From IMG/VR virus record IMGVR_UViG_3300043411_000411, positions 1-38,055 of that record: DNA of 38,055 nucleotides. The stretch is one strand, 5' to 3'. This stretch comes from a virus. A program made the position numbers and the translations under genes. The notes under the pieces are model-generated. The model was not told the origin of the DNA. It worked only from the letters and a program-made list of their open reading frames with translations, and ran no database searches. Below, piece by piece: positions 1-38,055 of this stretch (position 1 is its first letter; the number at the start of each line of letters is the position of its first letter).

Positions 1-127
1 TTGTTGCGAAGAGCGATGTACCCAGTAGTGGGGTCTTCCAATGGCTGAATCACAATGTTCGGCTTGACCAGCGTCAAGTTGGTTGCCACGTTCAGGATCT
101 TGCGCGACGAAGCAGCATTGATAAGCT
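1..127. repeat. Terminal direct repeat, left copy
   Basis: These 127 bases are identical to the last 127 bases of the window. The repeat lies inside the tailspike gene, and joining the two copies restores a single open frame. A length of exactly 127 equals a common maximum assembler k-mer, so this is most simply the overlap of a circular or circularly permuted assembly rather than a physical terminal repeat. P22-type phages package by headful and have permuted ends, which fits. Confidence 0.9.
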
Positions 128-1682
128 GGCAGCGTGAATTCAGAATAGTGAGACCGGGCACTGTGAGGACACCGCCAGGAGAACTGATCTTGAACCCGTT
201 CAGGGGCGAATCCAACCATGGGCTGATGGGGTCATAGATTTCGCCACTGCACCCGATGAAGGTGAATGGGCCAAGACATGGAAGACCGTCTACTGCGCCG
301 ATATTGATCTGATAGTAGCTGCCTGATTTGGGGATGCAGTAGCAATCAGTGAAACTCCAGCTGCCGACTGCTTGAGCACCTTCAATGTAGACGCATGCAG
401 CATTCACGTCGTTCACCCAGTTCCAGATGTTCATCTTGGTGATTGAGTTGGCAACGTTCGAACTTGTGGGCAGCGAGTCAACTGCCAGTCCGTCACTGAT
501 GCCAGTGTAGAACCCGTACAGTGCCCCGCCACCGCGCAGTTGGACGAAGATGTCAGACCAGCGGTTCTCCTCACTGGCAATGGAGTAGATGGCGGCCTTG
601 GAGTACTTGCCGTCGATCCAAATGCGGTTGATGGTGTGCCAGCCGCAAGAGTCGACGTTCACATCTCGGCCAAGTACCAGAGCGCACTTTGGAAACGTGG
701 TGGCGTGGCTTACAAACTTCAGCCCTTCAATCAAGCATCCGTTGGCGCCTTTGAGACTCAAAATGGCCGACCCCGTGTGCTCAGCGTAAAAGACAGACAC
801 GGCTTGCCACGTGGCATTGTCGCCAAATATGGAGACGCCGTAAGCATTGCCTATCGCAACGTTCTGCGGGATTGTCAATGGGGCCGTGGTGCGATACACG
901 CCCGGAGATACGTACACGGCAAGGACCAGAGCAACAGCTTGATCGATGGCCTTCTGGGCAGCCTTTGTGTCATCCGTAGTGGAGTCACCCTTGGCGCCAA
1001 ACCAGCGGATATTCAATGCGCCATCGAACTGACGCACCCAGCAGCCTGTACCAGTGGCTGGAGTAAACCACGCAGCTACTTGCGTTTGGTTTGCCCAGTC
1101 TGATGGGAACACGCGAGTTGGGTCAATGACTGTTCCGCCGTTGTGCAGTGCTCGGTTTTTGGTTGCGTCCCAGAAGAAGCAGCCGCCACCTCCCTCAACA
1201 CCAGAGTGATACCGCAGCACCTGAACGGTTCGAGTAGGTGCTGCAGCCAACAGGTCGGAGATGCTCGAGACTGACAACTCGCCAAACAGCGCCTGGACAG
1301 TCGTAGCTGTGCCGGTACCTGGTCGAGTTGCGCCCACCAATGTAGCACCTGTAGACTCGGCCAATTGCGTCTGAAGGTTGCCCAATGGGTTTGCAAACAA
1401 CGAGGTGTAGACAACCACACCGCGCTTGTTCTTCACAACGATCGAATAATTATCTGCGCCAACATACAACTGTGATGGGGTGCCGTTGCGCGAAATATAA
1501 CCAGCCAAGGTTTTCAGTGGCTGCGCTGCTGGTTGCGTCAGGGCATCGTCCCAATAGACGGCAATGGGATTAGTCTCAGGATTTTGGCCCGCCGCGCCAA
1601 CAAAAATTCGTCCGTCCTCAAGAGGCAAGCCGTTGAGTCCCACAAAGGTCACGAACGGGGCGGAAACAGAAAGAGCACTCAT
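1..1682 (-). CDS. Tailspike protein, N-terminal 560 codons (gene continues across the circle junction)
   Basis: Receptor-binding tailspike, expected to form a trimer on the tail hub. The ATG at 1682 has a GGAG site eight bases upstream. Residues about 1-100 resemble the P22 tailspike head-binding domain (a GLPLEDGRIFVG segment, then a PIAVYWDD...QP pattern and a NGTPSQLYV stretch). Around residues 220-245 comes NIRWFGAKGDSTTDDT, typical of pectate-lyase-like beta-helix spikes, followed by an irregular beta-rich region that should be the helix. I read the frame as open to position 1. The remaining 352 bases lie at 37577-37928, giving 2034 nt and 677 residues, close to P22 gp9 (about 667). A polysaccharide-cleaving activity is plausible but no catalytic residues can be assigned. 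Confidence 0.88.
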   Translation of the reverse strand, partial: MSALSVSAPFVTFVGLNGLPLEDGRIFVGAAGQNPETNPIAVYWDDALTQPAAQPLKTLAGYISRNGTPSQLYVGADNYSIVVKNKRGVVVYTSLFANPLGNLQTQLAESTGATLVGATRPGTGTATTVQALFGELSVSSISDLLAAAPTRTVQVLRYHSGVEGGGGCFFWDATKNRALHNGGTVIDPTRVFPSDWANQTQVAAWFTPATGTGCWVRQFDGALNIRWFGAKGDSTTDDTKAAQKAIDQAVALVLAVYVSPGVYRTTAPLTIPQNVAIGNAYGVSIFGDNATWQAVSVFYAEHTGSAILSLKGANGCLIEGLKFVSHATTFPKCALVLGRDVNVDSCGWHTINRIWIDGKYSKAAIYSIASEENRWSDIFVQLRGGGALYGFYTGISDGLAVDSLPTSSNVANSITKMNIWNWVNDVNAACVYIEGAQAVGSWSFTDCYCIPKSGSYYQINIGAVDGLPCLGPFTFIGCSGEIYDPISPWLDSPLNGFKISSPGGVLTVPGLTILNSRCQLINAASSRKILNVATNLTLVKPNIVIQPLEDPTTGYIALRN

Positions 1683-1696
1683 AAAATATCTCCAGG

Positions 1697-3595
1697 TTAT
1701 TCGCCAAGGGCTTTGCGGACCTTAGCTCGGGTTTTTGCATCTTTGATGCTCTTTGTTGCCAAGCGGAAGCTTGTCATAATTGGTGCAGGCACTCCAGCCG
1801 TACCGCTGATGGCTATGTCCATCATGCCGGCCAAGACGCTGGCTGTGTTGCTGGTATTCACAGCTCCTGCTGGGGTCGTCAACACGTCTTTGGCCACGTC
1901 ATTGATGGTCCGCAGCTGCTCAGCTCCTTTCTTGCCAAAGACAAAGTCCAATTTGCCAGACTTGTCAAGTTGTGTGATGACACGGTCGAGTTGGCCTGGT
2001 GACAGCACAGCGTTGCCAAGCTCATCGCGGCCTACACCCTTGGTGGCCTCATCACGCATGAACTTGAGCGTACCACCTTGCAACTCTTTCCAGGCTTGTT
2101 GGCCGTTTGGACCTTCTGTCTGAAGCAACCGACGCACTTGCCGCACCGTGTCAAGAGAGGTTGATGGGTCAATGACTGAACGGCGCAGCACATCTTCCAT
2201 GGCGATGGCACGATCATTTGAACCGCGTTTTTGGCCAAGTAAGTTCTTTACCAAGCCGATGTTCTCGTAGTCACTGCCAAACCGAGCACGTGCAGCACGC
2301 GCCTGCTTGTACATGTTTCCGCCCAGGCCATCAGTTGAGGCATCAATGAGGCTGCGCATCTGAGAAGCCTGCATGATGTTAGTTGGCTCGGCATTGGTTG
2401 CACCACCAATCGACCGGCGGAACAACTCGGCCGTCTTGAGAGTCACAGGTTGGGCAACCAGCGTTCCGTCAGGCGCCTCAGTGGCCACGCCAAGCTGCAG
2501 GGCCTTGGCACGTGTTGCTTTGAGTACGTTGGCAACCTCAGCCTCTGGGGCGTTGTCAACCAAGTGTTGGACCACTGTGTCAAGTTTGACAGGTGCCTCC
2601 ATCTCACCGGCCTTCTCGGCCTCCTTGTACAAGGTGCGGATGCGAGTTTTGTCACGGGCAGCTCGGTCACGAAGCGCTTTGTCCACGGTCAGGCCGATGG
2701 AGCGCAGGTCAGGAGCCTCAGCTCCAGTCATGTCAACAAAGGCCTCAAGGTTTTGCTGGAGTTGCTTGTTCTGAGTGGCAAAGCGTTCACGAATTGGTTC
2801 ACCAACATCTGGCAGCTTAGCTGTTTCGCGCTCAAAGCGCTGCTGCTCAAACTGGCGAGTCTTCTGGCCTTCAGTCAGCTTGATGGGCACAGGCAATTCA
2901 TCAGCTTTGGCTTGGCGCAGAGTGGCCATGTCAACACCAGCAGAACCACCAGAGGCTTGTGTGCCAGGAGTAGGACGCTTGGTCGTTGCACCGGGCATCA
3001 TCTCACGAATCGGCTCAGCAACCTTGGCAACAGCCTGACCAGCTCGCTTTGTGGCAGCAACTACAGGTGCGGCAACACGACCAGCCGTAGCTGCAATTGC
3101 CGGTGCCGCCATCTTAGTGCTGGCAGCTACCACTCCGACAGGACCAACAACTGGGATGACAGGAGGGACGTTCTGGAGCACTTCGCCGACGGCTTGTACT
3201 TGCTCTTGGCCTGACTGAGTGCGAGGGGCGTAGGTCAATGCCTGAGCTCCCTGCATGGCTGACTTTTGGACCAGGTTTGCAGCCTCTTGGCTACCGAACT
3301 GGCCAGACAAGATCTGCCCAGCCAGACCTTTCAACGTGCCGCCAATCATGCCCACAGTGCCGCCAGTGGCACCAGTGCCAATCGTCAGAGCAGCTTCACC
3401 TGCACCAATGATCTTCTCGCCAATAGACGGTTCGACGTATTCTTGCGTCGTACCAGGCACGATAGTGTCTGGGATTTGGTTTGTGGTATCTTGGCGCGCC
3501 TTGACGAGCACGGCAGCCAAGCGCCGAGCAGCATCGAGGTCACCCGCCTTGTCGGCGTTGACCAAGGCTTGCTCAAGTTCTTGGAGTGTTGCCAT
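1697..3595 (-). CDS. DNA ejection/injection protein, P22 gp16-like
   Basis: A 632-residue protein, close to P22 gp16 (about 609). It sits directly upstream of the tailspike and downstream of two other ejection proteins, as in P22. The N-terminal 60 residues are helical. Residues about 60-200 are rich in Gly, Ala, Val and Pro (GTGATGGTVGMIGGTLKG, then alternating AAPAIAATAGRVAAPVV), a membrane-interacting type of segment. The rest is charged and helical. Such proteins leave the capsid with the DNA and help it cross the envelope. The start overlaps the stop of the preceding gene by one base. The assignment rests on length, composition and synteny rather than on motifs. Confidence 0.75.
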   Translation of the reverse strand: MATLQELEQALVNADKAGDLDAARRLAAVLVKARQDTTNQIPDTIVPGTTQEYVEPSIGEKIIGAGEAALTIGTGATGGTVGMIGGTLKGLAGQILSGQFGSQEAANLVQKSAMQGAQALTYAPRTQSGQEQVQAVGEVLQNVPPVIPVVGPVGVVAASTKMAAPAIAATAGRVAAPVVAATKRAGQAVAKVAEPIREMMPGATTKRPTPGTQASGGSAGVDMATLRQAKADELPVPIKLTEGQKTRQFEQQRFERETAKLPDVGEPIRERFATQNKQLQQNLEAFVDMTGAEAPDLRSIGLTVDKALRDRAARDKTRIRTLYKEAEKAGEMEAPVKLDTVVQHLVDNAPEAEVANVLKATRAKALQLGVATEAPDGTLVAQPVTLKTAELFRRSIGGATNAEPTNIMQASQMRSLIDASTDGLGGNMYKQARAARARFGSDYENIGLVKNLLGQKRGSNDRAIAMEDVLRRSVIDPSTSLDTVRQVRRLLQTEGPNGQQAWKELQGGTLKFMRDEATKGVGRDELGNAVLSPGQLDRVITQLDKSGKLDFVFGKKGAEQLRTINDVAKDVLTTPAGAVNTSNTASVLAGMMDIAISGTAGVPAPIMTSFRLATKSIKDAKTRAKVRKALGE

Positions 3596-4890
3596 TAGCG
3601 GGCTCCTTGGGTGTACTTCTTCACAAGCGCATCGATGTCACCACCAGACGTGCTCACGGCAGGCGTGTCAGGGATGGTCTCAGGCAATCCGGCACGTGCA
3701 GTCATGTTCTTGCGTGCCTTCATGACCAAGCGCTGGGCTTCCTTGACGTTCTCAAGCAGGCGTTCAGGAGACTGCTTGAGGCTGAAGTTCTGCAGAGCAG
3801 CTTGGAGCTTCTCGCCTTCAGCGTTAGACAAAGCGCCCATGCCCTTGATGTTGGGGATCTGGGCCATGAACGACTGTGAGCCAAGCGTCTCAACCAGAGC
3901 CTCGAAGTCAGCTGTGTCCTGTGTGAGTGTGGGCATGCGCGATGACACTGGGCCAGCAGCTGAACCAATCACGCCAATCGGCGTCTTCAAGATGCGGTCA
4001 GCCGTGTTGAGCATGTTGTCCATGTTCGTGCGAGCAGACTCAAGATCAGCAGCTTTGGTACGCACGGCCTCATCACGCTTCTGGACCATGTCCTGCAACT
4101 TGAGTTGGTTCTCTTCGCGCTTGATCTGGTTGCCCTCACGAGCGATCTGAGCGTTCATGGCCGCGATGCCAGCATTCTGCTTGGCGATCTTGATGTCCTC
4201 TTGGATCTTTGTGATGTCCCAGCCTTTCTTCTGCAGGTCGAGCACGGCACCAGACTCGGCAAACTTGGCTTCGACTGCCGCCTTCTGGGCTTTGGCCTGA
4301 GACTCAGTCAACTTCGATGGCTGGAGTTCAGCGTCACGTTGTTCACCTTGAAGTTTGGTGAACGTCTCGGTGAACTTGTCAGGACCCATGGCCGAAGCCA
4401 AGAAGAGACCGGTCGAGGTCTTGGCTGTCTCAGGGCTTGTCTTGATCAGCATGCCCAGGTCCTCAAGCGTTTTGGCTTCACGCTCTTGGCCTGAGTTGCG
4501 ATAGGCCGTGGCCTGCTCAGTCAGCAGCTGTTGGGCAACCTCTGGCTTGTTGGATTGGAGCGCTGCATAGACCTGAGTGGCTTGCCCAAGACGCGAGTCC
4601 TTCTGCTCAGTGCTGAGCACGTCGTAGGTGCGCTTGAAGTTCTCACTCAGACTCGGGTACTTGACCATCATGCTGGCCAACGCTGATGGGGTTGGGTTCT
4701 TGGACAGGGTGCCAAGATCAGTTTCCATCTGCACCTGAGTCTCACGAGCTTTTTGGAGGTCAAGAGCTTTTTGCTCGGCAAGGTTGCGTTGAGACATCAT
4801 GTTGGAGATGTTCAAAGCGTTTTGGACGCCACCCATGACCGACTGAGTCGGATCTGGGACGTTGAGCATATAGTTGAATGGTTGTGCCAT
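3595..4890 (-). CDS. Ejection protein, P22 gp20-like position
   Basis: A 431-residue, mostly alpha-helical protein with a long Gln/Lys/Glu/Ala-rich coiled-coil section (about 170-290). Its C-terminal region contains FMAQIPNIKGMGALSNAEG, a segment I recognise as recurrent in podophage internal virion or DNA-transfer proteins. It lies between the gp7-like and gp16-like genes, the slot held by gp20 (about 471 residues) in P22. It probably forms part of the proteinaceous ejection apparatus. The ATG at 4890 lies close to the stop of the upstream gene, so the genes are likely co-translated. Function is inferred mainly from order. Confidence 0.7.
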   Translation of the reverse strand: MAQPFNYMLNVPDPTQSVMGGVQNALNISNMMSQRNLAEQKALDLQKARETQVQMETDLGTLSKNPTPSALASMMVKYPSLSENFKRTYDVLSTEQKDSRLGQATQVYAALQSNKPEVAQQLLTEQATAYRNSGQEREAKTLEDLGMLIKTSPETAKTSTGLFLASAMGPDKFTETFTKLQGEQRDAELQPSKLTESQAKAQKAAVEAKFAESGAVLDLQKKGWDITKIQEDIKIAKQNAGIAAMNAQIAREGNQIKREENQLKLQDMVQKRDEAVRTKAADLESARTNMDNMLNTADRILKTPIGVIGSAAGPVSSRMPTLTQDTADFEALVETLGSQSFMAQIPNIKGMGALSNAEGEKLQAALQNFSLKQSPERLLENVKEAQRLVMKARKNMTARAGLPETIPDTPAVSTSGGDIDALVKKYTQGAR

Positions 4891-4891
4891 G

Positions 4892-5536
4892 TTAGAACAC
4901 CTTCAGAGCTTTGAGCGTGGCGACATTGCCAATGGAACCGCCGATATTTCCCCACATTTGGGCTTGGGCCTGACCTTGGGCCAGAGCAGCACCTGCCGCA
5001 GCCTGGCCTTGTTGAGTCAGAGCATTGCCAATGTTGGCGCCAGTCTGTTGGGCTGCAGCAGCTTGACCGGCAGCAGAAGCTTGGCCCAATCCTGAGATGG
5101 AACCAAGTTTGCTGAACTGAGATTCGATCAACTGACTCAGGAGCTGTGGGCGAAACTGAGCCAGAGTAGCTTGTACATTGCCGCCGCGAAGTCCGCCAGT
5201 TGCCGACGCGTTTTGCAAGATGGCGTTCTCACCTTGCTGCATCATTGACTGAAATTGAGGCGATGATTCGATACCGGCAATTGCTTGTTGTTGAGCTGCC
5301 GGTCCTGCAAGACCGAGTAGACCTTGTTGGCCACTGATGGCCTGCTCACCAGCTCCTACGTAAGGTGCCAGCAACTTTTGAACGGCGTCGAACTGACGAC
5401 GCTGCTCCTCGATTGATGCCTGGCTTGCGGCAGTCTGAGCCCCGGCAGCTGATTCAGCAGCATCAGACTGAGCGTTGCTGGACATCACGCCAGTGATGAC
5501 TGATCCGGCCACGACAGCCGTTGCGATTCCACTCAT
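4892..5536 (-). CDS. DNA transfer protein, P22 gp7-like
   Basis: A 214-residue Ala/Gln/Gly-rich protein of P22 gp7 type (about 229 residues). It begins with a short hydrophobic stretch (ATAVVAGSVITGVM), followed by repeated Ala-Gln helices and Gly-rich turns such as GGLRGGNVQATLAQFRPQ. The N-terminus and composition fit the phage DNA-transfer family, whose members are packaged and ejected early. It starts at 5536, overlapping the end of the cupin-SET gene by four bases (ATGA), and precedes the gp20- and gp16-like genes, so the three ejection genes form a coupled set. Confidence 0.75.
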   Translation of the reverse strand: MSGIATAVVAGSVITGVMSSNAQSDAAESAAGAQTAASQASIEEQRRQFDAVQKLLAPYVGAGEQAISGQQGLLGLAGPAAQQQAIAGIESSPQFQSMMQQGENAILQNASATGGLRGGNVQATLAQFRPQLLSQLIESQFSKLGSISGLGQASAAGQAAAAQQTGANIGNALTQQGQAAAGAALAQGQAQAQMWGNIGGSIGNVATLKALKVF

Positions 5537-6399
5537 TGGGATTCTCCTTCGATTAAATTGATGCCTGAGAGGGCGAGAGCTTGCCTGTAGTCAACTGTGA
5601 CCTCTTCACCTTGACTGCCGCCGGCACAACCTGCGATGCGTTGAGTGGCGATGAGCCAGATGTCTCCGCTCTGGTCCTTGACAAACTTCGCATTTGGGGT
5701 TTTTGCGTGGTTGGTGTACCGTCCTGCAGGAGTCCTTAAGCCATCTATTCGTGCAGGGGCGATGACTTCACCCACCTCAACTGGGGCGCTCAGGAAGACA
5801 CCCTTGCCCTCGATGGCTGAGTCGCGCACTGTGAACTTTGGCGCGAAACCTTCTGGCATCTTGATCTGGTCATGTGGGTTCTCAGATTGAGCGCGCACGG
5901 TCTCATGGTTGAAGCCGGACAACTTGACAACCAAGTCAAAGTCTTCGCGGTCTTCACGCCGATGGTAGGTTTCAAGCTGCTTAGCTGCTTCAGCATGGGC
6001 TTGCCATGTGGAGCTCTTGTCAAGGAACATGGACTCGAGCTTGTCGATGTCGCGCTCCTCAGTGGCGTAGACGTTTTGCCAGATGCAGGTCTCAAGGACG
6101 TAGCCAAGTTTGCGCCCAGGCTTGCCAACAAAGATCATTGGTGCACGGAGCACCTTCGTCTTGCCATCGTCGCCGACCATGACAACAGCGCCTGTCAGCA
6201 TGATGTTGAGGTGTTCAAACCGCTGCGCGTGGCCAATGGCAAGTGTGCCGGCAGGCAGGGTGACTTCGCGGATGTAGATGCCGGGACCGAAGTGGTGGAC
6301 TACTGGGCACTCGACTTGAGGCAGGTCCAAGAGGTGGGATTCAACCTGCTCAATTTTAGCAGGGTCCACAATGTGGTGGGATTTGGCTTCAGCCAGCAT
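5533..6399 (-). CDS. Cupin-like plus SET-domain fusion protein in the virion module
   Basis: A 288-residue protein with two recognisable parts. Residues about 30-125 look like a cupin/RmlC-like beta-barrel (GPGIYIREVTLPAG, IGHAQRFEHLNIMLTG, then KPGRKLGYV). Residues about 185-275 look like a SET lysine-methyltransferase domain: the start motif GKGVF at 198-202, RYTNH at 227-231 (the SET R-F/Y-x-N-H motif) and VTVDYR at 267-272 (the usual T-x-D-Y end motif). SET enzymes use S-adenosylmethionine to methylate protein lysines. The AAGGAGAG site five bases before the ATG is excellent, and a promoter lies just upstream. The placement with ejection genes suggests it is either a virion component or modifies one, or that it acts on a host protein. 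Substrate unknown. Confidence 0.72.
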   Translation of the reverse strand: MLAEAKSHHIVDPAKIEQVESHLLDLPQVECPVVHHFGPGIYIREVTLPAGTLAIGHAQRFEHLNIMLTGAVVMVGDDGKTKVLRAPMIFVGKPGRKLGYVLETCIWQNVYATEERDIDKLESMFLDKSSTWQAHAEAAKQLETYHRREDREDFDLVVKLSGFNHETVRAQSENPHDQIKMPEGFAPKFTVRDSAIEGKGVFLSAPVEVGEVIAPARIDGLRTPAGRYTNHAKTPNAKFVKDQSGDIWLIATQRIAGCAGGSQGEEVTVDYRQALALSGINLIEGESQ

Positions 6400-6484
6400 T
6401 CAAACTCTCCTTTTCAGGGCGGTATGAGCTGCTGGCTGCTCGTTAGGCTCAGCTGCTGTGGCGTCTAGCACCACAGGTGGTCAG

Positions 6485-6514
6485 ATACTAACACAAGTCT
6501 GGCCACCTTGTAAA
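6485..6514 (-). promoter_or_regulatory. Candidate sigma70 promoter for the SET/ejection/tailspike genes
   Basis: On the minus strand TTTACA (6509-6514) is followed after 18 bases by TAGTAT (6485-6490). The -35 and its preceding G match the GTTTACA element of the rightward promoters. It lies in the 118-base gap before the cupin-SET gene. The -10 is imperfect (4 of 6), so this is moderate evidence. Confidence 0.45.
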
Positions 6515-6517
6515 CCT

Positions 6518-6853
6518 TTAGGTTATTTCGCGGCCCGAGGCAGAGATGGTCAATGCGCCAGCCGACCCAGCCAATGTGGAGATGAACCCACCAGATTCAA
6601 GAACTTGGCCAACAAGCTCTGGGCAGGTGTAGGTCTCATTTGGAGCAATGGACCGAGTCTTCAGAACCAGGTTTGGCGCACCAGCAACTCCTCCGCTTGC
6701 CACAAGATTTGCGCTGAACGGAACATTGCCAACACTGGTATTTGTGACCGTGAACTTGTCGATGATTGTCTTGCAGTTTGTGGCAGTGTATTGACCTGTC
6801 TGAGCGGCCTCAGCTTGCTTGCGTGGGATGATGTTTACGACTGTGACTGTCAT
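6518..6853 (-). CDS. Small beta-rich virion-associated protein, unknown function
   Basis: A 111-residue protein with a strong AAGGAG ribosome site six bases before the ATG. It has no motif I can name. Its alternating hydrophobic and Thr/Ser/Asn-rich segments (TVTNTSVGNVPFSANLV, ETYTCPELVGQ) suggest a small beta-sandwich. It is encoded between the fibre gene and the cupin-SET gene, so it is probably a tail or head accessory protein. The gene ends just before the promoter at 6485-6514, which may make it the last member of the upstream transcription unit. Confidence 0.6.
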   Translation of the reverse strand: MTVTVVNIIPRKQAEAAQTGQYTATNCKTIIDKFTVTNTSVGNVPFSANLVASGGVAGAPNLVLKTRSIAPNETYTCPELVGQVLESGGFISTLAGSAGALTISASGREIT

Positions 6854-6862
6854 GATGACTCC

Positions 6863-8431
6863 TTAAACGATGTATGTGAAATTGCCCATGAGACGAAAAG
6901 ACGTCCCACCAGGATATGTGGCGTCAGTCTTGCCGATGTACGTGGCGTCTGTTGCCGCAATGGTCTGACTCATTGTATTGAACCCAAGAACGTCAGTCTC
7001 CATGCCAGTACCAAACCCACGTTGTGATGGCGTAAACGGATTGCCAGTCAACTTGATCTGCCCGGCGCCAGTTCCGTTTGCGCCAAACAAGATGTTGTAG
7101 GTGCAATACACCGTGCGGCCAATTTTCGTGTAGGTGCCTGATGCAGAAGCAATCGACGGCGGTGTTATTCCTGGGATGGTTGCCGTTGCAACAGGAGTCC
7201 AAGTTCCTGTCGAGTAGTCAGTCAAAGCCGCAGTGCCAAGACCAAGGTTGGTTCTGGCCGTGGCGGCACTGGCCAAATCAGACAAGTTTGAAGCAGACTT
7301 CAATTGAGCGTCGTTTGTCACGTTGCCAAGACCAACCTGCGCTTTAGTCACTGCGTGCGGGTTGCTGACATTGCCAGTGTGGGCGTTAAGTTCTGCCTGT
7401 GTTGCCATGTCAACAGCGAAACCTGGGTTGGGGTATGTTCCGCTGAGTACGCCACCGGCTGCACCAGATGGAGCTGCACTGGAGACGGTAATTGTGATTG
7501 ACCCGTCAGCATTGGTGATGGCAACGTTGGTGCCTGCAGTCAACCGAGCGTTTTTCCAAACTCCAACAGTTGCGTCGTAGATCAGCAAACTGCCGGCCAA
7601 AACCGGGTTGGTGATCAAAACGTTGTGCAACTCATCAAGTTCGTAGCCGTTGTCCACCTTAGTAAAAATTTCACCGTTGCCAGCTGACTTCTTGGTGCAA
7701 TATCCAACTGTGACCATGTGTTGTGGTGCAGTTGGTTTGACATTAGTTATTGCTCCGGCCACCGTTGGTGACAGGTAGAGGACGTCGCCCTCGTTGAAGG
7801 CTGAAGTGTTGAGACCGCGAACTTGCCCAAATGTCGTGATATACCCTTGGCCATTTACGGCAATGGGTTCAGTCACAATGCCAATGGTACTAGCTGAAGT
7901 CACATCAGAGGCGGCAATTGCACGTTTGACAAGCAGATTCGCTCCAGCAGCACCTGAAACATAAACAACCTCGCCATCTGTGAGCGGCGTAGCATCGTCG
8001 TTCTTGACAATCAGGACATTTTCTTGGCCAATTTGGAGTGTGACGTTTCCGCCCTTCAACCCAAGATCAAGCGTGCCGTCAGTATCATTCCACTTCAACC
8101 GTCCAACCTTACCAACAGGTGCGGGTGCAGATGGGTTGATGTCAATGTAGTCAACGTCAATAAAATTATGGCGCTGCTCAGTGACAACTGCCGATGCCAG
8201 CATGTCTAACGAGTTTGCTATCCGCACAATCGAGTCCAAAGCCTCATTGGCTGAAGATACAGCAGAGGCAGACTCAAGCGAGGTCTCTTCAACTAAGCGA
8301 GTCAATGCAGCAATGTCGGTTGGAGTCAGGTTGCCAGCAACTGCAAACAACCGTTCAAATAGCTTGATAGACTCCGCGTCTGGCAAGAACTTGGCAAGCT
8401 GGTCTCGTGATGGTGGTTTTGGATCTGCCAT
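6863..8431 (-). CDS. Tail fibre or tail-needle-like protein
   Basis: A 522-residue protein following the gp10-like gene, where P22 places its tail needle gp26, but about twice gp26's length. The N-terminal 90 residues are helical with heptad-like spacing and could bind the tail hub. The middle is a Gly/Ala/Val/Thr-rich beta domain. From about residue 345 it has classic fibre repeats (VSNPHAVTKAQVGLGNV, then NLSDLASAATARTNLGLG), and a C-terminal beta domain of about 100 residues suits receptor binding or trimerisation. The ATG at 8431 was preferred over a TTG two codons upstream; it lies three bases after the upstream stop. It could be a second receptor-binding protein beside the tailspike. 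Confidence 0.72.
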   Translation of the reverse strand: MADPKPPSRDQLAKFLPDAESIKLFERLFAVAGNLTPTDIAALTRLVEETSLESASAVSSANEALDSIVRIANSLDMLASAVVTEQRHNFIDVDYIDINPSAPAPVGKVGRLKWNDTDGTLDLGLKGGNVTLQIGQENVLIVKNDDATPLTDGEVVYVSGAAGANLLVKRAIAASDVTSASTIGIVTEPIAVNGQGYITTFGQVRGLNTSAFNEGDVLYLSPTVAGAITNVKPTAPQHMVTVGYCTKKSAGNGEIFTKVDNGYELDELHNVLITNPVLAGSLLIYDATVGVWKNARLTAGTNVAITNADGSITITVSSAAPSGAAGGVLSGTYPNPGFAVDMATQAELNAHTGNVSNPHAVTKAQVGLGNVTNDAQLKSASNLSDLASAATARTNLGLGTAALTDYSTGTWTPVATATIPGITPPSIASASGTYTKIGRTVYCTYNILFGANGTGAGQIKLTGNPFTPSQRGFGTGMETDVLGFNTMSQTIAATDATYIGKTDATYPGGTSFRLMGNFTYIV

Positions 8432-8433
8432 GA

Positions 8434-9837
8434 TCAATACGCCAAAGGTTCAACGCGTGCCTCAAGGCGCGCAAATGATAGGTGGGCCTGACTATCTCCA
8501 CTGAAGCGTTGGATCCTCCAGTTGCGCATGCTTCCTTGCTGGAGCCATGACAGTCGTTTGGTACGATCGCCCTGCTTGCCGGCCTTGATGGTACGCAACT
8601 GGCTCCAGTTCTCACCATCAACCGAGTACGAGGTGCTGATCGCTGGGTCCTTGCCAAACTCAACGCGGCCCGTCAAGGCAACAAGCTCGAGCTCATGGAA
8701 GATAGCACCACGGCCTTCGTTGTACACGATCATCGTGCCAAACTCCCAGCGCACGTCATCGCCATAGTGGGACGAGATGTTCTCAACAAGGTATCCGTGG
8801 TTGCTGGTCGTTGGGTCACCGCATAGCCATTTGTTGTAGCACCAGACAAAGTTGCGCGCACGGTACTTGCTGAAACCTTCCAGACTAGAAGTCAGATGAA
8901 ACCAGACTGGTTCTTGGAGCTGCTGTGAGGCTGCAGCATCATAGACTATGGTTCGATCGGGCAAGTGGACATACAGGTGCTGATGGCTTTTGTCATTGCG
9001 GGCTTCGACAACACAGTGAGACAACTCCTCTTCCGTGTACTGGGCCAAGATCTGGTCGACTTCCATCGTTGCCACTTTGGCGGCACCAGCATTGGCACCG
9101 AGGTAGATCGATGGCGCCTCATTGCGCCCGCTGCCCACAAACGCGATCGTGTCAGCAAAGACGCAGCAGGCATACGTGCCAACAACGCCTTTCTGAACTT
9201 GAGCGCCTTCGATCCGCTGGAATGGAAAGAAGTCTCCACCAATGTTGTCAAAGACCTCAATGGTGTTGCGGTTCATGGCGTAGACCTCATTGCGCAGCTT
9301 GAGGAGTGCGACAACAGGATCAGGATCTGCTTCTGAGCTTCCGTACTTCAGTGGGTTGACGGCAAATGGGTTGTTGAGCTCAGTGACAATGAGGAACTTG
9401 CCATCAGTTGTCATGAAATACCCGTCGACCCACACAAAGTCTACAACGGTGCCGAGGTCGCTGTCATCGACGCGTGTGAGTGTGATGTTGTCGTAGTAGA
9501 ACAGACTGCCAGCTGACGAGATGGCCAATCGATCAAATGAGTAGTCAAACGTGACTGACAGGTTGTCGTTGTAGACATCGCCAAGCACGATTGTTGAGCC
9601 GTTTTCAGTAATGCGCACAAGGTTGCTGCCCATCACTCGGTAGCACTGGCCATTCCAATTGATGCCACCACGGTCAATGCCTGGACCGGTGCCCAACTGA
9701 GCAATGCCGTCAGCCGGGCGCAGGTATCCGTTGGAGATTCCCTGCTCCTTAGGCACTGGTACCATGTTGACGGGGTACGACGTACGGAAGTCTGGGCCTC
9801 CATCCGTGTAGACCCCGCTGAGGATCGGGATTTGCAT
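8434..9837 (-). CDS. Packaged DNA stabilisation / tail hub protein, P22 gp10-like
   Basis: 467 residues, almost the length of P22 gp10 (about 472), the hub protein that plugs the portal and carries the tailspikes. Several segments parallel gp10 as I remember it: SYPVNM near the start, VQKGVVGTY, ADTIAFV, APSIYLG, and YTEEELSHCVVEAR followed by HLYVHLPDRTIVYDA. AAGGAGA precedes the ATG. It is placed after the gp4-like gene and before the fibre, as expected for the connector, which is good evidence for a P22-type tail machine. Confidence 0.88.
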   Translation of the reverse strand: MQIPILSGVYTDGGPDFRTSYPVNMVPVPKEQGISNGYLRPADGIAQLGTGPGIDRGGINWNGQCYRVMGSNLVRITENGSTIVLGDVYNDNLSVTFDYSFDRLAISSAGSLFYYDNITLTRVDDSDLGTVVDFVWVDGYFMTTDGKFLIVTELNNPFAVNPLKYGSSEADPDPVVALLKLRNEVYAMNRNTIEVFDNIGGDFFPFQRIEGAQVQKGVVGTYACCVFADTIAFVGSGRNEAPSIYLGANAGAAKVATMEVDQILAQYTEEELSHCVVEARNDKSHQHLYVHLPDRTIVYDAAASQQLQEPVWFHLTSSLEGFSKYRARNFVWCYNKWLCGDPTTSNHGYLVENISSHYGDDVRWEFGTMIVYNEGRGAIFHELELVALTGRVEFGKDPAISTSYSVDGENWSQLRTIKAGKQGDRTKRLSWLQQGSMRNWRIQRFSGDSQAHLSFARLEARVEPLAY

Positions 9838-9846
9838 GTTGTCTCC

Positions 9847-10302
9847 TTAGCCGACGCGATACCAGGTTTTTGTGACGTCAGTGAAGCGCAGACGGAAGAA
9901 GGCATTGGCAGCCAAAGTAGTTGGCGCGCCAGTGACAGTTGATCCATTGCCCGACACAGTCAGAGTGGTCACAGCTTGGGTGCAGTTGACAAGTATCTCT
10001 TGGCGGTCAACGCAGTTGGCAACTGCAGGAAGGACCAGAGTGCCTGCAGCAAAGCCGGCCGTTGGCGTGAGCACCAGCCAGACACTATCAATGTCGTTGT
10101 TGACTTGAACGCTGAATGCTGTGGCACTTGGCGCGGCGAATTGAGTGATCTTGTCGTCAGCGGCAGTGATACCTTCTTGGAAGAAGGTCTTCAGCAGTGA
10201 AAGCGAGGCCTTGCGGGCATCGCCATTGTCCGACGAGTAGATGGGTATCTGGTCGCCTGGTTGGACCTGGTCGACGGCGGCAAGCTGATTGATTTGTGGC
10301 AT
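9847..10302 (-). CDS. Beta-rich structural protein, unknown
   Basis: A 151-residue protein beginning with a short segment resembling phage tail-fibre attachment peptides (AVDQVQPGDQIPIYSSDNGD), followed by an all-beta region ending FFRLRFTDVTKTWYRVG. That ending resembles small beta domains found on many phage fibre or head-decoration proteins. It lies between the gp4-like and gp10-like genes with a good AGGAGA site. P22 has no equivalent here. A minor tail or decoration protein is the best guess. Confidence 0.6.
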   Translation of the reverse strand: MPQINQLAAVDQVQPGDQIPIYSSDNGDARKASLSLLKTFFQEGITAADDKITQFAAPSATAFSVQVNNDIDSVWLVLTPTAGFAAGTLVLPAVANCVDRQEILVNCTQAVTTLTVSGNGSTVTGAPTTLAANAFFRLRFTDVTKTWYRVG

Positions 10303-10313
10303 GTGTGGTTCTC

Positions 10314-10796
10314 CTAGTTGAACTCGATTGGGCCGTCTTCACCTGCGAGCAGAGGATCGACTGGTCGACGAAGGAACGGATCGTCATAGACCCGCCATGG
10401 TTTGTTGCCAGCACCTGATGGCATAGTGCCTGGGAACTGCTGCTCAGGCGGCATGGCGGCACGAGACAGCAATGTGTCGTAGGCCATCTTGGCTGAGGCC
10501 TTGGTCTCCATTGCTACGGTCTTGCCAAAGCCAGGGGCAAGTCGAATGCCGAGATTCAAGTAGATGGCCTCATTGGCTGAATCAGGGACATTGGTCGCAG
10601 TGTCAAGGTCACCACTTTCAGGGCTTGACGCAATGGGGTAACCGAGCCGGATCCCTTTGGCGTTCCATGCCGCCATCATGGAGTCCAGCCGGTTTAGTGC
10701 ACTTTGCAGTTGGTCAGGAGTCAGGTCGAAGACGTAAGCCGCCAACCCGACTTCTTCGAAGGCCTGTGTGACGAATTGGCGCTTAGTCCAGCCCAT
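10314..10796 (-). CDS. Head-tail adaptor / tail accessory factor, P22 gp4-like
   Basis: 160 residues, matching P22 gp4 (about 166), the first protein to assemble under the portal. The N-terminus WTKRQFVTQAFEEVGLA and the following helix DQLQSALNRLDSMMAAWNAKG are characteristic of this adaptor family, as is a later GIRLAPGFGKTVAMETKASA segment. AAGGAGT precedes the ATG, and the start lies two bases after the upstream stop. P22 gp4 also has muramidase activity; I cannot assign catalytic residues here. Confidence 0.85.
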   Translation of the reverse strand: MGWTKRQFVTQAFEEVGLAAYVFDLTPDQLQSALNRLDSMMAAWNAKGIRLGYPIASSPESGDLDTATNVPDSANEAIYLNLGIRLAPGFGKTVAMETKASAKMAYDTLLSRAAMPPEQQFPGTMPSGAGNKPWRVYDDPFLRRPVDPLLAGEDGPIEFN

Positions 10797-10798
10797 GA

Positions 10799-11125
10799 TT
10801 ACTCCTTGGCGAGTGCTTTGGTGATTGAGGCGCTGAGTTCAGCGTCAGTCGTCTTCTTGCCAAACTGGATGCCCAGCTCTTTGGCCTTGGTCTCGAGCTC
10901 AGCACGAGTTGCCGGCGCGTTATCAGACTTCGCCACAGGGTTGTCGTGAGCATCGATAGCTTCAGGCAACGTAGTGAACCAACCGTCAGCCAACTTGGCA
11001 TCGAGCTCTTCCTGGTCATTGGCAGCGGTGTAGTCGTAGGTGCCGCCAGCGCGAGAATGTGGGCCATGACCCTTGTAGACGAGCGTGGGGAACTGGTCGT
11101 CGGCAGTTTGAACTTCTTCAGTCAT
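10799..11125 (-). CDS. Small virion-module protein with C-terminal HeH/LEM-like motif
   Basis: 108 residues from the ATG at 11125, which has GAGG eight bases upstream; a longer frame back to 11188 overlaps the terminator hairpin and has no better site. Residues about 15-50 contain KGHGPHSRAGGTYDY, a short segment that recurs in phage structural clusters. The C-terminal 36 residues (TRAELETKAKELGIQF, then TTDAELSASITKALA) form a helix-extended-loop-helix pattern like HeH/LEM domains, which bind nucleic acid or protein. It lies between coat and adaptor, and its exact role is unknown. Confidence 0.68.
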   Translation of the reverse strand: MTEEVQTADDQFPTLVYKGHGPHSRAGGTYDYTAANDQEELDAKLADGWFTTLPEAIDAHDNPVAKSDNAPATRAELETKAKELGIQFGKKTTDAELSASITKALAKE

Positions 11126-11157
11126 TTTGGTGTCCTCAGGTAGATTGATCAACAGGT

Positions 11158-11184
11158 TGAAGAAAGGGGCCGAAGCCCCTTCCC
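11158..11184 (-). terminator. Rho-independent terminator after the coat gene
   Basis: On the minus strand AAGGGGC, a TTCG tetraloop and GCCCCTT (11164-11181) form a perfect 7-bp stem followed by TTTCTTC. It lies just after the coat gene stop and probably attenuates transcription so that coat is made in excess of the tail genes. Confidence 0.8.
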
Positions 11185-11193
11185 TCAATCAGC

Positions 11194-12468
11194 TTAGGTT
11201 TGGCTGAACATCATGATGCCGGCCATTTCAGGCTGCTTGCACACGACACCGAAGAGAGTGTCCAAGCGGTACTTGGTCTTCATCGTGTTGATGTCGTAGA
11301 ACTTCTGCATGACCAGCTCGATGCCCTGATCAGTGGAGGCGCGCATCACTGCGGTGCCAGCATCGGACGGGACAGCGTAACGGCCAGGCAGGATTTCCAG
11401 AGCGTCCTTCTGCCAGAAAGGGTTCTGGTAACCGGCGACAGTGTTCAAGAACACGATGGCCGAGGTCGCAGACTTGGTGTTCACCACGCAGTTCTGGTAC
11501 TGGGCCGAAGCGTCGTTGGCCACCTGGTTGCTGATGATCGGCGGGCTGATGACCATCGTGGTGCCGTTGGTGATGCTGATGACACGGAAGGTCTTCAACT
11601 GGCCAGTGTCGCCCTTGGTGATGGCGTGCACGCTGTTCACACCAGCGATCGTGAAGGCGTCACCAGCAACCACGTTGGTAGTTGCAGAGACGGTCACGGT
11701 CTGGTAGCGGTTGTCAACGTTGATCTTGCCGCCCACGGAGGTGCTCGTGGCCTTGGGGATGTAGTAGTTGACGGCAGCGTCCAGGGTGCTGATCGTCAGA
11801 CCTGCACCGCCGGCTGCAGCCACCTTGCGGTTGGCGTAGTCCAGCTTGTACGTGTCGAACGAGGCGATCATGCCGACGTAGGCGCGACGGTAAGCTTCTT
11901 TGGGCAGGTCAGTCACGTTCTGACGACCAGCCAAGTTGCTTGCAATGCCGTTGTAGTCGCGCGTGCTGAGAGCCAGGCAGCGGTCGTACGAAGGCACGCC
12001 GATCTCATTGAACACTGCTTCGCACTGGGTCACGTCATCAAAGCCGGTAGCAGCAGCGGAACGCTTCACAAACAGGGTACCTTGTGCAGATGCCACGTTC
12101 ATGAGTGCCACGTTGATGTCGCTTGCCAGCTTCTGCTTGGCGCTGTCGCCCAGACGACCTTCTTGCAATGCGTCACGCAGCTCCTTGGCGTTCAAGGTCC
12201 AAGGCACAGTCTTGCTGAAACCCAGGGTGGCTGGCACAGAGAGCTGGACCATGTCCTTGTACAAGGAGGAGATGTCAGTACCAGGTGCGCCGTCAATCGA
12301 GTTGGCGATGTACGGCTGAGGACGCCAGATGGTGTCTTGTGAACGTTCCATCTCAGTGGAGTCCGCCGTGTAGGTAGCAACGTTGCGGCTCAGGACCAAG
12401 GCGTCATTGAAGCCTTCGAGGATGTCTTCGAACGCGACGCGTTCTTCTTTGGAAAATGCATTTGCCAT
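11194..12468 (-). CDS. Major capsid (coat) protein, P22 gp5-like
   Basis: 424 residues against about 430 for P22 coat, an HK97-fold protein with an inserted Ig-like domain. The segment KINVDNRYQTVTVSATTN is nearly the same as the P22 equivalent as I remember it, and the N-terminal part (MERSQDTIWRPQP) also parallels P22. It is preceded by scaffold and followed by a terminator, and AGGAG precedes the ATG. It should form the icosahedral shell. The long opposite-strand open frame over this gene is a composition artefact. Confidence 0.93.
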   Translation of the reverse strand: MANAFSKEERVAFEDILEGFNDALVLSRNVATYTADSTEMERSQDTIWRPQPYIANSIDGAPGTDISSLYKDMVQLSVPATLGFSKTVPWTLNAKELRDALQEGRLGDSAKQKLASDINVALMNVASAQGTLFVKRSAAATGFDDVTQCEAVFNEIGVPSYDRCLALSTRDYNGIASNLAGRQNVTDLPKEAYRRAYVGMIASFDTYKLDYANRKVAAAGGAGLTISTLDAAVNYYIPKATSTSVGGKINVDNRYQTVTVSATTNVVAGDAFTIAGVNSVHAITKGDTGQLKTFRVISITNGTTMVISPPIISNQVANDASAQYQNCVVNTKSATSAIVFLNTVAGYQNPFWQKDALEILPGRYAVPSDAGTAVMRASTDQGIELVMQKFYDINTMKTKYRLDTLFGVVCKQPEMAGIMMFSQT

Positions 12469-12493
12469 GATTGGCTCCTATTTCAATGTGGGT

Positions 12494-13390
12494 TTACTTG
12501 GCTGCTTGCTTCGACTTCTTGTACTGGATGACTTTGGTGAAGTCACCAGACTTTGCCGCCTCAGTGCGCAGCCGCTCGAGGGTTGAGTCCACAGTTCCAG
12601 ACTTGTTGCCAGTTCCCTGGACAGTGCGTTCCGGCGCTGTGGCTGCTTTGCGTTGCGTAACTTTCAATTGAGTCTCCAGTTTAGCCACCGCGAAAGCAAA
12701 TTTCACGGGGTCGGTGATGGTCGAGATTTCCTTTGCCTTCTTCGGGTTCTTGCCCAGCGCGTAGATGACCAGTGCGGGGTTCTCAGCTCCTTGCAGCACG
12801 ATGCCTTGCTGTGTGACGTTGAAGACGTCCTGGGCTACTGCCTCGGCATCATCAAAGTCCTTGACCTTCAGCTCAGCTTTCGCTTTGCCGTAGGAGTCCA
12901 GTTTGGCCTGCCAAGCTTTCTGCTGTTCCTTCTGGGCAGCTTCAGCTTGAGCGGCAGCTTGGTCGGCGTCACGTTTCCGATCGTACCAGGCTGTCAGTGC
13001 TTGCTCGAACTTCTCAGTGTCGTAGTCGTGGTCTTCGAGAGTGGGCTTCTTACCCAGGGCTGCCGGCTTGGTCTCAGCTGCCTTGGTGGTGTTAAGCTTG
13101 TCTTCCAGTTCACGGATGCGACGCTTGTCCTCGCGGTTGGTCTTGCGCAGTTCACGAACCCATTCAGGCGCATGAGCCTCTTCCTCGGTGGGCGGCGTTT
13201 CCTCACCAATGGTTACCACAACATCATCTGACTCAGTGGCAGTTTCCTGGGCGCCTTCACCTTCGTTGTCATCGGACTGGGTTTCGCCGGTGCTACCGTC
13301 TTCGCCCTCGCCGTCCACAACCGTGGTTTCGTCTTCCAAGGTTACCACCTCATCATCTGTCGTTGCTTGACCGTCTGCCTTTTTACTCAT
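12494..13390 (-). CDS. Scaffolding protein
   Basis: 298 residues from the ATG at 13390, chosen because GGGG lies eight bases upstream; ATGs at 13396 and 13408 in the same frame are alternatives. The first 80 residues are very acidic and disordered (runs of D, E, T and S). A charged helical middle follows (RELRKTNREDKRRIRELEDKL and an Ala/Gln/Lys coiled coil), and it ends with a basic helix, DFTKVIQYKKSKQAAK. P22 scaffold (303 residues) has the same layout, with its C-terminal basic helix-turn-helix binding coat. It directs procapsid assembly and is not expected in the mature virion. Confidence 0.88.
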   Translation of the reverse strand: MSKKADGQATTDDEVVTLEDETTVVDGEGEDGSTGETQSDDNEGEGAQETATESDDVVVTIGEETPPTEEEAHAPEWVRELRKTNREDKRRIRELEDKLNTTKAAETKPAALGKKPTLEDHDYDTEKFEQALTAWYDRKRDADQAAAQAEAAQKEQQKAWQAKLDSYGKAKAELKVKDFDDAEAVAQDVFNVTQQGIVLQGAENPALVIYALGKNPKKAKEISTITDPVKFAFAVAKLETQLKVTQRKAATAPERTVQGTGNKSGTVDSTLERLRTEAAKSGDFTKVIQYKKSKQAAK

Positions 13391-13455
13391 TTTCATGACC
13401 CCATTCAAAACTCACCCATTAAAGCGGCTGGGTGGAAACCGCATAAGCAAGGATC

Positions 13456-15534
13456 TTACAGTGGAATGCCGTTCTGTGATACAGTTTCGGCCCCTTGTGG
13501 CTGGACTTGGCCCAAACCACCGAACTTTTCAATGACCTCCATGGCCTGGCGCTGTTCTGCCGAGTCCACATCAGACAAGGTCTTCATGGTTTTGGCCTTC
13601 GTTTCGTCAGCCTGAGCCACCGTGAGGATGGTCTTGGCGCGTGCCTGTGTGGCGTTAGCGCTGGCTTCGTCGGCCGCTGCCTGCAGGTACTGGGTATTCG
13701 GATCAGGCTTCTGGTTGGTCTGCTCGTCAGCCATGGCTTGTTGTTCTTCCTCTGTGGGCTTGACAACGCCAAGGCGAAGCAGCTTCTTGCGGAAGTAGTC
13801 GCGCACCTCAGTGATGCCCTCGCCTTCCATGTTCATCATGGCCATGGCGCCCAGGACCTGCTTGGTCTCAGCGTCATCGGTCAGAGAAGCCATGCCAGTC
13901 AGAGCGCGGACGGTGGCAGCACGCTTGCTCGAAGACGATGGACCCACATCCACATTGACGTCGAACTCGGCTTGAGACAGGTCGTTCTCAGTTTCAATCT
14001 CGCCCTTGTCGTTGACCACAGGTTTGGCCAGCTCGACAGACTGCATCTCGTTTTGTGGGCCAATGGACTTCATCTTGCGGCCTTCTTCGACCAGCACGTC
14101 GCGAGCCATGCTCAACCAGATTTCACCTGAGCGCTTGATGGCCTTGCTCATGTTGCTCATGTAGATGAAGGTCTGCATGTCAAGCTTGTTCTGCACGAGC
14201 TCAACTGCTTTGCCACTGATGTTGGGCTGAAGCTCTTCGCCTGCCTGCTGGTTGCCCAAGAGGTCTTGCATGTCCTGTTCGGTAATCTGCAGCAGAGCAG
14301 CCAAGGCCTGAGGGATCTGAGGCGGTTTGGTGTAACCGATCGGACCAGAGATGGCCTGCTGGCCGTTGGCATCGGTGATGGGGTTGACCAGCAAGTAGGG
14401 ATAGTTCTTGATGTTATCGTCAGCCCACATCATCTGGTGACCAGCAACCTGCTCAGGCGTCAGGATCGGTTTTTCAACCGAGGACAGGGCGCTGATCTCA
14501 CCGAGCTTCGACAACTGCATGTTCTTCAGGCGCTGAGCGTCCTTGGCCAAGCGGACATGGCCCATGCAGCGTTCCACGTTGTCGACGAACCAGCGCTTGC
14601 CGTACATGGGCACAATGGGGATGCACTTGCCGGCGATGTGGCCACAGTCTTCGAGGATCTTGGCGCCTGACAGGATGTACTTGCGCACACGGCGACGCTT
14701 GATGTTCTTCTGGCGAACCTCACGGCTGCCAACAGCAAGCAGGCGTTCTTCCAAGGTCTCATCAGCCTCGAAGTCAGCATCCTTGTAGCGCTCCTCATCG
14801 CCGTTCAGGGTTTCCCAGACGTAGACGGTCTCGCGTGTTTCCTCGACGCGGTAGTACTCGGCCACAAAGACGACGTCAGGCGTCAACCAGTCGAATTCAT
14901 ACTGATGGACTTCCTTCGGACACGAGGCAGGATCATCGCCCCACTCATCCTTGTAGGCTTGGCGCGTCATGGACGTGATGACGAAGCAGCGCTTGGCATC
15001 TGCCTTATCTTGGCGCTTGGCGTTCAGGTCGAAGAACACAGACGAGTCGGCATCGAAGATCGGCTCAATGCGGATGCGTTGCTTCTCGTCCTCTTCATCC
15101 TCTTCATTCTCATACACGGTACGCAGACGCCACGCACCAAAGCCGCCAGCCACACCTTCCTCGAAGGCGTTGTCGTAAGCTTCTTCAGCACCGCTGTCCT
15201 GCTCGTCAGCACGGTACAGGCCGTCGCATGTGTCAGCCAGCTTGTCGTACTCCTTGCCTTCCTTGCTCACAAAGTCGACAGTGATGCGGTTGTTGCGGTA
15301 CTCGTTGATGATGCGGATGACGGCCAAGTGGATCTTGTTGACCTCGAACTTGGGCTTGTTCTCGAACTGCTCGCCCAGCGGACCTTCCCACTGAGCACCT
15401 GCAATCGAGTAGAAGCGTCGGTCTTGGAGGCACTGCAGTCGCTCATCGCGCAGGGCAGATTGGATGTTGTCAAACTCAGCGAGCGCCTCCTGGTGGATGG
15501 CAGCAAGTCGTTGCTCTTTGGTTGGTCGGGCCAT
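13456..15534 (-). CDS. Portal protein, P22 gp1-like
   Basis: 692 residues; P22 gp1 is about 725. It forms the dodecameric ring through which DNA enters and leaves. The N-terminal pattern QDRRFYSIAGAQWEGP followed by VNKIHLAVIRIINEYRNNR is typical of this family, where an asparagine- and arginine-rich helix follows the first tryptophan motif. It also has an acidic 'NEEDEEDEKQR' segment, and the last 150 residues are Gln/Ala-rich, suggesting a C-terminal helical barrel as in P22. AAGGA precedes the ATG, nine bases after the terminase stop. Confidence 0.9.
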   Translation of the reverse strand: MARPTKEQRLAAIHQEALAEFDNIQSALRDERLQCLQDRRFYSIAGAQWEGPLGEQFENKPKFEVNKIHLAVIRIINEYRNNRITVDFVSKEGKEYDKLADTCDGLYRADEQDSGAEEAYDNAFEEGVAGGFGAWRLRTVYENEEDEEDEKQRIRIEPIFDADSSVFFDLNAKRQDKADAKRCFVITSMTRQAYKDEWGDDPASCPKEVHQYEFDWLTPDVVFVAEYYRVEETRETVYVWETLNGDEERYKDADFEADETLEERLLAVGSREVRQKNIKRRRVRKYILSGAKILEDCGHIAGKCIPIVPMYGKRWFVDNVERCMGHVRLAKDAQRLKNMQLSKLGEISALSSVEKPILTPEQVAGHQMMWADDNIKNYPYLLVNPITDANGQQAISGPIGYTKPPQIPQALAALLQITEQDMQDLLGNQQAGEELQPNISGKAVELVQNKLDMQTFIYMSNMSKAIKRSGEIWLSMARDVLVEEGRKMKSIGPQNEMQSVELAKPVVNDKGEIETENDLSQAEFDVNVDVGPSSSSKRAATVRALTGMASLTDDAETKQVLGAMAMMNMEGEGITEVRDYFRKKLLRLGVVKPTEEEQQAMADEQTNQKPDPNTQYLQAAADEASANATQARAKTILTVAQADETKAKTMKTLSDVDSAEQRQAMEVIEKFGGLGQVQPQGAETVSQNGIPL

Positions 15535-15543
15535 GGTGGTTCC

Positions 15544-16872
15544 TTAACGGTTGAAATGATGGGTGGACGCGATCGGCTTGGCATCGACGTTCGGGCGGTC
15601 AGGACGCAGCGGCCACTCATGGTCAACGCAGTAGCCGATGGCCGTCGTGATGTGCTGGTAGTCGCTGTCTTCTTCGAGGAAGGTGCTGCCCTTCTTGATC
15701 TGCACGGTGGCCAGACCCTTGTGGGCGTACTTCGCCTTGTCGATGTTCACAAAGAGACTGGTCTGGCCGGCAGCGTTCCTGATCTTGGCACGCACAGAAT
15801 TCTGACGGTCCTTGATGGCAGGAGCAGCGGGCTTGACACGACGTTCGACCTGCCAGTTGTTGGCGCGGAGTACTTGCTCCATCTCGGTGTAGTCAGATGC
15901 GTGACCATGCTTCTCGCCAGCTCTGCCTGCAGGATCCCCGTAGATGATGACCTTGCGGTTGGCATGGTTCTTGTACTTCTCAACGAACTCGATGGCCGAC
16001 TGGCGCGACGTTGCACTGGTCAGGATGATCTCGTCAAGGATGTAGAAGTCATTGCCACGACGGACTCCAATGCCTGAGCTCATGGGCGTGAAGTTGAAGT
16101 CATGGTGCCACATGATTTGCTCATGGCTCTTGATGACTTCCTTCGTGTAGTTCCAAGGACCATAGTCCTCATACACTCGGCCCGATGCAGTCTCGAAGCT
16201 GGCCTCATACTCCTGCCGGTACTGACGGGGCGACATGCGACGCTTGGCGGCCTCGATCACGTCAGGTGGGAGAATGTCTGACGACATCCACGTGTAGAGC
16301 TTCCAGTCAGGATCATTCGAGGTGCGAGCGTACTCAGCCATCTCGTAGTAGTGATTCAGGCCGTCAGGAACCCCGATCAACCAGCACCATGGACGGTAGC
16401 CTGGCTTCAGTGGGTTGAACGTGTCGAGTGCGGGGCTGATGTTCTCTTGCCAAGCGCCTTCACGCACGTCTGCAATCTCATCGATGACCCCGCCAATCCA
16501 GAGCACGCCTTCCATGCGCTGAGGTTGGTCAAGACCGACGAGGCTGATGGTGCTGCCGTTGGGCAGACGGATCTGAAGTTCGGACTCACTGACTGAGCGG
16601 TCGCCAAGGACTGACGTGAAGCAGAGACGCTTGAGGTCGGTCCAGTAGATCCGCTTGACTTGGTCCCGGGTTGGTGCAGCAACGAAGTAAGGTCCTGGTT
16701 CACGCATGGCCTCACGCACCACGAAGCGCTTGGCCCTTTCAGTCTTGCCTGATCGGCGCCCCGCTGGGACCACCTTGAACCGCACTTTGTCATTGACCAG
16801 GGCAGTCTGCACAGAGTGCTCAGTCAGTGGGTACCACCGCTCCATGTCCTTTTGATGGGAGAGGTCAATCAT
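15544..16872 (-). CDS. terL: Terminase large subunit (packaging ATPase/nuclease)
   Basis: 442 residues. The ATPase domain has Walker A GRRSGKT (38-44), Walker B hydrophobics ending in D131-E132 (WIGGVIDE) and a coupling motif LIGVPDG. The C-terminal nuclease domain shows an RNase-H-like first acidic motif near HHDFNFTPMSSG and a second, IYGDPAG. It cuts concatemers and pumps DNA into the procapsid through the portal. The start overlaps the small terminase stop by four bases (ATGA), so the two are translationally coupled. Confidence 0.95.
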   Translation of the reverse strand: MIDLSHQKDMERWYPLTEHSVQTALVNDKVRFKVVPAGRRSGKTERAKRFVVREAMREPGPYFVAAPTRDQVKRIYWTDLKRLCFTSVLGDRSVSESELQIRLPNGSTISLVGLDQPQRMEGVLWIGGVIDEIADVREGAWQENISPALDTFNPLKPGYRPWCWLIGVPDGLNHYYEMAEYARTSNDPDWKLYTWMSSDILPPDVIEAAKRRMSPRQYRQEYEASFETASGRVYEDYGPWNYTKEVIKSHEQIMWHHDFNFTPMSSGIGVRRGNDFYILDEIILTSATSRQSAIEFVEKYKNHANRKVIIYGDPAGRAGEKHGHASDYTEMEQVLRANNWQVERRVKPAAPAIKDRQNSVRAKIRNAAGQTSLFVNIDKAKYAHKGLATVQIKKGSTFLEEDSDYQHITTAIGYCVDHEWPLRPDRPNVDAKPIASTHHFNR

Positions 16873-17237
16873 ACTGGAAGTTTCTCCGCAATGGCTTTCA
16901 ATGTCTCGGACACAGCGTCAGAGTTGCCAGTCACTGAGACGGTTTGCACTGCAAGCTTGGGCGCATAGAACGGAGATGCGGCCTTGGCAGCATCAATGCG
17001 CGTGGGAAAGTCTGCGTAGATCTCTTCTTCCACAAGGTCACGGCTGACTTCTTTGCCGTTCTTGTCGTACTTCACAACCCAACGTTTGTGCTTGATGCCC
17101 TCACCACGACTGACTTGCAGCAACCACTCATGTGGGAGCAGCCCAGTTTCCATGGCGGCTTGTTTGGCCTTTGCTGTGACTTTCGAAAGTGCACCTTTTG
17201 GGCGACCGGCCCCTGGTTGTCGTCCACCACCTGCCAT
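16869..17237 (-). CDS. terS: Terminase small subunit
   Basis: 122 residues. The N-terminus RQPGAGRPKGALSKVT is an AT-hook-like basic motif common in phage small terminases and their DNA-recognition tails. A helical segment follows, and the C-terminus is SDAVSETLKAIAEKLPV. GGAG lies about seven bases before the ATG at 17237. It is the first gene of the leftward operon and overlaps terL by ATGA. It should recognise the pac site and load TerL; the pac site cannot be identified here. Confidence 0.8.
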   Translation of the reverse strand: MAGGGRQPGAGRPKGALSKVTAKAKQAAMETGLLPHEWLLQVSRGEGIKHKRWVVKYDKNGKEVSRDLVEEEIYADFPTRIDAAKAASPFYAPKLAVQTVSVTGNSDAVSETLKAIAEKLPV

Positions 17238-17285
17238 AATTCAACTCCACAGAAGATTCGGAGATAGGAAATCTCGGATGGTGGG

Positions 17286-17314
17286 ATCGTAAACTGTTTC
17301 ACCTCTGGCGTAAA
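17286..17314 (-). promoter_or_regulatory. Candidate leftward (late operon) promoter
   Basis: On the minus strand TTTACG (17309-17314) and TACGAT (17286-17291) are 17 bases apart, pointing at the terminase genes. The CAGTTTACG word occurs twice here, once at the -35 and once straddling the -10. The -35 matches that of the rightward promoter at 17651. The -10 is only 4 of 6. Confidence 0.5.
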
Positions 17315-17356
17315 CTGCTCTATCACATGTGGGAACTGTTGTACATCACCTCTATG

Positions 17357-17395
17357 GCCGCTACACATCTGCTGCGGCGTAGCCTGTGTAGCGGC
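17357..17395. repeat. 11-bp inverted repeat with third half-site
   Basis: GCCGCTACACA (17357-17367) and TGTGTAGCGGC (17385-17395) are perfect inverted copies with a 17-base spacer. TGTGTAGCG recurs directly at 17398-17406. It may be an operator or an origin element; there is no U-tract, so it is not a terminator. Confidence 0.7.
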
Positions 17396-17467
17396 AATGT
17401 GTAGCGACCTAAGTACTTGATTTATAAGGACTTCTACAGATACTACAGATTATTCTTACTTTTCTAT

Positions 17468-17490
17468 AGAAGAAGAAGAAGAAGAAGAAG
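17468..17490. repeat. AGA trinucleotide microsatellite
   Basis: Seven perfect AGA units plus AG, inside a purine-rich stretch that continues to about 17520. Nothing is translated across it. Such tracts unwind or bend easily, and copy number can vary by slippage. Confidence 0.85.
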
Positions 17491-17650
17491 TAGATATAGA
17501 GAGAAGAGAGAATAGAGAATGGTGTAGCTGAGCATAATCTGTAGCGGGAGCCCAGATGCGTAGCGCGAGCAGCAAAGTGAGCTAAGTGGTTGATTCTGAA
17601 CGGCTTTCTTCACAGTGTAGTCAATGTTCTACTCGGCGTGTAATCCATTG

Positions 17651-17679
17651 TTTACGGAAAGCAACGGCCGAGCTACAAT
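17651..17679 (+). promoter_or_regulatory. Rightward early promoter
   Basis: TTTACG (17651-17656), 17 bases, then TACAAT (17674-17679). Transcription should start near 17686, at the foot of the hairpin at 17686-17758, and run into the HNH nuclease and primase-helicase genes. Confidence 0.7.
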
Positions 17680-17685
17680 CTCTAC

Positions 17686-17758
17686 TGTCTGGTGTCCTTC
17701 AATGGTTAGCGTCAAAGCTCCAGTGGTCATCCCTCAGCAAGATGTTGGACACCAGACA
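17686..17758 (+). repeat. 12-bp inverted repeat in the early leader
   Basis: TGTCTGGTGTCC (17686-17697) pairs perfectly with GGACACCAGACA (17747-17758) across a 49-base loop. It starts where the transcript is expected to start, so the RNA 5' end would be sequestered in a stem. It has no U-tract. A role in mRNA stability or as an operator is possible. Confidence 0.7.
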
Positions 17759-17846
17759 CCTTTCATGCTGCTGAGAGTATGAGACATCGAACCGGCTGAG
17801 GGTCGATGTAAATGACCGTGGCCATTGCCACATAACTGGAGAAACA

Positions 17847-18269
17847 ATGAAAACATGTACATCGTGTGGCGAATCCAAGCCACCATCAGAATTCGCTTCC
17901 AAGCACCAATGCTTGTTATGCCGCCAAGCATATCTAAGAGCGTACCGTCGCAAAGACTATCGCCAGTATATGCTTCATCGCATGAAGTTCAGAGCATCTA
18001 AGCTCAATGTTCCCTTCGACATTGAGTGCTCAGACATCCCACTCATTACCCATTGCCCTGTGTTTGGCTTCGAGCTCAAAGCAGGCGATGGGTTTGCCAC
18101 ATTGACCTCGCCATCTCTAGATAGGATCGTTCCAGAACTTGGCTACGTAAAAGGCAACATCATTGTTATCTCCCACAAGGCGAACATGATCAAGTCTTCT
18201 GCAACTCCAGATGAGGTGATGCAGGTTGCAGAGTTCTTCAAGAAACTATCAGCTGAGGTGAAAAAGTAA
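17847..18269 (+). CDS. HNH/endonuclease VII-like nuclease with zinc ribbon
   Basis: 140 residues. Two CxxC pairs (C4/C7 and C22/C25) form a zinc ribbon of the kind heading endonuclease VII-like phage nucleases. The second half has LDRIVPELGYVKGNI (91-105) and SHKANMIK (109-116), a pattern I know from phage proteins annotated as HNH endonucleases. The classical central HNH histidine is less obvious. It is the first gene of the early operon and abuts the primase start with no gap. It could be a Holliday-junction or debranching nuclease, or a free-standing homing nuclease beside the primase gene. Confidence 0.65.
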   Translation: MKTCTSCGESKPPSEFASKHQCLLCRQAYLRAYRRKDYRQYMLHRMKFRASKLNVPFDIECSDIPLITHCPVFGFELKAGDGFATLTSPSLDRIVPELGYVKGNIIVISHKANMIKSSATPDEVMQVAEFFKKLSAEVKK

Positions 18270-20372
18270 ATGGCAACCAGAACAAAAAAGGTGGCACCAG
18301 CTGCCGACCACAAAGCAACTGCACTAGTAGAAGCAAAGCTCAAGGGCAGCGGGCTCACACTAGACGACGCAAAGCTGCTGAAGATGACAGCACTTAGTGC
18401 TCAGCAGACAGCTCAACATCACCAAGCATTCAAGCAACTCTGCAGTTTGAAGATCGAGTATCTCGATCCTGCAGGGTTCCCAATCTCAGACTGGCCCGGT
18501 TCAAAGCCGTTCTACCGCATCAGGTATCTCGAGACGCCGACAGACTTTGCGGCCATGACCGAGAAGAAGCCAGTTCGCTACGTACAAGAACCAAACACGG
18601 CACCAGTCGCCTACTACCCAGGCAACCAAGACTGGTCGGCCATCCTCAGCGACACAGACCAGCCGATCATCCTTACTGAAGGCGAACTCAAAGCCGCCAA
18701 GGCCTGCAAGGAAGGCTTCCCCACCATCGGGCTGGGTGGAGTGTACAACTGGCGCAGTCACCGCCTCGGCCTCACGTGGCTTCCCAGTCTGGACTCAGTC
18801 ATCTGGCTGAAGCGCAACGTCTACATCTGCTTTGATTCAGACTACAAGACCAACCCAATGGTCTGTGCTGCGCTCCGAGAACTTGGTGAAGAGCTCCATC
18901 GCCGCGGTTGCTTCGTTCATCTCGTCTCACTGCCTCAGCTGCCCGGCCTTGAGAAGGTGGGGCTTGACGACTTCCTTGTGCATGCAGGGCCATCAGCAGT
19001 CAGCATGTTCCGTGGCTTGCTCACTGAAGCAGAGCCGCTGGGCCTGACCGCTCCGCTTTGGGGGCTCAATGAAAAGTACGTCTACGTCCAAGACCCTGGT
19101 CTCATCGTCGACCAAGACACTCGGTTCAAAGCATCTCCGTCCGCGTTCAAGGAGCATCTACAGGCTCCCCTGAACTATCACGAGCGCAGCCTCAAGCAAG
19201 ACGGTTCCGTCTCCTTCAAAGCGGTCTCAGCAGCTGCTGCATGGCTCAAATGGCCATTGCGGACTGAGGTCACGAAGATCACGTACAAGCCGGGCGATGG
19301 CCGCTTCATCCAAGATCCTCGCCCTATGTTCAACATCTGGCCGGGCTGGGGTGTTGAGCCTGTTGAGGACGACGTCACACCGTTCCTTGAACTGGTTGCT
19401 CACATCTTTAAGGGCTCAGAGCCAGAAGCCATGAACTGGTTCCTCAACTGGTGTGCATACCCACTTCAGCATCCCGGCACGAAGCTGTTCAGCTCTGCGG
19501 TCCTTCACGGTATCCGCCACGGCACTGGTAAGTCGCTGATCGGTTATTCCCTCGGCAGGATCTACGGGCAGAACTTCACTGAGATTAGCCAGATGGACCT
19601 GCACAACTCATTCAATGAATGGGCTGAGGGCAAGCAGTTCGTTATGGGCGATGATGTGACAGGATCCAACAAGCGGGCCGATGCCGACTTCTTGAAGAAG
19701 CTCATCACGCAGCGCGAGCTCAGGGTCAATGGCAAGTATGTGCCAACTTACGTGGTGCCTGACTGTATCAACTACTTCTTCACGGCCAACCATCCAGACT
19801 CATTCTTCCTTGAGGACGATGACCGCCGCTTCTTCATCCATGAAGTGCAGGTAGGTCCCATGGCCGAAGAGTTCTACATGAACTATGACTTGTGGCTAGA
19901 CACTGGCGGGAGCAAGGCAGTCTTCCATTACCTCTTGAACCGCGACACTGGCGACTTCAACCCAGCAGCCCCTGCCTTCAAGACAGCAGCCAAGGAGCGC
20001 ATGATTGCGAACGTCCAGTCTGATCTGGCCGGTTGGGTGCGCACGCTGCTGGCTACGCCTGGCCACATCTTGCGTGTTGGCGAGGTCATCATCACGAAGG
20101 ACCTGTTCACCTCGAAAGAGCTGCTGCAGTTCTACGATCCTTCAGGCAAGACAGGCACAACAGCCAATGGTCTTGGTCGTGAGTTGGCAAGAGCTGGAGT
20201 CCGTCAGGTATCAGGTGGGAAGCCAGTCCGATTGTCTGATGGGTCGCAAGGCAGGTTCTACGCGGTCCGCAAGCAAGATGAGTGGCTCGCTTCACAACCG
20301 CAATTGATCTCGAAACACCTCGAAGATTGGGCGAAGAAGCAAAGCGGCGTGCAAAAAGCTTCAAAATATTGA
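18270..20372 (+). CDS. Primase-helicase (TOPRIM-like DUF3854 plus SF3-type ATPase)
   Basis: 700 residues. Residues about 130-240 form a TOPRIM-like domain: IILTEGELKAAKA with E137, and VYICFDSD with D189 and D191. The C-terminal half carries a helicase of the DUF5906/SF3 type, with Walker A GIRHGTGKS (414-422), a Walker-B-like FVMGDDV and an arginine-finger segment EDDDRRFFIHEV. This single-protein layout combines primer-associated metal chemistry with unwinding, parallel to T7 gp4 but of a different family. I do not see an N-terminal zinc finger. It is the main replication ATPase of the phage. Confidence 0.82.
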   Translation: MATRTKKVAPAADHKATALVEAKLKGSGLTLDDAKLLKMTALSAQQTAQHHQAFKQLCSLKIEYLDPAGFPISDWPGSKPFYRIRYLETPTDFAAMTEKKPVRYVQEPNTAPVAYYPGNQDWSAILSDTDQPIILTEGELKAAKACKEGFPTIGLGGVYNWRSHRLGLTWLPSLDSVIWLKRNVYICFDSDYKTNPMVCAALRELGEELHRRGCFVHLVSLPQLPGLEKVGLDDFLVHAGPSAVSMFRGLLTEAEPLGLTAPLWGLNEKYVYVQDPGLIVDQDTRFKASPSAFKEHLQAPLNYHERSLKQDGSVSFKAVSAAAAWLKWPLRTEVTKITYKPGDGRFIQDPRPMFNIWPGWGVEPVEDDVTPFLELVAHIFKGSEPEAMNWFLNWCAYPLQHPGTKLFSSAVLHGIRHGTGKSLIGYSLGRIYGQNFTEISQMDLHNSFNEWAEGKQFVMGDDVTGSNKRADADFLKKLITQRELRVNGKYVPTYVVPDCINYFFTANHPDSFFLEDDDRRFFIHEVQVGPMAEEFYMNYDLWLDTGGSKAVFHYLLNRDTGDFNPAAPAFKTAAKERMIANVQSDLAGWVRTLLATPGHILRVGEVIITKDLFTSKELLQFYDPSGKTGTTANGLGRELARAGVRQVSGGKPVRLSDGSQGRFYAVRKQDEWLASQPQLISKHLEDWAKKQSGVQKASKY

Positions 20373-20410
20373 AACCACATGTTTACAGCTCTACTAGAGC
20401 GGAATAAAAT
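20369..20410 (+). promoter_or_regulatory. Middle promoter 1 with TTGAAA-N6-GTTTACA element
   Basis: TTGAAA (20369-20374), six bases, GTTTACA with -35 TTTACA (20382-20387), a 17-base spacer and -10 TAAAAT (20405-20410). The leader has AACCTGCTGAGG (20413-20424), shared with the other middle promoters. The upstream element overlaps the end of the primase gene. Confidence 0.85.
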
Positions 20411-20469
20411 ACAACCTGCTGAGGGAATTGTCCCAACGCGATTTTCCAAACCACTTGAAGGAGTGAATC

Positions 20470-20676
20470 ATGAACGCAAAAGAGATCAAGGCCGCTTTGG
20501 CCGACGAAGGTGTGCAAGCTGCTGTTGAGAAGCAAGTTGCTGTCGCTGTGAAGGCCGAGACCAAGCGTGTCTTGGCTGTGGTCAAGGAAGCCGAACTGCC
20601 CGAAGACAAGGCTGCCGCCAAGGCAACCAAGGCCGTGCTGAAGTCCATCGTGGACGGCATCAAGGAAGCTGCGTAA
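20470..20676 (+). CDS. Small helical protein, unknown
   Basis: 68 residues, highly charged and Ala/Lys/Val-rich, predicted to be almost all alpha-helix (VEKQVAVAVKAETKRVLAVV). AAGGAG precedes the ATG. It is the first gene after middle promoter 1 and is followed at once by a terminator, so it may be produced at high level. No motif is recognised. Its size and composition fit a small DNA-binding or host-takeover protein, but that is a guess. Confidence 0.65.
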   Translation: MNAKEIKAALADEGVQAAVEKQVAVAVKAETKRVLAVVKEAELPEDKAAAKATKAVLKSIVDGIKEAA

Positions 20677-20694
20677 GCAGTTTGCCAAGCAGAC

Positions 20695-20719
20695 AGGAGA
20701 CTTCGGTCTCCTTTCTTTT
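20695..20719 (+). terminator. Rho-independent terminator/attenuator
   Basis: AGGAGAC (20695-20701), TTCG tetraloop, GTCTCCT (20706-20712), then TTCTTTT. It comes 19 bases after the 68-residue gene and before the next small gene, so some readthrough must feed the genes downstream. Confidence 0.85.
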
Positions 20720-20746
20720 CGTCCAAATGTAAGTGAGGAGTTTCAC

Positions 20747-20974
20747 ATGGCTACTAAGCGAGAACCAGCCGCGCCAATCGGGGCGATCATCGAGAACGTT
20801 CACATCGAGAACAAAGCTTCTCAACCAACAGACCGTGTTGCTGATGCGATGATCGCACTGGCTAAAGCATCTGAAGCCCACGGTGTTGCACTGGGCAAAA
20901 TGGCTGAATCGCTCAAAGGCGCTGAAGCTCACATGCAGTACGGTATCAATCTTTCTGATGTCAAAGGAGCATAA
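20747..20974 (+). CDS. Small hypothetical protein
   Basis: 75 residues with GAGGAG before the ATG. A basic N-terminus is followed by a long amphipathic helix (VADAMIALAKASEAHGVALGKMAESL). Nothing recognised. It follows the terminator and precedes another small gene by three bases, so the small genes up to thyX look co-transcribed. Confidence 0.6.
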   Translation: MATKREPAAPIGAIIENVHIENKASQPTDRVADAMIALAKASEAHGVALGKMAESLKGAEAHMQYGINLSDVKGA

Positions 20975-20977
20975 ATC

Positions 20978-21193
20978 ATGCGTTGTTATCTCGTTCAAGG
21001 CGGTGGCCGCAAGCGCTACGCCAGCACAAATGCCGATGCAACGGCAACCCGCAACACCATCGTCGAAGAGACGGGTGCCAAGAAGAAGGACGTCACCATC
21101 GAGCAGACCGACATCCCGGTCGCCAAGGCAGACCTGCTTGAGTTCATCAATGGTCTGTGTGCTGAGACCGATGCCAAGGAAGAAGTAGAATGA
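20978..21193 (+). CDS. Small hypothetical protein upstream of thyX
   Basis: 71 residues with AAAGGAG before the ATG and a 4-base overlap (ATGA) with thyX. It starts MRCYLVQGGGRKRYASTNADA, with an alpha/beta appearance (strand, helix, strand, helix) of a small folded domain. No known motif. The tight coupling to thyX suggests a related role or shared expression only. Confidence 0.6.
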   Translation: MRCYLVQGGGRKRYASTNADATATRNTIVEETGAKKKDVTIEQTDIPVAKADLLEFINGLCAETDAKEEVE

Positions 21194-21849
21194 GCCAAGT
21201 CCGTCTGATCGCATTCACCCAACCGATTGAGTTGGAAGGCGTCCAGACGGGCGAGGAGCTGGTGGCCTACTGCGCACGGGTTTCAAACCCTGCCAATCAG
21301 GCCAACCATGAAACAGCTCCTCGTCTGCTCAACTATCTGGTCCGCAACCAACACTGGTCTCCATTTGAGATGGCCCATGCAGTCATCGAGATCCAGACGA
21401 CTCGTGACATTGCACGCCAGATTCTGCGCCATCGGTCCTTCAGCTTCCAAGAGTTCAGCCAGCGGTATGCTGAAGTCGTGGCCGATCCTGTCCTGCGCGA
21501 AGCCCGTCTGCAGGATACCACTAACCGCCAGAACAGCACTGAGTCTCAGGACTTCGCGCTGCGTACATGGTGGGATGACCAACAAGCATGGCTCGCTGAG
21601 CAGGCTGTGAAGGTGTACCAAGATGCTCTGAACCAAGGTATCGCCAAAGAAGTTGCTCGTGCCGTCCTGCCTGAGGGCCTGACACCATCGCGCCTCTACA
21701 TGTCTGGCTCAGTTCGCAGCTGGATCCACTACATCCAACTCCGTGCCGGTAACGGAACACAGAAAGAGCATCGTGAGATTGCCGTCATGTGCAAACTGGC
21801 CTTGCTCCATGTCATGCCTTCAATCAAGGAGATCCTCGATGCGTCGTAG
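21190..21849 (+). CDS. thyX: FAD-dependent thymidylate synthase ThyX
   Basis: 219 residues. It contains the diagnostic RHRx7S motif as RHRSFSFQEFSQRY (80-93), preceded by NQHWSPFEMAHAV and followed by a conserved C-terminal RSWIHYIQLR. ThyX makes dTMP from dUMP with FAD, NADPH and methylenetetrahydrofolate. It matters for interpretation that this genome also has a ThyA-fold gene at 35116: with dTMP already provided here, the second enzyme is free for another reaction. It starts with an ATGA overlap with the previous gene. Confidence 0.95.
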   Translation: MSQVRLIAFTQPIELEGVQTGEELVAYCARVSNPANQANHETAPRLLNYLVRNQHWSPFEMAHAVIEIQTTRDIARQILRHRSFSFQEFSQRYAEVVADPVLREARLQDTTNRQNSTESQDFALRTWWDDQQAWLAEQAVKVYQDALNQGIAKEVARAVLPEGLTPSRLYMSGSVRSWIHYIQLRAGNGTQKEHREIAVMCKLALLHVMPSIKEILDAS

Positions 21850-22000
21850 TCGTTACCTCTACACCTGGATTGACTGGGCTAAGGAGATTCTGGGTTGGGG
21901 CTTAGGTCTGGTCATCGGAGTCATTCTGCTGCCAGTCCTGGGCTTCTTCCTGAAGCTCCTCTGGGTCTTCTTCATGATCGGCTGGGACTTAATCAAATGA
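21839..22000 (+). CDS. Small membrane protein
   Basis: 53 residues. An AAGGAG site lies five bases before the ATG at 21839, and the gene overlaps the end of thyX by 11 bases. A basic, tyrosine-rich start (MRRSRYLYTWIDWAKE) is followed by one long or two short membrane segments (about 17-48: GLGLVIGVILLPVLGFF, then LLWVFFMIGW). It is too far from the lysis genes to be called a holin. It overlaps the next gene by four bases. Confidence 0.7.
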   Translation: MRRSRYLYTWIDWAKEILGWGLGLVIGVILLPVLGFFLKLLWVFFMIGWDLIK

Positions 22001-22275
22001 GCAAAGCTTTCGCGACTCTGGGCCTTCCTGATACCGCGACGCCTGACGAGGTCAAGGCGAAATGGCGTGAACTCTGCATGATACACCACCCAGACCGCGG
22101 TGGCAATTCTGTGGAGTTCAACACCATTCGCAAAGCCTACAAGGTTGCCATGGAAGAAGCCAGTGCACCCAAGCCCTGCAGCTCCTGCAATGGAATCGGC
22201 AAGTATAAGCAGACGAGCGGCTGGAGCAGCATCGAGATGACTTGCATGGACTGTGGCGGGAGCGGACATGCGTAA
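21997..22275 (+). CDS. Mini J-domain protein with DnaJ-type zinc motifs
   Basis: 92 residues from the ATG at 21997 (ATGA overlap with the membrane protein). Residues 1-55 form a compact J-domain: FATLGLPDTATPDEVKAKWR, HPD at 31-33, and helix III FNTIRKAYKVAMEEA. After a short Pro-containing link come two CxxCxGxG-type motifs, CSSCNGIG (61-68) and CMDCGGSG (83-90), half of the four-motif zinc domain of full DnaJ. It should stimulate the ATPase of host DnaK, perhaps recruiting it to phage replication or capsid proteins. The substrate-binding C-terminal domains are absent. Confidence 0.85.
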   Translation: MSKAFATLGLPDTATPDEVKAKWRELCMIHHPDRGGNSVEFNTIRKAYKVAMEEASAPKPCSSCNGIGKYKQTSGWSSIEMTCMDCGGSGHA

Positions 22276-22744
22276 GAAGCCCAAGACCGTTCAAGTCGGC
22301 AGTCACGAGTACTTCAATGCGTTGTTGACCTACTACACGAACCGCTCGACTGCCATCATGCGTAGTCGTGGGAACCTCAGTCGTGAAGATCTGGAATACT
22401 TGGCAGAAGCTGCTTCAAAACTGAAAGACAAGCGCTTGCAGGAATGCATCGCTGAGTTGATTGGCTGGGGCGACGATGAACGGTCTGAGCTTGAGACACT
22501 TCTGGCTATCGGTTTTGAAGCCATGAAGCTGTGCAGCCCAAGTCGCTTGCGTGAAGCGGCGATGCGGGTCAGTTTGAAATACTACATGAAGAAGGAGTTT
22601 AGTCATGCCCAAGAATCAATCGACCAGTCAGATGGTCGCGTATCTGGTGCCGAAGCAACTGCCGGTCATTCTGGCCAAGGTGTTGAAGTACAAAGCGCCA
22701 CCATGCCTGGCAGTGTTCCAGGACAGGGTCACCCAGCAGATTGA
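22268..22744 (+). CDS. Hypothetical helical protein with long downstream overlap
   Basis: 158 residues from the ATG at 22268, which has GGGAG six bases upstream and overlaps the J-domain gene by eight bases. Residues about 1-112 are a well-formed helical protein (LSREDLEYLAEAASKLKDKR). The last 45 residues are low-complexity Gly/Ser/Gln and lie entirely over the next small gene in another frame. That tail looks like incidental coding, so the functional protein may be only the first 112 residues. No family recognised. Confidence 0.6.
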   Translation: MRKKPKTVQVGSHEYFNALLTYYTNRSTAIMRSRGNLSREDLEYLAEAASKLKDKRLQECIAELIGWGDDERSELETLLAIGFEAMKLCSPSRLREAAMRVSLKYYMKKEFSHAQESIDQSDGRVSGAEATAGHSGQGVEVQSATMPGSVPGQGHPAD

Positions 22745-22766
22745 CATTGTCGAGGTGCCGTTGTGA
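22605..22766 (+). CDS. Small protein upstream of ligase
   Basis: 53 residues; too short for default gene callers and nested over the end of the preceding gene. Evidence for it is a strong AAGGAG eight bases before the ATG, ordinary protein-like composition (MVAYLVPKQLPVILAKVLKY), and a stop overlapping the ligase GTG start (GTGA), the usual coupling geometry in this genome. Function unknown. Confidence 0.65.
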   Translation: MPKNQSTSQMVAYLVPKQLPVILAKVLKYKAPPCLAVFQDRVTQQIDIVEVPL

Positions 22767-23647
22767 AACCCATGCTCGCATCACCGGCTGGACCGGTCAT
22801 TCCGTTCCCAATGCTGCTCAGCCCCAAGCTGGACGGCATTCGTTGCTTGGTCATCGATGGTGTGGCTGTTGGCCGCAGTCTGAAGCCGATCCCCAACAAG
22901 TTTGTACAAAAATGCTTTGGGCGTCCTGAGTTCAACGGCCTTGACGGCGAACTCATAGTTGGAGATCCGACCGCTAAGGAGGTATTCCAAGCCACGTCGT
23001 CTGGCGTCATGTCAATTGCCGGAACACCTGAGGTTGTGTTCTACGTGTTTGATGACTTTTCACGCAGTCTTGGGTTCAAGGCAAGACTGAAGTCAGCTGA
23101 CGACAGAATCACAGCAAAGCTTGGCTTTGGGCCCGTTCAACTTGTTGGACATGACCTGATTCAAGACGGCATGGAACTAGACCGTTGGGAAGAGAGTTAC
23201 CTTGCGGCTGGCTACGAGGGCGTCATGCTGCGCCATCCTGATGGTCCGTACAAGCATGGCCGCTCAACTGCCAAAGAAGCATGGCTGCTGAAGGTCAAGC
23301 GCTTTGTTGACGCTGAGGCCAAAGTCATCGGGTTCAGTGAAGCTCAGCACAACACCAATGAGGCCAAGCGCAATGAACTGGGTCAGCTCGAACGGTCAAG
23401 CCACAAGGCAGGCAAGGTCGGCAAACAGATGCTGGGTGCGCTCATGGTCAAGGACCTGAAGACTGGAGTCGAGTTCGACATCGGCACTGGGTTCACAGCT
23501 GATCAGCGCCATCTGCTCTGGTGCATTGGCGACAACCTGATGGGCAAAGTGGTGAAGTACAAGAGCCAACCGACTGGTGTGAAGGACAAGCCGCGCTTTC
23601 CAGTGTTCCTCGGCTTCCGTGACAAGGTGGACATGGATGCAAAATAA
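22763..23647 (+). CDS. ATP-dependent DNA ligase
   Basis: 294 residues, shorter than T7 ligase (359). Nucleotidyltransferase motif I is KLDGIR with the adenylated lysine at K22. Other motifs are LDGELI (60-65), FYVFD, YEGVMLR and a C-terminal WLLKVKRF (motif V). A small OB-like domain follows to the end. It seals nicks, presumably in Okazaki fragments. The start is GTG at 22763, since motif I lies close to the N-terminus and the GTGA overlap couples it to the preceding gene. It is the last gene before middle promoter 2. Confidence 0.9.
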   Translation: MKPMLASPAGPVIPFPMLLSPKLDGIRCLVIDGVAVGRSLKPIPNKFVQKCFGRPEFNGLDGELIVGDPTAKEVFQATSSGVMSIAGTPEVVFYVFDDFSRSLGFKARLKSADDRITAKLGFGPVQLVGHDLIQDGMELDRWEESYLAAGYEGVMLRHPDGPYKHGRSTAKEAWLLKVKRFVDAEAKVIGFSEAQHNTNEAKRNELGQLERSSHKAGKVGKQMLGALMVKDLKTGVEFDIGTGFTADQRHLLWCIGDNLMGKVVKYKSQPTGVKDKPRFPVFLGFRDKVDMDAK

Positions 23648-23648
23648 T

Positions 23649-23690
23649 TTGAAATTACCTGTTTACATCGTACAGGTTTCACTCTAGAAT
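23649..23690 (+). promoter_or_regulatory. Middle promoter 2 with TTGAAA-N6-GTTTACA element
   Basis: TTGAAA (23649-23654), six bases, GTTTACA with -35 TTTACA (23662-23667), a 17-base spacer, and -10 TAGAAT (23685-23690). CTAATCACG follows the -10 exactly as at promoter 3, and the leader has AAACTTGTTGAGG (23719-23731) just before the pentapeptide gene. Confidence 0.88.
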
Positions 23691-23737
23691 CTAATCACGG
23701 TCAACGACGATCGCAACCAAACTTGTTGAGGTGTTAA

Positions 23738-24505
23738 ATGAAGATTGAAATTAAATGCCGGTTCAGCGGCAGTGTTCTGTTCTCGCATGAGGCTGAGGGC
23801 AACACTACACGCTTGACTCTGGAGGCAGCGGTCTCTGCTTGTGCCAACCTGCACGGTGCCAACCTGGTCCGCGCCAACCTGCACGGTGCCAACCTGGACG
23901 GTGCCAACCTGGACGGTGCCAACCTGCACGGTGCCAACCTGGTCCGCGCCAACCTGGTCCGCGCCAACCTGCACGGTGCCAACCTGGTCCGCGCCAACCT
24001 GGACGGTGCCAACCTGGACGGTGCCAACCTGGACGGTGCCAACCTGCACGGTGCCAACCTGGTCCGCGCCAACCTGCACGGTGCCAACCTGGTCCGCGCC
24101 AACCTGCACGGTGCCAACCTGGTCCGCGCCAACCTGCACGGTGCCAACCTGGACGGTGCCAACCTGCACGGTGCCAACCTGGTCCGCGCCAACCTGGACG
24201 GTGCCAACCTGGACGGTGCCAACCTGGACGGTGCCAAGATCAAAGATGATTGCACCTTGGTTGGCGGCCGCCCAATCTTTCAAATCGGCCCCATCGGTTC
24301 ACGTTGTGCCTACTTCGTTGCCTACATCACAGACAAAGGTTTGCGGTTCGATGCTGGTTGTCAGCATCAAATCACACGTGAAGTCTTCGAATCTCGTTTG
24401 CAAGACGACCACGGAGATAACATCCACGCCAAGGAATACAAAGCTGCTTTGGCCCTCATCGACATCCATGCAGAACTCTGGTCTGCAGACAACAAGGAAG
24501 AATAA
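23738..24505 (+). CDS. Pentapeptide repeat protein
   Basis: 255 residues. After a 35-residue head come 26 uninterrupted pentapeptides of only three kinds (ANLHG 9, ANLVR 8, ANLDG 9; residues 36-165), then a degenerate AKIKD and a 90-residue C-terminal domain (GSRCAYFVAYITDKG, later HGDNIHAKEYKAALALI) that I have seen after other pentapeptide arrays. A(D/N)Lxx repeats build a square right-handed beta-helix of four units per turn, here about 6.5 turns. Some family members mimic DNA and bind gyrase (Qnr, MfpA), but the function here is unproven. GAGG precedes the ATG and middle promoter 2 drives it directly, so it should be well expressed. Confidence 0.9.
   Translation: MKIEIKCRFSGSVLFSHEAEGNTTRLTLEAAVSACANLHGANLVRANLHGANLDGANLDGANLHGANLVRANLVRANLHGANLVRANLDGANLDGANLDGANLHGANLVRANLHGANLVRANLHGANLVRANLHGANLDGANLHGANLVRANLDGANLDGANLDGAKIKDDCTLVGGRPIFQIGPIGSRCAYFVAYITDKGLRFDAGCQHQITREVFESRLQDDHGDNIHAKEYKAALALIDIHAELWSADNKEE
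23843..24232 (+). repeat. 26 tandem 15-bp units
   Basis: Each unit is GCCAACCTG followed by CACGGT, GACGGT or GTCCGC, with no other variation at any position, including third codon positions. This implies recent expansion or homogenisation. The array is 390 bp, so a short-read assembly could have collapsed or miscounted units. Confidence 0.95.
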
Positions 24506-24508
24506 ATC

Positions 24509-24904
24509 ATGGCAGCAGAAGTTAAGTACAAATTCCCCAAGGCGCTCGGCGCCTGCGCGGACAAACTGTTCGAGCTGCGCAACAAGCGCTTGGCCGAGCA
24601 AAAGAAGGTCGACGAGATCGCATCTGAAGAGACTGCCCTCAAGAACCACATCATCGAGAACCTGCCCAAGTCCGAAGCATCTGGCGTGGCTGGCAAGCTG
24701 GCACGCGTCACTGTTGTGACCAAGCAGGTCCCTCAGGTCAAGGACTGGGACGCCTTCTACAAATACGTGAAGAAGACCGGCAGCTTTGACCTCATGCAGA
24801 AGCGCTTGACCGACGCGGCCATCAAAGAGCGTTGGGAAGCAGGCAAGGAAGTTCCAGGCGTAGAGCACTTCAATGCCGTGTCTGTCTCCATCAACAAGGT
24901 GTAA
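24509..24904 (+). CDS. Conserved phage protein of unknown function
   Basis: 131 residues. A helical, charged first half (LRNKRLAEQKKVDEIASEETALKNHI) looks coiled-coil-like. The second half has WDAFYKYVKKTGSFDLMQKR and a closing KERWEAGKEVPGVEHF segment, a pattern I recall from proteins found just upstream of the polymerase in several podophages, without a known role. It follows the pentapeptide gene by three bases and belongs to the replication cluster. Confidence 0.65.
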   Translation: MAAEVKYKFPKALGACADKLFELRNKRLAEQKKVDEIASEETALKNHIIENLPKSEASGVAGKLARVTVVTKQVPQVKDWDAFYKYVKKTGSFDLMQKRLTDAAIKERWEAGKEVPGVEHFNAVSVSINKV

Positions 24905-24907
24905 ATC

Positions 24908-25093
24908 ATGAAGTTCTCAATTCGCTTCAAAATTGGGAACCGGTTTGGCGCTGCAAGCAAGTACACCCTCCGTGAACTGTGCATCAGCATTGTTGACCGG
25001 TATTCACTGACAGAGACTGAAATTTGCACCATAGTCACTCTCCAACCTGGTGAGACATTCACCAATGAGGACATGGTCATCAAGAAAATCTAG
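24908..25093 (+). CDS. Small hypothetical protein
   Basis: 61 residues, three bases after the preceding gene. It starts MKFSIRFKIGNRFGAASKYT and ends in a short acidic-basic region. Predicted mixed alpha/beta. No motif recognised. The ribosome site is weak (the end of the upstream gene, AAGGTG), suggesting translation coupled to the upstream gene. Confidence 0.55.
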   Translation: MKFSIRFKIGNRFGAASKYTLRELCISIVDRYSLTETEICTIVTLQPGETFTNEDMVIKKI

Positions 25094-25110
25094 TAAATTG
25101 GGATCTTGGG

Positions 25111-25145
25111 GCGCGGCTCAAGGTTCTGATCTTTCAACTCCGCGC
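25111..25145 (+). other. GC-rich imperfect hairpin in a short gap
   Basis: GCGCGG (25111-25116) can pair with CCGCGC (25140-25145) around a 23-base loop, between the 61-residue gene and the next one. There is no U-tract, so it is at most an attenuator or stability element. Confidence 0.35.
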
Positions 25146-25176
25146 ACTCGTTACTAACTACTAAGGAACCATCATC

Positions 25177-26001
25177 ATGGCAACTAAGAAAACACAATCG
25201 ACAGCCCTCGTCCGTTGGGATGAAGAACTCGCCAAGCAAGCTGAAGTCGCTGCCGGCATGGAAGCCAACACTGGAGGCGGACAATTCTTCAGCGCCAAAG
25301 GTGGCATCCTGTCCTGGCAAGATGCTCCGCTGCCTGGCAACCAGATGGCAGTCGTCATCTTGGACAGCATCTTCGAGACCACTTACTATGAAGGCAAGTA
25401 CGATCCAGACACTCCTCAGACACCGACTGCTTTTGCGTTCGGCCGTGATGAGAAGACCATGACTTGGCACGAGAACTCGGACCCTGAGTTTGCTGGCCAG
25501 TTGTGCAGCGAAAGCGAAGTCTGCGAATGGGGCTCTGCCGATACTGGTCGCGGAAAAGCTGCTCGTGAGACTCGCCGTCTGGCGATGATCCCAGCAGGCA
25601 CCTTTGACCAGTCAGGCAAGCTCGTGATGTTTGAAGACGAAGACCACTTTGCTTCTACAGCCATCGGCTTCATGAAACTGCCGGTCACATCTGTCAAGGG
25701 TTACGCCTCGTTCGTCAAGCAGGTGGCTGGTGCTCTGCGCCGTCCTCCGTTTGGCATCGTGACCAAGGTCAAGGTTGTGCCTGATCCGAAGACCCAGTTC
25801 AAGGTTGTCTTCGAGCCGATCATGAACATCCCTGACGAACTGATGGGCGCCATCATGCAGCGTCACGAAGAAGCCAAGTCGACCATCGACTTCCCGTACC
25901 AGCCTGCAGAAGAAGTCGCACCGACTCCAAAGCGTGGCAGCCGTGCAGCAGCAAAGCCAGCGGCTAAACCTGCAGCCAAGCGCGGCGCACGTAAGTACTG
26001 A
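25177..26001 (+). CDS. Putative single-stranded DNA-binding protein with basic tail
   Basis: 274 residues. A central beta-rich domain (about 30-225) includes AFAFGRDEKTMTWHE, a C...C pair (CSESEVCEWGS), a basic GRGKAARETRRLAM and LPVTSVKGYASFVKQV. I recognise this as a conserved phage family near polymerase genes, probably a functional analogue of ssDNA-binding protein, but no OB-fold motif proves it. The last 45 residues are Ala/Lys/Pro-rich (KPAAKPAAKRGARKY), like histone-H1 tails and unlike the acidic tails of typical SSBs. AAGGA precedes the ATG, and a terminator follows the stop. Confidence 0.6.
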   Translation: MATKKTQSTALVRWDEELAKQAEVAAGMEANTGGGQFFSAKGGILSWQDAPLPGNQMAVVILDSIFETTYYEGKYDPDTPQTPTAFAFGRDEKTMTWHENSDPEFAGQLCSESEVCEWGSADTGRGKAARETRRLAMIPAGTFDQSGKLVMFEDEDHFASTAIGFMKLPVTSVKGYASFVKQVAGALRRPPFGIVTKVKVVPDPKTQFKVVFEPIMNIPDELMGAIMQRHEEAKSTIDFPYQPAEEVAPTPKRGSRAAAKPAAKPAAKRGARKY

Positions 26002-26019
26002 TCCTTTGCAGGAGCCTTT

Positions 26020-26060
26020 GCCCGGCGTGCTGAACTAACCCTTGGCCGCCGGGCCTTTTT
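26020..26060 (+). terminator. Rho-independent terminator
   Basis: GCCCGGCG (26020-26027) and CGCCGGGC (26047-26054) form a perfect 8-bp stem around a 19-base loop, followed by CTTTTT. It lies between the putative ssDNA-binding protein and the polymerase operon and should lower polymerase expression relative to the upstream genes. Confidence 0.82.
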
Positions 26061-26078
26061 GACTCAGGAGCAACAATT

Positions 26079-26282
26079 ATGAAGAAGTTAGTGACGAACC
26101 CAGCGCTCCAGTCTTGGCTGGCTCTGAATGACATCCTGCGCGATGCTGATGAGCCTGTATGCCAAGCCCTCCTGAAGGAGGAGCTCAAGGGCCGCAAGCG
26201 CAAGCAGTTTATCAAGCGCATCCACAGTCGACTGAACAAGGTCCGCGCAGACCGTGAACGCATGGAGTTGGGCGCATCATGA
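26079..26282 (+). CDS. Small basic hypothetical protein
   Basis: 67 residues with AGGAG before the ATG, overlapping the next gene by ATGA. It is helical and basic in its second half (ELKGRKRKQFIKRIHSRLNK), which suggests nucleic-acid contact. It is the first gene of the polymerase operon. Unknown function. Confidence 0.6.
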   Translation: MKKLVTNPALQSWLALNDILRDADEPVCQALLKEELKGRKRKQFIKRIHSRLNKVRADRERMELGAS

Positions 26283-26665
26283 TCAATTGCCCGTACTGTG
26301 GTAATCCAGCACAACTAGTGACTGGCGAGGTCATATACCCACACCGCAAAGATCTGCACAGCAAGAAGTTCTGGGCATGTAACCCATGCGATGCCTACGT
26401 AGGCTGCCACAGTCCTAATCGTTATACCCAATTTGAAGACAACCGGCCACTTGGACGACTCGCAAATGGGGAACTGCGTATTGCAAAGATGCGAGCCCAT
26501 TCGGCTTTCGATCCGCTTTGGCAATCAGGCATCTTCAAAAGCAGAAGCCGTGCGTACAACTGGTTAGCTGATAAACTCAAACTGACTACGGCTGAGTGCC
26601 ATATCGGCATGTTTGATGCCGATACTTGCCGCCGTGTGGTTGAAGTATGTAAGGACAAGAAATGA
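26279..26665 (+). CDS. Zinc-finger protein, DUF3268-like
   Basis: 128 residues. It begins with CPYCG and a second CNPC pair after about 30 residues, forming a zinc ribbon. A conserved YVGCHSPNRYTQ... and helical segments (YNWLADKLKLTTAECHIG) follow, matching my memory of the DUF3268 family in phages and plasmids. It overlaps the polymerase start by four bases. It is probably a nucleic-acid-binding helper of the replisome; the function of the family is not known. Confidence 0.72.
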   Translation: MINCPYCGNPAQLVTGEVIYPHRKDLHSKKFWACNPCDAYVGCHSPNRYTQFEDNRPLGRLANGELRIAKMRAHSAFDPLWQSGIFKSRSRAYNWLADKLKLTTAECHIGMFDADTCRRVVEVCKDKK

Positions 26666-28578
26666 AACAACCCAAACCAGTGACCGTTGACTTTGAAACA
26701 TTCGGCATCGAGGGCAGACCAAAGTATCCTCCAATGCCTGTCGGCGTGTCCATCAAGTATCCTGGCAAGAAGTCCAAGTACTACGCCTGGGGACACCCCA
26801 CTGGCAACAACTGCTGCTGGTCAGACGGAGCCGTTGAGCTGAAGAAAGCTTGGGCGCACAAAGATGGCGTCCTCTTCCAGAACGGCAAGTTCGACGTTGA
26901 CGTGGCTGAAGAGCACTTTGGTCTGCCCATCCCTGCATGGGACAAGATCCATGACACGATGTTCCTGCTGTTCCTTGATGACCCACATCAGATGGAGCTC
27001 GGTCTAAAGCCATCGGCCACTCGGTTGCTTGGTCTGCCTGCTGACGAGCAAGATGCCGTCGGTGAATGGCTCATCGCCAACCAGCCGATCAAAGGCGTCA
27101 AGATCAGCAAGAGCAAATCATCTGAGCACTATTTCGGCCGGTACATTGCCTACGCACCTGGCGACCTTGTCGGCAAGTATGCCAATGGCGACGTCGAGCG
27201 CACTGAGGCCATCTTCAACCTGCTGTGGAAGAAGACTGTTGACCGCAACATGTTGGTCTCTTACGACCGTGAGCGCAAGCTCATGCCCATCCTGCTTGAG
27301 ATGGAGCGTCAAGGTCTTCAGATGGACCACAAGCGACTGGTTGATGATGTGGCTATGTACAACAACTGGCGCGTCAAGATCGATGCATGGATCATCAAGA
27401 CTCTCAAGGCAGACGCAGACATCAACCTCGATTCAGGTGCTCAGCTTGTGGCTGCTATGGTTGATGCTGGCAAGGCTGATCCTGATCTGCTGCCCAAGAC
27501 GCCAACAGGCAAGTTCCAAACGAACAAGGAAGCCCTGCTGCAAGGAGTCACTGACAAGGTTCTGCTGGCCGTTCTCAAGTACAGGACCCAGCTCAACACC
27601 TGCTTGAACACCTTCATGCAGCCATGGCTTGCAACGGCCAATGCGTCTGGTGGCCTGATCTTCACGACCTGGAACCAAATCAAGTCGCCGTCTGGTGACC
27701 ACAACGTTGGGACACGCACTGGCCGACTGTCCAGCACGCCAAACTTCCAGAACATCCCCAAAGAGTTTGCCGCCATCTTCCACCATGAGGCCCCAGCCAA
27801 GAAGCTGCCTAAGTCTCCGTTCAAAGAAGTGCTGCCCGCCTTGCCCAAGGTGCGTAGCTACATCACGCCGTTCAAAGGTGAGGTCTTCATCGACCGAGAT
27901 TATTCGCAGCAGGAACCTCGCATCTTGGCCCACTTCGACGGTGGCGCCCTGATGGACAAGTACGTCGAGAATCCTTGGATCGACTTCCACGACTACGCCA
28001 AGGCAGAGCTCGAGAAGATGGGCAAGTTCTATGACCGCAAGCCAGTGAAGAACACCAACCTTGGTCTGATTTACGGCATGGGCGTCGGCAAGCTGGCTGA
28101 GCGCAATGGCATGACTGTTGAAGAGTCCAGTGAGTTGAAGAAGGCCATTCTGATGCTCTATCCAGGGCTCAAGCAGATGTACAGCGACATGAAGTTGCGG
28201 GCTAAGAACAAAGAGCCCATCCGCACTTGGGGAGGTCGTGAATACTACTGCGAAGAACCGAAGCTCATCGATGGTCGCATCCGTGAGTTCGACTACAAGC
28301 TGGTCAACGTGCTCATTCAAGGTTCGGCTGCTGACTGCACCAAGGAAGCCTTGATCAGGTACCATGCAATCAAGCACCCATCAGCCCGCATCGTGCTCAA
28401 CGTCCATGACCAAGTCACGGTCAGCGTGCCGAAGAAGCTCCTGAAGCCTGAAATGGAAGTGCTGCGTCAAACAATGGAGTCGGTTGAGTTCGACGTCTCC
28501 ATCCTAAGCGAGGGAGCAATCTCCTCAACCAACTGGGATGAACTCCAGGACTACGACAAGAAAGGCAAGGTGCTCTAA
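26662..28578 (+). CDS. DNA polymerase, family A
   Basis: 638 residues. The N-terminal 3'-5' exonuclease domain starts VTVDFETFG (D10, E12). The polymerase domain has RTGRLSSTPNFQNIP, motif A DYSQQEPRI (413-421, where DYSQIELR is usual), motif B with R459, K463 and L467 in KNTNLGLIYG, and motif C VHDQV with H582-D583. The residue equal to E. coli Phe762 is Leu here, a recurrent variant of environmental phage polymerases said to trade speed for fidelity. It has no 5' nuclease domain, as in T7 gp5. It starts with ATGA coupling and ends TAATG into the next gene. Confidence 0.95.
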   Translation: MKQPKPVTVDFETFGIEGRPKYPPMPVGVSIKYPGKKSKYYAWGHPTGNNCCWSDGAVELKKAWAHKDGVLFQNGKFDVDVAEEHFGLPIPAWDKIHDTMFLLFLDDPHQMELGLKPSATRLLGLPADEQDAVGEWLIANQPIKGVKISKSKSSEHYFGRYIAYAPGDLVGKYANGDVERTEAIFNLLWKKTVDRNMLVSYDRERKLMPILLEMERQGLQMDHKRLVDDVAMYNNWRVKIDAWIIKTLKADADINLDSGAQLVAAMVDAGKADPDLLPKTPTGKFQTNKEALLQGVTDKVLLAVLKYRTQLNTCLNTFMQPWLATANASGGLIFTTWNQIKSPSGDHNVGTRTGRLSSTPNFQNIPKEFAAIFHHEAPAKKLPKSPFKEVLPALPKVRSYITPFKGEVFIDRDYSQQEPRILAHFDGGALMDKYVENPWIDFHDYAKAELEKMGKFYDRKPVKNTNLGLIYGMGVGKLAERNGMTVEESSELKKAILMLYPGLKQMYSDMKLRAKNKEPIRTWGGREYYCEEPKLIDGRIREFDYKLVNVLIQGSAADCTKEALIRYHAIKHPSARIVLNVHDQVTVSVPKKLLKPEMEVLRQTMESVEFDVSILSEGAISSTNWDELQDYDKKGKVL

Positions 28579-29303
28579 TGGCTACCAAAAAAGTGATTCC
28601 AATCAAGCAGGCCACCAGTTGGTCATTCAGCCGGTACAGCGACTACAAGCAGTGCCCATTGAAGTTCAAACTGAAGCACATCGACAAGATCAAAGAACCA
28701 CCAAACCCAGCCATGGCTCGTGGTGCCGCGATCCACACGTTGGCTGAAGACTACATCAAGGGCAAAGGCCGTGCGTTGCCGATGGAGCTGAAGCTATTCG
28801 GCGATGAACTCAAGGCACTGCGCAAGCAGTTCAAGAAGTCCATCAACGGCATGGTGGTTGAAGACAACTGGTCGTTCACCAAGGACTGGGCTGAGACCGA
28901 GTGGGATAACTGGATTCACTGCTGGGTTCGCATCAAGCTCGACTGTGCCCACCATGAAGGCGACGACATCCTCATCGTGACTGACTGGAAGACAGGGAAG
29001 TTCCGCGCTGAAATGAATGAGGACTACGTTGAACAGCTCGAGCTCTATGCACTGGCGGCTCTCCTGTTGCATCCGCACCTCAAGGAAGTTCGTCCTCGTC
29101 TGGCCTACCTCGATCAAGGCACCGTCTACCCAGATGCTGACAAGCCGTTGATCTTCACACCAAAGGACATCGACCGCCTGAAGAAGGTCTGGGCCAAGCG
29201 TACCAAGGCCATGATGAACGACACGACCTTTGCGCCGCGCCCCAATGACAAGTGCCGTTGGTGCTTCTTCAGTGCCAGCAAAAATGGCCCTTGCAAATAC
29301 TAA
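28578..29303 (+). CDS. RecB/Cas4-family PD-(D/E)XK nuclease
   Basis: 241 residues. Motifs include SRYSDYKQCPLKF at the start, GAAIHTLAEDY with H53, IVTDWKTGKF (the D...D-x-K core, about 133-142) and QLELYALA (the QxxxY helix). Four cysteines (C26, C226, C229 and C239) are placed as in AddB/Cas4 proteins that hold an iron-sulfur cluster. It is likely a 5'-3' exonuclease for recombination or host DNA degradation. The start overlaps the polymerase stop by one base. Confidence 0.88.
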   Translation: MATKKVIPIKQATSWSFSRYSDYKQCPLKFKLKHIDKIKEPPNPAMARGAAIHTLAEDYIKGKGRALPMELKLFGDELKALRKQFKKSINGMVVEDNWSFTKDWAETEWDNWIHCWVRIKLDCAHHEGDDILIVTDWKTGKFRAEMNEDYVEQLELYALAALLLHPHLKEVRPRLAYLDQGTVYPDADKPLIFTPKDIDRLKKVWAKRTKAMMNDTTFAPRPNDKCRWCFFSASKNGPCKY

Positions 29304-29311
29304 GGGGCATC

Positions 29312-29380
29312 ATGTCACTCTGTGGCTGGTTGATTCTCATTCTTTTACTGTGGTGGATGACGAAAGGATTTACAAAATGA
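29312..29380 (+). CDS. 22-residue membrane microprotein (probable)
   Basis: A tiny frame between the nuclease genes. AAGGGG lies five to ten bases before the ATG, and the stop overlaps the exonuclease start as ATGA, the spacing typical of real genes here. The peptide is one hydrophobic helix rich in Leu, Ile and Trp (residues about 5-16) with a basic C-terminus (MTKGFTK). It would be a single-pass inner-membrane microprotein. It is too short to judge by coding statistics, so caution is needed. Confidence 0.5.
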   Translation: MSLCGWLILILLLWWMTKGFTK

Positions 29381-29925
29381 AAGACGTAATGGTTGACCTC
29401 GAGACTCTGGGCCGTCGTGCCGGGTGCTCGATTCTCTCTATTGGTGCAGTGGCCTTTGATGCTGAGACTGGCAAGATGGGGCCAGAGTTCTACATGGTCG
29501 TCAAGATGACCAGCTGTGAGAAGCATGGCTTGCACACCGACCCTGAGACAGTGGCATGGTGGGAGAAGCAAAATCCTGAAGCCCAAAAGGTGCTCAAGCA
29601 AGCTCGTGCTGCACGTGGCAACAAGGATCTGCCCAAAGCGTTGACTGAGTTCAACACCTACCTAGCCCAGTTCGGCCCCAAAGCCGTTCGTGTGTGGGGT
29701 AATGGTTCTGACTTCGACAATGCCATCCTCATCAACTGCTATGCTGCAGCCAATCTGACTGCAGGCTGGGACTTCTGGAACAATCGTTGCTACCGGACAC
29801 TCAAGGGTCTGGCGCCATCGATCAAGGTTCAACGTGGCGGCGTCTACCACAACGCATTGGATGATGCCAAGACCCAAGCTGCTCACGCTCTGGAAGTCTT
29901 CAAGCATCTGCGTGGAGGTAAGTGA
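29377..29925 (+). CDS. DEDDh 3'-5' exonuclease (RNase T/Rv2179c-like)
   Basis: 182 residues from the ATG at 29377; a longer frame from 29230 runs through the previous gene and has no ribosome site. Motif I is VDLETLG (D7, E9), motif II WGNGSDFDNAIL, and motif III HNALDDAKTQA (H and D), the DEDDh arrangement. GCSILSIGAVAF and HTDPETVAWW are typical of the Rv2179c/DUF5051-like branch. It probably trims RNA or ssDNA. AAAGGA precedes the start. Confidence 0.88.
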   Translation: MKDVMVDLETLGRRAGCSILSIGAVAFDAETGKMGPEFYMVVKMTSCEKHGLHTDPETVAWWEKQNPEAQKVLKQARAARGNKDLPKALTEFNTYLAQFGPKAVRVWGNGSDFDNAILINCYAAANLTAGWDFWNNRCYRTLKGLAPSIKVQRGGVYHNALDDAKTQAAHALEVFKHLRGGK

Positions 29926-30113
29926 TGGACGAGGTTGACCGCCAACTTGACCGTGACGCCCCATGGGACGAAGCGATGATCAAGAAGACTCGTGAGGAGG
30001 CAGCCAAGATACCTGTTGGGCGTCCTGGTGACTGCGAGCTTTGCGGCGAGTGGACTGGGCGCCTAGTCAATGGCGTCTGTGCTCCTTGCCGTGATCTTCA
30101 CAAGCTCCCATGA
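29925..30113 (+). CDS. Small C4 zinc-finger protein
   Basis: 62 residues from the ATG at 29925, which shares one base with the exonuclease stop (TGATG). The C-terminal half has CELCGEWTGRLVNGVCAPC, a CxxC-x11-CxxC zinc site reminiscent of TraR/DksA regulators, though the helical hairpin tip of those proteins is too short to confirm. It could modulate host RNA polymerase or simply bind nucleic acid. Confidence 0.62.
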   Translation: MDEVDRQLDRDAPWDEAMIKKTREEAAKIPVGRPGDCELCGEWTGRLVNGVCAPCRDLHKLP

Positions 30114-30478
30114 AAGAATCGAAGATTGAACGCGATGCCGTTGACCTGGCGTGGAAACACCTCGGGATCATCGGTTCAAAACTCGTGACGCCGGGCGACA
30201 CAGGGTACCCAGATAGAATTTTCTGGGTTCCCGGTGGTCGTCCGTTGTTGATTGAGTTCAAGCGGCCAGGCGAAGAGCCCGAGCCAAAACAAGAATACAT
30301 CCATGCTCAGCTCAAGCAGCTGGGTTACCAAGTAGAGGTACACGACAATGCAATCCGAGCTTTTTCCTCCGTCATCGAAGCCGTGGCAACCACACGCCTA
30401 CCAAAAGAAGGCCGTCAAATTCTTGCTCGAGCACGCAGCATCTGCTCTGTTCTTGGATCCAGGGCTGGGCAAGACTAG
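30110..30478 (+). CDS. VRR-NUC domain nuclease
   Basis: 122 residues. The core GDTGYPDRIFWVPGG (D35) and PLLIEFKRPGEE (E49, K51), then QEYIHAQLKQLGYQV, is the VRR-NUC PD-(D/E)XK fold found in phage structure-specific nucleases and FAN1. The last 43 residues overlap the helicase gene in a different frame (131 nt). The first part of that overlap (AFSSVIEAV) may be the domain's last helix, while the rest is probably incidental. The start is coupled by ATGA. Confidence 0.85.
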   Translation: MKESKIERDAVDLAWKHLGIIGSKLVTPGDTGYPDRIFWVPGGRPLLIEFKRPGEEPEPKQEYIHAQLKQLGYQVEVHDNAIRAFSSVIEAVATTRLPKEGRQILARARSICSVLGSRAGQD

Positions 30479-31817
30479 CATCACGCTGGCCGCCATCAAA
30501 CTGCTCAAGCAAAAGAAGCTACTGGACAAGGTCTTGCTTATTGCGCCAAGGCGTGTCTGTGACCTCGTCTGGCCACTGGAGGTCAATAAGTGGACTGACT
30601 TCGGAGGACTCAAGGTTGTGGTCCTACACGGTCCGCACAAGGATGCATTGCTAAAGACTGAAGCAGACATCTACGTCATCAATCCTGAGGGTCTTGACTG
30701 GCTTCTACAAGCCAAGAAGACCAAGACTGCTCAGGGTAAGACCAAGGTCGACGTCGATCTGCGCCGCTTCAAGAACCTGGGCTTTGACACGCTGGTTGTC
30801 GATGAGCTGTCCAAGTTCAAGCACACCAACACCAACCGCTTCAAAGGTCTGAAGCTGGTTCTCAGCGCATTCCGTCGTCGTTGGGGCCTGACAGGTTCAC
30901 CTGCCTCCAATGGTCTGCTCGATCTGTTTGGCCAGTGCTTCATCCTTGACCAAGGCCGCACGCTTGGCCCGTATATCAGCCACTACCGCATGAAGTACTT
31001 TGTTCCAAGCCACGACGGCTTCAGCTGGAACATCCGTGAGGGTGCTGAGGACGAGATCTATGAGCGCATCAGCCCTCTTGCTTTGCGCATGGCTGCTGAT
31101 GACTACCTTGACATGCCCACTCTCATTGAGAACAACATCCGCGTCGACCTCCCATCGAACGTAATGACCATGTACAACCAGCTCGAAGAAGACCTCATTG
31201 CCAAGCTTGACTCCAAGGTCATTGTTGCTTCAACGGCAGCGGCCGCTTCTATGAAGTGCAGGCAGGTGGCCAATGGTGGCATCTACCTTGATCCTGACGT
31301 GCAGGCACTGATCAAGCTGCCAAAGTCTAGTCGTGAATGGGTGAACCTGCACACTGAAAAGGTCGATGCTTTGGCCGACCTGATTGAGGAACTCCAAGGG
31401 TCGCCGCTGTTAGTGGCCTATGACTTTGCGCATGACCTTGACAGACTGCAAGAAAAGCTCGGCAAAGAGGTGCCATATATTGGTGGCGGTGTTAGTACCA
31501 AGCGCACAGCAGAACTTGTCGGCCAGTGGAATGCCGGTAAGCTTCCAGTGCTGCTTGGCCATCCTCAAGCCATGGGGCACGGGTTAAACCTGCAAGAGAT
31601 GGGTCATCATGTTTGCTGGCACTCAATGACATGGGACTACGAGCTCTATGACCAGTTCATCCGCCGCGTTCTTCGCCAGGGCAACAAGAGCAAAAAGGTC
31701 TTTGTCCATCACATCATGGCCCGTGGGACAATTGATGAAGTGGTGCTCGCCGCTGTGAAGTCAAAGCGCCGTGGACAGAATGCTTTGTTTGACGCGCTCA
31801 AAAAATTACGCAAATAA
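30348..31817 (+). CDS. SNF2-like DEAD-box helicase
   Basis: 489 residues. A Q-like N-terminus PHAYQKKAV leads to Walker A GLGKT (39-43), motif II DELS (152-155), motif III LTGSPASNG, and the C-terminal domain ends with a QGNKS element before VFVHHIMARGTID, a typical phage SNF2/SWI2-type helicase ending. AGAGG precedes the ATG at 30348, which lies inside the VRR-NUC gene. The pairing with VRR-NUC is recurrent in phages and suggests joint processing of branched DNA. Confidence 0.9.
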   Translation: MQSELFPPSSKPWQPHAYQKKAVKFLLEHAASALFLDPGLGKTSITLAAIKLLKQKKLLDKVLLIAPRRVCDLVWPLEVNKWTDFGGLKVVVLHGPHKDALLKTEADIYVINPEGLDWLLQAKKTKTAQGKTKVDVDLRRFKNLGFDTLVVDELSKFKHTNTNRFKGLKLVLSAFRRRWGLTGSPASNGLLDLFGQCFILDQGRTLGPYISHYRMKYFVPSHDGFSWNIREGAEDEIYERISPLALRMAADDYLDMPTLIENNIRVDLPSNVMTMYNQLEEDLIAKLDSKVIVASTAAAASMKCRQVANGGIYLDPDVQALIKLPKSSREWVNLHTEKVDALADLIEELQGSPLLVAYDFAHDLDRLQEKLGKEVPYIGGGVSTKRTAELVGQWNAGKLPVLLGHPQAMGHGLNLQEMGHHVCWHSMTWDYELYDQFIRRVLRQGNKSKKVFVHHIMARGTIDEVVLAAVKSKRRGQNALFDALKKLRK

Positions 31818-31829
31818 TTTAAAAAGAAG

Positions 31830-31871
31830 TTGAAAATAGGTGTTTACAAGCCCATCGTGGCACACTAAAAT
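31830..31871 (+). promoter_or_regulatory. Middle promoter 3 with TTGAAA-N6-GTTTACA element
   Basis: TTGAAA (31830-31835), six bases, GTTTACA with -35 TTTACA (31843-31848), a 17-base spacer and -10 TAAAAT (31866-31871). The -10 is followed by CTAATCACG as at promoter 2, and AAACCTTGCTGAGG (31907-31920) precedes the gene at 31929. Confidence 0.88.
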
Positions 31872-31928
31872 CTAATCACGAACAACGCAATGGTGCTTGT
31901 TCGAACAAACCTTGCTGAGGACCACACC

Positions 31929-32360
31929 ATGACGACCAAGACCTACACCGCCCGCGACTCTGCCACATCTGCCTTGCGCAAGCTCGGACTTCAGGCTCGC
32001 GACTACAACCTGTTCATCACAAAGGTCGGCGACAAGTTCGAGTGCAAACTCGGAGCAGCTGCCGCCCACCTTGAATCGTTGAAGAACACAAAGCCAATTG
32101 AAGCAGCCAAGCCTGCTGTGGCCAAAAAGCCAAAGGTTGCTAAGGCTGGTCGTCGTGACACAGATGCAGTTGTTGAAGCCAAAGTCAAAAAGATGGGCAT
32201 CTCTGCCACGGCACGTGAACTGATCCTGTCTGGCAAGACCAACCAAGAAGTCTGGGAGGCACTTAAGCAGCAGTTCAACCTCGATGACTCCAAGAAGCAC
32301 TACCCAACGTGGTACCGCTGCGAGATGAAGCGTACTGGCCTGCTCCCCAAAGAAGCCTGA
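31929..32360 (+). CDS. Small basic protein with HTH-like C-terminal domain (paralogue A)
   Basis: 143 residues from the ATG at 31929, after GAGG and directly downstream of middle promoter 3. The N-terminal about 55 residues are a small folded domain, and a basic Ala/Lys linker (AKPAVAKKPKVAKAGRR) follows. The C-terminal about 60 residues contain ARELILSGKTNQEVWEALKQ and YPTWYRCEMKRTGLLPKEA. The C-terminal domain is clearly homologous to that of the gene at 32792. It looks like a helix-turn-helix or histone-like DNA-binding domain; a regulatory or chromatin role is inferred only. Confidence 0.7.
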   Translation: MTTKTYTARDSATSALRKLGLQARDYNLFITKVGDKFECKLGAAAAHLESLKNTKPIEAAKPAVAKKPKVAKAGRRDTDAVVEAKVKKMGISATARELILSGKTNQEVWEALKQQFNLDDSKKHYPTWYRCEMKRTGLLPKEA

Positions 32361-32362
32361 TC

Positions 32363-32563
32363 ATGAGCACGTTGAACAAGGCGGCATTGGCCGCCCTTCT
32401 CGTCGTCCTGATTGGAGTCCTTGGCCACTTTGATGCTGAGGACGCCGATGCGCAGCACGCCAACTACTGCACAATGGTTGCCACGTGGCATGCTGAGGCT
32501 GCCAGAGGTGTTCCTCCTAATGACCGCACTGGCTGGCCTCCATACGATGGGGGATGCAAATGA
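32363..32563 (+). CDS. Small secreted or membrane-anchored protein
   Basis: 66 residues. The first 23 residues (LNKAALAALLVVLIGVLGHF) are a signal-anchor or signal peptide, and the remainder contains two cysteines (C38 and C65) in a short polar region that could face the periplasm. It starts two bases after the preceding stop and overlaps the next gene by ATGA. No family recognised. The location outside the lysis cluster suggests a role such as superinfection exclusion, but nothing proves it. Confidence 0.65.
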   Translation: MSTLNKAALAALLVVLIGVLGHFDAEDADAQHANYCTMVATWHAEAARGVPPNDRTGWPPYDGGCK

Positions 32564-32802
32564 CCTTCAGCAACCCAGACACCATTGAGATTGTTGACGA
32601 GAGCACGCACGAGGAGATTCGCTTCCAGCTGTACATCGATGGCGGGCAGCGTGCTCTCGTGAGCAAGAAGGGCGGCACAGTCCAGCTTCACTGGCAGGTC
32701 TACGGACCGCAGTACTGGCCTGAAGCCAAGGTCTTAATGCAAGGCCTTCTTGAACTGTCCGTCATCGCTGACAAACTATCTGGAGAGAAGAATGGCAACT
32801 AA
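32560..32802 (+). CDS. Small hypothetical protein
   Basis: 80 residues from the ATG at 32560 (ATGA overlap, with GGGGGA a few bases before it); an ATG two codons earlier is an alternative. It begins with an acidic stretch (PDTIEIVDESTHEEIRFQLY), then strand-rich and Lys-rich, with no known motif. It overlaps the following gene by 11 bases. Confidence 0.6.
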   Translation: MTFSNPDTIEIVDESTHEEIRFQLYIDGGQRALVSKKGGTVQLHWQVYGPQYWPEAKVLMQGLLELSVIADKLSGEKNGN

Positions 32803-33445
32803 GAAACAAGCATCGGCAGTCATGCCATGCCACGACCATAACAGACGAACCTGCATTCAGGTTGATCGCTCTGCTGGTCTCGTCAAGTTTATCCCGCTAG
32901 ACATCATCCTGGGCCTTGAGGTCCATTCGACGTCGGCGGACTCATTCGACCAGCGGTTCACGCCGATGGAAGGATACCCCGTTGAAAAGGCATGTCAGCT
33001 CTTTGTGAACTACAGCCAGACCCTCGGGGCAACAAAGGAGGCCATGGACTACCTTGGCCAAATCATCAACGTGAGTAAACAGGAGCTTGAAATGGCTACC
33101 ACCAAAAAGCAAACCGTGGCTGAAAAGCCCGCTGCCGCCAAAGCAGTGAAACCTGTCGCAAAGAAGGCGGCAGCAAAACCAACCAAAGTCAAGGCCGGGC
33201 GCCGTGCCGTCGATCCAGTTGTAAAACCAGCGGCCAAGTCTGCCAAGCCCGGCGAAAAGAAGCCGTCAGCTGCACAGATGTTCCAAGATCTGATCATGGC
33301 CGGCAAATTGACCGATGACCAAATCTTTGAGAAGGTCCAAGCTGAGTTTGGTCTGGACGAGAAGAAGCGCGGCTACGTCAAATGGTACCGCAACCATCTG
33401 AAGAAGTCTGGCGCCAATCCGCCCGAAGCCAAGGTGGCGAAGTAA
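32792..33445 (+). CDS. Two-part basic protein with HTH-like C-terminal domain (paralogue B), possible internal start
   Basis: 217 residues. Residues 1-100 are a separate domain (PCHDHNRRTCIQV, then FIPLDIILGLEVHS) without a known match. From residue 101 comes ATTKKQTVAEKP, a long Ala/Lys/Pro linker, and a C-terminal domain homologous to paralogue A (KAGRR...D.VV, LIMAGKLTDDQIFEKVQ, YVKWYRNHLKKSG). The in-frame ATG at 33092 has a perfect AGGAG six bases upstream, so a shorter 117-residue protein may also be made, or two genes have fused by losing a stop codon. Confidence 0.72.
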   Translation: MATKKQASAVMPCHDHNRRTCIQVDRSAGLVKFIPLDIILGLEVHSTSADSFDQRFTPMEGYPVEKACQLFVNYSQTLGATKEAMDYLGQIINVSKQELEMATTKKQTVAEKPAAAKAVKPVAKKAAAKPTKVKAGRRAVDPVVKPAAKSAKPGEKKPSAAQMFQDLIMAGKLTDDQIFEKVQAEFGLDEKKRGYVKWYRNHLKKSGANPPEAKVAK

Positions 33446-33454
33446 CACGGCACC

Positions 33455-33478
33455 GAGGCGACGCCGATAAGTCGCCTC
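33455..33478 (+). other. Perfect 8-bp hairpin in leader
   Basis: GAGGCGAC (33455-33462) and GTCGCCTC (33471-33478) enclose an 8-base loop in the 68-base gap before the methyltransferase gene. No T-run follows, so it is not a standard terminator; it may stabilise mRNA or be an RNase III site. Confidence 0.7.
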
Positions 33479-33513
33479 ACTCAACGGCTCCCATTCAAAA
33501 TAAGGACACCATC

Positions 33514-34332
33514 ATGCCAAAAGCACCTACTAAAGAAGCATCACGCGATGCTCGCGACTATGACACCACACAACTGCACGAAGCCGGCCATGGCCGCACG
33601 TTGCACCGCGACTATTCCGCCCACTTTTGGCGCTGGAGCTTTGCCCGTCGCTTCATCACGGCCAAGCACAACGTGCTCGAAGTCGGTTGCGGCGAAGACA
33701 AGCCACTCAGCAAGATTCTCACAGGCGGCGCAGCAGCTCATGTCAACCACTACACTGGCGTGGACCTCAACAAGCTGAAGCCGTCCAACAGCCAACGCCT
33801 CCAGTTCCTGGGCGAGTTCAACTTTGTTGAGCGCTACAAGGAACTCCTCAAGGCGCGTCCTGAGGGCTTCGATGTCGTGGTCAACTACGAAGTCATCGAG
33901 CACATGAAGGTTGAACATGGCGCCAACCTGCTCAAAGCCATGTTTGCGGCCACCAAACCGGGCGGCGTTTTGCTGCTCTCGACACCTGTCTACGACGGCG
34001 TTCGTCATGCCAAGAACCACATCCATGAATACAAGGTGCCTGAGTTGCAGGCTGCCATTGAGAAGTCTGGATACGTCATCGAACGCCGCTTCGGTACATT
34101 CATGGACATCAAGCACATTGGCAAGGTTGACCCAACTGGTTGCAGCAAGGCGGCCGTGTTGGAAGTTCGCAAGGCGTTGGAGCAATACTTCGACAGCGAC
34201 GCCATCAGCAACATCTTTGGCCCATTGCACGAAGACCATGCGCGCAACAACCTGTGGGTGTGCCGCAAAGCAGCTGATGGTAAGCCAGTCAAGCCTGCAG
34301 CTCGCAAGGCAACGAAAGGAGCGCCGTTCTAA
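33514..34332 (+). CDS. SAM-dependent methyltransferase, class I
   Basis: 272 residues from the ATG at 33514. The SAM-binding fold has motif I VLEVGCG (54-60), an acidic GVDL (82-85), NYEVIEHM (124-131, UbiG-like) and KPGGVLLLSTP (148-158). There is no DNA-methylase catalytic motif (no DPPY or PCQ), so this is not a classical DNA base methylase. It resembles small-molecule or protein methyltransferases. Its gene ends with a one-base TAATG overlap into the nucleotide cluster, so it may act on a modified nucleotide. The C-terminal 20 residues are basic and disordered. Confidence 0.85.
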   Translation: MPKAPTKEASRDARDYDTTQLHEAGHGRTLHRDYSAHFWRWSFARRFITAKHNVLEVGCGEDKPLSKILTGGAAAHVNHYTGVDLNKLKPSNSQRLQFLGEFNFVERYKELLKARPEGFDVVVNYEVIEHMKVEHGANLLKAMFAATKPGGVLLLSTPVYDGVRHAKNHIHEYKVPELQAAIEKSGYVIERRFGTFMDIKHIGKVDPTGCSKAAVLEVRKALEQYFDSDAISNIFGPLHEDHARNNLWVCRKAADGKPVKPAARKATKGAPF

Positions 34333-34724
34333 TGATCGGAAATGTCGCTGAATTCCATGAGAAGTTTGGCCTGCCCGATGGCTCAACTGATCAACTCATG
34401 CAAGACCCTGCTGCACAGGATTTTCGTGTCAAGTTCCTCCAAGAAGAATTGGACGAGCTCAAGGAGGCTTTGGCTACTGGTGACAAGGTTGGGGCCTTCG
34501 ATGCTCTGCTCGATCTGGCTTACGTGGCCTACGGCACAGCACTCTTTGCTGGTATTGATCCTGCTCAGTGGCACGCCGGCATGCACGCAGTTCATTCTGC
34601 TAACATGGCCAAGGTCCGCGTAGCCAAGGCTGAAGACTCGAAGCGCGGCAGCGCGTTCGACGTCAAGAAGCCGGCAGGTTGGGTAGGTCCTGAATCTCGC
34701 TTGAAGGAAATTTTGTCATGGTAA
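34332..34724 (+). CDS. MazG-like all-alpha NTP pyrophosphatase
   Basis: 130 residues. The metal motif EELDE (38-42) and the later D57-xxx-D61 in AFDALLDLAYVAYG fit the all-alpha NTP-pyrophosphohydrolase fold (MazG, dCTPase, dUTPase and PRA-PH relatives). These hydrolyse (d)NTPs to the monophosphate and pyrophosphate. In a phage that excludes a normal base, a member of this fold would destroy the unwanted dNTP (T4 gp56 does so for dCTP). Substrate not assignable from sequence. It overlaps the next gene by seven bases. Confidence 0.78.
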   Translation: MIGNVAEFHEKFGLPDGSTDQLMQDPAAQDFRVKFLQEELDELKEALATGDKVGAFDALLDLAYVAYGTALFAGIDPAQWHAGMHAVHSANMAKVRVAKAEDSKRGSAFDVKKPAGWVGPESRLKEILSW

Positions 34725-35113
34725 CTCGTAAAGGAACTGATATGAAGACCAAGTCTTTGTTGCCCGCCACTCAGCTGGCTGAATGCTCGACCGTTGAACT
34801 GCTGGAAGAGCTCCAGTCTCGCGGTGGTCATCCCGGTGCGCTGGCCGAAGCAGCTTTGCTCTGCGTCCGCAAGAGCCAAGACTACAACCAAGGTGCTGCG
34901 GACATGGATCCTCACAAGATCGATCGCTCGTCGTACTTCCCATTTGGCGCAGTGAGCTATGCTCAGATGCTCCATACCAAGTCTCAGCGCTTCAACTCGC
35001 TGGTCCTCAAAGAGATGCGTGGCCAAGACGCGAACTTTGAAGGCCTGCGTGACACGGCACTGGACATCATCAACTACGCCGGCTTCTTTGCTGGCGCCTA
35101 CACGAAGGATTGA
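34718..35113 (+). CDS. Nmad1/DUF1599-like nucleotide modification protein
   Basis: 131 residues from the ATG at 34718; the in-frame ATG at 34742 (AAAGGA six bases upstream) is about as good. The conserved-looking core runs from KSQDYNQGA through SYFPFGAVSYAQMLHTKSQR to LRDTALDIINYAGFF, which matches my memory of the DUF1599 family, renamed nucleotide modification associated domain 1. Such proteins recur in loci predicted to make hypermodified bases. Biochemical role unknown. The closeness to the ThyA-fold gene (two-base gap) supports that context. Confidence 0.6.
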   Translation: MVTRKGTDMKTKSLLPATQLAECSTVELLEELQSRGGHPGALAEAALLCVRKSQDYNQGAADMDPHKIDRSSYFPFGAVSYAQMLHTKSQRFNSLVLKEMRGQDANFEGLRDTALDIINYAGFFAGAYTKD

Positions 35114-35115
35114 TC

Positions 35116-35898
35116 ATGGACTTCTCAAGAACTTGGCTCAACGCCATCAATGACATTCTGACCAACGGCGACCCAGTAGCGCCGCGCGGCAAGATGACTC
35201 GTGAGATTCCCCAGCGCACCATGGTGGTCGATATGCGTCGCCCAGTGCTTCGCATTCCTGACCGCAGCCTGAGCTACAAGTTCATGGCAGCCGAAGCCTT
35301 CTGGATCCTGTCTGGTGATGACCGTGTCGAGACCATCTCGCCCTACAACAGTCACATCAAGGACTTCAGCGATGATGGTGAACGCTTCTTCGGAGCCTAT
35401 GGCCCCAAGATCAAAGCTCAATTGCCCTACATTGTTGAAAAGTTGATGACAGATGAAGACAGCCGGCAGGCTGGCCTGACAATTTGGCGCGAATGTCCTC
35501 CTGATACCAAGGATGTGCCGTGCACCGTGGCCATCTTCTTCAGCATCCGCAGTGGCAAGCTCAATGCCCATGTGTTTATGCGGTCCAGTGACGTCTGGCT
35601 CGGTGTTCCCTATGACGTGTTCAACTTCAGCATGCTCAGTCACTTGGTCTGCGGTCTACTGAACGAGCACCGCAAGTTCGACAATGCTGTGAAGCCTGGC
35701 CGCCTCTTCTTGACGGCGGCATCAAGCCACTTGTACGAGACCAACTGGGCGGATGCTAAGTTGTGCTTGGCCAGTGAGGTCCTTGAGCAACCTGAGACTG
35801 AGATGGTGCTCTGGAATGACGCAGCGCACTTGATGAAGGTCTTGGAAGTTTTGCGTGACAGCAAGGTCGGTGACGAACTTCGTTGGTGGGAGCACTGA
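35116..35898 (+). CDS. ThyA-fold protein with dCMP hydroxymethylase signatures
   Basis: 260 residues. It aligns by eye to ThyA: E60 in AEAFWILSGD, C136 (nucleophile) in VPCT, R156-S-x-D159 in MRSSDVWLGVPYD, and HLY at 205-207. Two differences are telling. The residue after the Cys is Thr (His in E. coli ThyA), and the position of ThyA Asn177 is D167. T4 dCMP hydroxymethylase (gp42), as I remember it, has Cys-Thr and Asp in these places, and the pattern KLNAHVFMRSSDV is close to its KINAVVNMRSNDV. So dCMP to 5-hydroxymethyl-dCMP, using methylenetetrahydrofolate, is the best guess. ATG at 35116; the frame extends to an unlikely TTG at 35110. Confidence 0.75.
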   Translation: MDFSRTWLNAINDILTNGDPVAPRGKMTREIPQRTMVVDMRRPVLRIPDRSLSYKFMAAEAFWILSGDDRVETISPYNSHIKDFSDDGERFFGAYGPKIKAQLPYIVEKLMTDEDSRQAGLTIWRECPPDTKDVPCTVAIFFSIRSGKLNAHVFMRSSDVWLGVPYDVFNFSMLSHLVCGLLNEHRKFDNAVKPGRLFLTAASSHLYETNWADAKLCLASEVLEQPETEMVLWNDAAHLMKVLEVLRDSKVGDELRWWEH

Positions 35899-35899
35899 T

Positions 35900-36394
35900 A
35901 TGAGACTCAGCCGTGACGAGTGGGCCCTCAAGCTGGCCCTGTTGACTGCCCAGAGAACAACCTGCTGCCGCCGTGCTGTGGGTTGTGTTCTGCTGAATGC
36001 TCGTGGCCATGTGCTCTCAACTGGGTACAACGGTGTCGCGGCTGGTCTCAATCACTGCAACCACATGGAAGTAGTGACTGATGACGACGGACACAACACC
36101 TACGTGGTCGAAGCCTTCCCTCATGCTTGCTCAGGAGCTAAGGCACCAAGCGGCACGAACCTCGATGGGTGTCAAGCGATCCACGCAGAGCAGAACGCCT
36201 TGCTCCAGTGCCGAGACATGTATGCCATCCACACGGTCTACGTAACGGCCAGCCCATGCATGACCTGTTGCAAGCTGTTGCTGAACACGAGCTGCCAGCG
36301 GATTGTCTATGTGGAGGAATACCCTCACTCGGCAGCCAAAGACTTGTGGACTGGTGCCGGGAGGGCCTGGGAGCAACTTCTTGTGGAGCTTTGA
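35900..36394 (+). CDS. dCMP deaminase
   Basis: 164 residues from the ATG at 35900; a longer upstream extension overlaps the ThyA-fold gene and is not needed. Zinc and catalytic residues are present: HAEQNA with H95 and E97, and SPCMTC with C120 and C123. It also has extra cysteines and a long insert (55-90), typical of phage dCMP deaminases (T4 cd type). It makes dUMP from dCMP for ThyX. Last gene of the rightward module, immediately before the bidirectional terminator. Confidence 0.88.
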   Translation: MRLSRDEWALKLALLTAQRTTCCRRAVGCVLLNARGHVLSTGYNGVAAGLNHCNHMEVVTDDDGHNTYVVEAFPHACSGAKAPSGTNLDGCQAIHAEQNALLQCRDMYAIHTVYVTASPCMTCCKLLLNTSCQRIVYVEEYPHSAAKDLWTGAGRAWEQLLVEL

Positions 36395-36433
36395 CCAAAC
36401 TTGAGCCTCAGGGATGACCCGAGGCAAACAACC

Positions 36434-36470
36434 AAGGCCTAGCCAGTAGTAAGTACTGGACTAGGCCTTT
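36434..36470. terminator. Bidirectional terminator between convergent modules
   Basis: AAGGCCTAG (36434-36442), CCAGTA, a short loop, TACTGG and CTAGGCCTT (36461-36469) form a long, nearly perfect stem with T-rich sequence on the plus side (TTTCTGTT) and a weaker one on the minus side. It lies between the dCMP deaminase and the holin stop, so it should end both converging transcripts. Confidence 0.85.
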
Positions 36471-36504
36471 CTGTTCAATCCTGCATGGTTCCTGTCATTC
36501 CCTG

Positions 36505-36924
36505 CTACTTCGTAGCCCCTCTGACCTTCTCCCATGACCGTCCGGCGACGTAGCCAGTCATTACAACACCAAAAAGCGTCAGCACCGGCTCAGGAATGGC
36601 GCTCATCCAGGCCTTGAAGCCAAGGGTGAAGGCAGCAGCAGCTTCAGGCCGGAAGATGGTCAGCACGCCCATTGGGATACTCCACAGAAGCAGCACGTAG
36701 ACCACATACAAGAACGACGGCCGTGCTCGACTGGTCCAAGGATCTGTGGACTGAGCTTCAGCAATGATGGCACTGAGCTGCACCTTGATCTCGTCCAAGT
36801 CGCCAGCTTGCTGCATCTTCAGAAGCTCAAGCTGTGCCTGTGCTTTCTGCGCCGGGTCTGGGAAGATCTTGTCGATGATCTTTGAACCAATGCCAAAGAT
36901 CGAGCTGAGGGTAATCGGGTCCAT
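36505..36924 (-). CDS. Holin, three transmembrane segments (Holin_3TM-like)
   Basis: 139 residues from the ATG at 36924, chosen because GGAAGGAGT lies eight bases upstream and the start shares TAATG with the endopeptidase stop; a longer frame to 36954 is less likely. A polar helical N-terminus, then IIAEAQSTDPWTSRARPSF (an arginine-proline entry typical of the family), and membrane segments about 71-90, 95-112 and 118-132. It makes holes for the endopeptidase. Last gene of the leftward module. Confidence 0.8.
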   Translation of the reverse strand: MDPITLSSIFGIGSKIIDKIFPDPAQKAQAQLELLKMQQAGDLDEIKVQLSAIIAEAQSTDPWTSRARPSFLYVVYVLLLWSIPMGVLTIFRPEAAAAFTLGFKAWMSAIPEPVLTLFGVVMTGYVAGRSWEKVRGATK

Positions 36925-37307
36925 TATGGGTACTCCTTCCAAGGCAATTGCCAATGTGGTCCGTCTTTGAATGTCGTCCAGTCACCGCCCCATTCAATGG
37001 GGACCTGCAACTCGGCGGCAGCCTGCTTGACGGCAACAGCAAGCTTGTGATACAGAGGCCAGTCCCAGCGAACTGAGCCAGCCACGTAGGCACCAAGGTC
37101 AACGGCATGTCCAGTCAGGTGGCGTGACCGCATGGTCTGGCTGGCGCCTGCCTTGACAAGTTGCTCCTGCCGAGTCTTGGAGCGAACTCCTTCGAGCACG
37201 GCAAAGTCAATCTCAGTGATCTCAATGGCACGCTCAACAACCTTGACGAGGTCCGGGTGGACCCCAGCAAGGCGGTCTCGCGACTTTTTGCTGAGGCTGT
37301 AGGTCAT
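36924..37307 (-). CDS. Peptidoglycan endopeptidase (peptidase M15 family)
   Basis: 127 residues. Zinc ligands are H63 and D70 in SRHLTGHAVD and H118 in GPHWQ, with the general base D115 in FKDGPH and an EWGGDW segment (105-110) before it. This is the L-Ala-D-Glu endopeptidase type of endolysin (as in T5 and Listeria Ply500), without a wall-binding domain. No signal peptide, so export depends on the holin. The ATG at 37307 overlaps the preceding stop by ATGA. Confidence 0.88.
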   Translation of the reverse strand: MTYSLSKKSRDRLAGVHPDLVKVVERAIEITEIDFAVLEGVRSKTRQEQLVKAGASQTMRSRHLTGHAVDLGAYVAGSVRWDWPLYHKLAVAVKQAAAELQVPIEWGGDWTTFKDGPHWQLPWKEYP

Positions 37308-37558
37308 TCTTTGTCCGCCTTCTTGTCGATCTTGTCTTCAATCCTGTCCAACTTGGCGAACAGGGCCGTGACTGAGGTTGAGAACTCGTCCTTCTTGACG
37401 TAGGCACCAGCCACCAAGACCTCAATCTCAGAGACTTTCTTCGTGAGTTCCTTGTCTGCAGTCTGCAGGTCCTTGACGGCTTGCCAAACTGCGTTGAGCA
37501 AGAACCCGATGAGCGCCCCGAAGCCGCCCAACAGCCAATTGATAAATGTTTGATCCAT
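37304..37558 (-). CDS. Membrane-anchored coiled-coil protein, lysis accessory
   Basis: 84 residues. One N-terminal membrane segment (about 7-24: INWLLGGFGALIGFLLNA), then a long heptad-rich helix (LQTADKELTKKVSEIEVLV, later LFAKLDRIEDKIDKK). This topology recalls i-spanins and holin-associated proteins. It sits between the tailspike and the endopeptidase. I see no separate o-spanin, so calling it a spanin would go beyond the evidence. It may be an accessory holin or a lysis regulator. Confidence 0.65.
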   Translation of the reverse strand: MDQTFINWLLGGFGALIGFLLNAVWQAVKDLQTADKELTKKVSEIEVLVAGAYVKKDEFSTSVTALFAKLDRIEDKIDKKADKE

Positions 37559-37576
37559 TCACATCTCCAAGTTGTA

Positions 37577-38055
37577 TTAGGCGTCGAGCAGTTTGAACCG
37601 CACGTTAGAAAGATCGACCGCCGCACCTGTGCCTGAGCTCAGGGAGATGGCCCCTGTCACTGTCACAAGTATCTTGGCCACGGCTGCACCATCAGAAACG
37701 GTGAAGAACATGGATGATGAAGGCTCGTAACCGCCCGGCAACTGTGCGATCTGGTTTGCCCCTGTGGTTCCATTGGTCACGGTACCGCGCAAACTCAGAG
37801 TGCCAGTGCTGTCCACTTGAAAAGAAGCTTGGGCGTAGGGCGCACCAAAGCTGTTGACCCAAGCACCTGTGAAGGTAAGCGGGATCCAAGCCGAGGAGTT
37901 GGCCACATCGAAGATACCAGCTTTGATCTTGTTGCGAAGAGCGATGTACCCAGTAGTGGGGTCTTCCAATGGCTGAATCACAATGTTCGGCTTGACCAGC
38001 GTCAAGTTGGTTGCCACGTTCAGGATCTTGCGCGACGAAGCAGCATTGATAAGCT
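37577..38055 (-). CDS. Tailspike protein, C-terminal part (continuation of the gene at 1-1682)
   Basis: The 3' end of the tailspike gene; its first 127 bases (37929-38055) duplicate window positions 1-127, and the frame is open throughout. From the junction, the last about 117 residues form a beta-rich region (SFQVDSTGTLSLRGTV and TNGTTGANQIAQLPGGYEPS) of the kind found at fibre tips, perhaps the trimerising cap. A GTG at 38017 should not be taken as a start, because the frame continues upstream into the beta-helix. The stop lies 18 bases before the coiled-coil lysis gene. Confidence 0.88.
   Translation of the reverse strand, partial: LINAASSRKILNVATNLTLVKPNIVIQPLEDPTTGYIALRNKIKAGIFDVANSSAWIPLTFTGAWVNSFGAPYAQASFQVDSTGTLSLRGTVTNGTTGANQIAQLPGGYEPSSSMFFTVSDGAAVAKILVTVTGAISLSSGTGAAVDLSNVRFKLLDA
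37929..38055. repeat. Terminal direct repeat, right copy
   Basis: Exact copy of window positions 1-127. Merging it with the left copy gives a 37928-bp circle. Confidence 0.9.

Follow-up and report, generated by a model that had tools for sequence, protein, structure and literature searches.

A cupin-SET fusion gene at the gene 14 position of P22-type phage virion operons, a candidate protein-modifying cassette

Results

Organization of the locus

The window analysed here is a stretch of 38,055 nucleotides from a virus (IMG/VR record IMGVR_UViG_3300043411_000411). Its minus strand carries an ORF with an ATG start whose product combines a cupin-like barrel with a SET domain (Table 1), and whose stop overlaps the start of the following gp7-like gene by 4 nt. 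In phage P22 the gene order is 10-26-14-7-20-16, while in the window gp10 is followed by a fibre gene, p111, the cupin-SET gene, the gp7-like gene and the genes at the positions of gp20 and gp16. Comparison of the two orders puts the cupin-SET gene in place of gene 14. The location between tail and ejection genes, as originally predicted, was confirmed by the Pfam and PHROG matches of the neighbours. P22 gene 14 (PF11039 DUF2824, PHROG 651) lies in the same slot, between the tail genes and gene 7. The cupin-SET protein gave no PF11039 or PHROG 651 match in the Pfam and PHROG comparisons, and no relation to P22 gp14 in sequence or fold was found.

Table 1. Features of the cupin-SET gene and of the surrounding virion operon.
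Feature	Position	Strand	Evidence or remarks
P22 gp10-type packaged-DNA stabilisation / head closure Hc3	8434..9837	-	PF11134 E 2.7e-41
Tail-fibre-type protein	6863..8437	-	PHROG match
p111, 111-aa conserved protein, left flank of slot	6518..6853	-	shared with slot relatives
Promoter TTTACA-18-TAGTAT, TG before -10	6485..6514	-	predicted; hexamers conserved in window and 16 relatives
Leader element GCTGAG-N12-CCAGCAGC, 26 nt	6428..6453	-	between promoter and RBS; precedes unrelated slot genes in many phages
RBS AAGGAG	6407..6412	-	read from sequence; aligned among relatives
Cupin-SET fusion gene	5533..6399	-	288 aa; PHROG 34170, function annotated unknown; phrog_34170 E 8e-92
RmlC-like cupin domain at the N-terminus, flanking helices included, residues 14-148	5956..6360	-	profile and structure matches
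Helical linker, residues 149-184	5848..5955	-	AlphaFold2 model secondary structure
SET domain, residues 185-277	5569..5847	-	Pfam, structure and profile matches; dN/dS 0.073
GxG motif (GKG, residues 198-200)	5800..5808	-	both Gly in 152/152 homologues
NHxxxPN motif (residues 230-236)	5692..5712	-	N230 in all readable; H231 150/151; N236 150/151
ExTxxY motif (residues 266-271), presumed catalytic Tyr271	5587..5604	-	Tyr271 in 150/150 readable
gp7-like DNA ejection gene, right flank of slot	4892..5536	-	PF25688 E 2.5e-12; phrog_598 E 6e-40
Ejection-type protein, P22 gp20 position	3595..4890	-	phrog_2534 'released from the phage upon host infection' E 1.8e-30
632-aa protein, P22 gp16 position	1697..3595	-	no family match (Pfam, PHROGs)

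The SET domain

The fusion of a cupin-like barrel to a SET domain, claimed in the original prediction, was borne out by an AlphaFold2 model (pLDDT 88.7; 29 homologues), by structure matches and by profile searches. A single-sequence search of the PDB gave no match. The SET part scored just below threshold with Pfam PF00856 (21.3 bits against a cut-off of 22.4; E 3.8e-4), and a profile built from the 29 homologues matched SET structures of the MLL family (E 1.5e-9) and vSET (E 6e-5). In structure comparisons residues 180-280 of the model matched SET domains with Z about 10; superposition on the MLL1 SET domain gave Z 10.9 and an rmsd of 2.0 A over 81 residues with 28% identity. The structure search placed residues 185-280 in the SET fold.

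The three predicted SET motifs were all present (GKG at 198-200, RYTNH at 227-231 and TVDY at 268-271). Among 152 unique fused proteins, residues G198, G200, N230, H231, N236, E266 and Y271 were retained in nearly all readable sequences, and no loss of the SAM-binding and catalytic motif residues was seen across the homologues. In 17 close sequences (the window and 16 relatives) dN/dS was 0.029 for the cupin part and 0.073 for the SET part, values that indicate strong purifying selection, on the SET part too.

The SET fold and the SAM-binding and catalytic motif residues are what the phage protein has in common with vSET (PBCV-1 A612L) and with the MLL and EZH2 lysine methyltransferases; vSET, moreover, is likewise small and viral. 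In contrast to these enzymes, the phage SET domain is fused to a cupin, has an extra loop (GCxGG) before GEExT, and belongs to a phage of bacteria, a setting without histones. It is also minimal: hardly any SET-I insert separates the first half from NHxxxPN, and only about 17 residues extend beyond Tyr271. In a domain of this size the channel for the substrate would have to be supplied by the cupin or by a partner chain.

SET domains had been described as uncommon in phages. This held for cultured phages, where a SET-only search found matches in 10 of 50,697 records, but not for environmental phage contigs, where the same kind of query retrieved at least hundreds of relatives. With the whole protein as query 54 viral loci were obtained, 49 of which encoded the fusion in full or nearly full length; the homologue sample consists mostly of environmental contigs, and its counts vary with the way loci are fetched. 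In 80 loci listed for the SET-only query, SET was fused to the cupin in all except one (L129), and judged by these loci SET and cupin are standing partners. At L129 (5827-6689) the two are encoded by separate genes in reverse order, with SET first and overlapping the start of the cupin gene.

PHROG 34170 and the cupin-SET products of Rhodoferax phage P26218, Pseudoalteromonas phage PH1 and the Manatee Spring podoviruses are the nearest known counterparts, all with the same two domains. In P26218 and PH1, both of them cultured, the gene lies directly upstream of a DNA ejection gene, as in the window. These proteins are annotated as hypothetical, except that one record labels its protein a PBCV-1 methyltransferase structure, and no function for them was found in the literature searched. 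Searches on phage SET proteins in general and on the function of Bbp23 (see below) returned nothing relevant either. A further relative was encoded on a 369-kb contig of a Paraburkholderia metagenome-assembled genome. This genome (L203/G001) contained three matches, two of them cupin-SET-like and the third cupin-only; they probably lie in prophages.

The cupin domain and its relatives

Residues 28-112 of the model aligned to cupins (Z up to 10.0; Foldseek E 2.9e-5) with a double-stranded beta-helix fold. The cupin profile had no match among PDB chains by sequence, such that the likeness is one of fold only. The canonical cupin motif for metal binding, G(X)5HXH(X)3-4E(X)6G, is not preserved: the corresponding region reads GHAQRFEHLNIMLTG, in which one His agrees with the motif, Gln replaces the second His and His replaces Glu. 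In the homologue alignment H57 was invariant and H63 was present in 20 of 21 sequences.

By sequence the domain is homologous to PHROG 12032 (phrog_12032 E 2e-32), groups also with PHROG 24280, and is related to Bbp23 of Bordetella phage BPP-1 (PHA00672); the labels of the two PHROGs, short tail fibre and tail fibre adhesin, are annotation only. In P22-type phages members of this family lie between tail and ejection genes, as the cupin-SET gene does. They differ from it in lacking SET, and BPP-1-type members instead follow a GNAT gene and precede the portal gene. Cupins without SET were found at the same place in many phages, among them Vibrio phages, Thalassomonas BA3, Shewanella X14 and locus L050, whose cupin is 54% identical to that of the window. 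On a cupin tree, which is based on few columns and has rough support values, five or more changes of the SET label fell on well-supported branches, and L050 was nested within SET-bearing rows. This pattern suggests that SET was lost, gained or both on repeated occasions.

A GNAT gene was located directly upstream of BPP-1-type cupin genes, overlapping or abutting them, in all 15 IMG/VR loci with upstream DNA as well as in BPP-1 itself (bbp24) and in MW202722. Acinetobacter phage MD-2021a has a GNAT-cupin pair of its own. With SET fused, SET adjacent or GNAT adjacent, the cupin family thus pairs with amine-modifying enzymes in more than a single way. In one cupin-SET phage (L044, 8650-9291) an extra GNAT gene was present shortly downstream; its product is 50% identical to the GNAT of MW202640.

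Promoter and leader

A promoter of its own had been proposed for the cupin-SET gene, and a site was indeed predicted in the 118-nt gap upstream of it. Two such sites were found in the stretch where 0.8 were expected, and the prediction is therefore weak if taken alone. Both hexamers, however, were unchanged in 17 of 17 aligned sequences despite near saturation of synonymous sites in the gene (mean dS about 1), which supports the predicted promoter by conservation.

Between promoter and ribosome-binding site lies the conserved leader element. An Rfam scan gave no match on the strand of the gene, to a SAM riboswitch or to any other known one; the leader folded no better than shuffled sequences (z -0.9), and its consensus hairpin displayed almost no covariation. 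Given these results, the element could just as well act as DNA. A scan with a strict form of it retrieved at least 120 viral stretches, and nearly all of the 78 loci new to the analysis had an ORF within the 90 nt after it.

Exchange of genes at the gene 14 position

The genes following the leader fell into unrelated families. Among 74 usable products, 47 were a helical protein of 151 aa, 13 were P22-gp14-like or GNAT-like, 12 were cupins with or without SET, and two resembled aspartyl hydroxylases. The gp7-like gene was downstream in nearly all of these loci, and p111 or gp10 upstream in most. Since this first sample had been chosen by the leader, the slot was resampled by means of p111. The 66 loci with both flanks then comprised cupin-SET (14), cupin (13), GNAT (12), P22-gp14-like (12) and helical (10) genes; the remaining five had none of these, which suggests that the function is not universally needed. 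The slot with its leader had been missed in the original prediction, whose account of domains, motifs, position and promoter stood.

Loci L025 and L319 were 96.7% identical over a stretch of 3,986 bp that reaches into the first codons of the slot gene; identity was 87% from just past this gene, and 27% between the cargo proteins. Judged from these alignments, this is a clean exchange of a whole gene. At two loci (L291 and L294) the slot contained two genes: the first encodes a protein like aspartyl/asparaginyl beta-hydroxylases (PF05118 E 4.5e-17 in L291), and the second is a GNAT-like ORF. The helical protein (phrog_21390; for example L284, 5149-5601, minus strand), which was found most often when loci were chosen by the leader, has an invariant FDDVADGD motif; Foldseek returned no convincing match for it (best E 0.54; an isoprenoid synthase with E 1.1 and TM 0.54).

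The family related to P22 gene 14 is an alternative occupant of the slot. P22 gp14 itself matched PF11039 and PHROG 651 only. It is annotated as a head assembly or morphogenesis protein, and no biochemical role or mechanism was found in the literature searched. A link of gp14-like proteins to acetyltransferases is moderately supported at best, by a match to PHROG 1249 (E 1.4e-6), a sub-threshold RimI-type match (E 0.077) and a motif. A relationship of the P22-gp14-like proteins to the bbp24-type GNAT was not significant with hhalign, and T7 gp13, which has an analogous position, exhibited no profile similarity to GNAT.

Discussion

The cupin and SET folds of the model, the conserved motifs, purifying selection on the SET part, the conservation of promoter and leader, and the exchange of cargo can be brought together if the cupin-SET gene is an exchangeable protein-modifying cassette in the gene 14 slot of a P22-type virion operon. 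We tentatively adopt this reading, while regarding it as somewhat short of probable. The SET domain would bind SAM and methylate lysine, and the cupin may hold the enzyme to the tail or to the assembly of ejection proteins. The substrate would be a phage protein made late, of the ejection, tail or assembly type, that is altered during assembly. Such methylation would parallel the acetylation or hydroxylation possibly carried out by other occupants; the reading is suggested by the company in the slot, where GNAT, hydroxylase-like and gp14-like genes all occur beside gp7. The commonest occupant of the leader-based sample argues against a cassette of this kind, as the helical protein (47 of 74) is no recognisable modifying enzyme. 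The minimal form of the SET domain and the five loci with none of the known cargo weigh against it as well. When a substrate lysine specific to SET-carrying phages was sought in gp7, p111 and the gp20-type protein, none was seen in gp7 or p111 and nothing clean emerged. Two lysine positions of the gp20-type protein were enriched in SET-carrying phages (0.85 versus 0.16 and 0.76 versus 0.20), values that are confounded by relatedness.

The exchange of cargo is open to a different interpretation, namely that the slot is a moron site for host-facing genes and that the cupin-SET protein, whether expressed from its own promoter or ejected together with gp7 and gp20, serves takeover or counter-defence by methylating a protein of the host. 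Like morons, the cargo is exchangeable, is sometimes absent, can be replaced between close genomes (L025/L319) and has a predicted, conserved promoter inside a structural operon; no terminator-like site was detected after the gene. Host proteins could also be the targets of the GNAT and hydroxylase folds, and the repeated change of SET presence on the cupin tree, with L050 among SET-bearing rows, would fit as well. Against it stand the linkage between slot and gp7-like ejection gene, which extends over divergent phages, and the fused cupin, which belongs to a family annotated as tail or structural and is conserved without SET. We consider a host-directed effector possible but unlikely. That same annotation of cupin homologues as short tail fibre or structural, the cupin-only versions at the same place (L050, L319, Vibrio phages) and the minimal SET with no evident post-SET channel would instead be expected if a tail or assembly protein used the SET fold as a non-catalytic module to bind a lysine-bearing partner or a SAM-like ligand. 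However, the motifs GxG, NHxxxPN and ExTxxY, which catalysis needs, are kept almost perfectly in 152 sequences, and SET was gained or lost as a unit. Finding different genes in the same slot also favours a cassette of modifying enzymes and carries some weight against a fixed structural part. A purely structural or adaptor role seems rather doubtful. A transient role as a regulatory or assembly chaperone, with incidental enzyme-like folds, is suggested by the annotation of P22 gene 14, whose slot this is; we regard it as improbable, as the unrelated folds in the slot have an enzymatic flavour in common, not a chaperone fold.

If the protein-modifying cassette is accepted, it could be part of a wider arrangement in which the gene 14 slot of short-tailed phages is a dedicated station for protein modification. 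Lysine-methylating (cupin-SET), acetylating (GNAT, gp14-like) and Asp/Asn-hydroxylating enzymes would be swapped there behind one conserved leader and act on the DNA-ejection machinery or on the first host targets. This extension we hold to be doubtful.

In the literature searched, no description was found of SET lysine methylation within a bacteriophage virion or infection programme. The pattern of exchange connects a gene of a classic phage operon, P22 gene 14 (DUF2824), with enzyme-like genes. Nearly identical flanks with different cargo offer a direct genetic test of modification, and the conserved leader provides a handle for finding further occupants of the slot.

Some other genes of the phage were noted on the plus strand of the window. 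Two thymidylate synthases are encoded, one of the ThyX type (PF02511) and one of the ThyA type (PF00303) (21190-21849 and 35110-35898), together with a pentapeptide-repeat protein of 255 aa (23738-24505; PF00805 E 1.9e-45). The replication half contains genes for a protein with a class-I methyltransferase domain (33382-34332) and for an SNF2-type helicase (30348-31817).
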